Below, piece by piece: positions 1 to 64,000 of a stretch of 64,000 nucleotides of DNA. The first letter of the stretch is position 1. Each line of letters opens with the position of its first letter. The stretch lies in NCBI RefSeq assembly GCF_001908235.1, contig NZ_LGHK01000077.1, positions 1 through 64,000 on the forward strand, given 5' to 3'. The position numbers were made by a program, and so were the translations under genes. Source of the DNA: Bradyrhizobium sp. NAS96.2. Lineage in GTDB: Bacteria; Pseudomonadota; Alphaproteobacteria; Rhizobiales; Xanthobacteraceae. A model generated the notes under the pieces. The model was not told the origin of the DNA, made no database searches, and saw only the letters and a program-made list of their open reading frames with translations.

Positions 1-75
1 CAGGCCGGCGGGCCCGACGGCGCCAAGGCGGACGCCGCGCTGTCTGCGATCGAGCAAGCGATGGCCGGCGCCTGA
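1..75 (+). CDS. C-terminal end of an unidentified gene (cut by window start)
   Basis: An open frame runs from the first base to a TGA at 73-75 and encodes the last 24 residues of a protein (ending ...EQAMAGA). It is Ala/Gly rich, with no recognisable motif. It lies 14 bases upstream of the potassium channel gene on the same strand, so the two may be co-transcribed. The short length gives no basis for a function. Confidence 0.5.
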   Translation, partial: QAGGPDGAKADAALSAIEQAMAGA

Positions 76-89
76 CGGAGAGGCTGAAC

Positions 90-1337
90 GTGGCGACGGC
101 TCCGCTCAAGCCTACGATCAGCGATCCCGGACTGCGCAATCGTCTCTACGAGCTGCTCGAGCGCGATGATCTGCCGCATTCGGGCGGCTCGCGGTTTGCC
201 GGGATCATCGTCGCCATCATCGCCGTCGACGTGCTGGCGGCGATCTTCGCCTCAGTACCCGAGATCGACGCGCAGTTCGGATGGCTGCTGACGGCCGTCG
301 AGATCGCGGCGGTGGCCGCATTCGCGCTGGAATATGCCGCACGGCTCTGGAGTGTGGTCGGCCATTCCCTGCGCGACATGACGCCATTGCGGGCACGGCT
401 CGAATACGCGCTTTCCACCCTCGGTCTCATCGACCTGCTGGCTTTCCTGCCGTCGGCCATCGCGCTCGCGATCGGCGACAAGACCGCGCTGGTGCTGTTC
501 GGCATGCTGCCGTTCCTCAAGCTGGTGCGCTACTCGACCGCGATGCGCTCGCTGCTGGCGGCGCTGCATGCCGAGCGGCGTACGCTGTTCGGCTGCGTCG
601 TGATCCTGACCGGCGCGGTGCTGCTGTTCGCCGCGCTGCTCTATGCCATCGAGCACAAGGTGCAGCCGGACAAGTTCGGCACCATGCCGCAGGCGATGTG
701 GTGGGCAATCGTGACGCTCGGCACCGTCGGTTACGGTGACGTCGTCCCGGTGACGCCGCTCGGCCGCATCGTCACCGTGGTTGCGATCGTGGTCGGGTTT
801 GCGATGATCGCGCTGCCGGTTGCGATCATCTCGACCGCATTCGCCGACGAGGTGCGGCGCCGCGATTTCATCGTGACCTGGGGCATGCTGGCGCGGGTGC
901 CGCTGTTCTCGCACCTCAACGCCGCCGACATCGCCGACATCATGCGCCTGTTGCGGTCGCAGACCATCGAGGCCGGCGAGGTGCTGGTGCGGCGCGGCGA
1001 TGCGGCGTCGTCGATGTATTTCATCACCGCCGGCGAGGTCGAGATCGACCTGCCGAGCCAGCGCGTGCGGCTTGCCGACGGCACGTTCTTCGGCGAGATC
1101 GCGCTGCTCCGGCGGACCAACCGCTCCGGCACGGTGACGGCGATGCGGAAGACCAAGCTGCTGCTGCTCGATGCGCAGGACTTCCATGCCCTGATCGAGC
1201 GCATGCCGGCACTCGCTGCCCATGTCCGGGAGACGGCGGAGGCGCGGCTCGCCGATCCGCTCATGGCCGGCGGCGACCTCGCCGCAGCAGAGATCGCCCA
1301 GCCGCCCGGCGAGGCCGATGGCGGCATCCGCGATTAG
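90..1337 (+). CDS. Cyclic-nucleotide-gated potassium channel (MloK1-like)
   Basis: A 415-residue membrane protein. The N-terminal half holds about six hydrophobic segments; the K+ selectivity filter TVGYGD is at residues 212-217, followed by the pore-lining last helix. The C-terminal part (roughly 262-385) is a cyclic-nucleotide-binding domain with the phosphate-binding cassette FFGEIALLRRTNRSGTVTA. In the family (MloK1 of Mesorhizobium) binding of cAMP opens a K+-selective pore in the inner membrane. The fourth segment (LKLVRYSTAMRSLL) is poor in regularly spaced arginines, so voltage sensing is probably weak, as in MloK1. GTG start at 90 chosen because GGAGAGG lies about 6 bases upstream. 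Convergent with the DUF3455 gene. Confidence 0.92.
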   Translation: MATAPLKPTISDPGLRNRLYELLERDDLPHSGGSRFAGIIVAIIAVDVLAAIFASVPEIDAQFGWLLTAVEIAAVAAFALEYAARLWSVVGHSLRDMTPLRARLEYALSTLGLIDLLAFLPSAIALAIGDKTALVLFGMLPFLKLVRYSTAMRSLLAALHAERRTLFGCVVILTGAVLLFAALLYAIEHKVQPDKFGTMPQAMWWAIVTLGTVGYGDVVPVTPLGRIVTVVAIVVGFAMIALPVAIISTAFADEVRRRDFIVTWGMLARVPLFSHLNAADIADIMRLLRSQTIEAGEVLVRRGDAASSMYFITAGEVEIDLPSQRVRLADGTFFGEIALLRRTNRSGTVTAMRKTKLLLLDAQDFHALIERMPALAAHVRETAEARLADPLMAGGDLAAAEIAQPPGEADGGIRD

Positions 1338-1338
1338 C

Positions 1339-1389
1339 TTTGACGCGTGTTCTTCACGCGAACAGGTATCCGCTTCGCTCGAAAACGCT
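1339..1389 (-). repeat. 51-bp palindromic intergenic repeat, copy 1 (family A)
   Basis: Reverse-complement copy of an element also found at 39200-39250 and 44047-44097. Consensus begins AGCGTTyTCrAGCGAAG, has TTCGCGTGAA in the middle and ends GAArAACGCGTCAAA. The outer CGTTTTC/GAAAACG blocks can pair, so each copy can form a hairpin. It sits between two convergent genes, a usual place for such bacterial palindromic repeats, and may act as a terminator or RNA stabiliser. Confidence 0.8.
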
Positions 1390-1394
1390 TTGAA

Positions 1395-1895
1395 TTAGTC
1401 GCGGCGCAGGAACACGTAGTCCGCCGAATACGCCGCGCTCTTCAAGGCGCCGGCCTTGTCGCAGGCGCCGCTGAGCTCGCCGCCCGAGGTGTTGATCCGC
1501 TGCACGGTGGCAACGCTCGAGAGCAGGCCATTGCCGCGGTGGGCGATCACCTCGAGCTTCAACCAGGCAATGTCTGCAGGCGTTGCGCCGGGCGCGCTGC
1601 CGGCGGTACGGGCGGTCACGGCGCTGCCGTCGACATGCTCCCAGTTCGGACCGGCATAGTGCCGGCCGACGGTGCGGCCATCGGCGATCAGGGTGGCGAC
1701 CGGTTCGCGGAACGACCAGGCCAGCTTGCCGTCGGTGACCGGCTTGCACTCGTAGACCTGGACGCCCTCGGCATGGACCGACAGCACCGGCGACTCCGCC
1801 GGCGCCGCGACAGCGTCGGGCAGGGGATCGGCAGCTGATGCCGCCGACCCGGTTAGCAAAAGTGATGCGAGCACGACGGCTCTGATGAGGGCCAT
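1395..1895 (-). CDS. DUF3455 family exported protein
   Basis: About 166 residues. An N-terminal signal peptide (MALIRAVVLASLLLTG, cleavage near ASA-AD) is followed by a beta-rich domain with the DUF3455 features: VYECKP near the start, the HYAGPNWEHVDGS segment, IAWLKLEVI, and a tail with YVFLRRD. The two cysteines (in YECKP and SGACDK) could form a disulfide in the periplasm. Function of the family is unknown. The ATG at 1895 is used; an in-frame GTG at 1901 is equally possible. The gene lies 37 bases downstream of icd on the same strand and may be read through from it. Confidence 0.75.
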   Translation of the reverse strand: MALIRAVVLASLLLTGSAASAADPLPDAVAAPAESPVLSVHAEGVQVYECKPVTDGKLAWSFREPVATLIADGRTVGRHYAGPNWEHVDGSAVTARTAGSAPGATPADIAWLKLEVIAHRGNGLLSSVATVQRINTSGGELSGACDKAGALKSAAYSADYVFLRRD

Positions 1896-1932
1896 GGTCA
1901 CGCTCGCACCTGTCTTCCCAAGACGGCAGCCG

Positions 1933-3147
1933 TTAGGCCGCCATCGCCTTCGCGAGATTGTCGGACACCTTGTCGAGGAATCCGGTGGTCGAGAGCCAGC
2001 GCTGGTCGGCGCCGACCAGGAGCGCGAGGTCCTTGGTCATGTAGCCTTCCTCGACGGTCGCGACGCAGACCTTCTCCAGGGTGGTGGCGAACTTCGCCAG
2101 CTCCGGATTGTTGTCGAGCTTGGCGCGGTGGGCGAGGCCACGGGTCCAGGCGAAGATCGACGCGATCGAGTTGGTCGAGGTCTCCTTGCCCTTCTGGTGC
2201 TCGCGGTAGTGACGGGTCACGGTGCCGTGGGCGGCTTCGGCTTCTACCGTCTTGCCGTCCGGGGTGAGCAGCACCGAGGTCATCAGGCCGAGCGAGCCGT
2301 AGCCCTGGGCCACGGTGTCGGACTGCACGTCGCCGTCGTAGTTCTTACAGGCCCAGACATAGCCGCCGGACCATTTCAGCGCCGAGGCCACCATGTCGTC
2401 GATCAGACGGTGCTCGTAGGTCAGGCCCTTGGCCTCGAATTCTTTCTTGAACTCGCGGTCGTAGATGTCCTGGAAGATGTCCTTGAAGCGGCCGTCATAG
2501 ACCTTCAGAATCGTGTTCTTGGTCGAGAGGTAGACCGGGTAGTTGCGCAGCAGGCCGTAATTGAGCGAGGCGCGGGCGAAATCGATGATGGAGTCGTCGA
2601 GATTGTACATCTCCATCGCGACGCCGGCGCCGGGCGCCTTGAACACTTCGCGCTCGATCACCGTGCCGTCCTCGCCGACGAACTTCAGCGACAACGTGCC
2701 CTTGCCGGGGAACTTGATGTCGGTGGCGCGGTACTGGTCGCCATAGGCGTGGCGGCCGATGATGATCGGCTTGGTCCAGCCGGGAACCAGGCGCGGCACG
2801 TTCTTGCAGATGATCGGCTCGCGGAAGATCACGCCGCCGAGGATGTTGCGGATGGTGCCGTTCGGCGACTTCCACATCTGCTTCAGGCCGAACTCCTTCA
2901 CCCGGGCCTCGTCGGGGGTGATGGTGGCGCATTTGACGCCGACGCCGACCTTCTTGATGGCTTCGGCGGCGTCGATCGTCACCTGGTCGTTGGTCTCATC
3001 GCGGTATTCCATGCCCAGATCGAAATAGAGCAGTTCGACATCCAGGAACGGGGTGATCAGCTTGTCCTTGATGTACTGCCAGATGATCCGGGTCATCTCG
3101 TCGCCATCGAGCTCGACGACGGGGTTGGATACCTTGATTTTTGCCAT
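1933..3147 (-). CDS. icd: NADP-dependent isocitrate dehydrogenase
   Basis: 404 residues, the length of the dimeric eukaryote-like (type II) NADP-IDH found in rhizobia. It oxidatively decarboxylates isocitrate to 2-oxoglutarate in the TCA cycle, in the cytosol. The start [20 protein letters not shown] is typical; the signature block around YDGDVQSD(T)[13 protein letters not shown] contains metal-binding aspartates, and [16 protein letters not shown] binds NADP. An upstream in-frame start would add a non-conserved extension, so ATG 3147 is taken. The 194-bp upstream gap before the hydrolase gene probably carries its promoter. Confidence 0.96.
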
Positions 3148-3341
3148 GACGGGGAGGCCCTCTTGGGAACGGCGCGCTTTTGACGGCGGGGGTGGAAAAT
3201 ACGCCTGCGCTATAGCACCGCCCGCGGACCGGCGGAAGCGCACCGGTTATGCACTTTCAGCCCATCTTTTCACCGAGAACCGCCATTCTGACGGCGGCTC
3301 TCGGATCCTGTCCAGCACCGGTTTTCTTCACCTGACCCCCG

Positions 3342-5069
3342 CTAGAATGCCACCTGCGTCGCGGTCCCGGCCACGATGTACCAGGTCACGAACATGCCGG
3401 CGATCAGGGCGCCCGGCAGGCTCGATCCGGTCCGCCGCCAGGTGAAGGTCGCGATCACGGCCACGATCGCCAGCAGCGGCACGAACTGGATCGCGACAAT
3501 GGTCGAGAGCGGCACGAACCCGGGGTCCGGCACAGGATTGAACAGCTTACCGGTCAGCCACATCGTGCCGTATTGCAGCACCAGCAACACGATGAAACCC
3601 AACGTCAGCGCCAGGATGTTGGTGAGGTACAGCGCCCCTCGTGGCGCATCCATGGTCGAGAAATTCCGGTGCAGCACGTGAAGCGCCACGACGAAAAACG
3701 CCGTGAACGGAATCAGATAGATCAGGAAGATGAGGAATTGCTTCGCGCTCATCAATTTCAGCGCGACGATCCAGAATCTGAAGTCGATCTTGAAGGCGAG
3801 GTCGGCGAGCCAGAGCGCGGCATAACCCACCGCAACCGAGATCACCGCGATCACGACGGATTGACCGACGAGGCCGGCCCGGCTGGCGCGCTTGGGGGCG
3901 AACGGCATCAGGGCCAAAGTGATCAGGCCGTTGATGATGGCCCAGACCAGGATCTGGTTGGTGATGCCCTGCGGCAGGAATGCGCTCGGGGTGACGAAGG
4001 TGCCGCCGAGCGCGAAGGCCGGGTAATAGGTTAGCGCCGGGATGAAGGCGGACAGGATGAGCGCCGTGGTCCAGCGCCGGCCGCTCGCAGCCTGATGCGG
4101 CGGCATGGTGCCGTCGGCAACCGCCGGCAGCCGCAAGCGCGAGAACATCTGGGCCTCCAGCAGACCATCGAACGTCCCGATCACGAGGGCAATGAAACCG
4201 ATGAGGGCGATCAGCGTGCCGATCTCCTTGCGGAACCAGATCTGGTCATCGACCGGGCGCGGCGTGCCGCCCTTCAGCGTCTTGGCGAACCAGTCGAGGC
4301 TGTAGCCGATCGCCTCATGCGAGATGTGCTCGGCCGGATGGGTCATGGCGGGGGTGTACAGCACCCGCGCGGTGCCATTGGCCGGATCGCCATAGACCTT
4401 GCCGGGCTCGACCGCGGCTTGCGTGCCGAACAGGGCCCAGAGTTTCGGGCTCGTGGTGACGTCGCGGGCAAGCTGGACGCCCCACATCAGGTCGGGGAAT
4501 TCCTCATACTGCGCGAACACCAGCGCGGTGTTGCGCGGCCAGCTGGTGGTGCCCTCGGCGGCGAACGGCTTGCCGGTGGACGAGCCTTCAAGGACCATCG
4601 ATTTGTAGTCGTTGGGCATCGCAGCGGCGGCCGCCAGCACGGTCCAGCCGCCCATCGAATGGCCCTCGAGCCCGATATTCTCCTTGTCGACGAAGGGCAG
4701 GCTGCGGAGATAGGTGAGGCCGTCAGGTCCGCCAAAACCGTTGGCGAAGGAGGGCGGGTCGCTGTAGCCGTGGCCGGTCTGGTCGAGCGCCAGCACGACA
4801 TAGCCGCGACGGGCGAACTCGATGGCGAAGCCGTCCTGGGTCTCGCGCGAATTGATGTAGCCGTGGACGGCGAGGATGCCGGGCGCCGGGATCTGCGGCG
4901 TGGCATTGGCCGGGACGTAGAGCAGGGCGCTCATGGTGTTGCCCTTGGCGCCCTTGAACCTGACATCCTCGATCCGGATGCCATTAGCAGTCTGCGTGAA
5001 GTGGGCGAGCACGCCCCCCGCCACGATCAAGATCAGGCCCACAATCGCCAGCGTCCATCTGCCCCGCAT
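3342..5069 (-). CDS. Membrane-anchored alpha/beta hydrolase
   Basis: 575 residues in two parts. One TM segment at the extreme N-terminus (RWTLAIVGLILIVAGGVLA) precedes an alpha/beta-hydrolase domain with the oxyanion-side motif LAVHGYINSRE, the segment VLALDQTGHGYSDPP and the nucleophile elbow GHSMGG. The C-terminal ~280 residues contain seven or so hydrophobic helices, an unusual attachment for a hydrolase. The catalytic domain probably faces the periplasm. Substrate unknown. ATG 5069 is preceded by GGGGGAG at a good distance, better than the further upstream in-frame start. No operon partner: icd is 194 bp away, trmJ is divergent. Confidence 0.8.
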   Translation of the reverse strand: MRGRWTLAIVGLILIVAGGVLAHFTQTANGIRIEDVRFKGAKGNTMSALLYVPANATPQIPAPGILAVHGYINSRETQDGFAIEFARRGYVVLALDQTGHGYSDPPSFANGFGGPDGLTYLRSLPFVDKENIGLEGHSMGGWTVLAAAAAMPNDYKSMVLEGSSTGKPFAAEGTTSWPRNTALVFAQYEEFPDLMWGVQLARDVTTSPKLWALFGTQAAVEPGKVYGDPANGTARVLYTPAMTHPAEHISHEAIGYSLDWFAKTLKGGTPRPVDDQIWFRKEIGTLIALIGFIALVIGTFDGLLEAQMFSRLRLPAVADGTMPPHQAASGRRWTTALILSAFIPALTYYPAFALGGTFVTPSAFLPQGITNQILVWAIINGLITLALMPFAPKRASRAGLVGQSVVIAVISVAVGYAALWLADLAFKIDFRFWIVALKLMSAKQFLIFLIYLIPFTAFFVVALHVLHRNFSTMDAPRGALYLTNILALTLGFIVLLVLQYGTMWLTGKLFNPVPDPGFVPLSTIVAIQFVPLLAIVAVIATFTWRRTGSSLPGALIAGMFVTWYIVAGTATQVAF

Positions 5070-5391
5070 CGTCGTCTCCCCCAAAAGTGCTTTGAAACCA
5101 AGTGCCTCGCCGTTCAACCGGCGTCTCAAGCGCGCCTTTACAGCTTCGCTTTGGTTGTGGTTGATAGCCTATCCGAAGGCGAAGCGCGCGCAAGCGGCGC
5201 CCCTCGCGTTGTGCGATCGGGATTCCAATTGAGGATTCGCAATCGCGGCTAACCCTGTTATCTGCTTGGAGAAATTGGTCCCGCGCAAAACCGGTGCAAA
5301 GCTGGTTTTGGGGACCTGTATGAGACTTTGAATCAGCCGCTTCGGAAGCTGATTCAAAATCTTCAGACGTTGAATCAGAAAGTGAAGTGAG
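5070..5391. other. Divergent intergenic region with two hairpins in the trmJ leader
   Basis: 322 bp between the hydrolase and trmJ; no credible gene. Two inverted repeats lie on the trmJ side: CAAAACC/GGTTTTG at 5286-5292 and 5304-5310, and a perfect 11-bp repeat TTTGAATCAGC/GCTGATTCAAA at 5327-5337 and 5348-5358 with a loop containing CTTCGG. A third half-copy TTGAATCAG lies at 5370-5378, just before the trmJ start. These could be leader RNA hairpins or a multi-site operator. Confidence 0.6.
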
Positions 5392-6591
5392 ATGTCCGGC
5401 ACCGACAAGACCAAGGCAGGGCACGACCTTGCCGGTCCCGTCGTCATCCTGGTCGAGCCGCAGCTTGGCGAGAACATCGGCATGGCCGCGCGCGCGATGG
5501 GCAATTTCGCGCTGAGCCGGATGCGCATCGTCAATCCGCGCGACGGCTGGCCGAACATTGCCGCCCAGCGTGCCGCCGCTGGCGCCGACCACATCATCGG
5601 TTCCGTCGAGCTGTTCGACACCGTCGAGCAGGCGATTGCCGATCTCACGCTGGTGTTCGCGACCACCGCCCGCGCCCATGACCAGGCCAAGCCGGTGGTC
5701 GGGCCGGAAGGCGCGGCAAGCGAGATCGTCGGCCATGTCGCATCTGGCGGCGGAGCCGGCATTCTGTTCGGGCGGGAGCGTTCCGGCCTGACCAATGAGG
5801 AGGTCGCGCTTGCCAACCGCATCATCACCTTCCCGGTCAACCCGGGCTTCGCCTCGCTCAATTTGGCGCAGGCGGTGCTGTTGATGGGCTATGAGTGGTT
5901 CAAGCTCTCGACCGCGGGTGCGCTGCCGTTCGCGATGCCCGAACGGTCCGAACCGGCCTCCCAGCACCAGATGCACGCCTTCTTCGACAACCTCGTTGCC
6001 GAGCTCGACAAGGTCGAGTTCCTGCGTCCGGCCGAGAAGCGCGACACCATGCTGGTCAACCTGCGCAACATCTTCACCCGGATGGACCCGACCAAGCAGG
6101 ACATGCACACGCTGCACGGCGTGGTGATGGCAATCGCCGAAGGCCGCAAGGGCCCGGCCAAGGGCGGTGTGCTCGACGGCGCCCAGGCCACGAGGCTGCG
6201 CGCGCTGCTCGCCGAGCAGGGGCAGGGCGGTGCGACGGCCGATAGCAGCAGCACGGTTCGTGGCCTCGCCCGGCTGCTCCGCCGCAACCCGACCGACGCC
6301 GAGCGGATCCTGTGGCAGGCCCTGACCCGGGATCGCCGCTTCGCCGGCCAGTTCAAGCGCCAGACCCCGGTTGGCCGCCACATCCCCGACTTCGTCTCCT
6401 TCGTGCACCGGACCGCGATCGAACTGGTCAATCCGAACGAGAGTGAGGCGATATGTGCCGACCGCGCCAAGCGCCGCGCCTGGCTCGAGGCGAGGGACTA
6501 TCGGGTGGTCGACATCAAGGTGGATGATGTCGAACGCGACCTCGAAGGTGAGCTGGTGCGGCTGGAGGCGGGGCTTCAGCAAGGGCGGTGA
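5392..6591 (+). CDS. trmJ: TrmJ-family RNA 2'-O-methyltransferase fused to a DUF559 domain
   Basis: 399 residues. Residues ~16-175 are a SPOUT (SpoU/TrmH) methyltransferase: VVILVEPQLGENIGMAARAM, ILFGRERSGLTNEE and the knot segment INPGFASLNLAQAV-like NPGFASLNLAQAVLLMGYEW bind S-adenosylmethionine and match TrmJ, which methylates the 2'-O of nucleotide 32 in tRNA. An all-helical region follows. Residues ~288-395 are an addition: NPTDAERILWQAL, GRHIPDF, and AWLEARDYRVVDI match DUF559 (very-short-patch-repair/PD-(D/E)XK-like nuclease fold). In that domain the usual ELDGGQH active-site block reads ELVNPNESE, so nuclease activity is doubtful. E. coli TrmJ is about 246 residues. ATG 5392 gives the normal N-terminus. 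Confidence 0.88.
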   Translation: MSGTDKTKAGHDLAGPVVILVEPQLGENIGMAARAMGNFALSRMRIVNPRDGWPNIAAQRAAAGADHIIGSVELFDTVEQAIADLTLVFATTARAHDQAKPVVGPEGAASEIVGHVASGGGAGILFGRERSGLTNEEVALANRIITFPVNPGFASLNLAQAVLLMGYEWFKLSTAGALPFAMPERSEPASQHQMHAFFDNLVAELDKVEFLRPAEKRDTMLVNLRNIFTRMDPTKQDMHTLHGVVMAIAEGRKGPAKGGVLDGAQATRLRALLAEQGQGGATADSSSTVRGLARLLRRNPTDAERILWQALTRDRRFAGQFKRQTPVGRHIPDFVSFVHRTAIELVNPNESEAICADRAKRRAWLEARDYRVVDIKVDDVERDLEGELVRLEAGLQQGR

Positions 6592-7091
6592 GCGCTCGCT
6601 GTCGTTCTGTCCACGTGGCAAGAATGACGTCGAGGCACGACTCTCTCCGCACGTCGTCCTGGCGAAAGCCAGGACCCATAACCACCGCACTTGGTGATGA
6701 ACGGGACCGCGGCCCCAGCGTCGCGCGAGTATTAAGATTTGGGGTAATGGGTCCTGGCTTTCGCCAGGACGACACCGCGTTTGTTCACGCTTCAATGTCA
6801 ACAACTCGCAATCACGCATTCTCGCGACATGACTTGTCCGAATCTTGCCCTTCGTTCCGTCCTCTCCGTGAGCAGAGGGCGCACGGAAGGCCGGATGCCG
6901 ATCGCACACATGGGTCCCGCGCAGTAAAAAACGCGGGAGGTCGCTCCACGCATACGAATCCGCATCACCAGCAATCGCTCTGCAGCGACGACAATCGCTC
7001 TGGGGCAACGGCAGGGCTGGTTCGCTAAACGTCTGTCCATTCAGCCGCAACCACGCCTCACCTCGGCGTGGTCGGTCAGCAGGAGACAGAC
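6592..7091. other. 500-bp intergenic region built of repeats
   Basis: No gene is supported. Just after trmJ, 6601-6628 is an imperfect palindrome centred on CCACGTGG. A larger inverted-repeat element occupies 6653-6773 (listed separately). From ~6866 the text GAGGGCGCACGGAAGGCC...GGGTCCCGCGCAGTAAAAAACGCGGG resembles filler sequence I remember as common in Bradyrhizobium intergenic DNA. The last 100 bp precede the MBL-fold gene and must hold its promoter, but I cannot place it. Confidence 0.55.
6653..6773. repeat. Inverted-repeat element with 27-bp perfect arms
   Basis: The left arm (6653-6679) starts GTCGTCCTGGCGAAAGCCAG and the right arm (6747-6773) is its exact reverse complement; each arm is itself a small hairpin (CCTGGC-GAAA-GCCAGG). 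The arms flank a 67-bp centre. Structure is that of a short palindromic or MITE-like intergenic element. No transposase or target duplication was recognised. Confidence 0.8.
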
Positions 7092-8009
7092 ATGAACCTA
7101 CACAACCCCTCAGACGCCGTCAGATCGAAGCCCGAAGAGCTGGTTCCGTCGCGCTACGCGCTGCGGATCGGCGAGATTGACGTGCTGGTGGTCAGCGATG
7201 GCGTGCTGCCGCTCCCAACGAAGATGCTGGCGCACAATGCCGATCCGGCGGTCCGCGCGGCGTGGCTGGACGACATGTTCCTGCCGCCGGACGCATTCGA
7301 CTGGGCGCTGAACGTGGTGATGGTCCGCAGCGGCGGAAAGACCATCCTGATCGACGCCGGGCTCGGGTCGGATCCTGATTTGCACCTGCCGAGGGCAGGG
7401 CAGACGATCAAGCGACTGGAGGCCGCCGGCATCGACCTTGCGTCGGTGACCGATGTGGTGCTGACCCATATGCACATGGACCATGTCGGCGGGCTTCTCG
7501 TCGACGGCGTGAAGCAGAAGCTGCGTCCGGACCTGCGGATCCACGTGGCTGCGGCCGAGGTCAAGTTCTGGGAGGCGCCGGATTTCACCCACACCGACAT
7601 GCCGCAGGGATTCCCGGACGCGCTGCGGGCGACTGCCAAGCGGTTCGCGAACGAGTACCGCGACAATCTGCGGACCTTCGATGAGCAGCACGAAGTGGCG
7701 CCGGGCGTGGTTGTCCGTCGCACCGGCGGCCACACCCCGGGGCACAGCGTGGTTCGCATGGCATCCGGCGGCGAGGCGCTCACATTCGCCGGCGACGCGG
7801 TGTTCGCGGTCGGGTTCGACCAGCCCGAATGGCATAACGGCTTTGAGCACGACCCCGAGGAGGCGGCGCGCGTTCGAATCCGCCTGTTGCGGGAGCTGGC
7901 CGAAAGCGGCGAACTGTTGGTGGCGACGCATATGCCGTTCCCATCGATCGGCCATGTCGCCGTCGCCGGCGAGGCCTTTCGTTGGGTCCCGGCGTTCTGG
8001 GACTACTGA
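7092..8009 (+). CDS. Metallo-beta-lactamase-fold hydrolase
   Basis: 305 residues. The zinc-binding signature THMHMDHVGG (HxHxDH) follows the strand VTDVVLTH; later ligands are in GGHTPGHSV and in FAGDAVF, with a terminal histidine in ATHMPFPSIGH. This is the general MBL fold (glyoxalase II/lactonase-like), hydrolysing an unknown ester, lactone or thioester. ATG 7092 is preceded by AGGAGA; a GTG at 7068 upstream has no such site. No signal peptide is apparent, so it is probably cytosolic. It is convergent with the GST gene and preceded by a repeat-rich gap. Confidence 0.85.
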   Translation: MNLHNPSDAVRSKPEELVPSRYALRIGEIDVLVVSDGVLPLPTKMLAHNADPAVRAAWLDDMFLPPDAFDWALNVVMVRSGGKTILIDAGLGSDPDLHLPRAGQTIKRLEAAGIDLASVTDVVLTHMHMDHVGGLLVDGVKQKLRPDLRIHVAAAEVKFWEAPDFTHTDMPQGFPDALRATAKRFANEYRDNLRTFDEQHEVAPGVVVRRTGGHTPGHSVVRMASGGEALTFAGDAVFAVGFDQPEWHNGFEHDPEEAARVRIRLLRELAESGELLVATHMPFPSIGHVAVAGEAFRWVPAFWDY

Positions 8010-8085
8010 TCGTATGGCGGGTTAGAGCTGAGCCGGGGCGCGTGCTCATATGTTGACGAGTTCGCGCCCTGGGCGGAGCCGGGCG

Positions 8086-8784
8086 CTATGCGACGCCAGT
8101 GACCACCGCGTGGATGGCCCGGCAGTGCTGCGCCAGCGCGTCGTGAGCGACAACGAACTCCTTCAACGGCGTGTCGATGTCGTAGAAGTAAATGTTGGCC
8201 ACGAAGCCATAGATGCCGGCGTCGATGGACGTCGGCGTGTTGCCATGCAGATAGCCTTGCCGCGGGATCAGGCTCGCCAGTGCGGCGAGATCGGCGAGCC
8301 CGCGGGCCATTGCGGCGTCGGGCTCGAAGCGGCCGATGCCATGGTAATGGTAGCGCTGCGCGTTGAACTCCCTGGCCTTCATCAAGCCGTCGTCGGTGAG
8401 GTCGGGATGCTCACGCTTCAGCGCATCGCGGAACTTGGGCCAGTAGCGCTCGTCCTTCCAGCGCGAGTAGGACATCACCCAGTAGAGATCGTCGAGCGTG
8501 CGTGTGACGAGGAGATTGGTCGTGCGTTGCACCGGCGTCAGCGCCGCATCCAGCGTCACGCCGTATTTTTCGGTGACATAGCTGAGGATGGTCTCGCTGT
8601 CGCCGACGGTGTCATCGCCGTCGACGATATAGGGCAATTGCTGGCGCGGTGCCTTCGATGCATCAAAAATGTGCTCATGCCGGAACGGCACGCCGGCGAG
8701 CTTGAGAAAAGCGAATACCTTCAGACCATAGCCATTGTTGTCGGCGACGCCGAACAACGGCGGATAGGAATAGAGCGTGAGCAT
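8086..8784 (-). CDS. Glutathione S-transferase, metaxin/Fax-like
   Basis: 232 residues. The N-terminal thioredoxin-like half begins MLTLYSYPP and has the cis-Pro strand QQLPYIVDGDDTVGDSETIL, followed by an alpha-helical C-terminal GST domain with HGNTPTSIDAGIYGF, where the conserved N-capping D sits. The short spacing between helix 1 and the cis-Pro loop is that of the metaxin / failed-axon-connection (FaxC) branch of GSTs. Such proteins are probably cytosolic and their substrates are unknown. Convergent with the MBL-fold gene 76 bp away. Confidence 0.85.
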   Translation of the reverse strand: MLTLYSYPPLFGVADNNGYGLKVFAFLKLAGVPFRHEHIFDASKAPRQQLPYIVDGDDTVGDSETILSYVTEKYGVTLDAALTPVQRTTNLLVTRTLDDLYWVMSYSRWKDERYWPKFRDALKREHPDLTDDGLMKAREFNAQRYHYHGIGRFEPDAAMARGLADLAALASLIPRQGYLHGNTPTSIDAGIYGFVANIYFYDIDTPLKEFVVAHDALAQHCRAIHAVVTGVA

Positions 8785-9177
8785 GGCGGCGGCTCGTCAC
8801 GTTCAGGATGGACGAAGGTACCTCAAGAACGATCGGATGGAAACGCTAGCCAACCGCGCTGTGCTCGGGCGGATAGCGATTGGTCGGTGCGGCGTTGATC
8901 CTGATGTCTCGCGCCCCGAATTTCGGCGGCGTCATGTTGGCTTCTCAAACACGTAAAATCTGCTAGATTTTGTCTGGCCAGCCCTCGGCAGTCACGTGCC
9001 GAAAGAAAGGGCGGCGATCGTACCATTGATCCGCGCGCCCCTTTTTCTTGCGCGTCGGCTATCTCGATTTGCGCACGGCCTCGTTGGCACCCGTGCGCGC
9101 ATTTCGTTGACGAACCTTTTGAAGCCAGAAATCGATCAGAGTTCTATCGGCATATTTAATTGATTGGAGGCGTCGTC
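8785..9177. other. Divergent intergenic region with a palindrome and a doubtful 29-codon ORF
   Basis: 393 bp between the GST and cytochrome genes. An ORF on the minus strand (8846-8935, MTPPKFGARDIRIN... 29 residues) has clean codon use but a weak ribosome-binding site, and could be a remnant. A perfect 7-bp inverted repeat AAAATCT-GCT-AGATTTT lies at 8955-8971, just upstream of that ORF, and might be an operator. The remaining ~200 bp hold the cytochrome promoter, which I cannot place. Confidence 0.45.
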
Positions 9178-10023
9178 ATGATCCGTATCGGATCGTTAGC
9201 GCTCGTTATCGGCGCGGTATTGACCAGCCCGGCCAGCGCACAATCGGACCTAGTCGAGCGCGGTGATTATCTGGTCAATGGCATCCTGGCCTGCGGCAAC
9301 TGCCACACGCCGAAGGGGCCATCGGGGGATATCCCGGATAAGGCATTTTCCGGCGGCGCGTCGTGGGATGAGCCACCTTTCAAGGTCACCGCCCCGAACG
9401 TGACGCAGGACAAGGAAACCGGCATCGGCAATTACACCGACGCCGAGCTCAAGCAACTGCTGCGGAAGGGCGTCAAGCGCAACGGCGTACGTGTCGCCAT
9501 GGTCATGCCAAGCGGCTTCTACGAGATCATGACGGACCGGGATATCGATGCGGTGATCGCTTATCTGCGGACGCTCAAGCCGATCAAGAATGCGGTGCCG
9601 GAGCCAATCTACAGGATAGCGCAAGGACATCCAGTCCCACCGGGCGGTGAAAGCCCGTACACCGAGGCGATGTTGAGCGACAAGGTGCAGCAAGGCTTCT
9701 ACCTCGTTACTATCGCGCACTGCATGGCGTGTCATACGCCGATGGGACCGCAAGGGCTGGAATTCGCAACCAAGCTCGGCGCCGGCGGCAGGAATTTTCC
9801 GGGAGCATGGGGCTTGTCGGTTTCCAGGAATATCACCTCGAGCAAGACGAAGGGCATCGGCGGCTGGACTGATGACGCGATCAAACGCGCCATCACTCAG
9901 GGCGTCAGCAACGATGGCGGCAAGCTCAATCCGCCCATGGGCTTCCATTACTACGCCACTCTGGCAACTGCCGACCTCGACGCCGTCGTCGCCTATTTGC
10001 GTACGGTGCCGGCAAAAGAATAG
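9178..10023 (+). CDS. Exported diheme cytochrome c
   Basis: 281 residues. A signal peptide (MIRIGSLALVIGAVLTSPASA) is followed by two class-I cytochrome c domains with haem-attachment motifs CGNCH (residues 39-43) and CMACH (182-186). Candidate distal methionine ligands are in VMPSGFYEIMT and NPPMGFHYY. Diheme proteins of this type pass electrons from periplasmic dehydrogenases (alcohol, aldehyde or nicotinate type) to the respiratory chain, but no dehydrogenase partner gene is adjacent here. ATG 9178 is preceded by TGGAGG 7 bases upstream; this decides the start over an upstream TTG at 9160. Confidence 0.88.
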   Translation: MIRIGSLALVIGAVLTSPASAQSDLVERGDYLVNGILACGNCHTPKGPSGDIPDKAFSGGASWDEPPFKVTAPNVTQDKETGIGNYTDAELKQLLRKGVKRNGVRVAMVMPSGFYEIMTDRDIDAVIAYLRTLKPIKNAVPEPIYRIAQGHPVPPGGESPYTEAMLSDKVQQGFYLVTIAHCMACHTPMGPQGLEFATKLGAGGRNFPGAWGLSVSRNITSSKTKGIGGWTDDAIKRAITQGVSNDGGKLNPPMGFHYYATLATADLDAVVAYLRTVPAKE

Positions 10024-10058
10024 TCTGACAGCCGCTTCTTCCGGGCAATGACGATGGA

Positions 10059-10089
10059 GAGGCGCAGACCCGGTGAGGGTCCGCGCCTC
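10059..10089. terminator. Convergent hairpin between cytochrome c and ABC binding protein genes
   Basis: Arms GAGGCGCAGACCC (10059-10071) and GGGTCCGCGCCTC (10077-10089) pair over 13 positions with one A-C mismatch and a 5-base loop. No long T-run follows on either strand, so it may end transcription weakly or act as a Rho-associated barrier. Confidence 0.55.
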
Positions 10090-10107
10090 GCATATCGCCT
10101 GCTGCGA

Positions 10108-11346
10108 TCAGGCCTTCGAGATGCCGCCGTCGATCACCGGTCCCATCGGCTCGTAGCGTTCGCCGCTGAAGCGCGTCAGTTGCAGTTGCTCGAGCGGATA
10201 GTAGTCGGTCGGCGAGGTGTTGATCTTGATGCCCGGCAGCAACATGTCGGATTCGACGTCCTTCAGGTTTGCCGCCTGCTTGATGATGTTTTCGGACGAG
10301 ACGTCATCGCCGCACTGCTTGAGCACCTGAACCAGGATCTGGCTGGTGAGATAGCCTGTGACCGCGTAGATGTCGTTCTTGGCGGCCGCCGGATCGTATT
10401 TGTCGAGGAAGGCACGCCATTTCCGGATCGCGGGATCGCTGTCCCAGGCCGCGTCGACGGGATCCTTCAGGTAGGCGCTCGAGATGATTCCCTTCGACAC
10501 GTCGAAGCCCGCGGCCTTCAGCGTCGAGCCCGCGGAGGAGGCGTTGTTGCCGATGTAGTGCACCGGCTGCCAGCCGAGCTCGGCGATCTTCTTGATGCCT
10601 TGGGCGGCGAATTTCGGCGTGGTCATGCTCATGAACACATTCGCACCGGCGGATTTGCAGCGCACGACCTGGCTGTCGATCGTTGGGTCCGCGGATTCGT
10701 AGGACAGCTCGGCAACGATCGCAGACGTCTTGGTGCCAAGTCCGTCCTTGAAACCCTTCAGCACGTCGCGGCCGAAATCGTCGTTCTGGTAGACAATGCC
10801 GATCTTGGCATCCGGTTGTGTCGCGAGAACGTGCTGTGCGAAGGCGCGTCCTTCGATCTGGTAGCAGGGCTGGAAACCCATGGTGTAGGGGAAATTCTTG
10901 TAGTCGCCGAACTTGGTCGCGCCCGAGGCGATGAAGAGGTGGGGGACCTTCTTCAGGTTCATGTATTTCATGATCGCCGCATTGGTGGGCGCGCCGAGCG
11001 GCGCGAACAGCACGTCGATCTCGTCGCCTTCGACCAGCTTGCGCGCCTGCTCGACGGTCTTGGCCGGGCTGTAGGCGTCGTCATAGGTGATGTACTTGAT
11101 CATGCGGCCGTTGATGCCGCCTTGCTCGTTGATCATCTTGAAATAGCCGCCGGGTGTGCGGCCGATCGACGAATAGACCGCAGCCGGTCCCGAATAGGCG
11201 TCGATGTTGCCGATCACAATCTCGGTCTTGCCCTCCATCTTGCCCTTGGCGATTGCGGGCCTGCCGAGCAGCAGCGCGGCCGACGTGGCGGCAGCGCCCT
11301 TGATGAGCTGGCGGCGGGTCGGCTGGATCGAACGGTTCCTTGGCAT
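10108..11346 (-). CDS. ABC transporter substrate-binding protein (branched-chain amino-acid type)
   Basis: 412 residues. The N-terminus has a twin-arginine-type signal (TRRQLIKGAAATSAALLLG), followed by a Peripla_BP_6 / LivJ-like fold: IVIGNIDAYSGPAAVYSSIG, INGRMIKYITYDDAYSPAKT and VEGDEIDVLFAPLGAPTNAA are characteristic. It would bind a small solute in the periplasm for a LivFGHM-type permease, but no permease or ATPase gene is nearby, so it is an orphan component here. ATG 11346 has GGAGGA just upstream and yields the Tat signal at the right distance. Confidence 0.88.
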   Translation of the reverse strand: MPRNRSIQPTRRQLIKGAAATSAALLLGRPAIAKGKMEGKTEIVIGNIDAYSGPAAVYSSIGRTPGGYFKMINEQGGINGRMIKYITYDDAYSPAKTVEQARKLVEGDEIDVLFAPLGAPTNAAIMKYMNLKKVPHLFIASGATKFGDYKNFPYTMGFQPCYQIEGRAFAQHVLATQPDAKIGIVYQNDDFGRDVLKGFKDGLGTKTSAIVAELSYESADPTIDSQVVRCKSAGANVFMSMTTPKFAAQGIKKIAELGWQPVHYIGNNASSAGSTLKAAGFDVSKGIISSAYLKDPVDAAWDSDPAIRKWRAFLDKYDPAAAKNDIYAVTGYLTSQILVQVLKQCGDDVSSENIIKQAANLKDVESDMLLPGIKINTSPTDYYPLEQLQLTRFSGERYEPMGPVIDGGISKA

Positions 11347-11516
11347 TGTAGTCCTCCGCTTCTTCTTGTTGGCCGTTTTGGCAGCCTCTGACGGGCATCT
11401 CGGCTTTAAGCATTCCACTGTCTCGAGCCGGATCGGACCAGTCTAGGAGAGGAGTGCGTCCGGACTTGTGTGCAGTCGCTATCGTTTGGAATATTGGCGC
11501 GGTGTCAGGATCCGGA

Positions 11517-11552
11517 GCGGCGCGGCGGATCGGATGATCCGAGCCGCGCCGC
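11517..11552 (-). terminator. Hairpin downstream of the PACE gene
   Basis: GCGGCGCGGC (11517-11526) pairs with GCCGCGCCGC (11543-11552), and an inner GGATC/GATCC extends the stem with a 2-nt bulge. It starts 7 bp after the PACE stop codon. There is no T-run, so it may be a structural 3' end rather than a classic intrinsic terminator. Confidence 0.5.
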
Positions 11553-11558
11553 GGCCGA

Positions 11559-12029
11559 TCAGGCCGGCAGTGCCCGGCCTGCCGCGCGACTCTTCGCCTT
11601 GAGCTGAGGTAGCGGGAAGGCGCGGTCGTAGGCGATGTTGAACACGAATGCGTAGACCAGATAGAACGCGACGATCGAGATATCCATCATCAGCGCGGCC
11701 CACAGCGAGATGCCGAGATACCAGGCGACGAACGGGATCAGCAGCACAATCAGGCCGGCCTCGAACAGCATCGCGTGCGCAACGCGGATCGGCATCGTCT
11801 TGACGACACGGCCGGTGAAGCGGACCAGCGCGTGGTCGAAGCCGAGATTGAACGGCAAGTTCCAGATCGTCGCCACCGTCGCCGAGACGACGCCGATGAC
11901 GCCCATATGGGCGACCGGCTGATTGAACAGCCAGGCGGATGCCGGCGTGAAGATGGCGATACCGATCAGTTCGAACAGGACTGCGTGTCCATGGACCAGC
12001 TCGAATCCTTCGTGGCGGCGGCCGAGCAA
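11559..12029 (-). CDS. PACE-family multidrug efflux transporter
   Basis: About 156 residues with four TM helices arranged as two repeats: HAVLFELIGIAIFTP (with the conserved membrane Glu of motif 1A), WNLPFNLGFDHA, RVAHAMLFEAGLIVL and a final FNIAYDRAFP. These match the AceI/PACE family of proton-coupled biocide exporters (chlorhexidine and short diamines). No ATG precedes the first helix; a TTG at 12029 has GGAGAA about 10 bases upstream and gives a short N-terminus. An upstream TTG at 12071 is an alternative. With either start the gene overlaps the divergent LysR gene. Head-to-head LysR/PACE pairs are the common arrangement for this family. Confidence 0.85.
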   Translation of the reverse strand: MLGRRHEGFELVHGHAVLFELIGIAIFTPASAWLFNQPVAHMGVIGVVSATVATIWNLPFNLGFDHALVRFTGRVVKTMPIRVAHAMLFEAGLIVLLIPFVAWYLGISLWAALMMDISIVAFYLVYAFVFNIAYDRAFPLPQLKAKSRAAGRALPA

Positions 12030-12869
12030 GGCTCGTTCTCCGGCGCGGCGCGACTTCTGAAGAAGGCTCAATCAGCGGTCAGCACGCACGTCGCGAATTT
12101 GGAAACCGACCTCGGCATTGCGCTGTTCGATCGGACCGGCCGCAACCCGGCGCTGACCGAAGCGGGTGCGCGATTGTTGCCGGAAGCAAAATTGATCCTA
12201 GATCGCCGCGAGCACCTGATCGGCGTTGCCAGCAGCTTCGAGGCGCATGTCGAGAAGCGCCTGGTGGTGGCGATCGACGAGCTCTATCCGGAGAGCGCGG
12301 TCGGCGAGCTGTTTGCGGAATTCGCCACGCGCTTCCCGCATGTCGAGCTCGAGCTGCTGTTTCCGATCATGGAGGACGTCAGCCGCCTCGTGCTCGACGG
12401 CAAGGCCGATGTCGGCGTGATGTGGCGGCAGGAGCAGCTGCCGCCCGAGCTCGGCTTCAAGACCATCGGCTGGGTTCCGCTGCAGCTCGTGTGCGGCAAG
12501 AACCATCCACTCGCGCATGGGCGGGTGGACTGGGAGGAATTGAAGCGGCATCGCCAGATCATGGTCACGGTGCGCAACGAGGGAACCGAGCGGCATCGGC
12601 TGCGTGTCGCGGCGGAGGTGTGGTGGGTCGAGAGCCATTGGGTGATCCTGCAGATCCTCAAGCACGGTGTCGGCTGGGCGCTGATCCCGGCGCACATCAT
12701 GGCGAGCTCGCAGGTCGCCGAGGACCTCGCCATTCCCGAGCTGGAATTCGACGAGGGCGCGCATCCCGTCGCGCTCGAAGTGGTCTGGCACAAGCAGCGG
12801 CCGGCGGGGCCGGCGGCAAAATGGCTGCGCCGCCGTTTCGCCACGCGGCCGCCGATGCTCCGTCTGTGA
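11991..12869 (+). CDS. LysR-family regulator, probable activator of the PACE pump
   Basis: 292 residues. The N-terminal winged helix-turn-helix (MDQLESFVAAAEQGSFSGAA, AQSAVSTHVANLETDLG, LFDRTGR) is standard LysR; the rest is the periplasmic-binding-like effector domain. ATG 11991 lies inside the 5' end of the divergent PACE gene, so there is no separate intergenic operator; the regulator must bind within coding sequence of one or both genes. By analogy with AceR it would sense the pump substrate and activate the pump gene; this is inference from position. Confidence 0.9.
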   Translation: MDQLESFVAAAEQGSFSGAARLLKKAQSAVSTHVANLETDLGIALFDRTGRNPALTEAGARLLPEAKLILDRREHLIGVASSFEAHVEKRLVVAIDELYPESAVGELFAEFATRFPHVELELLFPIMEDVSRLVLDGKADVGVMWRQEQLPPELGFKTIGWVPLQLVCGKNHPLAHGRVDWEELKRHRQIMVTVRNEGTERHRLRVAAEVWWVESHWVILQILKHGVGWALIPAHIMASSQVAEDLAIPELEFDEGAHPVALEVVWHKQRPAGPAAKWLRRRFATRPPMLRL

Positions 12870-12957
12870 GCGCCGGACACGCGCATCGCATGGGAGCTGA
12901 CATCGCGACCGCGATGTGTTGCCATGCGCGCAGCACTGACCTGACAGGGTGAAGACG

Positions 12958-13686
12958 ATGGTGAAGCAATTGGAAGGCAAGGTCGCGGCGGTGACCGGGG
13001 CGGCGTCCGGCATCGGACTTGCGAGCAGCGAGGCGATGCTGGCGGCCGGTGCGCGCGTGGTGATGGTCGACCGCGACGCCGCCGCGCTCGCGGCGCTCGC
13101 TGGCACGCATGGCGATGCGGTGATCCCGCTGGTCATCGACCTGCTCGACCCGAAGGCCTGCGCGACGCTGCTGCCGCGCGTGCTGGAGAAAGCCGGCCAG
13201 CTCGACATCCTGCATGCCAATGCCGGCATCTATGTCGGCGGCGACCTCGTCGATGCCGACAGCGCCGCCATCGACCGGATGCTGAACCTCAACGTCAACG
13301 TCGTGATGAAGAACGTGCACGACGTGCTGCCGCACATGATCGCGCGGGCGACCGGCGACATCATCGTCACGAGCTCGCTGGCCGCGCATTTCCCGACGCC
13401 ATGGGAGCCGGTCTATGCGTCGTCGAAATGGGCGATCAACTGCTTCGTGCAGACGGTGCGACGCCAGGTGTTCAAGCACGGCATCCGCGTCGGCTCGATT
13501 TCGCCCGGGCCGGTCATCACCTCGCTGCTCGCCGACTGGCCGGCCGAGAAGCTCGCGGAGGCCAGGGAATCGGGCAGCCTGCTCGAGCCCAGCGAGGTCG
13601 CCGAGGTCGTGATCTTCATGCTGACCCGCCCGCGCGGCATGACCATCCGCGACGTCGTGATGCTGCCGACGAATTTCGATCTTTAG
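12958..13686 (+). CDS. Short-chain dehydrogenase/reductase
   Basis: 242 residues, classical SDR. The cofactor motif TGAASGIG is at the N-terminus, an acidic residue after strand 2 (MVDRD) suggests NAD(H) preference, NAG follows strand 4, and the catalytic Ser (TSSLAAHF) and YASSK are present. It resembles polyol or sugar-alcohol dehydrogenases, but the substrate cannot be set from sequence. ATG 12958 has AGGG 8 bases upstream; a GTG at 12949 would add three residues. It follows the LysR gene by about 90 bp and may be co-transcribed with it. Confidence 0.88.
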   Translation: MVKQLEGKVAAVTGAASGIGLASSEAMLAAGARVVMVDRDAAALAALAGTHGDAVIPLVIDLLDPKACATLLPRVLEKAGQLDILHANAGIYVGGDLVDADSAAIDRMLNLNVNVVMKNVHDVLPHMIARATGDIIVTSSLAAHFPTPWEPVYASSKWAINCFVQTVRRQVFKHGIRVGSISPGPVITSLLADWPAEKLAEARESGSLLEPSEVAEVVIFMLTRPRGMTIRDVVMLPTNFDL

Positions 13687-13709
13687 CGCGACGGCCGCTG
13701 GACCTCGTC

Positions 13710-14927
13710 TCAGGCGGCGCCGCGATCGAGCGCCGGCGCGGGGGCCTTCTTCGTCAGCCGGCGCAGCGCCGCGACGTTGGTGGCGACCGAGGCCAGGCGG
13801 CATTGGGCCTTGCCGGCGGATTTGGCTTCATAGAGCGCGGCGTCGGCAACCGCCAGCAGCTCTTCGGCCTCGGTGCCGTGCTCGGGCGATACCGCGACAC
13901 CGACACTGACGCCGACCTTCGCAAAGATGCCGTCGGCGAGCCGGTAGGGCATCGTAACGGCCTGGATGATGCGATGGCCGACGGCGAGCGCCTGCTCGGC
14001 GGTGACGCCGTTCGCCAGCACCACGAATTCGTCGCCGCCAAGCCGTGCGATCACGTCGGTCTCCGGCAGCGCGCGCCGCAGCCGCTCGGCGGCCAGCATC
14101 AGCACCTGGTCGCCGGCCGCGTGGCCATAGGTGTCGTTGACCGGCTTGAAATTATCGAGGTCGAAGAACAGCAGCGCGAACGGCCTGCCGTGTCCGGCTG
14201 AGGTCTCGAGCTTGGCGTTCAGCGCGGCGACGAAACCGGCGCGATTGCGCAGGCCGGTGAGGGTGTCGTGATGGGCGAGGTGGCCGTTCTCGCGCTCGGC
14301 GCGCATGGTCGCGATCAGCATCTTGTTGAGGCGGAAGGCTGCGACCGTCATCGCCGTGAGATACAGCGGCACCTGCAGGAAGACGATGAACAGCAGCGGC
14401 TCGCCGGCAAGCGCCGCACCCGGCACGATCGGGCCGAGGCTGAGCAGGATCATGGTTCCGGCGAGGCGGGGGGCGCTGAAGTTGCGGAAGCAGATGCCGC
14501 CGACCATCGCCGCAGCGGACAGCGAGGCCAGCATCGCGACCACCCAGTCGCCGCTGGCAAGGCTGATCAGGATGCCGAAGCCGACGCTGGCGCTCCAGGC
14601 GATCGCAAGCACGAGGTGCAGATCGGTCGGCGTCGGCCGCCGCTCGCGCGCCGCGCGATGCGCAGCCACCAGCACCGCCAGTCGCGACAGGCAGATGACG
14701 AGTTCGAGGACGACCCAGGTGATGAACCATGCGGTCGGCTCGCGGATCGCAATCACGGCCGCGACTGCGACCGTGTTGACGGCGCCGGCCGCGAATACCG
14801 GCAGCGAGCCGTAGAGATCGCCGATCAGCGCCGCGCGGATGTCGTCAGGCACGCCGGGTCCGGCGTCGGCGAGCCAGCGCGTCACGCCCCAGCGCGGCTG
14901 GCCATATCGTCCTTTTTCGGACTGCAT
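13710..14927 (-). CDS. Membrane diguanylate cyclase (GGDEF)
   Basis: 405 residues. About five hydrophobic segments (residues ~35-205) form a membrane sensor part, followed by a GGDEF domain with HHDTLTGLRNRAGF, LFFDLDNFKPVND and the catalytic GGDEF at residues 297-301, predicting synthesis of cyclic di-GMP from GTP. The inhibitory I-site (RxxD, five residues upstream) reads PETD at 288-291, so allosteric product inhibition is probably lost. No EAL domain. Convergent with the SDR gene, 23 bp apart. Confidence 0.92.
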   Translation of the reverse strand: MQSEKGRYGQPRWGVTRWLADAGPGVPDDIRAALIGDLYGSLPVFAAGAVNTVAVAAVIAIREPTAWFITWVVLELVICLSRLAVLVAAHRAARERRPTPTDLHLVLAIAWSASVGFGILISLASGDWVVAMLASLSAAAMVGGICFRNFSAPRLAGTMILLSLGPIVPGAALAGEPLLFIVFLQVPLYLTAMTVAAFRLNKMLIATMRAERENGHLAHHDTLTGLRNRAGFVAALNAKLETSAGHGRPFALLFFDLDNFKPVNDTYGHAAGDQVLMLAAERLRRALPETDVIARLGGDEFVVLANGVTAEQALAVGHRIIQAVTMPYRLADGIFAKVGVSVGVAVSPEHGTEAEELLAVADAALYEAKSAGKAQCRLASVATNVAALRRLTKKAPAPALDRGAA

Positions 14928-15151
14928 TGTTCTTGCCCCGTACTTTCAGCTGGCAAGAAACCCGACCGGCCCTAACAGGTCTCTAAGGCCGTCCCAGATC
15001 ACGCAACGTGATTGACGAGCCGTAAATCCGCTCCGCGTCGCTGCGTCATCCGGCCGCAGCGATTGCCGCCGCATCAACGTCCGGTCATTCGGCTGTCACC
15101 TCGTTCGACTGTGATGGCGGCGCGAAGCCGCAACAGCGAGGCGGGGCATTC

Positions 15152-16186
15152 ATGGCTTATCTTGGGGTCATCGCGACCTGGATCGGGATTGCCGCCTGCA
15201 TTTTGCAGTCGGCGCTGTTCGCCGGCCTCAATCTCGCGGTGTTCGACCTCAGCCTGCTGCGGCTGCAGATCGAGGCGGACAGCGGCAACCGCGATGCGGT
15301 GCGGGTGCTCGAGCTGCGCAAGAGCGCCAACCAGATCCTGGCCACCATCATCTGGGGCAATGTCACCACCAACGTGCTGCTGACGCTGCTGTCGGATTCG
15401 GTGCTGGCGGGTGTCGGCGCGTTCGTGTTCTCAGCCTTCGCCATCACGCTGCTCGGCGAGATCTTCCCGCAGGCATATTTCTCGCGCAACGCGCTGGCGA
15501 TGACCGCGCGGTTTCTGCCGTTCCTGAATTTCTATCGCATCGTGCTGTTCCCGCTGGCGAAGCCGACCGCTGTCGTGCTCGACTGGTGGCTCGGGGCGGA
15601 AGGCATCACCTATCTGCGCGAGCAGGACATCAGGCAGATGATCGCCCGCCACGTCGTCGACGGCGGCGACATCAGCCGCCTGGAGGCGACCGGCGCGCAG
15701 AACTTCCTCGACCTCGACGACGTCTCGGTCTGCGACGAGGGCGAGGTGATCGATCCCGAGAGCATCCTGAGCCTGCCGCTCGCCAATCAGCGCTGCGTGC
15801 TGCCGAAATTCGACCGCGTGCCCGACGATCCGTTCCTGCGCCGGATCGATGCATCGGGGATGAAATGGGTGATCGTGACCGACCTCGCCGGCGAGCCGGT
15901 GTTCGTGCTCGACGCCCATCACTTCCTGCGCGACGCGCTGTTCAACCAGCTCGAGAGCGATCCGACCGCCTATTGGCACCGGCCGATCATCGTGGGCGAC
16001 GCCAAGGCGCGGCTTGGCGATGTGATCGGGCTGATGAAGGTGGTGCCTGAGACGCCGGGCGACGACGTGATCGAGCACGATTTGATCCTGGTGTGGAGCG
16101 GGCAGAAGCGCATCATCACCGGCTCGGACCTGCTCGGGCGGCTGCTGCGCGGCATTGCGACCGTGGAGAAGCGGTCGGCGGCCTAG
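15152..16186 (+). CDS. DUF21 (CNNM/CorC-type) membrane protein
   Basis: 344 residues. The first ~180 are a DUF21 transmembrane domain (SALFAGLNLAVFDLSLLRLQ, WGNVTTNVLLTLL, FAITLLGEIFPQAYFSRNAL), as in CNNM/CorB proteins linked to Mg2+ and other divalent-cation handling. The C-terminal half resembles degenerate CBS repeats (PDDPFLRRIDASGMKWVIVTD, IIVGDAKARLGDVIG), without a clear CorC_HlyC domain. Its stop codon TAG (16184-16186) overlaps the stop of the convergent TetR gene in a shared CTAG. Confidence 0.85.
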   Translation: MAYLGVIATWIGIAACILQSALFAGLNLAVFDLSLLRLQIEADSGNRDAVRVLELRKSANQILATIIWGNVTTNVLLTLLSDSVLAGVGAFVFSAFAITLLGEIFPQAYFSRNALAMTARFLPFLNFYRIVLFPLAKPTAVVLDWWLGAEGITYLREQDIRQMIARHVVDGGDISRLEATGAQNFLDLDDVSVCDEGEVIDPESILSLPLANQRCVLPKFDRVPDDPFLRRIDASGMKWVIVTDLAGEPVFVLDAHHFLRDALFNQLESDPTAYWHRPIIVGDAKARLGDVIGLMKVVPETPGDDVIEHDLILVWSGQKRIITGSDLLGRLLRGIATVEKRSAA

Positions 16187-16845
16187 ACCGCGAGCAACTG
16201 TTCCGTCGCGCTGCCCGCGCGCTTGGCCTTCTTCAACTTGGCCGGGGCGAACAGGTTGCTTGCGGCGAGACCCGCGGTATCTGCGACCGCTGGATCACCC
16301 GACACCATGGCGGCGACGATGGCGCCGTCGATCAACAGCGCGAGCTGGTGCGCCAGCACGGCAGGCTCGGTCGCGCCCATCTCGGCGGCGAGCTTCTCGA
16401 TATGCGCCAGCACCACCTTCTTGTGCTTCAGCGCGATGTTGCGGAACTGCTTGGCGTCCTTGTCGTGCTCGGCGACCGCGTTGATGAAGGGGCAGCCGTA
16501 GAAGCGTTCCTCGGCGAACCAGCTCTTCAGGGCAGGGAAGATCCGCGACAGCTTGGTCTGCGGATCGCCGCCACCGCCCTCGATCGCGCCGATGAACCAT
16601 TCGCGCCACTGCCGGCCTTCGCTCTCCAGCACCGCATGCACGAGGTTGGTCTTCGAGCCGAACAATTTGTAGAGCGTGGTCTTCGCGGTGCCGGCCTCGT
16701 CGATGATCGCATCGATGCCGGTGGCGTTGATGCCGTTCTTGCAGAACAGATGCGTCGCCGCATTGAGCAGGCGTCCGCGCGCCGATTCATCGTCGCCGGC
16801 GGCGAACGCCGCGGCAGGTTTTTTCTTCGCAAGCGATTTGGCCAT
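16183..16845 (-). CDS. TetR-family transcriptional regulator
   Basis: 220 residues. A lysine-rich N-terminus precedes the TetR helix-turn-helix (ARGRLLNAATHLFCKNGINATG, IDEAGTAKTTLYKLFGSK); the ligand-binding half has the GCPFINAVAEH segment seen in TetR_C regulators of oxidoreductase or thiol genes. The start is set at ATG 16845; a longer version would begin with non-conserved residues. Possible targets are the divergent OsmC/acyl-CoA dehydrogenase genes, 255 bp away, by position only. The end overlaps the DUF21 gene by 4 bp. Confidence 0.88.
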   Translation of the reverse strand: MAKSLAKKKPAAAFAAGDDESARGRLLNAATHLFCKNGINATGIDAIIDEAGTAKTTLYKLFGSKTNLVHAVLESEGRQWREWFIGAIEGGGGDPQTKLSRIFPALKSWFAEERFYGCPFINAVAEHDKDAKQFRNIALKHKKVVLAHIEKLAAEMGATEPAVLAHQLALLIDGAIVAAMVSGDPAVADTAGLAASNLFAPAKLKKAKRAGSATEQLLAV

Positions 16846-17100
16846 GTGCGGCAGTAAATCGGAGCGCGGCGAAATCATCAAGCCGCATCTTCATGCGCGC
16901 CTTCCTGCGCTGAAAATAATCGCAAGCCCGCGGCATCTGCTTGGCGATTGAGCAAGACGGCGCTGATCAATTCGCAGGCAGGCGCGCGTAAGCGCCTGCG
17001 GAATTTCGCCTTTTGATTTGCGGCGGGACTGGCACGCTTCGTGCAGGAAACAGACCGTTCGGTATCCTGACCATTTCCATCGCTCCCAGGGAGAAAACTG

Positions 17101-17643
17101 ATGACCGCTGTCGCCCAGAAAACCGCACTGACCGGCTGCCTCGCGCCGATCGACAGAGGCGGGCTCGAGCAGCTCATTGCCAACGGCAAGGCCAACCCGA
17201 AGGTCATCAAGACCTTGAAGTGCAAGACGGTAGCCGAGGGCAAGTTCCGTCACGCCAACTACATCCGCAACCTCGCGCCCTATATCGTCGACGAGCCGCC
17301 GGGCCTGCTCGGCGACGACACCGCGCCCAATCCCTCTGAAGCCTCACTTGCCGCGCTCGGCTCCTGCCTTGCGGTCGGCCTGCACGCCAACGCCGTGCAT
17401 CGCGGCTGGATCGTCAACAAGCTCGAGCTCGAGCTCGAGGGCGATCTCAACATCACCGCGGTGTGGGGCACCGGCGACGTCAGCGAGAAGCCGGTCGGTT
17501 TCACCGATGTCCGCGTCAAGGTCGACATGGAATGCGAGGGCGTCTCCAGGAGCGAGATCGACGCGCTGGTGGCGCATGTGAAGAAGTGGTCGCCGGTCGC
17601 CAACACCTTCACCCGTCCCGTCAATCTCGAGGTCGGCGCTTAA
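17101..17643 (+). CDS. OsmC-family protein lacking the second catalytic cysteine
   Basis: 180 residues. The OsmC/Ohr fold is shown by DEPPGLLGDDTAPNPSEASL followed by AALGSCLAVGL, with the conserved cysteine at residue 89. The second redox cysteine, normally in a CPI/CPV motif on the C-terminal helix, is replaced: KKWSPVANTF has Ser164. Peroxide reduction by the usual two-Cys cycle would therefore be altered or lost. GGGAGA precedes ATG 17101. It lies 36 bp upstream of an acyl-CoA dehydrogenase-like gene on the same strand, with which it probably forms an operon. Confidence 0.85.
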   Translation: MTAVAQKTALTGCLAPIDRGGLEQLIANGKANPKVIKTLKCKTVAEGKFRHANYIRNLAPYIVDEPPGLLGDDTAPNPSEASLAALGSCLAVGLHANAVHRGWIVNKLELELEGDLNITAVWGTGDVSEKPVGFTDVRVKVDMECEGVSRSEIDALVAHVKKWSPVANTFTRPVNLEVGA

Positions 17644-17679
17644 GCGTCCGACCGGCAATTCAAGGTGCGGAGATCATCC

Positions 17680-18792
17680 ATGACTTCACTGGCTTTATCG
17701 CGGGTCGCAGCGCGAGATCCCGCACCGACCATCGCGGGCGAGGTCGCACGCCTCGCCCGTCAGGAACTGGCGCCGCTCGCATCCGCGATCGATGCCGGTT
17801 CGGTCTATCCCGGCGAATTCCTGCGCCGGCTCGGCGAGGTCGGCGCGTGGAGCAGCCATGTGCCGCAGGAGGGCCCCGCCGACCTGCGCTGGGCCATCCA
17901 GTCGATGGCCGCGATCGGCGAGGTCTGCGGCGCCACCGCCTTCATGGCCTGGTGCCAGAACACGTTGGTCTGGTACGTCGCCAATTCCACCAATTTGAAG
18001 CTCGCCGCGCGCTTCGGCGACTGCTTCTCTCGCGGGCGCGTGCTGGGCGGCACCGGGCTCTCCAACCCGATGAAGAGCTTCTTCGGCATCGAGCGGCTGA
18101 AGCTCAGGGGTCGCAAGGTCGACGGCGGCTACATCGTTCGCGGCGCGCTGCCCTGGGTGTCGAACCTCGGGCCCGGCCATTACTTCGGCACGATCTTCGA
18201 GCGCGAGGACGAGGAGGGCGGGACAGTGATGTTCCTGGCCGATTGCTCCGACCCCGCGATCACGCTGACGCCGTGCAAGCCGTTCCTGGCGATGGACGGC
18301 ACCGGCACCTACGGCGTCCAGTTCCGCGACGTGTTCGTGCCGGATGAATTGATCCTCGCCGAGCCGGCCGCTCCCTTCGTCAAGAAGATCCGCGCCGGAT
18401 TCATCCTGCTGCAGGCCGGCATCGGCCTCGGCTTGATGCGGGACTGCATCAACATCATGGACGAGGTCCATGCGCCGCTCGGTCACGTCAACCGCTATCT
18501 GCCGCAGCAGCCGCTGCAATTCCGCGAGCTCTATGCCGAGTTCGAGAAGGAGGCGATGACGCTGGCGAGCGATCCCTACAACGCCGACGACAGCTACTGG
18601 CGCCGCGTCGTCGCGCTCCGCCTGCGGATCGGCGATGCCAGCGTCGCGGTCGCGCATGCGGCGATGCTCCATTGCGGCGCGCGCGGCTACCTGATGAGCC
18701 ACCGCGCCCAGCGCAGGCTGCGCGAAGCCTATTTCGTCGCCATCGTTACGCCCGCCACCAAGCAGCTGCGCAAGATGCTGGCGGACGGCTGA
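17680..18792 (+). CDS. Acyl-CoA dehydrogenase-family flavoprotein
   Basis: 370 residues, acyl-CoA dehydrogenase-like, with the three-domain order: helical N-terminus, beta middle domain (GGTGLSNPMKSFFGIERLKL, GGYIVRGALPWVSNLGPGHYFGTIF) and helical C-terminus. The middle domain resembles DszC/flavin-dependent monooxygenase-like members as much as true dehydrogenases. The catalytic Glu of classical enzymes cannot be confirmed. Together with OsmC, a rhodanese and cyanase it suggests a role in sulfur or small-nitrogen compound metabolism; that is inference from neighbours. ATG 17680 is chosen over a nearby upstream in-frame codon by fit to CGGAG. Confidence 0.8.
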   Translation: MTSLALSRVAARDPAPTIAGEVARLARQELAPLASAIDAGSVYPGEFLRRLGEVGAWSSHVPQEGPADLRWAIQSMAAIGEVCGATAFMAWCQNTLVWYVANSTNLKLAARFGDCFSRGRVLGGTGLSNPMKSFFGIERLKLRGRKVDGGYIVRGALPWVSNLGPGHYFGTIFEREDEEGGTVMFLADCSDPAITLTPCKPFLAMDGTGTYGVQFRDVFVPDELILAEPAAPFVKKIRAGFILLQAGIGLGLMRDCINIMDEVHAPLGHVNRYLPQQPLQFRELYAEFEKEAMTLASDPYNADDSYWRRVVALRLRIGDASVAVAHAAMLHCGARGYLMSHRAQRRLREAYFVAIVTPATKQLRKMLADG

Positions 18793-18906
18793 AGCATGAT
18801 CCGGAAAAGTGGAAACCGGTTTTCCCTCACGACAAAACGCGGAACGCGTTTGCGCGGAGATCATGCTCAAACAAGGGTTTGGATCATGATGCGCGCATCA
18901 TGATCC
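18793..18906. repeat. Palindromic repeat cluster (AGCATGATC family)
   Basis: AGCATGATC (18793-18801) pairs with GATCATGCT (18859-18867), enclosing GGAAAA/TTTTCC and an ACGCGTTTGCG stretch. A second, perfect 26-bp palindrome follows at 18881-18906 with half-site GGATCATGATGCG. The element lies between the acyl-CoA dehydrogenase-like and rhodanese genes and could form strong hairpins in a read-through transcript. Related ATGATCCGAT palindromes occur at 34474-34493 and 44110-44145. Confidence 0.75.
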
Positions 18907-18954
18907 AACGGAGTTCGGGACCACCACAACTGCAACCGCAAACAGGAGAGAGCC

Positions 18955-19833
18955 ATGACGGACGTTCTGATCACCGCCGGCGAACTTGCCGAGCTCGTCA
19001 CAAGAGAGCCGTGTGTCGTCATCGACACGCGCAATCCGGATGCCTATGCGGCGGGACATCTGCCCGGCGCGGTCAATGTGCATGACATCTTCACCTATCT
19101 TGCGACCTCGACGCCGGAGGGCATGCACGCGCTGAAGACCAAGTTCGCCGACGCCTTCGGCGCCGCCGGCCTCTCCGGCAAGGAGACCGCCGTGATCTAC
19201 GAGCAGTCGATGAATTCCGGCTTCGGCCAGTCCTGCCGCGGTTATTACCTGCTGGCGATGCTGGGCTATCCCAAGATCAAGGTGCTGCACGGCGGCTTCG
19301 ATGCCTGGAAGGCGGCGGACCTGCCTGTCACCACCGACGTCGCGGTGCCGGTGAAGGCGGCGTTCGCGATCGTGCCGGAAGCCGGGGACATCATGATCGA
19401 CGCCAAGGCGATGCTGGCGGCGGTCGGCAAGCCGGGTGTCGCGATCCTCGACGTGCGCGACGTCGATGAATGGATCGGCGAAAGCTCGTCTCCTTATGGG
19501 AAGGATTTCTGCCCGCGCAAGGGCCGCATCCCCGGCGCGGTCTGGCTCGAATGGTACCGGATGATGAAGCCGACCGGCGAAGGCCCACGCTTCAAGTCGA
19601 AGGACGAGATCCTTGCGGAATGCGCTACCGTCGGCATCTCGCAGACCACGCCGGTCTATCTCTACTGCTTCAAGGGGGCCCGCGCCTCGAACACGTTCCT
19701 GGCGCTGAAGAACGCCGGCGTGAAGGACGTGCGGATGTACTTCGGCTCCTGGAACGAATGGTCGCGCGATCCGGCGCTGCCGATCGACGAAGGCTTGCCG
19801 ACCGCTGCCGTCGTAACCGGCAAAGCGGCATAG
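18955..19833 (+). CDS. Tandem-domain rhodanese sulfurtransferase
   Basis: 292 residues with two rhodanese domains. The N-terminal, inactive-type domain has VVIDTRNPDAYAAGHLPGAV and YEQSMNSGFGQSCRG; the C-terminal one has ILDVRDVDEW, GRIPGA and the active loop YCFKGARAS with the catalytic cysteine. Family members move sulfane sulfur from thiosulfate or 3-mercaptopyruvate to cyanide or thiols. No signal peptide. AGGAGAG precedes ATG 18955. It is followed after 99 bp by cyanase, which fits handling of cyanate and related one-carbon nitrogen compounds. Confidence 0.9.
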   Translation: MTDVLITAGELAELVTREPCVVIDTRNPDAYAAGHLPGAVNVHDIFTYLATSTPEGMHALKTKFADAFGAAGLSGKETAVIYEQSMNSGFGQSCRGYYLLAMLGYPKIKVLHGGFDAWKAADLPVTTDVAVPVKAAFAIVPEAGDIMIDAKAMLAAVGKPGVAILDVRDVDEWIGESSSPYGKDFCPRKGRIPGAVWLEWYRMMKPTGEGPRFKSKDEILAECATVGISQTTPVYLYCFKGARASNTFLALKNAGVKDVRMYFGSWNEWSRDPALPIDEGLPTAAVVTGKAA

Positions 19834-19932
19834 AAACTGCATGTTTGTCGGCGTCCGGCGGCGCTAAAATGCGGCCGGACGCTGATCGATGCCGGCGTCG
19901 GCGCTGCACGCTGGTCCCACGGAGGAAGCCTC

Positions 19933-20421
19933 ATGAAACGCGAAGACCTCACCGAAAAGCTGCTCGACATCAAGCGCGAGAACGGCTGGAGCTGGAAGTA
20001 CATCTGCGAAAAGATCGGCGGCTATTCCGAGGTCTTGATCACAGGCGCGATCCTCGGCCAGATGAAATTGACGAAGCCGCAGGCGGCCAATGCCGGCGAA
20101 TTGTTCGGGCTGACGAAGGCCGAGATCGCGATGCTCAACGAGGTGCCGATGCGCGGCACCGGCACGCCGATGCCGCCGACCGATCCCCTGATCTACCGCT
20201 TCTACGAGATGGTGATGGTCAACGGCCCGGCGTGGAAGGCGCTGATCGAGGAGGAGTTCGGCGACGGCATCATGTCGGCGATCGACTTCGACATGGCGCT
20301 GGAGCGCGTTGCCAATCCGAAGGGCGACCGCGTCAAGATCACGATGAGCGGCAAATTCCTGCCGTACAAATATTACGGCGCCAGCGGCAACGTGCCGGAG
20401 TATGGCTTCAAGGAAGGTTGA
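19933..20421 (+). CDS. cynS: Cyanate hydratase (cyanase)
   Basis: 162 residues. Cyanase converts cyanate plus bicarbonate to ammonia and CO2 as a decamer in the cytosol. The N-terminal helix-turn-helix-like domain and the C-terminal catalytic domain are intact; the catalytic triad maps to Arg89, Glu92 and Ser115 (LIYRFYEM and GIMSAIDF), a constant shift of 7 from E. coli Arg96/Glu99/Ser122. GGAGGAAG lies just before ATG 19933. No cynT carbonic anhydrase or cynR is adjacent; the neighbour is a rhodanese. Confidence 0.96.
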   Translation: MKREDLTEKLLDIKRENGWSWKYICEKIGGYSEVLITGAILGQMKLTKPQAANAGELFGLTKAEIAMLNEVPMRGTGTPMPPTDPLIYRFYEMVMVNGPAWKALIEEEFGDGIMSAIDFDMALERVANPKGDRVKITMSGKFLPYKYYGASGNVPEYGFKEG

Positions 20422-20430
20422 GGACGGATG

Positions 20431-20466
20431 GCGAGTAGCGAACCGGGTTCTCCATTCGCTACTCGC
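20431..20466. terminator. Convergent hairpin after cynS
   Basis: A perfect 12-bp inverted repeat, GCGAGTAGCGAA (20431-20442) and TTCGCTACTCGC (20455-20466), with a 12-base loop. It lies between the convergent cynS and PEP mutase-family genes and can serve both. The GCGAGTAGCGAA text is one I associate with common rhizobial intergenic repeats. Confidence 0.65.
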
Positions 20467-20472
20467 TACGCT

Positions 20473-21300
20473 CTATTTGCTCTTGGCGGCCGCGAACGCC
20501 TCGCGAAGGTCCTTCACCGGCGCCATGTCGCGGACGAAGGTGAACGCGCCGTTATCCTTCATCTCGCGGGCGCACCGCAGGAACGCAGCCAGCGCGTGGC
20601 GTTCCATCGCGCCACCGACGCTGATGCGCTTGACGCCGGCGGCCGACAGCTGCTCGACCGTCAAGGTCGGATCGGCAAAACCCATCACGAGATTGAACGG
20701 CCGCCTCACGGCCGAGACCACGGTCTTGATGGTGCCGATGTCGTACAGACCCGGTGAATAGAGCACGTCGGCGCCGACCGCCTCGAACGCCTGCAGTCGC
20801 TTGATGGTGTCGTCGAGGTCCTTGCGCCCCCAGAGGAAGTTCTCCGCGCGCGCTGTCAGCGTGAATGGGAAGGGCAGGGCGCGGGCGGCCTCGACCGCGG
20901 CCTGCACCCGCTCGACTGCGAGCGAGAAGTCGTAGATCGGACGCTCGCGGTCGCCGGTCGAATCCTCGATCGAGCCGCCGACGACGCCGGCTTCTGCCGC
21001 GCGCGCGATCGCCTTTGCCGCGGTCTTCGGATCATCGGCGCCGCAATTCTCCAGGTCGGCGTTGACGGGCAGGTCGGTGGCCTCTGATATCACCCGGCAG
21101 TTCTCGATGATGGCATCGAGGGAGATTGTGGCCTGACCGAGCGTGTTGGCGACCCCGAGGCTGGTGGTCGCGAGCGCCTCGAAGCCCATCGCCGCGAGCA
21201 GCTTCGCCGTACCGGCGTCCCACGGATTTGGAATGATGAAGGCGCCGGGCTGCTGATGCAACTCGCGAAACCGTGCTGCCTTGTCTGCCTGGGTGCGCAT
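20473..21300 (-). CDS. Isocitrate lyase/PEP mutase-family enzyme
   Basis: 275 residues, a (beta/alpha)8 barrel of the ICL/PEPM superfamily: FIIPNPWDAGTAKLLAAMGF, ATTSLGVANTLG, GGSIEDSTGD (metal and substrate loop) and LTARAENFLWG are typical. Members cleave C-C bonds in 2-methylisocitrate, oxaloacetate or similar acids, or act as phosphonopyruvate enzymes. The usual DLEAGYG segment reads DLENCGADDP, and the KKCGH-type lyase motif is absent, so lyase specificity cannot be assigned. AGGAG precedes ATG 21300. Divergent from a LysR gene that may control it. Confidence 0.85.
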   Translation of the reverse strand: MRTQADKAARFRELHQQPGAFIIPNPWDAGTAKLLAAMGFEALATTSLGVANTLGQATISLDAIIENCRVISEATDLPVNADLENCGADDPKTAAKAIARAAEAGVVGGSIEDSTGDRERPIYDFSLAVERVQAAVEAARALPFPFTLTARAENFLWGRKDLDDTIKRLQAFEAVGADVLYSPGLYDIGTIKTVVSAVRRPFNLVMGFADPTLTVEQLSAAGVKRISVGGAMERHALAAFLRCAREMKDNGAFTFVRDMAPVKDLREAFAAAKSK

Positions 21301-21411
21301 GTGAACTCCTGACGGTTGGAAAAGCGACCGGCAGCAGCGATAGGGCGGTTTCGGTCATCAGACAAATTTGTTATTTCTCTCGATATCATCAGCTTTTTGC
21401 ATGAGGCAGAG

Positions 21412-22356
21412 ATGGACAGCGACGCGCTCAACACGTTCCTGGTGGTGCATCGGCGCGGCGGGATCTCCAATGCCGCCAAGGCGCTGCATCGCTCGCAGCC
21501 AGCGATCTCGAGGCGCATCGCGCTGCTCGAGCAGGAGCTCGGCGTGCCCCTGTTCGAGCGCATCGGAGGCAAGACGCGGCTCAGCGATGCCGGACGGGTG
21601 ATGGTGCCCCATGCCGAACGGGCGGTAGCGGCAGCGCAGGATGCCGAGAACGCGGTGCGCGCTCTGCTGCGCGACAATTCCGGTCCGGTGGCGCTGGCGG
21701 TGACGGGCACGCTTGCCGGCGAGCGGCTCTCGAAGGTGCTGAAGCGCTTCGCCCGCCAGCATCCCGACGTCACGCTGACGCTGCGCACTGCGACCAGCGC
21801 AGAGGTCAGCGATTTGATCCGGCGCGGCGAGGCGACGATCGGGTTGCGCTACGATCGCGACCGTTCGGGCGAGCTCGATTGCGAGGTGCTGTGCGCCGAG
21901 CCGCTCGGGGTGGTCTGCGCGCCGGATCATCCGTTGGCCGGACGCCGGGTCGGCCGTCTTGCCGATCTCAGGGACGAGCGGTGGATCGCGTTTCCCGAAG
22001 TGCCGGGACGGCGCGAGATCACCGCCTCGCATGTGTTCGCCCTGTTCCTGACCCACGGGCTCGGCGAGGTCGCGTGGACACCGGTCGACAGCCTGACGGC
22101 GCAGAAGCGGCTGGTCGAGGCGGGGCTCGGGATCGCGCTGCTGTCGCAAAGCAACGCGGCGGAGGAACTGCGCGCCTCGACGATCGCGACGATTCGCGTC
22201 GGCAATCTCACGGCAAGTCACGAGGTCGTCGCCGTGACGCGGCACGGCGGCTTCCTCAGCGCCGCGTCGCGCCGTCTGCTCGACATCATCCGTGCTGAGT
22301 TCACCAAAGCGAGGGGTGCAAACACGTCGCGCCGGAGCAATGTCCGGCGCGCGTAG
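21412..22356 (+). CDS. LysR-family transcriptional regulator
   Basis: 314 residues. N-terminal winged helix (ALNTFLVVHRRGGISNAAKAL, SQPAISRRIALLEQELGVPL, FERIGGKTRLSDAG) and a LysR substrate domain (GPVALAVTGTLAGERL, GLGIALLSQS). Divergent from the ICL/PEPM-family gene across 111 bp that contain an A+T-rich patch (ACAAATTTGTTATTTCTC at 21362-21379) with the partial palindrome ACAAATTTGT, a candidate LysR-type T-N11-A or core site. By position it probably regulates that enzyme gene and itself. Confidence 0.9.
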   Translation: MDSDALNTFLVVHRRGGISNAAKALHRSQPAISRRIALLEQELGVPLFERIGGKTRLSDAGRVMVPHAERAVAAAQDAENAVRALLRDNSGPVALAVTGTLAGERLSKVLKRFARQHPDVTLTLRTATSAEVSDLIRRGEATIGLRYDRDRSGELDCEVLCAEPLGVVCAPDHPLAGRRVGRLADLRDERWIAFPEVPGRREITASHVFALFLTHGLGEVAWTPVDSLTAQKRLVEAGLGIALLSQSNAAEELRASTIATIRVGNLTASHEVVAVTRHGGFLSAASRRLLDIIRAEFTKARGANTSRRSNVRRA

Positions 22357-22416
22357 AAGGTCGAAACGGGAGCGTCGCGGGCGTGAGCCCAGGTGCGCGC
22401 CTGCCAATCCCTGCTT

Positions 22417-22740
22417 TCAGGTTCCTGCTTTCACCTGGGTCACGGCAACGGCCAGCAGCTCATCCATCTTGGCGCGGATGTCGCGCTCGGTGGCGGGCTG
22501 GCCCTTGGCGGTGAGGTCCTTCAGCACCTTGTGCAGGACGTCATTGTCGCCGGCTTCCTCGAAGTCGGCGGCCACCACTTCCTTGGCATAGGCGTTGGCG
22601 GCGTCGCCCGAGATGCCGAGCTTCTCGGCGGCCCACAAGCCCAGCAGTTTGTTCCGGCGCGCTTCCGCCTTGAACTTCAGCTCCTCGTCGAGGGCGAACT
22701 TCTTCTCGAAACCTTCCTCGCGCTTGTCGAATTCGTTCAT
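22417..22740 (-). CDS. DUF1476 protein, F1-ATPase zeta-type inhibitor
   Basis: 107 residues. Starts MNEFDKREEGFEKKFALDEE, then KAEARRNKLLGLWAAEKLG and a helical C-terminus; this is the alphaproteobacterial DUF1476 family, whose Paracoccus member is the zeta subunit that inhibits ATP hydrolysis by the F1 motor through its N-terminal helix. The N-terminal part is well conserved here. Cytosolic. Divergent from purC. In other alphaproteobacteria this gene also lies next to purine genes, from memory. Confidence 0.9.
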   Translation of the reverse strand: MNEFDKREEGFEKKFALDEELKFKAEARRNKLLGLWAAEKLGISGDAANAYAKEVVAADFEEAGDNDVLHKVLKDLTAKGQPATERDIRAKMDELLAVAVTQVKAGT

Positions 22741-23088
22741 AGCCGAAGTTCCAATCCCCTGCTGAATGCGGGCCGCAGCTCGTTGCGGCGGCCCCGATGC
22801 CTGCCTAGATAGGTGGGAGGAATCGGCAAGACAACGAGCCGTTAAGCCGCAGGCAAAACAGGCGGAATCGGCCCTTTTCGATAGGGCGGTATAAGTGCCC
22901 GCAAGGGGGCACTATCGATTGTGCTGGATGGGCCAATCAGATAGGTTGCCAACAGGTGTGGTTCTTGTTCTGTTTCCAGTTGGATAGCTCAGGTTCCAGG
23001 CCTCCGCGGCAGCTCCGTCGTGGGTCGTAACCCCAAGTCATCCGGAGCACCCAAATTCATGGATTTCAACAAAACACGGTACATCCCA
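22741..23088. promoter_or_regulatory. purC leader/intergenic region with a hairpin
   Basis: 348 bp between the DUF1476 gene and purC. A stem AGTGCCC/GGGCACT (22894-22900, 22907-22913) is enclosed by outer TCGATAG (22878-22884) and CTATCGA (22912-22918). It lies about 170 bp before purC. I recognise no known riboswitch class and cannot position -10/-35 boxes with confidence. An in-frame upstream ATG at 23059 could lengthen PurC by 10 residues. Confidence 0.4.
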
Positions 23089-23856
23089 ATGAGCCGTCGA
23101 CGCCGCATTTATGAAGGCAAGGCCAAGGTGCTTTACGAAGGCCCCGAGCCGGGAACCCTGATCCAGCACTTCAAGGACGACGCGACCGCGTTCAATGCCA
23201 AGAAACACCAGGTGATCGAGGGCAAGGGCGTCCTCAACAACCGGATTTCGGAGTACCTGTTTCAGCACCTCAACGACATCGGGGTGCCGACCCACTTCAT
23301 CCGCCGCCTCAACATGCGCGAGCAGCTGATTCGCGAGGTCGAGATCGTGCCGCTCGAGGTGGTGGTGCGGAACGTCGCCGCCGGCTCGCTGTCGCAGCGG
23401 CTCGGGATCGAGGAGGGCACCCAGCTGCCGCGCTCGATCATCGAGTTCTATTACAAGAACGACCAGCTCAACGACCCGATGGTGTCGGAAGAGCACATCA
23501 CCGCCTTCGGCTGGGCGACGCCCCAGGAAATCGACGACATCATGGCGCTGGCCATCCGGGTCAACGACTTCCTGACCGGTCTTTTCCTCGGCATCGGCAT
23601 CCGCCTCGTCGACTTCAAGATGGAGTGCGGACGGCTGTTCGAGAACGAGATGATGCGGATCATCGTCGCCGACGAGATTTCGCCGGACTCCTGCCGGCTG
23701 TGGGACATCAAGTCGAACGAGAAGCTCGACAAGGATCGTTTCCGCCGGGATCTGGGTGGTTTGCTCGAGGCGTACACCGAGGTCGCGAAGCGGCTCGGCA
23801 TCCTGATCGAAAACGAGCGGCCGGCCGGCAGCGGCCCGGTGCTGGTGAAGAGCTAA
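23089..23856 (+). CDS. purC: SAICAR synthetase
   Basis: 255 residues. PurC joins CAIR and aspartate with ATP in de novo purine synthesis. Motifs present: [16 protein letters not shown] (glycine-loop strand), [28 protein letters not shown] and [25 protein letters not shown] 23089 gives the standard [11 protein letters not shown]-terminus; ATG 23059 is in frame with CGGAG farther upstream. It heads purC-purS-(secreted protein)-purQ, with 15 bp to purS, so co-transcription is likely. Confidence 0.96.
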
Positions 23857-23871
23857 GCTTAAGGGGCAATC

Positions 23872-24114
23872 GTGAAGGCACGTGTGACTGTTACGTTGAA
23901 GTCGGGCATCCTCGATCCGCAGGGCAAGGCGATCGAGGGCGCGCTGAAGTCGCTCGGCGTCGACGGCATCGCCAGCGTTCGGCAGGGCAAGGTGTTCGAC
24001 ATCGAGCTCGCCGCGACCGACAAGGCCAAGGCGGAGGCGGCGCTGAAGGCCGCCGCCGACAAGCTGCTGGCGAACACCGTGATCGAGAACTACCGGGTCG
24101 AGGTCCTGAGCTAG
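23872..24114 (+). CDS. purS: FGAM synthetase subunit PurS
   Basis: 80 residues, normal for PurS. Begins with the strand MKARVTVTLKSGILDPQGKAI and has SLGVDGIASVRQGKVFDIEL and the final ENYRVEVLS. PurS bridges PurQ and small-type PurL in the three-part FGAM synthetase and helps ammonia channelling. AAGGGGC precedes the start. It is separated from purQ by a gene for an exported protein, an unusual interruption. Confidence 0.96.
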   Translation: MKARVTVTLKSGILDPQGKAIEGALKSLGVDGIASVRQGKVFDIELAATDKAKAEAALKAAADKLLANTVIENYRVEVLS

Positions 24115-24127
24115 CCGGGCGCGCCAG

Positions 24128-24712
24128 ATGACAACAGCCGCTCTCGTCTGTTCCCGCAACGACCGGACGATCGCCCAATCATTGCTGGCCGGCTTGCTCA
24201 CGGTCGTCGGGATCGGCGGCGCTGCGGCTCAGTCGCCGGCGCCGGCACCGGCTCCGGCCGCGACCACGCAGCGGCCGCCGTTTGCGATCAGCGGCTGGCG
24301 TTACGAGCGCCGCGCCGACACGCACCTGTTCCGTTGCGAGCAGCCGCAATGCGGTGCGGGTTCAAAGGTGAGCTACCGGTTCTACACCGGCGGAAATCAG
24401 ATGACGCTGGACCAGTTCCGTGACAGCCAGAACCAGGTCATCAACGCGCTGGAGCAGCGGACACCCGGACAACGCATCACGCTGCTCGGCGTCGATGGCG
24501 ACAAGGGCACCGCGGTGCCGCGCATGTACAAGGCACGGCGCCTGACGGTGACGCCGGGCGGCGCGAGCGAGTATCAGGTCAATGGCTTGATGTTGGGCGC
24601 GCAAGGCTCTGCCAGCCTGATCAGCTCGGCGCGTGACGAAAAGGCCAGCAACGACAATTACGCAAAGTTTGCCGCCGCAGTTAAGCTTGTGCTGGCGCCC
24701 AAAACCAGGTGA
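24128..24712 (+). CDS. Exported protein of unknown function inside the pur operon
   Basis: 194 residues, family not recognised. An N-terminal hydrophobic segment ([18 protein letters not shown]) looks like a signal peptide ending at AAAQS, followed by a Pro/Ala-rich linker and a compact beta-rich domain with one cysteine pair (FRCEQPQCG, residues about 60-65). Later segments include [18 protein letters not shown] and [20 protein letters not shown]. Spacing is 13 bp after purS and 4 bp before purQ, so it must be co-translated with them. A periplasmic protein has no obvious purine-synthesis role; it may be a passenger or a regulator insertion. Confidence 0.75.
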
Positions 24713-24716
24713 TCCG

Positions 24717-25418
24717 ATGAAATCAGCCGTCCTCGTCTTCCCCGGCATCAATCGCGAGCGCGACATGGCGCGCGCACTCAAGCTCGCATCCGGCAACGAG
24801 ACCGCGATGGTCTGGCACGCGGAGACCGCGCTGCCCAAAGGCACCGACCTCGTGGTGGTGCCGGGCGGCTTCTCCTATGGCGACTATCTGCGCTGCGGCG
24901 CGATCGCGGCGCGCGCGCCGGTGATGGACGCGGTGCGCGACTTCGCAGCCAAAGGCGGGCTCGTGCTCGGCGTCTGCAATGGTTTCCAGATCCTCTGCGA
25001 GTCCGGCCTGTTGCCGGGCGTGCTGATGCGCAATGCCGCGCTGAAATTCGTCTGCCGTGACGTGCATATGAAGGTCGAGCGCTCCGACACCCCGTTCACC
25101 CGCGGCTACAATGCCGGCCAGGTGATCCGCGTGCCGGTGGCGCATGGCGAGGGCAATTACGAGGCGGACGAAGAGACGCTGAAGCGGCTCGAGGGCGACG
25201 GGCGGGTGCTCTACCGCTACTGCTCGCCTGAGGGCGTGGTCGACGAGGCCTCCAATTTCAACGGCGCGGCGCACTCGATCGCCGGCATCGTCAACGAGCA
25301 CGGCAACGTGCTCGGCATGATGCCGCATCCGGAAAACCACGTCGAAGAGATCATGGGCTGCACCGACGGCCGCGGCCTGTTCGCAGGGCTGGTCCAGCAG
25401 TTCGAGAAGGCGGCGTAA
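24717..25418 (+). CDS. purQ: FGAM synthetase glutaminase subunit PurQ
   Basis: 233 residues. Class-I glutamine amidotransferase: [14 protein letters not shown], the nucleophile elbow GVCNGFQIL and the His/Glu pair in [10 protein letters not shown]. It supplies ammonia from glutamine to PurL through PurS. The ATG (24717) is 4 bases after the stop of the preceding gene, consistent with translational coupling. The adjacent downstream gene (5 bp gap) is a TctC-type binding protein, which may share the transcript. Confidence 0.96.
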
Positions 25419-25423
25419 CGGAA

Positions 25424-26386
25424 ATGCTGGGGCGGTGGTGCCTCGCCGCGGCCGCGGCACTCTTTTTCGCAACAACAGCCAACGCCCAGGATTTCCCGAA
25501 GCGCCCGATCACGATGATCGTGCCGTTCACGGCCGGCGGTACCTCCGACGTCATTGCCCGCGCCGTCGCCGACCAGATGAGTGCGGCGCTCGGCCAGACC
25601 ATCATCATCGAGAATGTCGGCGGCGCCGGCGGTTCGACCGCGCTGACCCGTGCGGCGCGCGCCGAACCGGACGGCTACACGATTGCGATCGGCAACGCCG
25701 GCACCAATGCGGCGACCTACACGATCTATCCAAAACTGTCGTTCACGCCCGACTCCTTTGCGCCGATCGCCGTCGTGGCGAAGACCTTCGGCATCGTGGC
25801 GCTGCGCAAGGATTTTCCGGCCAAGGATCTCAAGGACTTCATCGACTACGCGAAGAAGAATCCGGGCAAGGTCAATCTCGGCCATGCCGGCGTCGGCTCG
25901 TCGAATTACCTGATCTGCAAGAGCTTCGTGCATGCCGCCGGGATCGACGTGCAGCTGGTCGGCTATCGCGGCGCGGCGCTCGCGCTGACGGACGCGATCG
26001 GCAGCCAGATCGACGGCGTCTGTGACGCCGCGGCCTCGGTGTCGCAGGCGATCGACGACAAACTGGTGAAAGCGGTCGTGGTCGGCTCGACCGTGCGGCT
26101 CGCCTCGCTGCCGGCGCTGCCGACCTCGGCAGAGGCCGGACTGCCGGAGTTCGAGGCGCAGGGCTGGAACGGCCTGTTCGCGCCGAAGGGCACGCCGCCG
26201 GAGATCATCGCCAAGCTCAACGCCGCGGCGCGCACCGCTGTCGCAAGCGACGCAGTGAAGAAGCGCTTCGTCGACCTGTCGACGGTCGCCCCCGACGCCA
26301 ATGAGCTCACACCCGAGGCGCTGCAACAACTCGTGACCCGCGACGTCGCGAAATACCGCACGTTGCTCGTGGACGACAAGAAGTAG
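25424..26386 (+). CDS. TctC/Bug-family extracytoplasmic solute-binding protein
   Basis: 320 residues. Signal peptide (WCLAAAAALFFATTANA, cleavage before QDFPKRPI), then the Bug fold: ITMIVPFTAGGTSDVIARAVA, IENVGGAGGS, YTIAIGNAGTNA, GKVNLGHAGVGSSNYL. Such proteins capture carboxylates in the periplasm, usually for TctAB permeases or as lone sensors; no permease genes are here. It starts 5 bp after purQ on the same strand and ends 9 bp before the convergent EamA gene. Confidence 0.9.
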   Translation: MLGRWCLAAAAALFFATTANAQDFPKRPITMIVPFTAGGTSDVIARAVADQMSAALGQTIIIENVGGAGGSTALTRAARAEPDGYTIAIGNAGTNAATYTIYPKLSFTPDSFAPIAVVAKTFGIVALRKDFPAKDLKDFIDYAKKNPGKVNLGHAGVGSSNYLICKSFVHAAGIDVQLVGYRGAALALTDAIGSQIDGVCDAAASVSQAIDDKLVKAVVVGSTVRLASLPALPTSAEAGLPEFEAQGWNGLFAPKGTPPEIIAKLNAAARTAVASDAVKKRFVDLSTVAPDANELTPEALQQLVTRDVAKYRTLLVDDKK

Positions 26387-26395
26387 GCGGAACGG

Positions 26396-27376
26396 CTATC
26401 CTCGCAACCGGCCTAGCCAGCGCTTCACGGCTTCGCCGGGGATTGTCATCGCAGCGACGCCGAACATGACCAGCACGAGTCCCAGCGCCAGATTCGACGG
26501 CACGGATTCGCCGAGCAGGATGACCGACAACGCGACGCCGATCGGAATCCGCAAATAACCCTGCGCATTTGTCGTGAGCGTGCCGAGCCGCGTCAGGCAC
26601 ATGTAGAACAGCATCAACCCGAACGCGCTGGAGAAGATGCCCATCACGACGGTGGCGACCAGCGCCTGCGGCGTCGGGTGCAGCGTCCAGGGATGGTCGA
26701 CGATCAGGGCGACCGGCAGCAGCACGGTGCCGCCGAACAGCAGCGAGCCGCCGGCGACCACCATCGGATCGTAGTCCGACAGCCGCAGCCCGAAGATCGT
26801 GGCGCAGGCGAACGAGACGGTGGCGAGCAGGATCGCGATCTCGGCGAAGATCTCCTTGCCGAAACCCGAGAGCGCGTCGAGGCCGATGATCGCGACCGTG
26901 CCGGCGAGACCGAGGATCGCGCCGACCAGCTTGGGCAGCGAGGCCGGCTCGTGCCGCGTGATCGCCCAGGTGATGAGGAAGGCGAAGATCGGCGTCGTCG
27001 AGGCCAGCACCACGGTGTTGGACGCGGGCACGTAGAGTTGCGCCCAGGTGATCACCAAAAACGGGATCGTCGAGTTGATGGTCTGCTGGAAGGCGAACAG
27101 CTTCCAGGCCTTGATGTCGGTCGAGATGCGGATGCCGCGGATCCGCAGCACCACGAGCAGGAAAGCGGCCGCCACCAGCGAGCGCGCCGAGATGAAGGTG
27201 ACCGGGGGGATCGAGCCGAGCCCGATCTTGGTCAGCGGGTAGGTCGAGCTCCAGCAGCAGGCCAGCGCCAGCAGCAGCGCGTAGTCGCGCCAGCTACGCG
27301 CACCGGGCGCGGTGGACAGGCTGGGCGTGATCGCGGGAGCCGTCACGCCACCCGTGTTTGCTGTGCTCTTCGGCAC
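26396..27376 (-). CDS. EamA-family (DMT) exporter
   Basis: 326 residues, ten predicted TM helices in two EamA repeats: CCWSSTYPLTKIGLGSIPPV opens the first, FACATIFGLRLSDYDPMVVAG the second; both halves end in a GE-type loop (SVILLGESVPSNLALG). Family members export metabolites such as amino acids. GTG 27376 is preceded by AAGGGAGCC; no ATG occurs before the first helix. Convergent with the TctC-like gene, with only 9 bp between stops. Confidence 0.88.
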   Translation of the reverse strand: MPKSTANTGGVTAPAITPSLSTAPGARSWRDYALLLALACCWSSTYPLTKIGLGSIPPVTFISARSLVAAAFLLVVLRIRGIRISTDIKAWKLFAFQQTINSTIPFLVITWAQLYVPASNTVVLASTTPIFAFLITWAITRHEPASLPKLVGAILGLAGTVAIIGLDALSGFGKEIFAEIAILLATVSFACATIFGLRLSDYDPMVVAGGSLLFGGTVLLPVALIVDHPWTLHPTPQALVATVVMGIFSSAFGLMLFYMCLTRLGTLTTNAQGYLRIPIGVALSVILLGESVPSNLALGLVLVMFGVAAMTIPGEAVKRWLGRLRG

Positions 27377-27504
27377 CTTGATTGGCTCCCTTCGCGCATT
27401 GTCGCGCGATGAGCCGAATTTAGCTTGGCCGCAGGGCGAAAGGCTAGGGCGGAAAAAGCGACGAACGCCGGCTCGGCGTCCGTCGCGCGGAATTTGCGTG
27501 AAAG

Positions 27505-27583
27505 GCTAAAGCGCGATCAGCATCGCGCTTTAGTTTCTGTTTGAACATGGTCCTGCCGGAAAAGCCGCTTCGCGCTTTTCCGG
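27505..27583. terminator. Two strong hairpins upstream of the phosphodiesterase stop
   Basis: Hairpin 1: CTAAAGCGCGAT (27505-27516) pairs perfectly with ATCGCGCTTTAG (27521-27532), 4-base loop, followed on the plus strand by TTTCTGTTTG. Hairpin 2: CCGGAAAAGC (27556-27565) with GCTTTTCCGG (27574-27583). Both lie just beyond the stop of the minus-strand phosphodiesterase gene and before the divergent EamA gene's promoter, and could end that transcript. Their GAAAAGC/AGCATGGTC-like surroundings link them to the rhizobial palindrome class. Confidence 0.65.
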
Positions 27584-27591
27584 AGCGTGCT

Positions 27592-29823
27592 CTAGCGCAG
27601 CACCTCGTTCAGTACCTCGCCGTCGACGTGATGCGGCGTCGTGCCGAGGATCCGCATGATGGTCGGCGCCACGTCGATGTTGCGCATGTGCCGCACCACG
27701 GTATCCCTGCGGATCTGCGGTCCCGCGGCGATGAACGTCGCGCTCATCACCGGAAGCTCGGGGTCATGACCGTGGGCGCCGTAGAAGTTCGGCATCGACA
27801 GCGCGGTCGTTGCCGAATTGAACGGCGCGTCGCCCTGGCGCGCGACGCCGGGGTTCTGGATGCCGTCGAAATTGTAGCCCGGCGCCATCAGCGCGAACAC
27901 GTCGCCGTAGTCCTGGCCGACGGTCTTGCTGGTGCACTGTCCGGTACCAGCGTCGCATTGCAGCGGCCGGGTCTCGACGACGGTGAAGATGCGCTGATCC
28001 CTGAGCGAGTAGTTGAAGCGCGCGTTGGGATCGACCGCGTTCTTCACCGCGTCGGTGATCTGCGCCACCAGGGCCCGGTAGGTCGCCAGATCGACGGTGC
28101 CGCCGAGCTCGCGGTTCTGCAGGTTGACGTAGATGTCTGCGGCAGGACCCGAGGTGCGGACGCCGACCTTGCTGGTGTCGATGCCCGCGTTGCGCAGGAT
28201 GTTGGTGAGGTTGACCGAGGTGTGGAACGGCGCGAAGCCGTGATCCGACACCACGACGACGTTGCTGTCATGGCCGGCCGCATCGGCGATCTGCTTCACC
28301 GCCTTGTCGGCGGTCTGGTAGGCGAAGCGGATGTAGGAGGCGTAGCGCTTGACCTTGGCGGGATCCTGTTTGGCGCCGATCGAATTCGGGTCGGCGGGGT
28401 TGGTGCCCTGGCGCGGATCGGTGAGCAGGAACTGGTGCTCGGAGCCGTCGGGCTGCTCGATATAGACCATCACGAGGTCGGCATCCGGATGGGTCTTGAT
28501 CGCGCGCTCGCCGATGTTGGCCTGGTAGCGCACGAAGGTCTTCACCATGTCCTCGTACATCGTCTCGATCTCGACGTCGGGGAAGTTGGTGAAGCCTGGA
28601 CTCAGGCGCTCCGGAATGCGGAAGTCGGCCTGCGGACGCCAGAAGCCGATGTTGTTGTTGATGTCGTCGACATCGGCGAGCACAGGCGTGTTGCGCGGGA
28701 TGTAGTTGGCGCCGTAGCGGGCGAAGCGCACTACCGAGAGGTCCGGTGACAGCGCCGAGACGAAGTAGGCGGCGCCGACCTTCGCGCCGCTGCCCTCGAA
28801 GAAGAACGGCGCGTTCTCGCCGCCGAACTTGACATAGGCCGGCCCGGTCGACGGCGCGTGGAACGGTCCTGCGGTGATGCCGCGGTTCTCGTCGAAGAAC
28901 ACCAGCGTGTCGTAGTTCACCTTACGATCATTTGTCGTGTCGATCGCGGCAACGCGGATCGAATATTTGACGTCGAGTGTCGATGCGCCGGTGCAGGTAG
29001 CGGTCGCCGCCGCGGAGCACGAGAACGTCTCGATCGGTGCAGAAGTCACCAGCACCGGGCTGAACGAGAAATGGCCCGCAGCCTGCAGCGCCGCGACGAT
29101 GCCGGGATCAGCCGCGAAGTCGCTGCGCGACAGCGTAAAGCCCTGGGCGCCGATGCCGCCGAACGCGCCGAACGGCACCGTGAAGTCGGTGACGCGGGTC
29201 GGCTGCGCCGGCTGCACCACGGTCTTGTTGATCGAGATGTCGGCGCCGTCGCCGCCGGGCCAGGTCGCGGTGACGACCTTCTTGCCCTGCTGGCGCAGCT
29301 GCACCCACAGCGGCTGTGCCGTCGGGTTTGCCGACGGCCCGAGCGGGCTTTCGGTATAGCCGCCGATCGGCGCCGCAAAGCCGCTGATACTGCTGGAGAT
29401 CGGCCCGACGATCGGCTGGAACGTGTTCGAGGGGATGTCGTTATGAACCGCCGTGGAGCCTGTCGCGATCGCGATGTGTGACACCGCGGTGAGCGACGGT
29501 GACGCCGTCACGTTCTGCAACGCGACTGCGCCACGACGGCTGAGCCGGGCGAGGCCGCCGTCGCGCGGCAGCACGCCTTCCTCGATGAATTTCTGGATGA
29601 AATCGGGTTTTGCGCCGTCGAGCGAGATCATCACCACGCGCGGCTTGCGGCCATGATGACCGCCGTCATGGTCTTGGTCCTGATCCTGATCGTGACCGCG
29701 GGAATCGCTGCCGCGATCGCCATTATCGCCGTCCTGTCCGGCGCGCGCCGGAGTTGCGATCCATGCGAGCGATGCGACAAGCAACATCGCCGTCGTAACG
29801 GAAACGAACGTCTTCAATTTCAT
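27592..29823 (-). CDS. Exported type I phosphodiesterase / nucleotide pyrophosphatase-family protein
   Basis: 743 residues. Signal peptide MKLKTFVSVTTAMLLVASLA ending ARA-GQ, then a charged Asp/His/Gly-rich linker (SDSRGHDQDQDQDHDGGHHG), then an alkaline-phosphatase-superfamily domain: VVMISLDGAKPDF (first metal site; the nucleophile Thr/Ser in NVTASPSLTAVSHIAIATGS), VVVVSDHGFAPFH (second metal site) and a late HGHDPELP. Long insertions in the middle set it apart from small NPP enzymes. It acts in the periplasm or outside on phosphodiesters; substrate unknown. ATG 29823 gives the signal peptide; longer versions do not. Confidence 0.85.
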   Translation of the reverse strand: MKLKTFVSVTTAMLLVASLAWIATPARAGQDGDNGDRGSDSRGHDQDQDQDHDGGHHGRKPRVVMISLDGAKPDFIQKFIEEGVLPRDGGLARLSRRGAVALQNVTASPSLTAVSHIAIATGSTAVHNDIPSNTFQPIVGPISSSISGFAAPIGGYTESPLGPSANPTAQPLWVQLRQQGKKVVTATWPGGDGADISINKTVVQPAQPTRVTDFTVPFGAFGGIGAQGFTLSRSDFAADPGIVAALQAAGHFSFSPVLVTSAPIETFSCSAAATATCTGASTLDVKYSIRVAAIDTTNDRKVNYDTLVFFDENRGITAGPFHAPSTGPAYVKFGGENAPFFFEGSGAKVGAAYFVSALSPDLSVVRFARYGANYIPRNTPVLADVDDINNNIGFWRPQADFRIPERLSPGFTNFPDVEIETMYEDMVKTFVRYQANIGERAIKTHPDADLVMVYIEQPDGSEHQFLLTDPRQGTNPADPNSIGAKQDPAKVKRYASYIRFAYQTADKAVKQIADAAGHDSNVVVVSDHGFAPFHTSVNLTNILRNAGIDTSKVGVRTSGPAADIYVNLQNRELGGTVDLATYRALVAQITDAVKNAVDPNARFNYSLRDQRIFTVVETRPLQCDAGTGQCTSKTVGQDYGDVFALMAPGYNFDGIQNPGVARQGDAPFNSATTALSMPNFYGAHGHDPELPVMSATFIAAGPQIRRDTVVRHMRNIDVAPTIMRILGTTPHHVDGEVLNEVLR

Positions 29824-30069
29824 GAGAATGCCCCAACCTCGCTGCGCGAATGCACAAACGGAAATCGTTCGGCAATCTACGGAAGCTTGGCTGACAGGCA
29901 TGTGACGCGTGCGCGACGACGCAACGACAGCACGTCGTCGCGTCACGACTGGAGTGTGCGTTGCTTCACACGAAGAACGCGCGTGGACTCAATGAACTAG
30001 AACTTCTGTGTTCGATTCAATCCGTGCCGATGTAACGGCTGGATGACGGCGTGTGTCCACGGCCGTGGT

Positions 30070-30468
30070 TCAGCCATTGCCTGTGGCAAGCTCAAAGCCT
30101 TCATCCAGCCAGCCGGTGATGCCGCCGGCCATGATCTTCACAGGTCGACCAAGTTCTGCGAGACGCAGCGCACCACGGGCGGCGCCGTTGCAATGCGGCC
30201 CCGCGCAATAGGTGACGAACAATGTACCCTCGGGCCAGGCGTCAGTTTTCGAGCGGATGATCTTGCCATGCGGCAGGTTGATGGCGCCCGGAACATGACC
30301 CTGGGCGAACAACGCTGGGCTGCGCACGTCCAGGACGACGAAGTCGGCGCCCCTGGACAGCGCGTCATGCACATCCCAGCAATCAGTCTCAAAGGTGAAT
30401 TCGGCAGCAAAATGCTCACGGGCGATGGCGCTCGGAGCGGCCGGAATCTCGGTGACTGCGGATTTCAT
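30070..30468 (-). CDS. Single-domain rhodanese-like protein
   Basis: 132 residues. The rhodanese fold is shown by FVVLDVRSPALFAQGHVPGAINLPHGKI and the active loop YCAGPHCNGAARGA, whose first cysteine is the sulfur carrier; a second cysteine lies in the same loop. Two consecutive ATG codons (30471 and 30468) exist; GGAG sits 6 bases from the second. Divergent from an FtrA/GlxA-type regulator, a pairing often seen for such rhodaneses, so it is probably its target. Confidence 0.85.
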   Translation of the reverse strand: MKSAVTEIPAAPSAIAREHFAAEFTFETDCWDVHDALSRGADFVVLDVRSPALFAQGHVPGAINLPHGKIIRSKTDAWPEGTLFVTYCAGPHCNGAARGALRLAELGRPVKIMAGGITGWLDEGFELATGNG

Positions 30469-30557
30469 CATGGGCTCCAGTTTCTGGTGTCGCCGCCGAT
30501 ATGGATGCCGCGCGACCCCTGTTGCAATTGGCGCAGATGACAAGATACGTAAACATC

Positions 30558-31562
30558 ATGCCAATCTCGTCGAAGCGCCCGATCCGCTTTCAAACCACCG
30601 GCCCGCTGGTCGTAGCGCTGCTCTATGACGGGCTCTGCACCTTCGAGTTCGGCATCGTGGCCGAGGTGTTCGGGCTTTACCGTCCTGAGATGGGGCCAGG
30701 TTGGTACCGTTTCGCGAGCTGCGCGATCGAGAAGGGGCCGCTACGCGCCCATGGCGGTTTCGCGCTTCAGCCCGACCGTGGGCCGGAACTGCTCGCCAAG
30801 GCGGATATCATTGTCGTGCCGGGCTGGAAGGGGGCGGACGTTCCCGTGCCGGAGAGGCTTTGCAAACAGCTTCGCGCCGCTCATGTCCGTGGAGCACGGC
30901 TTGTGTCGATCTGCTCGGGGGCGTTCGTGCTGGGCGCGACGAGGTTACTCGATGGTGGCATCGCGACCACACATTGGCGCTACGCCGCGGCGCTGCAGGC
31001 CCGCTTCCCGAACGTACGGATCGATGCGAGCTCGCTTTATCGCAGTCATAATCGGGTCTTCACGTCGGCGGGCAGCGCGGCCGGGATCGACCTGCTGATC
31101 GACATCGTGCGGCAGGACTTCGGCCCCCGGGCGGCGAATTCTGTTGCACGGCGCCTGGTTGTGTCCGCCCATCGCACGGGCGGGCAAGCGCAATTCCTGG
31201 AACGCCCCGTTCCCGTTCAGCCGGGCCGGGAGATCGCGCCACTACTGGATCGGATGCGCAACAATCTGAAGCGGACCTGGACCACAGGCGCCATGGCGCG
31301 CGAGTGCAAGATGAGCTTGCGTACCTTCCTGCGCCGCTTCCACGAGGCAACAGGCCGCAGTCCTGGCGACTGGCTGGTCGAAGAGCGGATCGAAGCTGCC
31401 AAAGTCCTCTTGTGCGAGCAGCCCCTTAGCATCGAGACGATTTCCGCCGCGGTCGGCTTTGGTTCGGCCCACGCGCTTCGCCATCATTTCCGCAGCAAAG
31501 CCGGCCTCACGCCGACGGAATACAGATCACGCTTCATACCTGTTAGCGTCTTGGCGAAATGA
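30558..31562 (+). CDS. GlxA/FtrA-type AraC-family regulator
   Basis: About 334 residues. The N-terminal half is a DJ-1/PfpI-like domain (VVALLYDGLCTFEFGIVAEV, IVVPGWKGAD, LVSICSGAFVLGATRLLDGG with the elbow cysteine); the C-terminal ~100 residues carry the double AraC helix-turn-helix (MARECKMSLRTFLRRFHEATG, SAAVGFGSAHALRHHFRSKAG). The start could be ATG 30537 or 30558; neither has a strong ribosome-binding site. It likely controls the divergent rhodanese gene through the ~90-bp gap between them. Confidence 0.9.
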   Translation: MPISSKRPIRFQTTGPLVVALLYDGLCTFEFGIVAEVFGLYRPEMGPGWYRFASCAIEKGPLRAHGGFALQPDRGPELLAKADIIVVPGWKGADVPVPERLCKQLRAAHVRGARLVSICSGAFVLGATRLLDGGIATTHWRYAAALQARFPNVRIDASSLYRSHNRVFTSAGSAAGIDLLIDIVRQDFGPRAANSVARRLVVSAHRTGGQAQFLERPVPVQPGREIAPLLDRMRNNLKRTWTTGAMARECKMSLRTFLRRFHEATGRSPGDWLVEERIEAAKVLLCEQPLSIETISAAVGFGSAHALRHHFRSKAGLTPTEYRSRFIPVSVLAK

Positions 31563-31583
31563 CGCCCCCAAACAGCCCGAACG

Positions 31584-32147
31584 CTATGCGTCCGCAGCCG
31601 GAGCCTTGCGCTTCACGCGCTTGATGGTGCCGGAGAAGGTGAACAACGGCCGCTCGGCCGAGGTCAGCATGCCGCGCACGAAGATCAGCGAGCCGCCGGC
31701 GCGGGTGACCTCGCCGGTGCATTCGATCAAATCGCCCTCGCGGGCCGCGTCGAGGAATTCCGAGGCGAACGAGACCGTGACGCCGGGGCCCTGGAGCACC
31801 GAGGCGGCGAGCGCGAACAGGCAGTAATCCGCAAAGGTCATGAAGCAGCCGCCATGGACGTTGCCGGAGCCATTGAGGTGCTTCTTAGCGACCCGGAACG
31901 CGCAGGAGATGCGGCCGTTCTCGTCCATGCGGTGGTAAAACGGGCCGGTATGGGTCTCGAAATTGTCTCGCGTCCAGGTTCGCCAGCCGGCGAATTCGCC
32001 CTCGGTTTCGACATGCAGGTCGGGGCGGCGGTTGAATGCGGTGTTGAGTGCGGTCGGGGCGAGTTCGTTCACGAAATCTGGGCCTTCAATTATCGGGTTC
32101 GGGTCCTTAAATCCGATCCATCCCCATTGTGCAAATCCCGGGAGCAT
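31584..32147 (-). CDS. PaaI-family hotdog thioesterase
   Basis: 187 residues from ATG 32147 (a TTG at 32174 would add nine). The hotdog domain has the catalytic-helix motif NGSGNVHGGCFMTFADYC and the strands VTVSFASEFLDAAREGDLIE and AGGSLIFVRGML. These enzymes hydrolyse acyl-CoA thioesters in the cytosol. The N-terminal ~60 residues (FAQWGWIGFKDPNPIIEGPD) are an extension seen in some family members. Divergent from purL; the 99 bp between them must hold both promoters. Confidence 0.85.
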   Translation of the reverse strand: MLPGFAQWGWIGFKDPNPIIEGPDFVNELAPTALNTAFNRRPDLHVETEGEFAGWRTWTRDNFETHTGPFYHRMDENGRISCAFRVAKKHLNGSGNVHGGCFMTFADYCLFALAASVLQGPGVTVSFASEFLDAAREGDLIECTGEVTRAGGSLIFVRGMLTSAERPLFTFSGTIKRVKRKAPAADA

Positions 32148-32246
32148 ATCCCGGGCCGCGTCCAACCGCCGCAAAGCTCTGGACAGGCCGGAAATGGGCC
32201 GTAAAAGGCCTTTTCGCCCCCGTTCGATCTACCTATTAAGGGTCCC

Positions 32247-34473
<2,227 letters not shown>

Positions 34474-34478
<5 letters not shown>

Positions 34479-34493
34479 TCCGATCGGATCAGG
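34474..34493. repeat. 20-bp perfect palindrome over the purL stop codon
   Basis: CCTGATCCGATCGGATCAGG is self-complementary and contains the purL TGA. The GATCCGAT/ATCGGATC core also occurs at 44110-44145. Confidence 0.8.
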
Positions 34494-34522
34494 CTCTACC
34501 GCGTGTAGCAAAAATCTCAATG

Positions 34523-34555
34523 GCGCGATGATCCCATCATCGCGCTATTTTCTTA
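34523..34555 (+). terminator. Intrinsic terminator after purL
   Basis: GCGCGATGAT (34523-34532) pairs perfectly with ATCATCGCGC (34536-34545) around a CCC loop, followed by TATTTTCTTA. Strong stem plus T-rich tail, 45 bp after the purL stop: good evidence of Rho-independent termination. Confidence 0.8.
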
Positions 34556-34585
34556 TGTTCGACCGCGATCCCTGAGGATCGTGCG

Positions 34586-34846
34586 CTAGGTTGCGCCGCG
34601 GACCGCGCGCCAGGCAAAGATGATGATGCAGGCGCCGATGAAGCCGGCGACGAGATAGCCGATCCAGCCTCCGCCGAGCGACACGCCGATCAGACCCAAC
34701 AGCCAGTTCGCCAGCGCGGCGCCGACGATGCCGAGGATGATGTTCATGAAGATGCCGGTTCCGGACTTCATGATCATCTCGGCGAGCCAGCCGGCCAATC
34801 CGCCGACGATGATTGCCGCGATCCATCCAACTTGAGGGTCGTTCAT
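34586..34846 (-). CDS. GlsB/YeaQ/YmgE-family small membrane protein
   Basis: 86 residues with three hydrophobic segments: WIAAIIVGGLAGWLAEMIMK, IFMNIILGIVGAALANWLLG and GYLVAGFIGACIIIFAW. This is the transglycosylase-associated / GlsB stress-response family of inner-membrane proteins, function poorly known. Glycine-spaced helices are typical. ATG 34846 begins MNDPQVGW; an upstream in-frame start would add non-conserved residues. Convergent with purL. Confidence 0.9.
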   Translation of the reverse strand: MNDPQVGWIAAIIVGGLAGWLAEMIMKSGTGIFMNIILGIVGAALANWLLGLIGVSLGGGWIGYLVAGFIGACIIIFAWRAVRGAT

Positions 34847-35112
34847 TCTGGGACTCCCTAGGTCAAGCAGTCCGGCCAGCATACCTGAGAATCACCCGGC
34901 GGCATGTGACCAATGGCAGGGTGTGCGCAACTTGCCGGTCGCGATTTGCCGTCAAGCCTGCCGCTTCGCGCCGTTTCTCCATGCCGACGCTGCGGCGAGC
35001 CGTTTCGTCATCGGCGGCAACGTGGTGATCGGTACGCTGTTCGTGCTGCCGACCTCTACATCATTATCGCCCGCGACCCCCGCGCTGCAAAGCGCGGCGG
35101 CGAGGAGCGTGA

Positions 35113-36297
35113 TCAAAGCACGTATTTCGAGCCGGGGATCTTGCGCAGCACGGCGGTGGCGGCCCAGCTCAGCGCCACGGTGCCGAAGAACGCGATCGCG
35201 GCCTTGGCGATCGCCGGCAATTCCATGTCGAACAGCCAGTATTGCAGCCACAGCACGATCGGATAGTGCACCAGGAACATGCCGTAGGCGTCGCCCTGCA
35301 TGCGGTCGAGCAGCGTCGGTCCGGCCGCCTTCGATTGCAGGAAGTAGGCCAGGATCGCGAACAGGATCGAGGCGCTGAACAGCACGTAGAAGCTGCCGTA
35401 GATCGCGAGGTACCAGCCCGGCAGCGGGTCGGGGTTACCGATGATCTGCCGCTTGATGTAGATCATCACCCACATCAAGCAGTAGGGGATCAATGTGATG
35501 CCGGTCCAGAACCAGCGCCGCTCGGTCAGCCGTCCGTTCGCGCTGAGCAGGCCGTTCTCGAAGTTCGCCGAGCCGATCCCCGCACCGATGAAGAAGTAGC
35601 ACGCATACAGCAGCACCCGGCTCGCCTGCACCGAGAACGGTCCGAGCTCGAACCAGTAGTTCTGGCCGTAATGGACCAGCATCGGCACATAGAAGACGGC
35701 ACTGACGACGACGAGGAACAGCCAGAACTTCGAGGGGCGTTCAAATCCCTTGACCGACAGGCGGTTGATCGGTTCGAGCAGGCGCGACGACACCCGGTAC
35801 AGCACGCTTGCCGTCAGGTCTAAGGCCATCAGGACCCAGACGAACCAGATCGGGCCGCTCGGCCAGGGCCCGTAGATCATGGTCCTCCACCAGAATTCGG
35901 AGAAGGTCAGGTCGGGCGTCGCACGCAGCGCGATCGCGTAATAGGCGATCGGAATCACGGTGAACGCGCAGATCACGAAGGGCAGGCCGAGCCGCAACAG
36001 CCGGTCGCGCAGGAAAATCAGCCACGGCTTGTTGCCGAGCCCGGGCCACACGAACAGCCCCGACAGGAAGAAGAACATCGCCATGAAGAAGCTGTCGGTG
36101 GCGAGCACCATGCAGTCGAAGCCGATCCAGGACGTCGGGTCGGTGTGCCCGAAATAGGTGTAGGGGATCACCGCGTGGTGCAGCAGCACGACCAGCGTCA
36201 GGAAGGTGCGCGCACGATCGAGGGCGACGTTGCGCTTGTGGAGCTTCGGTGCTGCCTGGACGTCGACGGCCGGAGCCGCGTGAGCAATCGATTTCAT
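35113..36297 (-). CDS. Acyltransferase-3 family membrane protein (OpgC-like)
   Basis: 394 residues and about ten TM helices. The acyltransferase 3 signature begins [25 protein letters not shown], with the conserved His; later segments [18 protein letters not shown] and [15 protein letters not shown] fit the same fold. Such proteins transfer acyl or succinyl groups to sugars, glucans or peptidoglycan from the cytoplasmic side. ATG 36297 chosen (GGGGGCACC upstream); an ATG at 36393 would add an unusual tail. Divergent from DUF1328. Confidence 0.88.
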
Positions 36298-36492
36298 GGT
36301 GCCCCCAGCCGGGTCTGCACCCGGATGTTGCAATTGGGAACCCGATTCAGCAAGTACGAATTGTCTCGATTCCGTGGTGTCGAGGTCGGTCATCTCAGCG
36401 CGTCTGTTTCGATTTGGAACTGGAATATTGAGAGGGCGTTGTCGGGAAGGCTGGCGGGCGCGCCGGGCGCACGCGGCTTTGAGGAGCAAGCA

Positions 36493-36666
36493 ATGACACT
36501 GCTGAAATGGGCGTTGATCTTCCTTGTTGTCTCGATCATCGCGGGCTTGCTCGGCTTCACCGGCATCTCAGCCGCCTCCGCCGATATCGCACGCTTCCTG
36601 TTCTACGTGTTCGTCGTGATCTTCCTGGTGCTCCTGATCCTCGGGCTCACGATATTCAGGGTCTAG
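36493..36666 (+). CDS. DUF1328 small membrane protein
   Basis: 57 residues, two hydrophobic stretches: [20 protein letters not shown] and [20 protein letters not shown], separated by [10 protein letters not shown]. This is the widespread UPF0391/DUF1328 (YtjA-like) family of unknown function. GAGGAG lies just before ATG 36493. A terminator hairpin follows at 36696. Confidence 0.9.
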
Positions 36667-36695
36667 CGGCGATCCGGCCGCACACTCCCGTCGTT

Positions 36696-36720
36696 ATGCC
36701 CGGGCCTCGCCCGGGCATTT
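36696..36720 (+). terminator. Terminator after DUF1328
   Basis: ATGCCCGGGC (36696-36705) pairs perfectly with GCCCGGGCAT (36709-36718) around CTC, then TTTGCGTT. Also usable by the convergent DUF427 gene. Confidence 0.7.
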
Positions 36721-36783
36721 GCGTTCTCAGGCTGGGGGCGCACCCCGGAGCGCCGAGCACGGCGTTGCGGCGGGCAAGACGGC

Positions 36784-37143
36784 CTAGGCGACTTCCTCGA
36801 TCTTCACCTTGTCGGGATAGAACGCGAGGTGGCCGGCGATCTCGGTCATGGCCGGGAAAGGCTCCTCATAGGTCCAGATCGCATTGTCCAGCGTCTTGCC
36901 GTTGGCCTTGATGCTGAAATAGCTCGCATCTCCCTTGTAGGGGCAATGCGTGGTCCGCTCGGTGCGGGTCAGAAGCTCCATGTTGGCGTCCTGCCGGGGG
37001 ACGTATTGCACCGCCGGATAGCTCGCTTCCTTCAGGGTCAGCGCATGGGTCGTCTCGGCGATGACGACGCCGTCGGCGGTGACGCGGACGCGCTTGGCGT
37101 TGGGCGTGATCGTGATCGGATGGTCGGGGCCGGGGAGCTTCAT
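36784..37143 (-). CDS. DUF427 family protein
   Basis: 119 residues. Motifs of the DUF427 fold: ITITPNAKRVRVTADGVVIAE, YPAVQYVPRQDANMELL, RTTHCPYKGDASYFSI and IWTYEEPFPAMTEIAGHLAFYPDKV. A conserved cysteine sits in THCPYKG. Small beta-barrel-like soluble protein; function unknown. ATG 37143 has AAGAGGCG before it. Divergent from bolA. Confidence 0.9.
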   Translation of the reverse strand: MKLPGPDHPITITPNAKRVRVTADGVVIAETTHALTLKEASYPAVQYVPRQDANMELLTRTERTTHCPYKGDASYFSIKANGKTLDNAIWTYEEPFPAMTEIAGHLAFYPDKVKIEEVA

Positions 37144-37320
37144 GATTCTGCGCCTCTTCTGGTCATTTCGGCGTGATGGCTTGTGACCGATTGATGCAGG
37201 TTTAAATCGCTGGGAATGGGAATATAGTGTGCGGCGGGATGACCTAGAAGACCTCAAGGACTAGGTTTTATCCCGGCCGAATCGGCCCTGATTCGAACGA
37301 CCTGACGGAGGTGGACTGGG

Positions 37321-37557
37321 ATGCCGATGGACGCCCGTGATATCGAATCGATGATCAAGGCAGCTATCCCGGACGCCGAGGTGACGATCCGCGACCTGGC
37401 AGGCGACGGCGACCACTACGCGGCCACTGTCGTTTCCGAGTCATTCCGCGGCAAGTCCCGCGTCCAGCAGCACCAGATCGTCTACCAGTCGCTGAAAGGC
37501 CAGATGGGCGGGGTGCTGCATGCACTCGCCCTGCAGACCGGGGTGCCGGAAGGCTAG
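37321..37557 (+). CDS. bolA: BolA-family protein
   Basis: 78 residues, the single-domain BolA length. MDARDIESMIKAAIPDAEVTI is followed by GDHYAATVVSESFRGKSRVQ and the DNA/iron-site segment HQIVYQSLKGQMGGVLHALAL with the invariant His. BolA partners monothiol glutaredoxin (Grx4) to hold a [2Fe-2S] cluster that senses iron status. GGAGG lies 9 bases before ATG 37321. Its usual neighbour grxD is 4.2 kb away here, on the same strand. Confidence 0.93.
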   Translation: MPMDARDIESMIKAAIPDAEVTIRDLAGDGDHYAATVVSESFRGKSRVQQHQIVYQSLKGQMGGVLHALALQTGVPEG

Positions 37558-37586
37558 GCCCCGGCCAGCGGCGGAGCCCTCGAGCG

Positions 37587-38768
37587 ATGGCAGACAATCC
37601 GCGCGGAGCGATGTTTCGCGTCATCGTGCCGAACCAGCATAGCCGCGTCACCAATGCCGAGTTGTTCTTCGACCTCGTCTTCGTCTTCGCCGTCACGCAG
37701 CTGTCGCACACGCTGCTGCACCACTTCACCCCGCTGGGCGCGGTGCAGGTCACGCTGCTGTTTCTCGCGGTGTGGTGGGTGTGGGTCTACACCACCTGGG
37801 TCACCAACTGGCTCAATCCCGACCTGACGCCGGTCCGCCTGCTGCTGTTCGTCCTGATGCTGGGCGGGCTGCTGTTGTCGACCTCGATCCCGACCGCCTT
37901 CGAGGGCCGCGGGCTGTGGTTTGCCGGGACCTACGCCGCGATGCAGGTCGGCCGCACGGCGTTCTGGCTGCTGGCAACGCCGCGGCGACGGACCGCGGTG
38001 CGTCACAACGCGATTCGCATCCTGACTTGGTTGAGCTGCTCGGCCGTGCTCTGGATCCTCGGTGGCTTCGCCGAGCACGAGACGCGGATGTGGCTCTGGA
38101 TCGCGGCGCTGACAATCGAATATGTCGCACCGGCCGCGCGGTTCTGGACCCCCGGGCTCGGGTTCTCCTCGATAGAGGCGTGGTCGGTCGAGGGCGGCCA
38201 CATGGCCGAGCGCTGTGCCGGCTTCATCATCATTGCGCTCGGCGAGGCGATCGTGGTCGACGGCGCGACCTTCGCCGAACTGACCTGGACGCCGGAGAAT
38301 GTCTTAGCCTTCATCTCGGCCCTGGTCGGCAGCATCGCGATGTGGTGGATCTATTTCCACAAGGGTGCCGAGGCCGGCTCAGACATGATCTCGAAATCCG
38401 AGGAATCCGGCCGCGTGGCGCGGATCGCCTACACCTACCTGCACATGCCGATCGTCGGCGGCATCATCCTCACCGCTGTCGCCGACGAACTGGTGCTGAA
38501 GCACCCGTCCGGCCATTCCGACCTCAAGACGATCGTGAGCTCGGTCGGCGGCCCCATGCTGTTCCTGGTCGGGACCATCCTGTTCAAGCACGTGATCCGC
38601 AACTTCCTGCAGCTCTCGCACGGCGTCGGCATCGTCGCGCTGGCGATCACCGCGTATTTTGCTCATGACATGTCGCCGCTGACGCTCTCGATCGTCACCA
38701 CCGCGATCATGATCGTGGTCGCGGCCTGGGAGTCGATCTCGCTCCGATCGACGGAGGAGGAAGAGTAG
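37587..38768 (+). CDS. Low temperature requirement protein A (LtrA) family
   Basis: 393 residues, about twelve TM helices. The family hallmarks are RVTNAELFFDLVFVFAVTQL near the N-terminus and HMAERCAGFIIIALGEAIVV in the middle. LtrA of Listeria was linked to growth in the cold; biochemical role unknown. It starts 29 bp after bolA, so it is likely in the same transcript. Confidence 0.9.
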   Translation: MADNPRGAMFRVIVPNQHSRVTNAELFFDLVFVFAVTQLSHTLLHHFTPLGAVQVTLLFLAVWWVWVYTTWVTNWLNPDLTPVRLLLFVLMLGGLLLSTSIPTAFEGRGLWFAGTYAAMQVGRTAFWLLATPRRRTAVRHNAIRILTWLSCSAVLWILGGFAEHETRMWLWIAALTIEYVAPAARFWTPGLGFSSIEAWSVEGGHMAERCAGFIIIALGEAIVVDGATFAELTWTPENVLAFISALVGSIAMWWIYFHKGAEAGSDMISKSEESGRVARIAYTYLHMPIVGGIILTAVADELVLKHPSGHSDLKTIVSSVGGPMLFLVGTILFKHVIRNFLQLSHGVGIVALAITAYFAHDMSPLTLSIVTTAIMIVVAAWESISLRSTEEEE

Positions 38769-38777
38769 CAGGGCTCG

Positions 38778-39176
38778 CTACCTGCTGCGACCGGCCGTCG
38801 CCACCCGGTGCTGCCAATAGACGAACAGCGGCGCGCCGATCACTTCGAGCAGGGTGAACCCTACGAAGGGCAGCGGCGGTGCGCCGACCATCACGATCGA
38901 CAGCAGCCTGCCGATGCCGCCGAGGAAGATGCCGCCCCAGACCACGCGAAACAGCACGCTCTCGCTCTCGATGCGCGGCACCAGCCAGAGCAGCGCGAGG
39001 CCGAGGCCGAGCCAGACCCCGCCGAAGAAGCGCAGATTGCTGTCGAGCACCGGTAGTGCCGGCACGCCCGACGAGGCGTAGAGCGGATCGCTCACGCCGA
39101 GCATGGTGATGATGCCGGTCAGGATCGGGACGAGGGCGAGCACCACTGTGGCGATCTGCAGCGCACGCCGGCCCAT
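38778..39176 (-). CDS. DUF4345 small membrane protein
   Basis: 132 residues, four TM helices (LQIATVVLALVPILTGIITM, FFGGVWLGLGLALLWLVP, WGGIFLGGIGRLLSIVMVG, TLLEVIGAPLFVYW). The conserved SNLRFFGGVWLG block is typical of DUF4345. Function unknown. Ends 9 bp from the convergent LtrA stop. Confidence 0.85.
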   Translation of the reverse strand: MGRRALQIATVVLALVPILTGIITMLGVSDPLYASSGVPALPVLDSNLRFFGGVWLGLGLALLWLVPRIESESVLFRVVWGGIFLGGIGRLLSIVMVGAPPLPFVGFTLLEVIGAPLFVYWQHRVATAGRSR

Positions 39177-39199
39177 GATCCTGCCCCCGTCCCGTTCAT

Positions 39200-39250
39200 A
39201 GCGTTTTCAAGCGAAGTGGATACCGGTTCGCGTGAAGAAAACGCGTCAAA
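39200..39250 (+). repeat. 51-bp palindromic intergenic repeat, copy 2 (family A)
   Basis: AGCGTTTTCAAGCGAAGTGG ... GAAGAAAACGCGTCAAA; the same element as at 1339-1389 and 44047-44097. It lies between egtD's stop and the DUF4345 promoter. Confidence 0.85.
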
Positions 39251-39262
39251 CTAATAATATCG

Positions 39263-40231
39263 CTAGTCCGCGACCAGCGCGTGCACCGAGAACATCGTGT
39301 TGGCGTCGGTCCAGCTGTTGCGCACCGTCCAGCCCGCGCTGCGGGCGAGCGCGGTGAAACGCTCGAGCGAGTATTTATAGCTGTTCTCGGTGTGAATGCT
39401 CTCGCCGGGACGGAACGCGAAAGTGTTGCCGAGGATGCGCACGGTCTGCGCCTTGCGGCTGATCAGGTGCATCTCGATGCGATGGCGGTCGCGGTTGTAG
39501 ATCGAGCGGTGGGTGAAGCCCGACAGGTCGAAATTGCCGCCGAGCTCGCGGTTGATCCGCGCCAGCACGTTCATGTTGAAGCGCGCGGTGACGCCGGCTG
39601 CATCGTTATAGGCGTCGTACAGCACGCGCTCGTCCTTCTCGAGGTCGACGCCGATGATCATCTGCGCGCCGTGGCCGAGGATCTTGCGCGCGCTGCGCAG
39701 GAAGGCCAGGGCTTCGCTCGGCTCGAAATTGCCGAGCGTCGAGCCCGGGAAGAAGCCGACCTTCGGCATGGCGGCGACAGCGTCGGGCAGCGCGAACGGC
39801 GTGGTGAAGTCGGCTGCGACCGGATAGATGCCGAGACCGGGGAAATCCTTCCGCAATCCATCGGCCTGCGCCTTGAGGAAATCGCCGGATATATCGACCG
39901 GCACATAGGCTGCGAATTCGCAATGCTCGAGCAGCAGCCGCACCTTGGTGGTCGCGCCGGCGCCGAATTCGACCAGCGCCGCGCCTTCCGGGATGATCGC
40001 GGCGATCTCGTCGCCGCGGTCGCGCAGGATGCCAAGCTCGGTGCGCGTCGGATAATATTCCGGCAGCACCGTGATCTGCTCGAACAGCTCCGAGCCCGCG
40101 GCGTCGTAGAAATATTTCGGCGACAGCCGTTTCGGGTGACGGGCGAGATCGCCGATCACGTCGCCGGCAAACGCCGAAGTCGCCTCGTCGAACGGATACG
40201 CTTTTGCCAAAGCGGCGGCATGCACATTCAT
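39263..40231 (-). CDS. egtD: L-histidine N-alpha-methyltransferase
   Basis: 322 residues. EgtD trimethylates histidine to hercynine with SAM, first step of ergothioneine synthesis. Motifs: SPKYFYDAAGSELFEQIT (family hallmark), LVEFGAGATTKVRLLL (SAM loop), FFPGSTLGNF and the substrate-side INRELGG. AGGAG precedes ATG 40231. Lies 53 bp after egtB and is probably co-transcribed with it. Confidence 0.95.
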   Translation of the reverse strand: MNVHAAALAKAYPFDEATSAFAGDVIGDLARHPKRLSPKYFYDAAGSELFEQITVLPEYYPTRTELGILRDRGDEIAAIIPEGAALVEFGAGATTKVRLLLEHCEFAAYVPVDISGDFLKAQADGLRKDFPGLGIYPVAADFTTPFALPDAVAAMPKVGFFPGSTLGNFEPSEALAFLRSARKILGHGAQMIIGVDLEKDERVLYDAYNDAAGVTARFNMNVLARINRELGGNFDLSGFTHRSIYNRDRHRIEMHLISRKAQTVRILGNTFAFRPGESIHTENSYKYSLERFTALARSAGWTVRNSWTDANTMFSVHALVAD

Positions 40232-40284
40232 GATACTCTCCTGAACGCGCTTACCGGCGCGCACTTGATGTCAACTGGAATCAA

Positions 40285-41538
40285 TCAGGCGTAGTCGGCG
40301 AGGCGTAACCCCGTGAATTGCCAGCGATGGTGCGGATAGAAGAAGTTGCGGTAGGTGACGCGGCTGTGACCTTGCGGCGTCGCCAGCGACGAGCCACGCA
40401 GCACGAGCTGGTTGACCATGAACTTGCCGTTGTATTCACCGAGCGCGCCCTCGATCGCGCGGTAGCCCGGGTAGGGTGAGTAGGCGCTGCGGGTCCATTG
40501 CCAGACGATGCCATAGGCGTCGTTGAGCAGGCCGGCGCGCGCCGCGACCTCCCATTCCATCTCGGTCGGCAGATGCTTGCCGGCCCAGCGGGCGAAGGCG
40601 TCGGCCTCGTAATAGCTGACATGGCAGACCGGGGCCTGCGGATCGATCGGCTGCAGACCGCCGAGCGTCATGATCTTCCATTCGCCGTCGATCTCGCGCC
40701 AATGGCCGGGCGCCTGCCAGCCCTCGTTGCTGACCGTGCCGAAGCCATCCATCAGCCACAGCGTGGCGGTGGAATAGCCGCCGTCCTCGATGAAGGCGAG
40801 CCAGTCGGCGTTGCTGACGAGATTCTTCGCGAGCTTGACCGGGCCAACCAAAGCGCGATGCGCGGGCTTCTCATTGTCGAAATGGAAGCTGTCGTCGCCA
40901 TGGCCGACGGTGTGGATGCCTTCGTTGAGCGTCACCCATTCCTGCGGCCCGTGCTGCGACGGCGGGAAGCGCCACGCCGGATCGTAGGCCGGCGGGATCG
41001 GGTTCTGTGCGAAGGCATGCAGGATGTCGGTGTACATCAGCTCCTGATGCTGCTGCTCGTGATTGAGGCCGACCTCGACCAGCGGCACCAGGGCGTCGAG
41101 CTTTTCAGGCGTCGCGGTGTGGAAGAATTTCACCACCTCGGCGTCGACATGGCGGCGATAGGCGGTGACTTCGTCGGCGGTCGGGCGGGTCAGGTGGCCG
41201 CGCTGGTGGCGGGCATGGCGGGGGCCGGCGCTGACGTAATAGGAATTGAACAGATAGGCGTAGTCCGGATGGAAGGGCGTGTAGCCCCTGAGGTGCTCGC
41301 CGAGCAGAAACTGCTCGAAGAACCAGGTGGTATGGGCGCGGTGCCATTTGGCAGGGCTCGCATCCGGCATCGACTGGATCAGCTGGTCTTCCGCCGACAG
41401 CGGGGCGGCCCGGCGCTCGGTCTCGTCGCGGACCGCGCGATAGGCGTCCGCCAGCCGTTGCGCGAGCGGGGCGGATTCGGAGGAAAGTGACGGGGTGTTG
41501 GCGGTCGTGGTGGCCGCGGCAGAGGCTGGTTTCGTCAC
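40285..41538 (-). CDS. egtB: Hercynine oxygenase (ergothioneine C-S bond forming)
   Basis: 417 residues. N-terminal DinB-like domain with metal ligands in KWHRAHTTWFFEQFLLG and NHEQQHQELMYTDIL (HxxxHxE), C-terminal formylglycine-generating-enzyme-like domain (YSTATLWLMDGFGTVSNEGW, LPTEMEWEVAARAGLL, VLRGSSLATPQGHSR). EgtB is a non-haem iron enzyme that joins hercynine with cysteine or gamma-glutamylcysteine through oxygen. GTG 41538 is chosen, with GGAGA about 6 bases upstream. No egtA, egtC or egtE lies nearby, so the thiol donor and the final lyase are not shown. Confidence 0.93.
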   Translation of the reverse strand: MTKPASAAATTTANTPSLSSESAPLAQRLADAYRAVRDETERRAAPLSAEDQLIQSMPDASPAKWHRAHTTWFFEQFLLGEHLRGYTPFHPDYAYLFNSYYVSAGPRHARHQRGHLTRPTADEVTAYRRHVDAEVVKFFHTATPEKLDALVPLVEVGLNHEQQHQELMYTDILHAFAQNPIPPAYDPAWRFPPSQHGPQEWVTLNEGIHTVGHGDDSFHFDNEKPAHRALVGPVKLAKNLVSNADWLAFIEDGGYSTATLWLMDGFGTVSNEGWQAPGHWREIDGEWKIMTLGGLQPIDPQAPVCHVSYYEADAFARWAGKHLPTEMEWEVAARAGLLNDAYGIVWQWTRSAYSPYPGYRAIEGALGEYNGKFMVNQLVLRGSSLATPQGHSRVTYRNFFYPHHRWQFTGLRLADYA

Positions 41539-41832
41539 ATGGGTCTCCGATTCCAGGGGAGAACGTTGCTTCGGCAATCTGGTTCCTGACGGACAGTTCG
41601 TCCTAGATAGGGGCTCCGTTACGGGAAAAAAGCCTCCCCCGATGATGATATTGGGGCCGTCAGATAATCCCGGCGCTTTTGGGGGTGCCGTCAGGCCCCC
41701 GCCGCATGCCAGAATTCCGCCATTTTGCTTTGGATGCACAATGGTTTGAGCTACATATATAGCCAGTCACGGGTTAGAAGGGCGGGCCGGCCCGCAAGGG
41801 CTTGAGAGCGCCGCCTACGCAAGGAAGCGAAA

Positions 41833-42165
41833 ATGAGCATCGAGCAATTCATCGACAACGAAGTGAAGTCGAACGACGTCGTGCTGTTCATGAAGGGCAC
41901 GCCGCAATTCCCGCAGTGCGGGTTTTCCGGTCAGGTCGTGCAGATCCTCGACCACATCGGTGTCGGCTACAAAGGCCTCAACGTTCTGGAATCGGCCGAG
42001 CTGCGTAACGGTATCAAGGTCTATTCGAACTGGCCGACGATTCCGCAGCTCTATGTGAAGGGCGAGTTCGTCGGCGGTTGCGACATCATCCGCGAGATGT
42101 TCCAGGCCGGCGAATTGCAGCAGCTGTTTACCGACAAGGGCATCCCGGTCGACGTGGCTGCCTGA
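41833..42165 (+). CDS. grxD: Monothiol glutaredoxin, Grx4 type
   Basis: 110 residues. CGFS active site (Cys29 in [10 protein letters not shown]), glutathione-binding elements [19 protein letters not shown]. Coordinates a [2Fe-2S] cluster with glutathione, alone or with BolA. AGGAAGCG precedes the ATG. Upstream 294 bp are A+T-rich near 41753-41760 (CATATATA), a possible -10. Followed within 2 bp by the macrodomain gene. Confidence 0.95.
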
Positions 42166-42167
42166 CC

Positions 42168-42716
42168 TTGACGGCGCGCCAGATCGGCAAGGCGCGGCTC
42201 GAAGTCATCGTTACTGACATCACGACCCTGCGCGTTGACGCCATCGTCAACGCGGCCAATTCATCGCTGCTCGGTGGTGGCGGTGTCGACGGCGCGATCC
42301 ATCGCGTCGCTGGACCCGAATTGCTCGAGGAGTGCCGGACACTCAATGGCTGCGAGACGGGTGATGCCAAGATCACAAGAGGCTACAAGCTCCCTGCCAA
42401 GCACGTCATCCATGCCGTCGGCCCGATCTGGCACGGCGGTACCCAGAACGAGGATGCGCTGCTCTCGTCCTGCTATCGCCGCGGCATCGAGCTGTGCCAC
42501 GCCAACCGGCTCGCTTCCATCGCATTTTCCGCCATCTCGACCGGCGTCTATCACTTCCCGGCTGACCGGGCCGCGAAGATCGCGGTCAAAACCGTCGTCG
42601 ATGCCCTGCCATCCGCACCCGGTGTCATGCAGGTGATCTTCTGCTGCTTCTCGGCCCCAAGCGGCGAGCTTCATCAGGCGGTGCTGGACGCCCTCGGTAG
42701 CCCTTGTGCCAGATGA
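42168..42716 (+). CDS. Macrodomain (ADP-ribose-processing) protein
   Basis: 182 residues. MacroD-type: [20 protein letters not shown] binds the distal ribose and [20 protein letters not shown] the diphosphate. Members remove ADP-ribose from proteins or hydrolyse O-acetyl-ADP-ribose. The first in-frame start after grxD is TTG 42168, 2 bp past the grxD stop, with no strong Shine-Dalgarno: translation is probably coupled to grxD. Starting upstream would overlap grxD extensively. Confidence 0.88.
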
Positions 42717-42762
42717 TACCGCCGCTACACTTCCCCGTGATATCCGGGGAGGGATAGTTCAA

Positions 42763-44046
42763 ATGCATTCATTCCGTTTGACGTGCGCCGCAGCCGCGGT
42801 CGCGGTGGTGCTTGCGGCGCCGGCGTTCTCGCACACCGAGGGCACCTATGAGATTCCGGCGGGTGCGCATTTCAACCCCGACAAGCTCGCCAAGATCAGC
42901 GAGTTCTTCAAGAACGAGGTCGCGACCGGGAAGATTCCCGGCGCCGTCGTCCTGATTCAGCAGCACGGCAAGCCGGTCTATCACGAGGCCTTCGGCGTGC
43001 AGGACGTGGTCAGCAAGGTGCCGATCACGGACAAGACCATCTTCCGGCTGGCTTCGATGTCCAAGTCGATCACCGCCGTGGCGTCGATGCAGCTGCTGGA
43101 GGAGGGGAAATACAAGCTCGACGATCCCGTCTCGAAATACATTCCGTCCTTTGCCAATGTGAAGGTCGGCGTCGAGAAGAAGGCCGAGGACGGCACCAAG
43201 ACGCTCGAGCTGGTGCCGCCCAAGCGGCCGATCACGATCCTCGACCTGATGACGCATACATCGGGCATCACCTACGGCTTCTATGGCGACAGCCTCGTCC
43301 GCAAGGCCTACAAGGCAGCCGACATCTATGGCGGAGATTTCGATCTCGCCGAATTCGCCGAGCGGATCGCCAAGCTGCCGCTGCACAACCAGCCCGGCGC
43401 GCTCTGGCAATACGGCCATTCCACCGACATCCTGGCGCGCGTAATGGAGGTGACCACCGGCGAGAAGCTCTCGACCATCGAGCAGGAGAAGCTGCTCGGC
43501 CCGCTCGGGATGAAGGACACCGGCTTTTTCGTCACTGATCCCGAGAAGCAGAAGCTGATGGCCCAGCCGATGCCGAACGACAGCGACTTCCGGGTCGGCC
43601 GGGTCAACGATCCGACCAAGGTCAAGAAATGGGAGTCCGCCTCAGGCGGCATGGTCTCGACCATGGCGGATTATTCGCGCTTCGCGCAAATGCTGCTCAA
43701 TGGCGGCACCCTCGACGGCAAGACCATCATGAAGCCCGAGACGTTCAAGGAGCTGACGACCGACCGCGTCGGGCCGGGCTCCGGCGTCGAGCGCGATTTT
43801 TTCTACTTCCCCGGAGATGGCTTCGGTTTCGGGCTGGGGATTGCGGTGCGCACCGATCCGGGCACGGCGAAGCCGCCGCCGCCCGGCGATCTCGGCGAGC
43901 TGAAATGGGATGGCGCCAGCGGCTGCTATTATGTCATCGACCGCAAGCAGGATTTCTTCTTCGTCTTGCTGGAGCAGACGCCGACCGAGCGTCAGCGCAT
44001 CCAGCGGACGTTGAAGCAGCTCGTCTATGAAGCCATGGAGAATTAG
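42763..44046 (+). CDS. Beta-lactamase-family serine hydrolase, tandem copy 1
   Basis: 427 residues. Signal peptide (LTCAAAAVAVVLAAPAFS), then the class C beta-lactamase/esterase fold: SMSK at 98-101 (catalytic Ser and Lys), YGHST (Tyr of the YxN-like motif), and a C-terminal region with GFGLGIAVRTD. Acts in the periplasm; such proteins are esterases, carboxypeptidases or peptide amidases rather than proven beta-lactamases. GGGGAGGG precedes ATG 42763. First of three same-strand paralogues; closest to copy 2. Confidence 0.88.
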   Translation: MHSFRLTCAAAAVAVVLAAPAFSHTEGTYEIPAGAHFNPDKLAKISEFFKNEVATGKIPGAVVLIQQHGKPVYHEAFGVQDVVSKVPITDKTIFRLASMSKSITAVASMQLLEEGKYKLDDPVSKYIPSFANVKVGVEKKAEDGTKTLELVPPKRPITILDLMTHTSGITYGFYGDSLVRKAYKAADIYGGDFDLAEFAERIAKLPLHNQPGALWQYGHSTDILARVMEVTTGEKLSTIEQEKLLGPLGMKDTGFFVTDPEKQKLMAQPMPNDSDFRVGRVNDPTKVKKWESASGGMVSTMADYSRFAQMLLNGGTLDGKTIMKPETFKELTTDRVGPGSGVERDFFYFPGDGFGFGLGIAVRTDPGTAKPPPPGDLGELKWDGASGCYYVIDRKQDFFFVLLEQTPTERQRIQRTLKQLVYEAMEN

Positions 44047-44145
44047 AGCGTTCTCGAGCGAAGTGGGCACCGGTTCGCGTGAAGAGAACGCGTCAAAAAG
44101 AAGGAATGAGAGCATGATCCGATTCAATCCGATCGGATCCTGCTC
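44047..44145 (+). repeat. Family A repeat copy 3 plus ATGATCCGAT palindrome
   Basis: 44047-44097 matches the 51-bp element at 39200-39250 and 1339-1389. Just after, GAGCATGATCCGAT (44110-44123) pairs with ATCGGATCCTGCTC (44132-44145), one mismatch. The second palindrome contains the start codon of the next gene (44114). Confidence 0.85.
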
Positions 44146-45409
44146 TTACATGCGTGGGTGCCGCGCAATCGCGGCACTCGTGCTCGCGTTCGTCGCAACC
44201 GATGCGAAGGCCGGCTCCCCGGGGTCGGCCGCGCACAGATTCTCTCCGGAGGGCCTCGCCAAGGTCTCCGACTATGTCAGGAACGAGATCGCGACCGGCA
44301 AGATTCCTGGTGCGATCCTGCTGCTGCAGCAGCACGGCAAACCGGTTTACTTCCAGAAGTTCGGGGTTCGCGACGTCGCCACCGAATTCTCGATGAGTGC
44401 GGATACCATCTTCCGCCTCTATTCGATGTCGAAGCCGATCACCACGGTCGTCGCCATGATGCTGGTGGAGGAAGGCAAGCTCGCGCTTAGCGATCCGGTG
44501 TCGAAATACATCCCGGCCTTTGCCGGCATGAAGGTCGGCGTGGAGAAGCGCGGCGACGAGGGCAAGCCGACGATGATGCTGGAGCCGCTGAGGCGTCCCA
44601 TTACCATCGAAGACTTGATGCGCCACACCGCCGGGTTGCCTTACGGTTATTATGGCGGGGGGATCGTGAAAAAGGATTACGCCAATGCGGGCCTGTTCAA
44701 TAACGATCCCGACAATGCCGAATTCGTGGCGCGGCTCACGGCGCTGCCACTCGCCGAGCAACCCGGCACGCAATGGGACTACGGCCATTCCACCGACGTG
44801 CTCGGCCGCATCATCGAGGTGATCTCGGGGAAATCCCTGTTTCAGGTCGAGAAGGAGCGGCTGCTCGGCCCGCTCGGGATGAACGAGACGGCGTTCTATG
44901 TCACCGATCCTGCGAAATGGCCGCTGATCGCCGAGCCGATGCCGAAGGATCGCATCATCAGTCCGGTTGCCGACATCCGCGACCCGCGCCAGCTGCTGCG
45001 ATGGGAATCCGGCGGCGGCGGCATGGTCGGCACCATCGGCGACTATGCGCGCTTCTCGCAGATGCTGCTGAACGGCGGCCTCTATGAGGGGAAGCGCTAT
45101 CTGAAGCCGGAAACCATCGCGCTGATGGCGAAGGACCATATCGGCCCTGAAACCGGGGTCGTGCGCGACAAGAACTATTACCCCGGTCCGAACTCCGGCT
45201 TCGGCCTCGGCTTTGCCGTGCGCACCTCGGTGCCGGAGAACACGGATTGGCCATTGGGCGAGTATCGTTGGGACGGTGTCGGGGGCACGTTCTTCTTCAT
45301 CGATCCCGCCGACGATCTGTTCGGGATCTTCATGGTGCAGACGCCGTCGCAGCGCGGCCGGATCCAGCAGGAACTGAAAACGCTGATCTACCAGGCGATG
45401 GGGCGGTAG
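44114..45409 (+). CDS. Beta-lactamase-family serine hydrolase, tandem copy 2
   Basis: 431 residues, close paralogue of copy 1: same GKIPGAILLLQQHGKPVYF opening, SMSK at 104-107, DYGHSTDVLG and GFGLGFAVRTS. A hydrophobic segment (CRAIAALVLAFVATDAKA) is a signal peptide, but the first ~12 residues (MIRFNPIGSC...) are encoded by a palindromic repeat. AAGGAATGAG lies about 9 bases before ATG 44114; ATG 44150 would give a signal peptide without the repeat-derived part but has no good site. Confidence 0.87.
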   Translation: MIRFNPIGSCSYMRGCRAIAALVLAFVATDAKAGSPGSAAHRFSPEGLAKVSDYVRNEIATGKIPGAILLLQQHGKPVYFQKFGVRDVATEFSMSADTIFRLYSMSKPITTVVAMMLVEEGKLALSDPVSKYIPAFAGMKVGVEKRGDEGKPTMMLEPLRRPITIEDLMRHTAGLPYGYYGGGIVKKDYANAGLFNNDPDNAEFVARLTALPLAEQPGTQWDYGHSTDVLGRIIEVISGKSLFQVEKERLLGPLGMNETAFYVTDPAKWPLIAEPMPKDRIISPVADIRDPRQLLRWESGGGGMVGTIGDYARFSQMLLNGGLYEGKRYLKPETIALMAKDHIGPETGVVRDKNYYPGPNSGFGLGFAVRTSVPENTDWPLGEYRWDGVGGTFFFIDPADDLFGIFMVQTPSQRGRIQQELKTLIYQAMGR

Positions 45410-45430
45410 CGGTGGCGCGGGGAGGTGGTC

Positions 45431-46960
45431 ATGCAGGCGATGACGTTCACTCTCCGCAAGCTCATCCTGGCGGCCGTCACATCTGCCGCCATGATTGCTG
45501 CCGCCATGACTGCGTGCCGGCCTGTTCTGGCCGAAGAACCTCGCAGCCTCGGTGATGCCGACGTCATGCAGCGGATCGACCGCGTCCTGAACGGCCTGAG
45601 GACGGCGATTGTCGTCGACGGCGATGCGCCAATGACGCTTGCCGATCGCATGAACGAACTGCACGTTCCCGGTGTCAGCATCGCGGTGATTCATGGCGGC
45701 GCCATCGAATGGGCGCGCGGCTTTGGCTCGGTCGCCATCGGCGGTCCGCCCGTGGTGCCGGAAACGCTGTTCCAGGCGGCCTCGATCAGCAAGCCGGTAA
45801 CCGCCATTGCCGCTCTGGCGCTGGCCCAGGCCGGCAAGCTCGATCTCGATGCGGACGTCAACGCTTCGCTCAAGAGCTGGAAGATTCCGAACTATCCGTA
45901 TTCCCTGTCCCGGGTGACAGTTCGACGGTTGCTGAGCCATACGGCCGGGACCAACGTGTCCTTCTACCCGGGCTATCAGGCCGGCCAGCCGGTCCCCTCT
46001 CTTCTCCAGATTCTCGACGGCACGCCGCCTGCGAACAGCGCGCCTGTCCGGGTCGAGCACGAACCCGGCAAGCAGGACCGCTATTCCGGCGGCGGCTATA
46101 CGATCGTTCAGCAACTGCTCGTCGACGTGACGGGGCGGCCGTTTCCTGCGCTGCTCGACGACGTCGTCCTCAAGCCTTTCGGGATGACGCATTCCAGCTT
46201 CGCACAGCCATTGCCTGCGGATCGTTTGACGATGGCCGCCACACCGTACCGGTCGGACGGCGCACCGGTGCCTGGCGGCCCGCATGTCTATCCCGAGCTG
46301 GCCGCCGCGGGATTATGGACGACGCCGACCGATCTCGCCCGTCTCTTGCTCGGTGTGCTGGATTCGTTGGCAGGTCGGAGCAATCCCGTTCTGTCGCAAT
46401 CGATGACGGCCGAGATGTTCTCGCCGGTTCTCGGCAGCGCCGACGGGCTACCCCCCGGGATCGGACGACGCGGGCTGGGCTGGCTGGTTCGCGGCTCGGC
46501 GCCCAACCGGCAATTCTGGCACAACGGGGTGAACGAGGGCTTCATCGACACCATGGTCATTTTCGAGAACGGCGATGGTGCCGTTGTCATGACCAACAGC
46601 TGGGGCGGTCGGATCCTCGTCGACGAGATCCTGCGCAGCATCGCGGCCGAGTACGGCTGGCCAGATCGCCAGGCCAAGGTCGGGAAGTTCATTGCGGTGA
46701 GCCCGCAGACGCTGGACCGTCTGGTCGGAACCTATCGGTTCTCGCCGGAATTTTCGATCCGCGTCACAAGGGAGGGCAATCGCCTGTTCAGCGAGGCGAC
46801 AGGGCAGGAGCGGCGCGAAATCTTCGCCACCAGCGATCACGAGTTCTTTTTCAAAATCGTCGTTGCCGTGCTGTCATTCGACACGGACGACCAGAACGCG
46901 GCAATGCAAGTGAGGCTTCACCAGGAAGGAACTGACTACGTCGGAAAGCGGCTGCCGTAG
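45431..46960 (+). CDS. Beta-lactamase-family serine hydrolase, tandem copy 3
   Basis: 509 residues, more divergent than copies 1 and 2. Catalytic SISK at 118-121, YSGGG (Tyr motif), and HNGVNEGF in place of the KTG region. The last ~90 residues (LDRLVGTYRFSPEFSIRVTR...) form a DUF3471-like beta domain found after many such hydrolases. N-terminal hydrophobic stretch ends MTACRP, a possible but atypical lipobox. GGAGG is 5 bases before ATG 45431. Gap to copy 2 is 21 bp, so an operon is likely. Confidence 0.87.
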   Translation: MQAMTFTLRKLILAAVTSAAMIAAAMTACRPVLAEEPRSLGDADVMQRIDRVLNGLRTAIVVDGDAPMTLADRMNELHVPGVSIAVIHGGAIEWARGFGSVAIGGPPVVPETLFQAASISKPVTAIAALALAQAGKLDLDADVNASLKSWKIPNYPYSLSRVTVRRLLSHTAGTNVSFYPGYQAGQPVPSLLQILDGTPPANSAPVRVEHEPGKQDRYSGGGYTIVQQLLVDVTGRPFPALLDDVVLKPFGMTHSSFAQPLPADRLTMAATPYRSDGAPVPGGPHVYPELAAAGLWTTPTDLARLLLGVLDSLAGRSNPVLSQSMTAEMFSPVLGSADGLPPGIGRRGLGWLVRGSAPNRQFWHNGVNEGFIDTMVIFENGDGAVVMTNSWGGRILVDEILRSIAAEYGWPDRQAKVGKFIAVSPQTLDRLVGTYRFSPEFSIRVTREGNRLFSEATGQERREIFATSDHEFFFKIVVAVLSFDTDDQNAAMQVRLHQEGTDYVGKRLP

Positions 46961-46964
46961 TTTG

Positions 46965-46999
46965 GCAGCCCGGATTTCGTGGAGCTCCATCCGGGCTGC
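46965..46999. terminator. Convergent terminator hairpin
   Basis: GCAGCCCGGAT (46965-46975) and ATCCGGGCTGC (46989-46999) pair perfectly over 11 bp. Lies between the third hydrolase stop and the convergent threonine aldolase stop at 47005. Confidence 0.65.
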
Positions 47000-47004
47000 G
47001 GGAG

Positions 47005-48072
47005 TTACGCCGCGCGCACGATGTCCCTGACGTGTCCGATCGTTTCCTCGATCATTGCTGCTGACACATCGAGATGCGTGCAGGCCCTGATCCGGCCGTC
47101 CATCATCGCGAGCGTCACGCCGCGCTTGCGCAGCTCGGCGACCATCTTGTCGCCCGAGACGCCGGCGCCGTCGGGCTTGAAGAAGACGAGGTTGGTCTCG
47201 GGCGTCTGCACCGCGATGCCGTTGATCTGCGACAGCCCGCGCGCCAGCGCCCGCGCATTGGCGTGGTCATCGGCGAGGCGGTCGACATGGTGATCGAGCG
47301 CGTGGATGCAGGCGGCGGCGCAGACGCCGGATTGCCGCATCGAGCCGCCGAGCCGCTGCTTCCAGCGCCAGACGTCGTCGATGAAGGCGCGGGTGCCGGC
47401 GATGGCGCCGCCGATCGGCGCGCCGAGGCCCTTGGAGAAATCGATCCAGGCCGAATCCCAGCCCGCCGTCATGTCGCGCGGCGAGATGCCGGATGCGACG
47501 GTCGCGTTCAGGAGCCGCGCGCCGTCCATATGGGTCGCCAGCCCGTGGGCCTTGGCGATGCTGACAACCTCATCCAGCGCGGCCTTCTTCCAGATCGTGC
47601 CGCCGCCGATATTGGCGGTCTGCTCGACGCTGACCAGCACCTGCGGCGGCTGATAGCGGGTGCGCGGATGCAGCGCGGCGCGGAAGGTGTCCGGCGTGAA
47701 CTGGCCGTCATCGCCCGGAAGCTGGGTGATCTGGAAGCCGCCGAGCGCGGCATGCGCGCCGCCCTCGCGCGCGATGATATGCGCGGTGGCATGCGCCAGG
47801 ATCTCGTCGCCGGGCCGGCAATAGGCGAGCGTCGCCGCGACGTTGCACATCGTGCCCGACGGCATGAACACGGCGGCTTCCTTGCCGAGCAGATCGGCGA
47901 CGCGCCCGCAAAGCTCGTTGGTGGTCGGATCGTCGCCGACCTGCTCGTCGCCGACCTCCGCCTTCGCCATCGCCTCGCGCATCGCCGGCGTCGGTTTCGT
48001 CTGGGTGTCCGACAGCAAGTTGATGCGGACGGCGGGCGCCTTCGGATCGGGGCGGGCAGGGGTGTAGTGCAT
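47005..48072 (-). CDS. Low-specificity threonine aldolase
   Basis: 355 residues, PLP fold type I. INLLSDTQTKPTPAMREAM is the family opening, VFMPSGTMCNVAATLAY binds the cofactor phosphate, HMDGARLLNATVASG carries the Asp, and DFSKGLGAPIGG the Schiff-base lysine. Splits L-threonine or allo-threonine to glycine and acetaldehyde in the cytosol; related beta-eliminating lyases cannot be excluded. AGGAAA precedes ATG 48072. Confidence 0.92.
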   Translation of the reverse strand: MHYTPARPDPKAPAVRINLLSDTQTKPTPAMREAMAKAEVGDEQVGDDPTTNELCGRVADLLGKEAAVFMPSGTMCNVAATLAYCRPGDEILAHATAHIIAREGGAHAALGGFQITQLPGDDGQFTPDTFRAALHPRTRYQPPQVLVSVEQTANIGGGTIWKKAALDEVVSIAKAHGLATHMDGARLLNATVASGISPRDMTAGWDSAWIDFSKGLGAPIGGAIAGTRAFIDDVWRWKQRLGGSMRQSGVCAAACIHALDHHVDRLADDHANARALARGLSQINGIAVQTPETNLVFFKPDGAGVSGDKMVAELRKRGVTLAMMDGRIRACTHLDVSAAMIEETIGHVRDIVRAA

Positions 48073-48112
48073 GGCTTTCCTCATCGCTGGGCGCTGGGGT
48101 GCGATTTCGCCG

Positions 48113-48391
48113 CTAGCGTATGGGCCTCCGGGCCGCGTGACGAAACCGCATTATGATAATTTCGGTCGGCGTTACGCGGTAGTCGATCAGGTAGGGGTAT
48201 GGCGTGACTGAAAGCCGCCGGACACCTGGACGGCTCGTCGTACGCCCTGCGCGGGGCTGCTCTTGCAGTAGCGTGACAAGGGTCAGGATGCGGTCTCGAA
48301 CGTGGACCGCGCCTTGAGGCGATCGTGCTTCAACATAGGAGAGCGCTTGATCGATCTGAACAAGGGCGCGTCGCGTATAGCGGACGTTCAC
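48113..48391 (-). CDS. RelE/ParE-family toxin
   Basis: 92 residues. RYTRRALVQIDQALSYVEARSP, RILTLVTLLQEQPRAGRTTS and the C-terminal VTPYPYLIDYRVTPTEIIIMRFRHAAR match ParE/RelE toxins; the ending IxxxRxxHxxR is typical. GTG 48391 overlaps the antitoxin stop in GTGA, a common coupling for such pairs. GTG 48409 is an alternative. Whether it targets gyrase (ParE) or the ribosome (RelE) is not set by sequence. Confidence 0.88.
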   Translation of the reverse strand: MNVRYTRRALVQIDQALSYVEARSPQGAVHVRDRILTLVTLLQEQPRAGRTTSRPGVRRLSVTPYPYLIDYRVTPTEIIIMRFRHAARRPIR

Positions 48392-48615
48392 AGCCCGTGC
48401 TTGCTCCACATCGCGCGAACTTCCTCGTCCGTTGCCAACTCGCCACGCGCGATCTCGGCGTCGGCTTCAGCCAGGTCGGCGTCTTCTTCCGGCGTGAGCT
48501 GGAGCGGCGGCTGGTCGACTCCAGCAAGCTGCAGCACGATGCGCGCGAGCTCGTCCTGCTCCGTGTCGGGCAAATTTGAAACCGTATCGAACGCTTGTTC
48601 GAGTAACCGGGTCAT
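48388..48615 (-). CDS. Antitoxin of the ParE-type pair
   Basis: 75 residues. LPDTEQDELARIVLQLAGVD is followed by an acidic tail ending EIARGELATDEEVRAMWSKHGL, a motif set I associate with rhizobial ParE/RelE antitoxins. No ribbon-helix-helix start is clear, so DNA binding is unproven. AAGAGG lies about 9 bases before ATG 48615. Located just downstream of the rpsD terminator on the same strand. Confidence 0.8.
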   Translation of the reverse strand: MTRLLEQAFDTVSNLPDTEQDELARIVLQLAGVDQPPLQLTPEEDADLAEADAEIARGELATDEEVRAMWSKHGL

Positions 48616-48674
48616 CGGCAAGAACCTCTTCGCTGCCAAGTCCTGCACATAATAGTCGTCTCGTAGCCAAACAA

Positions 48675-48701
48675 AAAGGCCCCGGCAAAACCGGGGCCTT
48701 T
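48675..48701 (-). terminator. Intrinsic terminator of rpsD
   Basis: Perfect 11-bp arms AAAGGCCCCGG (48675-48685) and CCGGGGCCTTT (48691-48701) with a 5-base loop; on the minus strand the stem is followed by TTTTTGTTT. A strong Rho-independent terminator 24 bp after the rpsD stop. Confidence 0.9.
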
Positions 48702-48724
48702 CCGAACTCGCAATGCTGAACTGA

Positions 48725-49342
48725 TCAGCGCGAATAGAATTCGACGATCAGGTGCGGCTCCATCTGCACCGGGAACGGCACGTCCGAGAGGCCGGGGGTG
48801 CGCGCGTACTTCGCGGTCATCTTGGAGTGATCGACTTCGATGAAGTCGGGCACGTCACGCTCGGGCAGCTGGCTCGCTTCCAGCACCGGGGTGAGCTGCT
48901 TGGAGGATTCCTTGACCTCGACGACGTCGCCGACCTTCAGCTTGTAGCTGCCGATGTTGACCTTGCGGCCGTTCACCTTGACGTGGCCGTGGTTGATGAA
49001 CTGGCGCGCGGCGAACATCGTGGAGACGAACTTGGCGCGATACACCACGGTGTCGAGACGGCGCTCGAGCAGGCCGATCAGGTTCTCGCCGGTGTCGCCC
49101 TTGAGGCGGCTGGCTTCGACATAGATGCCGTGGAACTGGCGCTCGGAAATGTTGGCGTAGTAGCCCTTGAGCTTCTGCTTGGCGCGGAGCTGCACGCCGA
49201 AGTCGGAGAGCTTGCCCTTGCGGCGCTGGCCGTGCTGGCCGGGGCCGTATTCGCGGCGGTTCACGGGGCTCTTCGGGCGGCCCCAGATATTCTGGCCCAT
49301 GCGGCGATCGATCTTGTACTTCGCCTCACTGCGCTTTGTCAT
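48725..49342 (-). CDS. rpsD: 30S ribosomal protein S4
   Basis: 205 residues, normal length. N-terminal [16 protein letters not shown], then the S4 RNA-binding domain [20 protein letters not shown] and [20 protein letters not shown]. Primary 16S rRNA-binding protein of the small subunit. AGAGGAC precedes ATG 49342. It stands alone, not in an rp operon, as is usual in Rhizobiales. Confidence 0.98.
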
Positions 49343-49611
49343 CGCGTCCTCTTTGCATAGCCGTCGCATCAAGCGGCCGGCGTTTTGTCAATCTAGGGTT
49401 TGAGGAGACGCGCCCTCCTGTGTACCGGCCAGAAGGCCCGTACCGACAGGTTCGCCTCGAAAGCTCGGGGAGAACCACGGGTCGCGAAACGCTTCGCGGG
49501 CCGAAACCGGCCCGCGAGCAAGGGTGGTCTTAAGGAGAAAGTCCGGTCCTGTCAAACGAAACGGAGGGCGTTTTGGGCCGAATCGGCGTCAAAATTGGCC
49601 GGTTTCAGCCC

Positions 49612-50397
49612 TCAAGGCCGGTTTCCGGCCGCGCGGACCGGCCGGGCGTCGGCGTGCGGCCGGATCGTGCCCAATTCCGCGGCGATTTCGCCGCCCAGCA
49701 CGTGCTCAAGCCGGGTCAGGGTCTCCGCGATCAGGGCGGCGTCGCAGACCAGATGGTCCCAGCGCAGCACCACATCGACGGTTTGGTCCGGCTTGATCAC
49801 GCCATAGCTCAGCAGGAAGGGCCCCGGGCTCAGCGCGTGCAACTCGCCGGGGCCATAGGCCGCGACCGAGGTCACGCCGAAGCTGCCGCAGAAATTGGCG
49901 CGCTGCCGGCCGAAATTCAGCCCGATCGCCCAGGCGAGGCGGCGCAGCGGAAGCGGCAGGCGCGTCACACAGAGGGTTTTGCGGAACGAGGGGATCTCGT
50001 GCAGCGGCGCGGTCTTGGCGCGCCGGATCAGCGCATCGACATCGCTCAGCGCCATCTCGTCGGCGGCGCAGACGCGCTCGAACAGCACGCAGTCCTCACC
50101 CTTCTCAACGCGCGCAATGGCCACCATGCCGACGCTGCGCGGCAACACGTAGAGGCAGGGCCACGGCAATTTGACGTGCAGCGTGCGCAAGGTCGGCTCG
50201 GTCTTGGCGACCAGCGCGAATGCCTTGACGAAGATGGCGGCCCAGCCCGGTGCCTGTGCCGCGCGTGCGCGGGCCTCGACCACCGCACGAACGTTCAGCG
50301 AGCGCGTCAGGGAGACGAACGGCACGCCGGCCGATGCGTACATCAGATCGGCAACGAGACGGCGCGGCAATGAAATCCGACGAAACTTACCGCGCAT
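49612..50397 (-). CDS. Orphan E2/CAT-fold acyltransferase-like protein
   Basis: 261 residues. The C-terminal RWDHLVCDAALIAETLTRLE resembles the HRxxDG catalytic motif of 2-oxoacid dehydrogenase acyltransferases (chloramphenicol acetyltransferase fold), here DHLVCDA. NLNVRAVVEARARA and GPGEL...LLSYGVIK support the fold. There is no lipoyl or E3-binding domain, so it cannot be a normal E2. Function unknown. Its upstream region has no gene within 119 bp. Confidence 0.6.
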   Translation of the reverse strand: MRGKFRRISLPRRLVADLMYASAGVPFVSLTRSLNVRAVVEARARAAQAPGWAAIFVKAFALVAKTEPTLRTLHVKLPWPCLYVLPRSVGMVAIARVEKGEDCVLFERVCAADEMALSDVDALIRRAKTAPLHEIPSFRKTLCVTRLPLPLRRLAWAIGLNFGRQRANFCGSFGVTSVAAYGPGELHALSPGPFLLSYGVIKPDQTVDVVLRWDHLVCDAALIAETLTRLEHVLGGEIAAELGTIRPHADARPVRAAGNRP

Positions 50398-50516
50398 CTG
50401 TCCGGTTCAAATCCTTGCAAACAGGCAAAACATCAAAGGCCCGGCGAACTCAAATTGTCGCTCGCCGCACCTGAAGCTGACATGAACCGATTGGTCGGAG
50501 ACCAATCGGTTCGGGT

Positions 50517-50927
50517 TCACGGCGCTGGTTTCGCCAAGGGCTCGCCGGCCTTGACCACGTAGACGCCGAGCACCTTGAGCGGCTTGTCGCCGGAAGTCTT
50601 GGCGTCGTGCACCGCGCCTTCCGGAATCTGGTAGGAATCGCCCGCCTTCAGCTTCAGCGGCGGCTTGCCGTCGATCACAAGCTCCAACTCGCCTTCGAGC
50701 ACATAGCCGGTTTCAGCACCGGGATGGCTGTGACGCCCCGACGCACCCCCCGCCGGAACCTCGGCAATCGCGGTGACTGTGTTGTAGCCCGCCGGAAAAT
50801 CGACCTTTTGCAGTGGCGTTCGCTTGATGCCGCTCTGCTGCGCCAAGGCAGCGCCAGCACCGACAAAGGCAGCGCCGGCGCCGGCAAACGCAATCACGGT
50901 GAGACCAAGCAGCAATTTCCTGAACAT
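50517..50927 (-). CDS. Exported cupin-domain protein
   Basis: 136 residues. Signal peptide MFRKLLLGLTVIAFAGAGAA... ending ALA-QQ; the cupin has motif 1 GGASGRHSHPGAETGYVLEG with the metal histidines and motif 2 DSYQIPEGAVHDAKT. A periplasmic metal-binding beta-barrel; substrate unknown. GGAGGA precedes ATG 50927 and decides against longer in-frame starts. Confidence 0.88.
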   Translation of the reverse strand: MFRKLLLGLTVIAFAGAGAAFVGAGAALAQQSGIKRTPLQKVDFPAGYNTVTAIAEVPAGGASGRHSHPGAETGYVLEGELELVIDGKPPLKLKAGDSYQIPEGAVHDAKTSGDKPLKVLGVYVVKAGEPLAKPAP

Positions 50928-51201
50928 GCAATATCCTCCCAACCCGCGAAACTCTAGCAGCGTGGAATCGCGGCGAAAAGCGGGCGCTGTGTGATGTATG
51001 CTTTCGACATTGGGATTAGTCCGTTCATCCAATAACGCTTGGCCGTCGTGGAATTATCCGCGGCCGAGCTTACAGAGGGCTGACAAGCTGTTCAGGAAAT
51101 TGCAGCGCTCGGCGTTCAGCTGATCGCAGCACGCCGAGTTGTGCTGCGGTTCCTCCGTGACATCACTGGAACTTGTTCGCCGGCGCGAGCACGCGACACG
51201 C

Positions 51202-51978
51202 CTACCGCTTGATCCCCGCAAACGCAGCTGCGATGCCGCGCTGGAACAGCGACCAGTCGAAGCCGAGCGCGAGCGCGAGGTAGCCGCGGTCGATCATCGC
51301 ATTGGCCTGCTCGGCGGTGCGCGCGACGCCGCCGATCGGCACGCCGCTCTTCAGGATGCCTTCCTCGGCGCGCTGCATCAGTGCGACCACTTCGGGATCG
51401 TCGGGCAGGCCGCGCTTGTTGATCGAGGTGGCGAGATCGCCGGGGCCGATCACCGCGAGGTCGATGCCGGGCGTTGCCATGATCTCGTCGATGCGGTTGA
51501 CGGCTTCGACATGCTCGATCGTGATCATGCAGATCATGTCGTCGTCGGCGGTCGCCATGTAGTCGTTCATCGAGACGCCCCAGCGGAACGGCGCATGGAA
51601 CGGGCCCCAGAGCCGATCGCCTTTTGGCGGATAGCGTACGCTGCGCACGGCTTTTGCGGCGTCGTCGCGGTTGCAGATCATCGGGAAGTTGATGCCGAGC
51701 GCGCCGATATCCATCGGCGCCTTGGCGAGGTGCGGCTCATTGGCGGCGATCCGCACCATCGGCACGCATGGCGTCCCTGAGGTCGCCACGATCATCGCAT
51801 GCGCGGTGCCGAGATCGATCGGGCCGTGCTCGAGATCGACGATGATCCAGTCCAGCGACTGCGCCATGATCTGCACGGTCTGGATGCTCGGGATGGTCGC
51901 GATCGCGCCGAAGGTCGGGTGCTTGTCGCGCCACGCCTTGCGCAGGCGGTTGAGCGGCGTCAGCGGTGCTGAGGTCAA
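51202..51978 (-). CDS. HpcH/HpaI-family 2-oxo acid aldolase
   Basis: 258 residues, (beta/alpha)8 class II aldolase. DWIIVDLEHGPIDLG, VPMVRIAANEP, MICMITIEHVEAVNRIDEI (metal Glu) and GIDLAVIGPGDLATSI (metal Asp) are the family motifs. Splits 4-hydroxy-2-oxo acids to pyruvate and an aldehyde. TTG 51978 with GGGAGC upstream; no ATG fits. It is 61 bp downstream of murI on the same strand. Confidence 0.88.
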   Translation of the reverse strand: MTSAPLTPLNRLRKAWRDKHPTFGAIATIPSIQTVQIMAQSLDWIIVDLEHGPIDLGTAHAMIVATSGTPCVPMVRIAANEPHLAKAPMDIGALGINFPMICNRDDAAKAVRSVRYPPKGDRLWGPFHAPFRWGVSMNDYMATADDDMICMITIEHVEAVNRIDEIMATPGIDLAVIGPGDLATSINKRGLPDDPEVVALMQRAEEGILKSGVPIGGVARTAEQANAMIDRGYLALALGFDWSLFQRGIAAAFAGIKR

Positions 51979-52039
51979 ATGCGGTGCTCCCTCGGTGAGG
52001 CGAGGGCAAACTAGCAGCGCGCTGTGACGGCGGAAAGGA

Positions 52040-52837
52040 TCAGGCCGGGACGCGGCCGCCGAAGAATGGCGTCAGCGCCGCGCTCAGGGTGTGCGGGCGC
52101 TTCGAGGTGAAGATCATCTCGGCGCCGGCCGTATCGCTCGCGGTGCCTACCGGGCCGAGCAGGTAGGCGACGCGGCGGGCGATCGCCGGCGCCGGATCGA
52201 TCCAGTCGACCGCCCAGGGCGCGAGCCGCCTCAGCCGTTCCAGCAGCAGCGGATAATGCGTGCAGGCCAGCACGACCGTATCGGTGCGGGCCGGGTCGCC
52301 AGCGCCAGTGCCGACGAAGCAGGGCGCGAGCTCGGCCGCGATGTCCTCGTCGCGCACCGTCTGGCCGCTGAGGGCGGCTTCGGCCAGCGAGGCGAGTTCG
52401 CCGGAGCCGACCAGCGTCACCTCGCAGCCTTGCGCGAAATCCGAAATCAGCTTGCGGGTATATTCGCGCTTCACGGTGCCCCTGGTGCCCAGCACCGAGA
52501 CGCGCCGGGTCTTCGACGAGGCGCAGGCCGGCTTGATCGCCGGCACCGTGCCGACGAAGGGCAAAGGATATGCGTCGCGCAGATGCGACATGACCAGGGT
52601 GGATGCCGTGTTGCAGGCAATCACGACCAGATCGGGCGCGTGCGCCTCGATCAGCTCGCCGACCAACGGCACCACGCGGGCGATGATCTCGTCCTCGGTG
52701 TGGTGGCCATAGGGGAAGTACGCATCGTCGGCGACATAGACAAAGTGCGCGTCGGACCGGGCGCGGACGATCTCGCGCAGCACGGTGAGGCCGCCGAGGC
52801 CGGAATCGAACACAAGGATGGTCGGGGGAGTGGACAC
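52040..52837 (-). CDS. murI: Glutamate racemase
   Basis: 265 residues. DSGLGGLTVLRE, VVIACNTASTLVMS with the first catalytic Cys and VVLACTHYPLLLERL with the second. Makes D-glutamate for peptidoglycan. GTG start at 52837. The proximity to rpsD and purB is an arrangement I recall from Bradyrhizobium chromosomes. Confidence 0.95.
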   Translation of the reverse strand: MSTPPTILVFDSGLGGLTVLREIVRARSDAHFVYVADDAYFPYGHHTEDEIIARVVPLVGELIEAHAPDLVVIACNTASTLVMSHLRDAYPLPFVGTVPAIKPACASSKTRRVSVLGTRGTVKREYTRKLISDFAQGCEVTLVGSGELASLAEAALSGQTVRDEDIAAELAPCFVGTGAGDPARTDTVVLACTHYPLLLERLRRLAPWAVDWIDPAPAIARRVAYLLGPVGTASDTAGAEMIFTSKRPHTLSAALTPFFGGRVPA

Positions 52838-53010
52838 GGTGAAAAGTCTATCCGAAGCAGGGTTACCATTCAGTTGTCTTTGCCTGCCCGGCCTTTGGGG
52901 CCGACAAAAGGCAGTGAAGGCGGGAATTTCATATGGCCTTGACCGATCCCTGCAAGTATCACGGCAAACTATTGCCGCGACGTGCGAAATCCTGACGGGG
53001 CCATTCGACC

Positions 53011-53574
53011 ATGATCCGCAATACCACCGTGAGCTGGGGTTCGCTCGCCCGGGCGTTCCACTGGGTGCTCGGCATCGCCATCATCGGCATGCTGGCCTAT
53101 GGCTGGTGGATGAACCACATCCCGGCGCGGGCGGACAAGTTCTTCTATCGGTCGATCCACGCCGACATCGGCTATCTGGTGCTGCTGCTCACGGTGCTCA
53201 GGCTGGTCTGGCGCGGGGTCAATCCGACGCCGGCACTGCCGGCCGATATGCCCAGCTGGCAAAGGATCGCCGCCCGGATCAACCACGGCGCGCTCTATGC
53301 GGTCACCATCCTGGTCGCAATGCTGGGCTGGGCGCATTCCGGCTCCCGCGCGCAGGACTATTCGAGCTTCTTCGGCCTGTTCCGCGTGCCCCAGATCACC
53401 TCGCCGGACAAGGCGGCGGCGGATGCCTATGAAGGCCGTCACATCTTCTTCGCCTATGTGCTACTGGCGCTGATCGTGCTGCATCTCGCCGCGGTCGCCT
53501 TCCATCATTTTGTCAAGCGCGACCGCGTCGCCGCGCGGATGATCGGCGCTCATACCGCCGACCAGGTCAGGTAG
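53011..53574 (+). CDS. Cytochrome b561
   Basis: 187 residues, four TM helices with haem histidines: ARAFHWVLGIAIIGMLAYGW, SIHADIGYLVLLLTVLRLVW, NHGALYAVTILVAMLGWAHS and YVLLALIVLHLAAVAFHH. A diheme inner-membrane electron carrier of the prokaryotic b561 family. Follows divergent murI by 170 bp. Confidence 0.92.
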   Translation: MIRNTTVSWGSLARAFHWVLGIAIIGMLAYGWWMNHIPARADKFFYRSIHADIGYLVLLLTVLRLVWRGVNPTPALPADMPSWQRIAARINHGALYAVTILVAMLGWAHSGSRAQDYSSFFGLFRVPQITSPDKAAADAYEGRHIFFAYVLLALIVLHLAAVAFHHFVKRDRVAARMIGAHTADQVR

Positions 53575-53618
53575 CCCGCGTAAACGCTTCCGCACGGGAT
53601 GCTGACGGCCGTTGGCGG

Positions 53619-53945
53619 ATGCCGGACGAGAGCGCACCGCATGCGGCCACCTGGATGGCGTTCGCCCACGACACGAAACTTTGGCGCAAGCCGCACCTGC
53701 TTCCGGTGGTCAGGCAAAACCTTGCGCTGATTGCGCAGGCGACCGCGGCTCATGATGAGCCCGTGAACATGCTGGTGCATAAGGAGGACTACGAGGTCGC
53801 CGCGCGGCTGTGCGGGCCCCGGGTCACCCTCGTCGTCCAGCCGTTCGATGATGTGTGGACCCGCGACAGCGCGGCATTCACTGCGTCACGCAACAGCAGC
53901 CGCGTGCATGACATGCATAAAGGCCGCGACATGGTCGCGGCCTGA
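53619..53945 (+). pseudogene. Truncated agmatine deiminase / peptidyl-arginine deiminase-like gene
   Basis: The first ~90 residues match the N-terminus of agmatine deiminase: MPDESAPHAATWMAF, VRQNLALIAQATA, MLVHKEDYEVAARLCGP and DDVWTRDSAAF (the conserved D-W-x-R-D block). After AAF homology stops and the frame runs 30 more codons into a terminator hairpin. The full enzyme has about 330-370 residues, so the catalytic cysteine and histidine are gone. Downstream DNA belongs to the opposite-strand amidohydrolase, so the 3' part was deleted. Confidence 0.75.
53921..53943 (-). terminator. Terminator of the M20 amidohydrolase gene
   Basis: AGGCCGCGAC (53921-53930) pairs perfectly with GTCGCGGCCT (53934-53943), loop ATG; on the minus strand TTTATG follows. 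Confidence 0.7.
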
Positions 53946-53971
53946 CGCTTTGCGATTGAACGGACGACGCC

Positions 53972-55144
53972 TCAGCCCGCCGGCATCTGCTTCTCGACCA
54001 GGCGCACCCAGTAGGACGCGCCGTGGCCGAGGATGTTGTCGTTGAACTTGTAGGCGGGGTGGTGGCACATTGGCCCGTCGCCCATGCCGAGGAAGACGAA
54101 GGCGCCGGGGCGCGCCTCCAGCATGAACGCAAAATCCTCGGCGCCCATCACAGGCACCAGATTGTCGTTGACGCGGTCGGCGCCGACCACGTCGCGGGCG
54201 ATCTCGGCGGCGATGCCGGCCTGATGCGCATGGTTCAGCGTCACCGGATACATGCGTCCATAATCCGTCTCGGCCGAGCCGCCATAGGCTTTGGCGATGT
54301 TGGAAGCGACCTCGCCGATCCGGCGCTCGACCATGTCGCGCACGCCAGGGTCCAGCGTGCGCACAGTGCCGCCCAGCGTGACGGTCTCCGGGATCACGTT
54401 GAACGCGCTGCCGGCCTCGAACATCGTGATCGAAATGACAGCCGATTTGAGCGGGTCGAGATTGCGCGACACGATCGATTGCAGCGCATTGATGATCTGG
54501 GCGCCGATCAGCACGCTGTCGACCGCCTCGTGCGGCGCGGCGCCGGCGTGGCCGCCCTTGCCGCGCACGACGATCTTCAAGGTGTCCGACGAGGCCAGCA
54601 TCGGGCCCGGCGTGGTCGCGAAATAGCCTTCGGGCAGGCCCGGCATGTTGTGCAGGCCATAGACCTCCTGGATGCCCCAGCGGGTCATCAGCCCGTCGTC
54701 GACCATCGCCTTGCCGCCGGCGCCGCCTTCCTCGGCGGGCTGGAAGATCACGACCGCGGTGCCGTCGAAATTGCGCGTCTCGGTGAGGTATTTCGCGGCG
54801 CCCAGCAGCATCGCGGTGTGGCCGTCATGGCCGCAGGCGTGCATCTTGCCGGGAATCTTCGAGGCGTAGGGCACGTCGGCCGCCTCCACGATCGGCAGCG
54901 CGTCCATGTCGGCGCGCAGCCCGATGGTCTTTCCCGAGCCGTTCTTGCGGCCGCGGATCACGCCGACCACGCCGGTGCGCCCGATCCCCGTCACCACCTC
55001 GTCGCAACCGAACTCGCGCAGTCTGTCGGCGACGATGCCGGCGGTGCGGTGGACCTCGTAGAGCAATTCGGGGTTCTCGTGGAAGTCATGGCGCCAGGCG
55101 GCCATTTCATCCGAGAGGGCGGCAACGCGATTGACGATGGGCAT
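53972..55144 (-). CDS. M20 family amidohydrolase (hippurate hydrolase-like)
   Basis: 390 residues. WRHDFHENPELLYEVHRTA is the family start, KMHACGHDGHTAMLLGAAK and FQPAEEGGAGGKAMVDDGL carry zinc ligands, VRGKGGHAGAAPHEAVD the dimerisation-domain His. Hydrolyses N-acyl or N-aryl amino acids in the cytosol. ATG 55144; the gene stands alone. Confidence 0.92.
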   Translation of the reverse strand: MPIVNRVAALSDEMAAWRHDFHENPELLYEVHRTAGIVADRLREFGCDEVVTGIGRTGVVGVIRGRKNGSGKTIGLRADMDALPIVEAADVPYASKIPGKMHACGHDGHTAMLLGAAKYLTETRNFDGTAVVIFQPAEEGGAGGKAMVDDGLMTRWGIQEVYGLHNMPGLPEGYFATTPGPMLASSDTLKIVVRGKGGHAGAAPHEAVDSVLIGAQIINALQSIVSRNLDPLKSAVISITMFEAGSAFNVIPETVTLGGTVRTLDPGVRDMVERRIGEVASNIAKAYGGSAETDYGRMYPVTLNHAHQAGIAAEIARDVVGADRVNDNLVPVMGAEDFAFMLEARPGAFVFLGMGDGPMCHHPAYKFNDNILGHGASYWVRLVEKQMPAG

Positions 55145-55230
55145 GGGGAGCGTCCGTTTCTTGTGAGCTTTGTAAGGCGGGTCAGCGTAGCGTAACCCGC
55201 CGCGATGTCACGCGGGAATGGCGGCCTCCC

Positions 55231-56538
55231 TCAGGCCTCCCCGAACACCCGCTTGAAGATCGTGTCGACATGCTTGAGGTGATAGCCGAGGTCGAACTTC
55301 TCCTCGATCTCGGCATCGCTCATGTACTTCTTCACGTCGGGGTCGTTCTTCAGCAGCGTCTGGAAGTCGCCTTCGCCGCGCCAGACCGGCATCGCGTTGC
55401 GCTGCACGAATTTGTAGGCGTCCTCGCGGCTGGCGCCCTTCTGGGTCAGCGCGATCAGCACGCGCTGCGAATGCACCAGGCCGCCGAGCCGGTCGAGGTT
55501 CTTCTGCATGTTCTGCGGATAGACCAAAAGCTTCTCGATCAAGCCGGCGAGCCGGACCAGCGCGAAGTCGAGCGTGACGGTGGCATCAGGGCCCATCATA
55601 CGCTCGGCCGAGGAGTGCGAGATATCGCGCTCGTGCCAGAGCGCGACGTTCTCCAACGCCGGCGTCACATAAGCGCGCACCATGCGCGACAGGCCGGAGA
55701 GGTTTTCCGACAGCACCGGGTTGCGCTTGTGCGGCATCGCCGACGAGCCCTTCTGGCCCTCGGAGAAGAATTCCTCCGCTTCCAGCACTTCGGTGCGCTG
55801 CAGATGGCGCACCTCGACCGCGAGCCGTTCGACCGAGGCGGCGATCACGCCGAGCGTGGCAAAATACATCGCGTGGCGGTCGCGCGGGATCACCTGGGTC
55901 GAGACCGGCTCCGGCCGCAGGCCCATCGCTTTCGCGACGTGCTCTTCGACCCGCGGATCGATCTGCGCGAAGGTGCCGACCGCGCCCGAAATCGCGCAAG
56001 TCGAAATCTCGTCGCGCGCGGCGACCAGGCGGGCGCGGGCACGGGCGAATTCGGCATGGGCATAGGCGAGCTTGAGCCCGAAGGTGACCGGCTCGGCATG
56101 GATGCCGTGCGAGCGGCCGATGGTCGGCGTCATCTTGTGCTCGAAGGCGCGGGTCTTCAGCGCCGCCAGCACCCGGTCGAGATCGGCGATCAGGAGGTCG
56201 GCGGCGCGCTTGAGCTGGACGTTGAGGCAGGTGTCGAGCACGTCGGAGGAGGTCATGCCCTGGTGCACGAAGCGCGCCTCGGGGCCGACGATCTCGGCGA
56301 GATGGGTCAGGAAGGCGATGACGTCGTGCTTGGTCTCACGCTCGATTTCGTCGATCCGCGCGACGTCGAAGGTGGCATCCTTGCCCTTGGCCCAGATCGT
56401 CCTGGCGGCTTCCTTGGGGATCACGCCGAGCTCGGCCAGCGCGTCGGCGGCATGCGCCTCGATCTCGAACCAGATCTTGAAACGCGTCTGCGGCTCCCAG
56501 ATGGAGGCCATTTCCGGGCGGGTATAACGGGGGATCAT
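55231..56538 (-). CDS. purB: Adenylosuccinate lyase
   Basis: 435 residues. Splits SAICAR and adenylosuccinate in purine synthesis. MIPRYTRPEMASIWEPQTRF, HQGMTSSDVLDTCLN, RSHGIHAEPVTFGLK (catalytic His) and GSSAMPHKRNPV (flexible signature loop with catalytic Ser) are present. CGGAG lies before ATG 56538; upstream in-frame codons lack conservation. Completes the set purC, purS, purQ, purL, purB in this window. Confidence 0.97.
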   Translation of the reverse strand: MIPRYTRPEMASIWEPQTRFKIWFEIEAHAADALAELGVIPKEAARTIWAKGKDATFDVARIDEIERETKHDVIAFLTHLAEIVGPEARFVHQGMTSSDVLDTCLNVQLKRAADLLIADLDRVLAALKTRAFEHKMTPTIGRSHGIHAEPVTFGLKLAYAHAEFARARARLVAARDEISTCAISGAVGTFAQIDPRVEEHVAKAMGLRPEPVSTQVIPRDRHAMYFATLGVIAASVERLAVEVRHLQRTEVLEAEEFFSEGQKGSSAMPHKRNPVLSENLSGLSRMVRAYVTPALENVALWHERDISHSSAERMMGPDATVTLDFALVRLAGLIEKLLVYPQNMQKNLDRLGGLVHSQRVLIALTQKGASREDAYKFVQRNAMPVWRGEGDFQTLLKNDPDVKKYMSDAEIEEKFDLGYHLKHVDTIFKRVFGEA

Positions 56539-56772
56539 CGAGAACTCCGAATCGAGCGGGGCGGGGCGCGCAAAACGCGCTCCGGCCAATTTGTTTTTAC
56601 GCTGCGCTTTAGCAAATCAGGCCGGGCGAAGCCACCCATTCGGGGCATTTGGCAGGGAAAACCGGGTGAAATCGGCGGTCCGGAGCCGGATGAGCAAGCC
56701 AATATCCGGGGTCTTGCGACCGGTCCCGGTGTCGCTCCGCTCACCCGGGCTACGCGGCTGGGAAGGCGGCGC

Positions 56773-57456
56773 CTACAGGTTCGCCAGGCCGCATTCGACG
56801 GCCAGGCGGACCAACTGGGCGTCGGTCCGCATGCCGGTCTTGGCCTTGATCAGGTAGTGGTAGTTCTGCACGGTCTTGGTGCTGAGGTTGAGGTTGGCTG
56901 CGATCTGCTCCTTGGTGCTGCCGGCAGCGAACTGCCGGAGGATTTCGATCTCCCGCTCGCCGAGCTGGTCGAGCGCCGATTGGGTCGGCACCAGGCTCTC
57001 CAGCGCGAGCACCCGCGCGACGTCGTCGCTCATCGCATGCTCGCCGCGCGCCACCGAGCGGATCGCCGCGATCAGCTCTGCCGGCTCGCTGCCCTTGGTG
57101 ACGAAGCCGGAGGCGCCGGCGCCGAACGCCGCCTTCACCTGGCCGGCCTCGCTGTGCATGCTGAAGACCAGGATGCGGGCGTCGGGATCGCGCGCGCGGA
57201 TGTTGCGGATCGCCTCCAGCCCGCTGGCACCCGGCATCGAGATGTCCATCACCACCACATCTGGCCCGTGCGACTTGAAGGCCCGGTAGGCGTTGGCGGC
57301 GTTGTCGGCTTCGGCGACCACGCTGAAATCGTCCTGATGCTCGAGCACGCGCCGATAGCCCTGGCGGACGACCGGATGATCGTCCACCAGCAGGATCGAG
57401 ATTCCCCGAGTCTTCACTGCTGTCATCTTCACGGCTGTCATCTTCGCGGTCGTCAT
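56773..57456 (-). CDS. LuxR-type response regulator
   Basis: 227 residues. Receiver domain with acidic pair LLVDDHP, phospho-acceptor Asp71 (VVVMDISMPG) and Lys in FVTKGS, then a NarL-type helix-turn-helix LGEREIEILRQFAAG, AANLNLSTKTVQNYHYLIKAK. The gene begins with three 15-bp near repeats (MTTAK-MTAVK-MTAVK), giving three possible ATGs: 57456, 57441, 57426. It starts 1 base after the sensor kinase stop (TGAGATG), so translation is coupled. Confidence 0.93.
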   Translation of the reverse strand: MTTAKMTAVKMTAVKTRGISILLVDDHPVVRQGYRRVLEHQDDFSVVAEADNAANAYRAFKSHGPDVVVMDISMPGASGLEAIRNIRARDPDARILVFSMHSEAGQVKAAFGAGASGFVTKGSEPAELIAAIRSVARGEHAMSDDVARVLALESLVPTQSALDQLGEREIEILRQFAAGSTKEQIAANLNLSTKTVQNYHYLIKAKTGMRTDAQLVRLAVECGLANL

Positions 57457-57457
57457 C

Positions 57458-58828
57458 TCAGGCGGCGAGCGGGATCGTTGCGGCGACGGAGAGGCCGCGG
57501 CTGGCGCGCGCGATCGACAGCGAACCGCCAAGCGCGGCGACGCGCTCGCTGACGCCGGTGAGGCCGAAGCCCGCCGACTGCGCCACCTTGGCGGCATCGC
57601 CGCCGCCGTCATCCTCGACCCGCACCAGCAGCGCGTTCTCGGTTCCACTGCGCCGTTCGATCCGCAGCACGATCTCGCGCGCCGAGCTGTGGCGCAGCGC
57701 GTTGGTCAGGCATTCCTGCGCGACCCGATAGGCCGTTACCGCAACCGTGCCGCTGATGTCGGCGAGGTCGCCCTGCAAATCGAGCTGGATCATCGGCTGC
57801 GTCGTGCGCGACCGCCAGCTGGCGACGAGGTCGACCAGGCTTGCCTCAAGCCCGAGCTCCTCGGCCGGCGGATGGCGCAGCCGGTTCAACGTGTCGCGCA
57901 GGCAGGCGATGATGCGGCGCGTGGCCTGCGAGATCATCCGTGCGTCCTGCGCAATTTCGGTCCCGGCGGCGTATTTGTCGCCGGCGCTCGCCTCGATCGT
58001 GTTGGCGAAGGCCAGGATCGCGGTGAGATTCTGGCCGAACTCGTCATGCAGCTCGCGAGCCAGCGCGCGGCGTTCGTCGCTGCGGATTTCGAGCAGGCGC
58101 CGCGTCAGCGTCGTGCGTTCCTCCTCGGCCTGTGCGAGGCGATCGCCGAGATCGCCGACGGCGCGTCCGATCATGGCAAGCTCCATCGAGCGCACGCGCG
58201 GCAATGGCGTGCGGTACTCGCCGTCGGCCATGCGGCGCAGCGCCGACACGATCGAGTGGGCGGGCGCCAGCGTATGTGCGATCGCAAGCGAAGCGAGCAG
58301 CGCGATGGCGAGCGCCATCAGCAGCGCGACATGGATGTTGTTCAGAATGTGCTGCCAGGCGAGCGCAATCGCGGCGTCCGGATCGGCGATGGCGCGGACG
58401 GTTCCCGCGGTCGCGGCGCGGGCGCTGATTGGCCGCTCGACGGTGGCGTGCTCGCCGAGCACCGCCTGCACGGTGGCCGCGAACCAGCGCGGCGGCGCCT
58501 TGCCGATCCCCTTGCTCTGGCCGCAGAGCGGCTTCTCGAAGGCGCCGGCGGGTTCGAACTGCACGCAGATCCCCGGCGCGATCAGGCCCATGGTTTCGAT
58601 GGTGCGCCAGTCCGGCGCCGGCAGCAGTTGCTCGCGCATCCGGTTGCTGCGCAGCAGCAATTCGCGCCAATACAGCGCCTCGAGCGACTGCGAGACCCGC
58701 GCAGCGGAGGCATCGGTGGCGCGATCGACGCTGCGATAGGCGTCGATCGTGGCCCAAACGGTGGCTGCGCCAAGGCATAGCGCGACGATGACGAGCAGGC
58801 GGGCGACCAGTTGAAGCACGAGGCGCAT
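57458..58828 (-). CDS. NarX-type sensor histidine kinase
   Basis: 456 residues. TM1 near the N-terminus, a ~130-residue periplasmic sensor with two cysteines (PGICVQF and PLCGQSKG), TM2 (VALLMALAIALLASLAIAHT), HAMP, a HisKA_3 dimerisation helix with the phospho-His in LARELHDEFGQNL and an ATPase domain (ECLTNALRHSSA, GFGLTGVSERVAALGG). Signal unknown. GGAG lies 8 bases before ATG 58828. Forms an operon with the downstream regulator. Confidence 0.92.
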   Translation of the reverse strand: MRLVLQLVARLLVIVALCLGAATVWATIDAYRSVDRATDASAARVSQSLEALYWRELLLRSNRMREQLLPAPDWRTIETMGLIAPGICVQFEPAGAFEKPLCGQSKGIGKAPPRWFAATVQAVLGEHATVERPISARAATAGTVRAIADPDAAIALAWQHILNNIHVALLMALAIALLASLAIAHTLAPAHSIVSALRRMADGEYRTPLPRVRSMELAMIGRAVGDLGDRLAQAEEERTTLTRRLLEIRSDERRALARELHDEFGQNLTAILAFANTIEASAGDKYAAGTEIAQDARMISQATRRIIACLRDTLNRLRHPPAEELGLEASLVDLVASWRSRTTQPMIQLDLQGDLADISGTVAVTAYRVAQECLTNALRHSSAREIVLRIERRSGTENALLVRVEDDGGGDAAKVAQSAGFGLTGVSERVAALGGSLSIARASRGLSVAATIPLAA

Positions 58829-59078
58829 GCGATCACTCCACGGCCGGAGCATGAGCCGAACGAGCGTGATGCGGCTTCATGCTGAAACGGGCGACGTGAT
58901 GGTAACAGCGCCGCTGTTCCCCGCCAATCGCAAGCGTGCCAGGCTATGCAGGTCGGGAAAATTGCCCGACGAAACTTGGGCAGAAGTCTTTGGACGGCGC
59001 CCGCCGGCTCTGCTCTAACCATCAGCGAGGTTCTCACGCAGGCCTCGCGGAACAACCGTTACAGGGAGCTAGCGCAGC

Positions 59079-59858
59079 ATGGACGCCAAGGTCGAGGCTG
59101 CGGCCGCACCGGCCGGCACGGACGCGGCGGAGCGCAGCGTCCTGCTGCTCTGGATGATCTTCACCGGCCTTTCGATCTTCGCTGCCTTCCTGCTGTGGCG
59201 CTACGGGCTGATCCGCCTGATGGTCAGTTCCGACCGCACCTACATTTCCAGCGTCATCGCCGTGCTCTACATCGTCACCTGCATCCATTGCTTCTGGCGG
59301 ACGCGGGCGATCGCGCGGGAAGGCGAGGTGGCGCGGTCCTGCCGCACCATCCTCGCCGCTCCCGATGGCGCCAAGGCGCTCGCTGCTGATGCGCGCGGCC
59401 TGCCGCGTGGTCTCGTCACCGATCACATCAAGAGCCTGGTGCAGAAGGCCGACGCGCAGGCCAAGGGCCGCATCGACCAGACCCTGCTGTTGCGGACGCT
59501 AGCCGACCGGCTGCGCGGCTCGAACGGTTTCGGCGCCTTCGTCTCCGACACGCTGATGAAGCTCGGCCTGCTCGGCACCATCATCGGCTTCATCATCATG
59601 CTGGCGCCGATCGCCTCGCTCGATGCCGCCGACAAGGTCGCGATGAAATCGTCGATGGGCCTGATGAGCGACGGCATGGCGGTTGCGATGTATACGACGC
59701 TGGCCGGGTTGATCGGGTCGATCCTGGTCCGCATCCAGTATTACATGCTGGATTCCGCGACCCAGCGGGTGTTCTCCGATGCGGTCGTGCTGACCGAGAC
59801 GCACGTCACGCCGGCCCTCGAACGTCGCCTTGATACGTCCCTTGGTACGCCGCCATGA
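59079..59858 (+). CDS. ExbB/TolQ/MotA-like proton-channel protein
   Basis: 259 residues, first gene of a three-gene module. Four hydrophobic segments: two near the N-terminus (LLLWMIFTGLSIFAAFLLW, YISSVIAVLYIVTCIHC) and two in the MotA/TolQ/ExbB domain (FVSDTLMKLGLLGTIIGFII with LAPIAS, and MAVAMYTTLAGLIGSILVR), whose conserved small-residue and Thr positions line the proton path. Relatives drive TonB, TolA or flagellar motors with proton force. ATG 59079 with GGGAG about 10 bases upstream. Overlaps the next gene by ATGA. Confidence 0.85.
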   Translation: MDAKVEAAAAPAGTDAAERSVLLLWMIFTGLSIFAAFLLWRYGLIRLMVSSDRTYISSVIAVLYIVTCIHCFWRTRAIAREGEVARSCRTILAAPDGAKALAADARGLPRGLVTDHIKSLVQKADAQAKGRIDQTLLLRTLADRLRGSNGFGAFVSDTLMKLGLLGTIIGFIIMLAPIASLDAADKVAMKSSMGLMSDGMAVAMYTTLAGLIGSILVRIQYYMLDSATQRVFSDAVVLTETHVTPALERRLDTSLGTPP

Positions 59859-60544
59859 TGGACGAGTTCGGGCTCTATCCGCGCGAGGAACCGTTCGATC
59901 CGCTCGGCGTCATGCTGTTCAAGGCGCTGCAGGTGATCGCCTTCCTGTTCTTCCTGGCGCTGCTTGCGGTGTCGCCGGACTCCAAGGACGGCAAGATCGA
60001 ATCCAAGGCGGAGTTCATCATCACGATGGACTGGCCCGACAACCACCCCGACGATCTCGACCTGTTCGTGCAGGACCCGGCCGGTAATATCGCCTGGTAC
60101 CGGCATCGCGAGGCCGGTTTCCTGACGCTCGACCGCGACGATCGCGGCGGCGCCAACGACTTCATCGTGGTCAACGGCAAGAAGATTGCATCGCCGATCC
60201 GCGAGGAGATCGTCACCTTGCGCGGCGTCGTCGCCGGCGAATACACCGTCAACGTCTCGCACTTCCAGGCGACGACCGGCGAGCCGGTGCAGGCGAACGT
60301 CAAGGTGCAGAAGCTCAATCCGACGGCGCAGGTGATCTTCGACGACAAGCTGACCGTCGATCACACCGGCGACGAGAAGACCGCGGTCCGGTTTCGTCTC
60401 GACGCCGAGGGCAAGGTGATCAACGTCGACCGGCGGCCGAAATCGCTGCTCGAGACCTTCCGCAGCAGCTGGCGCAACGGCGCCGACCTCGATCCGAACA
60501 CCGGCGTTCCGAGATCCGGCGTCAGGGTGCTCCGCAATGATTAG
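59855..60544 (+). CDS. Single-TM envelope protein, possible ExbD/TolR-like partner
   Basis: 229 residues, family not recognised. One TM helix at ~20-42 (VMLFKALQVIAFLFFLALLA) directly preceded by PFDPLG, so an Asp sits at its cytoplasmic edge, reminiscent of the PFIDxxLxLL start of ExbD/TolR. The rest is periplasmic: DDLDLFVQDPAGNIAWYR and GEYTVNVSHFQATTGEPVQ look like a beta-sandwich of the DUF2135/pre-peptidase kind. No ExbD domain. Overlaps the ExbB-like gene by 4 bp and the next by 8 bp. Confidence 0.75.
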   Translation: MMDEFGLYPREEPFDPLGVMLFKALQVIAFLFFLALLAVSPDSKDGKIESKAEFIITMDWPDNHPDDLDLFVQDPAGNIAWYRHREAGFLTLDRDDRGGANDFIVVNGKKIASPIREEIVTLRGVVAGEYTVNVSHFQATTGEPVQANVKVQKLNPTAQVIFDDKLTVDHTGDEKTAVRFRLDAEGKVINVDRRPKSLLETFRSSWRNGADLDPNTGVPRSGVRVLRND

Positions 60545-61145
60545 CTTGCAGTCAGTGATCCTCACCATTGCGGTCGCCTACGCAGTGATGGGTGCGCTGC
60601 TCTTGATCGTGCTGGTCTATGCGCGGCTGCACTGGTCGTTGAAGGCGGTCGTCATCGTCGTGACCAGCGCCTTCTATTTCGTCAGCTTCGGCGGGATGCG
60701 CGGCCTGCTCGGCTGGGCCTCCGCGGAGAAGCTGCCGGCGAATTTCAAGCTGCTGTCGACGCGGATCGTGGAGCCGCATTCGCTGGAGGGCGATCCGGGT
60801 TCGATCTATCTCTGGGTCGAGGAGCTCGACGAGGACAACCGGCCGAGCGCCGTGCCGCGCGCCTTCCGCATTCCCTACAGCGACGCCTTGGCCGAGCAGA
60901 CCCACACCGCCGACAACGAGATCAAGGCCGGGCATCCGCAAGGTGGGCGGGCGGCGGATTTCGGCGGCGGCGACGGCACCATCATGGATTTCGTCAGGGA
61001 GTACATCACGCCGAAGACGATCGTGGAGACATCAGGCGGCGATTCCACCACGGGGACGTTCGTGGCCCCGCCGGCGGGCGCGCAGGGATCGGTCTTCACG
61101 CCGCTGCCGCCGCCCCGGATGCCGCCCAAGGACGAGCAACAGTAA
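60537..61145 (+). CDS. Membrane protein of unknown function, third gene of the ExbB-like module
   Basis: 202 residues, not recognised. Two TM helices (SVILTIAVAYAVMGALLLIV, SLKAVVIVVTSAFYFVSFGG), a soluble mid-region with IYLWVEELDEDNRPSAVPRA and YSDALAEQTHTAD, and a disordered Pro-rich tail (TPLPPPRMPPKDEQQ). ATG 60537 overlaps the preceding gene by 8 bp, so all three proteins are translationally coupled. Probably part of one inner-membrane complex, by gene arrangement. Confidence 0.72.
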   Translation: MISLQSVILTIAVAYAVMGALLLIVLVYARLHWSLKAVVIVVTSAFYFVSFGGMRGLLGWASAEKLPANFKLLSTRIVEPHSLEGDPGSIYLWVEELDEDNRPSAVPRAFRIPYSDALAEQTHTADNEIKAGHPQGGRAADFGGGDGTIMDFVREYITPKTIVETSGGDSTTGTFVAPPAGAQGSVFTPLPPPRMPPKDEQQ

Positions 61146-61303
61146 GACGGGGCGCACCGACCAGAGGATGGCATAAAAATAGGGATCGCCAATAATCAGT
61201 CAGCGGGGTGGACAGTAGTGATCCGGAATCCCGCCAACCGTCAGCTCGGTGTAATCTAACTCCTAACCGGGGCTAGATTTTATCCCGAAGCCATTTTCCC
61301 GGC

Positions 61304-61333
61304 AAAGGGGCCGCTGCGTGAAGCGGCCCCTTT
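61304..61333. terminator. Strong hairpin between the module and the small membrane protein
   Basis: Perfect 12-bp arms AAAGGGGCCGCT (61304-61315) and AGCGGCCCCTTT (61322-61333), 6-base loop. Can end the minus-strand 37-codon gene (stop at 61372) and the plus-strand module. Confidence 0.75.
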
Positions 61334-61371
61334 CGATTCCGGCGCCGCGTTCCGGCGCTGCCAAGCGATCC

Positions 61372-61485
61372 TCACACCGACAGGAATGCGATCGCGACAA
61401 CCATCAGCCATCCGACAATGACGAGCGAGGCCGCCGCGCCGGCGGTGATCTTGGCGATCTCCTTGAAGGTGATTGGGCGGTCCAT
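61372..61485 (-). CDS. 37-residue single-TM protein
   Basis: ATG 61485 to TGA at 61372-61374. Sequence starts MDRPITFKEIAKITAGAAAS and continues with a hydrophobic helix (LVIVGWLMVVAIAFLSV) to the end. GGAGAGG sits 6-7 bases before the start and a strong hairpin follows, so it is probably a real gene too short for usual cut-offs. Family not recognised. Positive charges precede the helix, so the N-terminus likely faces the cytosol. Confidence 0.65.
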   Translation of the reverse strand: MDRPITFKEIAKITAGAAASLVIVGWLMVVAIAFLSV

Positions 61486-61661
61486 GCAAACCTCTCCTGG
61501 CAACCTTTTTTTGGGCTGGTCTCGGGCTGGCTTTGGGCTGGCCGTATCGAGACATATGCACGCCCCGGCGGATCGCCCCGCTGCTCACGGAACGGTGTAG
61601 GGCCCCGACGTCGGGGGGCGGGGCCGGTCCGGTCCCCGGCTGTCATTTCACAAAATATTGT

Positions 61662-61685
61662 CTGACAGATATTGAAATCTGTCAG
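61662..61685. promoter_or_regulatory. Operator-like palindrome upstream of the TetR unit
   Basis: Perfect 9-bp half-sites CTGACAGAT (61662-61670) and ATCTGTCAG (61677-61685) with a 6-base spacer. Size and symmetry fit a TetR-family operator. It overlaps the -35 box of the probable promoter, so binding would repress. Confidence 0.7.
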
Positions 61686-61701
61686 CGAGATGGTGTATAT
61701 A
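61672..61701 (+). promoter_or_regulatory. Probable sigma-70-type promoter of the leader ORF/TetR unit
   Basis: TTGAAA at 61672-61677, then TATATA at 61696-61701 (18-base spacer), with TATACT two bases further as an alternative. This would start transcription near 61708, ~90 bp before the leader ORF. Confidence 0.55.
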
Positions 61702-61796
61702 CTCACTAGCCCAAGGGAGGAGGGCGCCCAGTGGCTGTTCCGGCGTTTTGGCCGGGGGAGCCGAACCTGATTTGATTACCTCGAAGGACTACCTCC

Positions 61797-61931
61797 ATGA
61801 CGATAGAAATCTTCCAATTGACCGCCCAGATTCAACAGTGGCTCAACCTTCGCGTCGCCCGCCACTTGGCAGCCCAGGCCGCCAAGTTCAGCCGCGGGCA
61901 GGACAGCGATAACCAGACGGTAAACGCATGA
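61797..61931 (+). CDS. 44-residue leader ORF overlapping tetR
   Basis: ATG 61797 to TGA 61929-61931. Starts MTIEIFQLTAQIQQWLNLRV and is followed by a basic, Ala-rich helix (ARHLAAQAAKF). Its stop overlaps the TetR start as ATGA (ATG 61928), the classic sign of translational coupling. AAGGA lies about 9 bases before the ATG. Not recognised; could be a small protein or a translation-control leader. Confidence 0.65.
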   Translation: MTIEIFQLTAQIQQWLNLRVARHLAAQAAKFSRGQDSDNQTVNA

Positions 61932-62521
61932 ACGAGGCGGTGGTTTTGACACCCGAGCGGATCCTTGAGGCGACTGAGGATGTCTTGAGGCGCTTTGGGC
62001 TTTCCAAGGCCACCGTTGTCGACGTTGCCCGTGCGCTCGATGTCAGCCACGGCAGCGTCTACCGTCACTTCCCCAGCAAGGCCTCGCTGCGCGACGCGGT
62101 CGCCAAGCGCTGGCTCGACCGCGCCAACGAGCCGCTGTGCAGGATCGCAGCCGGCTCGGGCCCGGCGCCGGAACGGCTGGAGAAATGGCTGCGCACCGCC
62201 TTCTCGATCAAGCAGAAGAAGGTCTGCGACGATCCGGAGATGTTCGCGACCTACCTCGCGCTGGCGCAGGACGCGCGCGAGGTGGTGGAAGCCTACAAGG
62301 ACAAGCAGGTCGATCTGATCGCGAAAATCCTGTCCGACGGTGTCGCGCAGGGTGTGTTCGAGATCGACAACGTCAAGGCGACGGCGCGGGCCGTGTTCGA
62401 CGCAACCGTCCGCTACCATCACCCGGCGCATGCCGAGGAATGGGCCAAGCCGGAATGCCCGTCGCGGATCGACGCCCTGATCGCCCTGCTGCTGCGCGGC
62501 GTGCGGGTGTGCAAGCCCTAA
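61928..62521 (+). CDS. TetR-family transcriptional regulator
   Basis: 197 residues. Helix-turn-helix: ILEATEDVLRRFGLSKATVVDVARALDVS (read in two parts), HGSVYRHFPSKASLRDAV. The C-terminal half has MFATYLALAQDAREVVEAYKD and a TetR_C_7-like end. Coupled to the leader ORF and behind a palindromic operator, so autorepression is likely. No divergent transporter gene is present; the divergent gene is the 37-residue membrane protein, a possible target. Confidence 0.92.
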   Translation: MNEAVVLTPERILEATEDVLRRFGLSKATVVDVARALDVSHGSVYRHFPSKASLRDAVAKRWLDRANEPLCRIAAGSGPAPERLEKWLRTAFSIKQKKVCDDPEMFATYLALAQDAREVVEAYKDKQVDLIAKILSDGVAQGVFEIDNVKATARAVFDATVRYHHPAHAEEWAKPECPSRIDALIALLLRGVRVCKP

Positions 62522-62628
62522 GCCGGTCTTTCTTCCAGCAACCCTGATCGATTGATGCCTTTGGCCCGATTGCGAGCCCGGGGCTGCGTGTGCTTGATAT
62601 CGTCTAGGGATCAGCGGCGCGGACCACG

Positions 62629-63369
62629 ATGCGGCTTGCACTCTTTGCCGATATTCATGCCAACCGGCAGGCCTTCGCCGCCTGCCTCGATGCCGCGCGT
62701 GCGCGCGGCGCGGAGCGGCTGATCTGCCTCGGCGACATCGTCGGCTATGGCGCCGATCCCGAATGGGCCGTCGACACGGTGATGGATCTCGTCGCCAAGG
62801 GCGCGATCGCGGTGCGCGGCAATCATGACAATGCGATCGGCGAGCCCAGCGACAGTATGAACGCCGATGCGCAGGCCGCCATCGACTGGACCCGCAGCCG
62901 GCTCAGCGGCGAGCAGAAGGCCTTCCTCGCGGGCCTGCCGATCCTGCACGAGGAGGACAACCGTCTCTACGTGCATTCCGAGGCCTCGGATCCGGCGAAG
63001 TGGCGCTATGTCCGCGACACGTTGGATGCCGCGCGCAGCATGATGGCGACCGAATTGCAGATCACCTTCTGCGGCCACATCCACCGTCCCGGCCTCTACT
63101 CGATGTCCTCGACGGCGAAGATGACGAGCTTCGTCCCGACCGCGGGCGTCGCGGTGCAGTTGCTGACCGGGCGGCGCTGGCTTGCGGTGCTCGGCTCGGT
63201 CGGCCAGCCGCGCGATGGCGATCCCGCGGCCTCGTTCGCGATGTTCGACACAGTGAGCCGCGAGATCACCTATCACCGCGTGCCCTACGACGTCGCGACC
63301 GCCGCGGCGCGGATCAAGGCGAACGGCCTGCCGCTCTGGCTCGCTGATCGCCTGCCGCTCGGCAGGTGA
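62629..63369 (+). CDS. Calcineurin-like metallophosphoesterase
   Basis: 246 residues. Metal-site motifs in order: LFADIHANRQAF, LGDIVGYGADP, VRGNHDNAIG, VHSEAS and FCGHIHRPG. YfcE/DUF2156-like size; acts on phosphodiesters or phosphoproteins. Placed 5 bp before a Ser/Thr kinase gene on the same strand, so it could be the kinase's phosphatase partner, like PrpC-type pairs but with another fold. Confidence 0.92.
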   Translation: MRLALFADIHANRQAFAACLDAARARGAERLICLGDIVGYGADPEWAVDTVMDLVAKGAIAVRGNHDNAIGEPSDSMNADAQAAIDWTRSRLSGEQKAFLAGLPILHEEDNRLYVHSEASDPAKWRYVRDTLDAARSMMATELQITFCGHIHRPGLYSMSSTAKMTSFVPTAGVAVQLLTGRRWLAVLGSVGQPRDGDPAASFAMFDTVSREITYHRVPYDVATAAARIKANGLPLWLADRLPLGR

Positions 63370-63374
63370 CTGAC

Positions 63375-64000
63375 ATGGCGGCGCTGACGATGCAGGCCGG
63401 CGCCGAAATCGATGGCTTCACCATCGGCGAGCGCGTGCACCGCGGCGGCATGGCGACGCTGTGGAGCGTTACCCACCCGGGCATCGACGTGCCGCTCTTG
63501 ATGAAGGTGCCGCTCACCTCGGAGGGCGAGGATCCGGCCGCGATCGTCAGCTTCGAGATGGAGCAGATGATCCTGCCGCGGCTGTCGGGGCCGCACGTGC
63601 CGGCCTGTTTCGGCACCGGCGATTTCGAGCGCCAGGCCTATGTGGTGATGGAGCGCATCCCGGGCCAAACCCTCTACAAGCAGATCGACAATCTGCCGTT
63701 GCCGTATGACGAGGTGAGGGTGATCGGCGGCAAGGTCGCCACAGCGCTCGCCAGCCTGCATCGGCAGAACGTCATCCATCACGACATCAAGCCGAGCAGC
63801 ATCATGTTCCGCGAGCGCGGCGAGGCGCTGCTGATCGACTACGGCCTCTCGCATCACCAGCATCTGCCCGACCTGCTGCAGGAGGAGTTTCGGCTGCCTT
63901 ACGGAACCGCGCCCTACATGGCGCCGGAGCGCCTCAACGGCGTGCGCGACGATCCGCGCAGCGACCTGTTTTCGCTCGGCGTGCTGCTCTATTTCTTCAC
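63375..64000 (+). CDS. Ser/Thr protein kinase, Hanks type (3' end beyond window)
   Basis: 208 codons are visible. Glycine loop IGERVHRGGMATLW, ATP-site Lys in LLMKVPL, helix-C Glu in FEMEQM, catalytic loop VIHHDIKPSSIMF, metal motif IDYGLS and APYMAPERL. Two positions deviate from canon: HRD reads HHD and DFG reads DYG. The catalytic Asp and Lys are kept, so it is probably active. The ATG is 5 bp after the phosphoesterase stop. C-terminal part and any sensor domain lie outside. Confidence 0.9.
   Translation, partial: MAALTMQAGAEIDGFTIGERVHRGGMATLWSVTHPGIDVPLLMKVPLTSEGEDPAAIVSFEMEQMILPRLSGPHVPACFGTGDFERQAYVVMERIPGQTLYKQIDNLPLPYDEVRVIGGKVATALASLHRQNVIHHDIKPSSIMFRERGEALLIDYGLSHHQHLPDLLQEEFRLPYGTAPYMAPERLNGVRDDPRSDLFSLGVLLYFF

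Follow-up and report, generated by a model that had tools for sequence, protein, structure and literature searches.

Three overlapping genes, here called P1, P2 and P3, form a genetic unit in Bradyrhizobium sp. NAS96.2 whose conservation across bacteria and phages goes beyond chance. We propose, with a probability of roughly 55%, that their products make up one inner-membrane, ion-driven envelope complex of the 5:2 type in which the periplasmic domain of the axle has been exchanged. Flagellar rotation, gliding, the uptake of nutrients, maintenance of the outer membrane and defence against phages all depend on motors of the 5:2 type. The features of the module and its neighbours are collected in Table 1; the window is the whole stretch of DNA analysed, 64,000 nucleotides long.

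Table 1. Features of the P1-P2-P3 module and of the adjoining regulatory genes (positions in the window)
Feature	Position	Strand	Description
P1	59079..59858	+	259 aa; MotA/TolQ/ExbB family; likely ring subunit
P1 Asp52	59232..59234	+	ahead of hydrophobic segment 2; D in 240/246 non-redundant rows
P1 Thr167 in GLLGTIIGF	59577..59579	+	T in 237/246 rows; candidate pore-lining residue
P1 Thr207 in YTTLAGL	59697..59699	+	T in 245/246 rows; second candidate pore-lining Thr
P2	59855..60544	+	229 aa; single helix plus TerD-like beta domain; likely axle
P2 Asp15, Asp of PFDPLG	59897..59899	+	D in 60/60 K23-type proteins
P2 membrane helix	59900..59968	+	residues 16-38, AlphaFold2 model
P2 Val19	59909..59911	+	column of the family's conserved Asp; D 187/249, V 58, A 4 rows
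P2 Lys23	59921..59923	+	within membrane helix; Asn in most of the family; 60 K23 rows, D19 in none
P2 beta domain	60014..60430	+	residues 54-192; near-invariant W60, D67, D69, D95, D96, E118
P3	60537..61145	+	202 aa; two-helix hairpin plus small alpha/beta domain, low-confidence Pro-rich tail; likely accessory/transducer
Sensor histidine kinase (HisKA_3), divergent	57458..58852	-	Pfam; possible regulator
REC-LuxR response regulator, downstream of kinase	56773..57648	-	Pfam; ORF start tentative

The module spans positions 59079-61145 of the forward strand, with overlaps of 4 bp between P1 and P2 and 8 bp between P2 and P3. The ORF coordinates and Pfam thus bear out the original prediction of three overlapping genes led by one of the ExbB type. 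Order and strand are kept in 77 of 80 bacterial genome contigs and in 103 of 109 viral loci (28/29 and 75/80 in the two IMG/VR sets); the 109 viral loci include some contigs twice and hold 82 distinct P2 segments. Eight of the nine exceptions (three genome loci, six viral ones) are truncated at a contig end, and the ninth, L301, has a diverged P1-like frame. Among 20 longer stretches, the three genes stand in order in 18 when genes are picked without overlap filtering (13 before the filter was dropped); of the other two, L355 has the order P1-P3-P2 and L356 is truncated at a contig end. In a separate set of loci, all three genes were present on one strand in 92 of 97. Searches for partners of the P2-like sequences in L071 and L072 found none, and L070 holds P3 only. 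The pairwise distances of the three proteins co-vary as well (r 0.67-0.84 over 167 loci; the maximum of 200 permutations was 0.089). Since order and strand are kept across bacteria and phages and the protein distances co-vary, P1-P2-P3 is a real genetic unit, although gene adjacency alone is no proof of protein contact. Among the loci surveyed, all of them retrieved by P2, the ExbB-like gene of this family has both partners in nearly every one that is not cut by a contig end.

P1 is the member of the module that is most readily assigned. It matches the Pfam family MotA_ExbB (PF01618) at 5.8e-9 and 36.2 bits, against a curated cut-off of 22.9. In an alignment of 73 members that includes the window, 71 match this family at E ≤ 0.01. 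A profile search of the PDB returned MotA (1.1e-5), PomA (1.2e-5) and TolQ (9.2e-5), with ZorA and ExbB weaker, so that the credible structural relatives are all flagellar, Tol, Ton or Zorya motor proteins. Four hydrophobic segments are apparent (hydropathy peaks at 30, 65, 167 and 208), as in MotA. The threonines typical of the last two helices of MotA, TolQ and ExbB are present as Thr167 and Thr207, and by analogy with these proteins they are candidates for lining a pore. The best PDB sequence matches of P1 thus link the module to MotAB and PomAB; in contrast to the axles of those motors, the window's P2 has no match to an OmpA-like wall-binding domain in Pfam.

P2 shows one hydrophobic peak, coinciding with the helix predicted at residues 16-38. 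Its N-terminal flank carries a net positive charge (86 rows), and the charge-based topology places the N-terminus inside. The PFDPLG motif occupies residues 13-18, and its Asp had been put forward as the counterpart of the ExbD-type Asp; the axle Asp of 5:2 motors is held to be essential. This proposal stands in part. Asp15 is found throughout the window's subtype, but the conserved Asp of the family at large lies in column 19, where the window has Val, and it is this column that hhalign places under the ExbD/TolR Asp, in a short and weak alignment (14 columns, probability 4.5%). Asp15 sits one helical turn before column 19 and always accompanies Lys23 (60/60 non-redundant proteins), and V/A19, K23 and Q26 are common to all 59 K-type rows. 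Altogether, D19 or D15 is present in 247 of 249 P2 rows. On a tree of P1 and P3, the K23 subtype corresponds to two changes on two branches. The second branch is a single lineage (L187, with L191 94-97% alike) and may have acquired its helix by recombination. The recurrence of the same charge change suggests selection for an altered function. As for P1 changes that might compensate for a K-type P2, F151 is, among the columns listed, the only one that L187 and L191 have in common with the main K clade, and L188 lacks it.

With Asp19 absent, the window's subtype may have a changed ion drive or none. It might even be argued that this subtype is a structural relic whose ion drive is gone, given that the canonical Asp is missing from 60 of 60 K23 proteins. 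We regard this as quite improbable: the same 60 proteins all carry Asp15, the consensus of the main K clade retains the pore threonines, the module is conserved in the genus, and the second branch shows the same charge change.

The original prediction had further held that the partners of P1 are not ExbD proteins, and the profile searches agree. In the window, neither P2 nor P3 matches ExbD/TolR (PF02472) at E ≤ 10, and among the relatives this family is absent from the best 25 of 46 Pfam families for 86 P2 proteins and from the best 25 of 29 for 84 P3 proteins. These searches thus revealed no concealed ExbD domain in either protein. PF02472 genes do occur elsewhere in 69 of 70 P2-positive genomes (the exception, G567, has a completeness of 79%), and the window's genome has two matches, both on other contigs. 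The module is thus an addition, and we rejected the idea that it replaces Tol or Ton. It resembles ExbBD and TolQR in its ring family, in the threonines, in the adjacency of the genes, in a partner with a single helix and, in canonical members, apparently also in the placement of an Asp close to the cytoplasmic end of that helix. It differs from them in a P2 without the PF02472 domain, in a P3 hairpin with no TonB or TolA family among its listed matches and, in the window's subtype, in the absence of Asp from the canonical column.

The AlphaFold2 model of P2 (mean pLDDT 88.2) shows a beta domain with one C-terminal helix following the membrane helix, as had been foreseen for a single-TM protein with a beta-type domain, and DDLDLFVQDPAG falls inside it; an alpha/beta domain of the vWA kind was not encountered. 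In comparisons with VIA-align, the domain matched structures named TerD with Z scores of 11.8 (3ibz), 9.9 (2qz7) and 9.6 (2kxt). Other matches were 9a6r_B (10.3), 2qng, of unknown function (10.2), and 7jtk_A (9.8), and the next row fell to 6.3. The predicted fold is thus closest to TerD, and by eye the acidic residues follow a similar order. However, this likeness does not extend to sequence. An hhalign comparison with 12 TerD sequences gave a probability of 0.6, a negative result for membership by sequence, TerD is not among the best 25 of 46 Pfam families for 86 P2 members, and in 60 relatives out of 60 PF02342 itself was missing. Moreover, even models that lack a clear match attain top Z scores of 7 to 8. 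Foldseek gave no match to P2 at E ≤ 0.001; its top PDB rows (leukocidins and spike proteins) had TM scores of 0.1-0.2 and were disregarded. A BFVD search returned four matches at E ≤ 0.001.

Our searches yielded no family model for either P2 or P3. The window's P2 has no Pfam family above cut-off and a sole PHROGs match, phrog_1735, at 0.012; four phage P2, two phage P1 and two phage P3 proteins had no PHROGs match at 0.01. DUF2135 (PF09906) was hit by 22 of 86 P2 members at E ≤ 1, with a best value of 0.0012; L115 scored 13.3 bits, where the cut-off is 22.

P3 has two hydrophobic peaks that agree with predicted helices at residues 4-28 and 33-57. The two-TM third protein of the original prediction is thereby recovered, together with its Pro-rich tail, which is modelled with low confidence; the charge-based topology puts the turn of the hairpin inside. 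The window's P3 matched no family in Pfam or in NCBIfam, the latter scanned with the window's P1, P2 and P3 only. Among 84 members, the Pfam matches were scattered and weak (DUF6057 in seven, DUF4131 in six), one member matched TrAA12 at 3.7e-07, and TonB or TolA was not among the matches listed. None of the best 999 Foldseek matches reached a Z of 8, the best rows being eIF5A at 6.5 and lower.

Taken as one machine, the module could work as follows. P1, whose homology is shown, would form a ring, presumably a pentamer. A dimer of P2 helices would thread this ring with its carboxylate toward the conserved threonines, and inward ion flow would move ring and axle relative to each other. A TerD-like beta-sandwich would take the place of the ExbD/TolR domain on the axle; by analogy, we think that its conserved acidic cluster may bind a periplasmic ligand such as Ca2+, and the domain would then engage the wall or a partner in the outer membrane. 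The soluble domain and flexible tail of P3 are predicted to be periplasmic, and P3 may be a dedicated third subunit that relays motion or a conformational change, comparable to TolA for TolQR and TonB for ExbBD. The axle's charged face appears to have been rebuilt in the lineage of the window, with Asp19 lost, Asp15 kept and Lys23 and Gln26 gained, so that the ion step would have to differ there or use Asp15.

By Pfam, three neighbours in the window are a histidine kinase, a response regulator and a TetR protein. Of 55 genomes from the same family, 44 have the N-terminal part of the kinase next to the module, and in the window's taxonomic family this divergent two-component system is the probable regulator of the operon. 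Genes of an envelope type are found near the module: within about 3 kb in the 80 genome contigs, profiles detected an L,D-transpeptidase in 39, a DUF3108-like protein in 32 and a vWA-FHA protein in 27; the vWA-FHA gene lies downstream in 22 clustered genome loci. The neighbours vary by clade, and they were therefore dropped as a clue to a pathway. Neighbour labels such as ClpS, Hsp20, DnaJ, lysozyme, spanin and lipoprotein are readings of the sequence unless named by Pfam.

These surroundings could also fit a sensor or gated channel, in which P2 would sense Ca2+ or envelope stress and gate P1, and P3 would relay the signal together with the neighbouring regulators. The TerD-like fold with its near-invariant acidic residues counts for this reading, as do the adjoining kinase, the vWA-FHA gene and the Ca2+ binding reported for Klebsiella TerD (PMC8123226). 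Against it, the credible PDB relatives of P1 are motors, and the vWA-FHA and kinase neighbours are confined to certain clades. We therefore consider a sensor rather unlikely.

The original prediction had pointed to conservation in Nitrobacteraceae. Within the genus, the module is found in 31 of 36 genomes; its distribution in the window's taxonomic family is patchy, with carriers in 10 of 47 genera and 28 of 198 genomes. It also occurs in genomes of roughly 1-1.4 Mb. Among viruses, the 109 IMG/VR loci are joined by 27 records, duplicates included, of phages of Rhizobium and Sinorhizobium; scanning viral_contigs with P0002 alone gave no match, and alignments were required. Seven named phages have P1, P2 and P3, in some cases with small or homing-endonuclease genes in between. 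Cultured rhizobiophages are among the carriers, for example the temperate phage 16-3. The module-bearing phages RL38JI and RL2RES are described as virulent in the title of PMC7067960. Phage P1 is shorter within the same gene arrangement, and the machine is thus probably useful during infection too.

The wealth of viral loci raises the question of phage warfare, that is, a Zorya-like defence, or a superinfection-exclusion device of phages that bacteria share, which perturbs the membrane upon attack by a second phage. Like ZorAB, the module joins a MotA-family ring gene to a partner gene, and P1 matches ZorA models weakly (PADLOC, 9.1e-6). However, P1 lacks the long ZorA tail (the matched models have 420-1063 positions), and the window's P2 and P3 have no PADLOC match, so no ZorB-like partner is recognised. 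No Zorya effector gene is among the three neighbours of the module examined in the window, and Zorya was rejected on P2, P3 and these neighbours. Presence in most genomes of the genus, a conserved setting with the kinase and occurrence in the 1-1.4 Mb genomes look more like a resident trait than like a mobile defence island, and no cluster of neighbours exceeds 29 loci. Warfare of either kind is very improbable in our judgement.

Other phage neighbours point elsewhere. In one phage group, lysozyme and spanin-like genes lie upstream (clusters 19 and 20, ten loci each, labelled by reading of the sequence). SbmA/BacA (PF05992, 9e-133 for L253) is found near the module in 19 of 109 viral loci, or 17 distinct P2 segments, 16 times downstream and three times upstream, and an annotated trypsin-like peptidase stands directly or one gene upstream of P1 in 16-3, TM3_3_14B and X2_25. 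The phage version might accordingly serve lysis, envelope breakdown or peptide uptake with SbmA/BacA, the bacterial version being related but put to a different use. This seems unlikely to us: every such neighbour occurs in a minority of loci, the spanin-like gene matches no spanin family in Pfam, and two Pootjesviridae phages have the module flanked by gyrase and sigma-factor genes. The SbmA paper PMC12003926 does not mention phages or viruses.

We found no description of the P1-P2-P3 module in the literature. The claim that it is undescribed holds for the module itself, but two related precedents are in print. In section 8 of Williams-Jones et al. 2025 (PMC12204202), TPH-vWA pairs combine a TolQ-like ring with a non-ExbD axle bearing a proton-binding Asp. 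Those axles have a vWA fold and mostly form heterologous pairs, while here one P2 with a TerD-like domain is found per module, together with P3; phage carriage, seen for our module, is not mentioned for TPH-vWA pairs in that section. An ExbB-annotated gene of chronic Lentisphaerae phages, published in 2024 (PMC11361711), was read as a TonB energizer; it shares the MotA/TolQ/ExbB-family annotation of P1, a likeness by annotation, and the passages on it describe a single gene without an axle or third gene.

It is possible, though doubtful, that these modules constitute a separate and widespread class of ion-driven envelope machines in Proteobacteria and phages, with a TerD-like and probably Ca2+-binding head, a third subunit, and an axle carboxylate that has twice moved by one helical turn with a lysine added. 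The family is large, has a different axle head and includes a lineage with a moved Asp, and no curated name was found for P2 or P3. If the modules are such a class, this would to our knowledge be the first complete ring-plus-axle module of its kind in phages and a natural experiment on the ion-coupling site. The existence of natural Asp variants makes ion carriage by the axle directly testable. Carriage by both virulent and temperate phages raises the question of why a virus brings its own membrane motor.

The gene calls agree with the original prediction of three genes with short overlaps, here named P1, P2 (one helix followed by a beta domain) and P3 (two helices). P1 belongs to the MotA/TolQ/ExbB family: the window protein matched MotA_ExbB in Pfam (5.8e-9), and a profile of 73 P1 sequences found the solved structures of MotA (1.1e-5), PomA (1.2e-5) and TolQ (9.2e-5), with weaker matches to ZorA (0.044) and ExbB (0.052). 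The protein has four hydrophobic peaks. Its median matched length is 156.5 aa in viral versus 245 aa in genome contigs, and the alignment shows that it is chiefly the loop joining the second and third segments that is shorter in viral P1. Asp52 (window 59232-59234), at the start of the second hydrophobic segment, is near-invariant (240/246). Neither P2 nor P3 of the window gave a convincing family in Pfam, PHROG, NCBIfam or PADLOC.

Genes of the P1-P2-P3 module in the window
Gene	Position	Strand	Length	Overlap
P1	59079-59858	+	259 aa	
P2	59855-60544	+	229 aa	4 bp with P1
P3	60537-61145	+	202 aa	8 bp with P2

The three genes form one unit. A scan of named genome contigs yielded at least 484 relatives among at least 595 stretches. 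The best 80 of these 484 come from uncultured Alphaproteobacteria and from Gammaproteobacteria (e.g. Thiothrix, Thiodiazotropha, Methylohalomonas and Plasticicumulans), and 77 of them keep the order and strand of P1-P2-P3. In viral contigs, two scans, the second taken as the best 80 of 110, gave 109 loci with 82 distinct P2 segments, and the arrangement was kept in 28/29 and 75/80 of them (103/109 altogether). Eight of the nine exceptions are truncated by a contig end; the ninth, L301, shows, when read by eye, a diverged frame resembling P1 upstream. Order and strand were also kept in 18 of 20 longer genome stretches, and all three genes share one strand in 92 of 97 further loci, some genomes being counted twice. 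The pairwise distances of P1, P2 and P3 co-vary (r 0.67–0.84 over 167 loci; the highest of 200 permutations reached 0.089). We found one rearranged order, P1-P3-P2, in the alphaproteobacterial genome G271 (L355:4133-5984), while two loci (L071, L072) showed no partner genes and L070 showed P3 alone.

P2 was present in 31/36 genomes of the same genus, 28/198 of the family, 63/385 of the class (where the lowest-ranking rows are weak, domain-only matches) and 25/398 of the phylum, 9 of these 25 being weak matches in long proteins. L106-L114 carry P2-like beta domains within long open frames of ~400-1150 aa, and the stretch examined shows no P1 or P3. A tblastn query with P2 matched 27 phage records at 28–43% identity, every one a Rhizobium or Sinorhizobium phage; RefSeq and GenBank versions of the same phage are included separately in this number. 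In all seven phage loci fetched, profiles placed a small P1 before P2 and P3 after it. Small or homing-endonuclease genes intervene between the module genes in 16-3-like phages, and in L004 and L038 annotated endonuclease genes lie between them; these two 16-3-like rhizobiophages and L001, a third, also have an annotated trypsin-like peptidase directly or one gene upstream of P1.

The module is preceded in the window by a response regulator and a divergent histidine kinase, and the kinase N-terminus adjoins it in at least 44 of 55 same-family genomes, as further cases may have been missed where flanks are short. Among the 80 genome contigs, neighbour-cluster profiles revealed, at distances up to ~3 kb, YkuD L,D-transpeptidase (39), DUF302 (31), vWA-FHA (27) and DUF3108-like genes (32, Pfam score under the cut-off); across 20 further stretches the neighbours vary. 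Nine loci (L118, L120, L121, L122, L125, L127, L129, L133, L136) have L,D-transpeptidase and DUF302, the module and a vWA-TM-FHA gene in succession on one strand, likely a six-gene operon. A gene for an SbmA/BacA-like transporter lies near the module in 19/109 viral loci, including L202, L207, L211, L226, L229 and L253 (PF05992, 9e-133 for L253), and ClpS and Hsp20 genes were read by eye near some of them.

The aligned P2s share an F-x-D-L-L-F-N motif at the helix start. Column 19, its Asp column, holds D in 187, V in 58 and A in 4 of 249 non-redundant P2s, a set that leaves out nine long domain-only proteins and rows gapped at this column; D19 occurs in 7/7 named phages and 80/81 IMG/VR rows. 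The Asp that had originally been singled out in PFDPLG, D15, is real and fixed in the window lineage, but it is not at the family's Asp column, which is Val19 in the window. All 60 P2s with Lys23 have D15 and none has D19, and only two of the 249 rows have neither. When P2 was compared by hhalign with 23 ExbD/TolR sequences taken from genomes that have P2, the match covered no more than 14 columns (probability 4.5%, E 0.009); this weak alignment sets Asp over Asp, with the window Val19 under the ExbD Asp.

On the P1+P3 tree the Lys23 type requires two changes, one in a clade of 27 (support 0.976) and one in L187. The canonical motif is kept in L188, the sister of L187 (parent support 0.874). 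D19 was lost and K23 and Q26 were gained in both origins of the Lys23 type. The second origin is a single lineage, L187 (a Gammaproteobacteria MAG) with L191, whose module is 94-97% identical, and recombination may be the source of this second occurrence. The L191 contig is titled Klebsiella pneumoniae (MAG), probably a mislabelled bin. Judging from the sequences, the window lineage seems to have rebuilt the Asp-bearing face of the P2 helix.

An AlphaFold2 model of P2 (86 sequences, mean pLDDT 88.2) has a helix at 16-38 and then the beta domain. Foldseek found nothing in the PDB at E <= 0.001. When its candidates were aligned with VIA-align, TerD-named chains ranked first or close to it (3ibz, Z 11.8, rmsd 4.5, 144 aligned; 2qz7, Z 9.9; 2kxt, Z 9.6), with similar scores for 9a6r_B (10.3), 2qng (10.2, unknown function) and 7jtk_A (9.8) and 6.3 for the next row, Z 7 to 8 being often reached by models without a clear match. 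By eye, W60, DxD (67/69), RDD (94-96) and E118 appear to be counterparts of TerD conserved residues. A profile comparison with twelve TerD sequences gave no match to P2, and DUF2135 matched 22 of the 86 members weakly (best 0.0012). Klebsiella TerD is described as binding Ca2+ in PMC8123226. Two predicted phage protein structures in BFVD match the P2 model, S0A5K4 of Cellulophaga phage phi4:1 (3.3e-6) and I7JBZ3 of Campylobacter phage CP21 (3.5e-4). The P3 model (mean pLDDT 79.8) consists of a helical hairpin, a small alpha/beta domain and a low-confidence tail, and its fold search gave no match reaching Z 8.

The charge distribution suggests that the P2 N-terminus and the P3 turn are cytoplasmic; the soluble domain of P3 would thus be periplasmic, as would that of P2. 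The module as a substitute for Tol or Ton is ruled out, since ExbD/TolR genes coexist with it in 69/70 P2-positive genomes. The three proteins are best read as an ion-driven complex like ExbBD and TolQR, in which the head of the axle (P2) has been exchanged and a third subunit (P3) is the module's own. P1 and P2 would assemble 5:2, the P2 domain would bind Ca2+, and force or a signal would pass to the envelope.

In the parts consulted of these sources, TolQ-like motors with Asp-bearing vWA axles and no tolR/exbD have been proposed by Williams-Jones et al. 2025 (PMC12204202), and an ExbB-annotated gene is presented as a potential auxiliary gene of deep-sea Lentisphaerae chronic phages (PMC11361711). 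The latter is told as a single gene, whereas here the whole three-gene module is carried. We found no account of the module in the portions seen of a MotAB/GIT phylogeny (PMC12505986) and a 5:2 motor review (PMC9389320), or in what a wider literature search brought up. The module is of high interest because phages carry it whole and because its Asp has moved.
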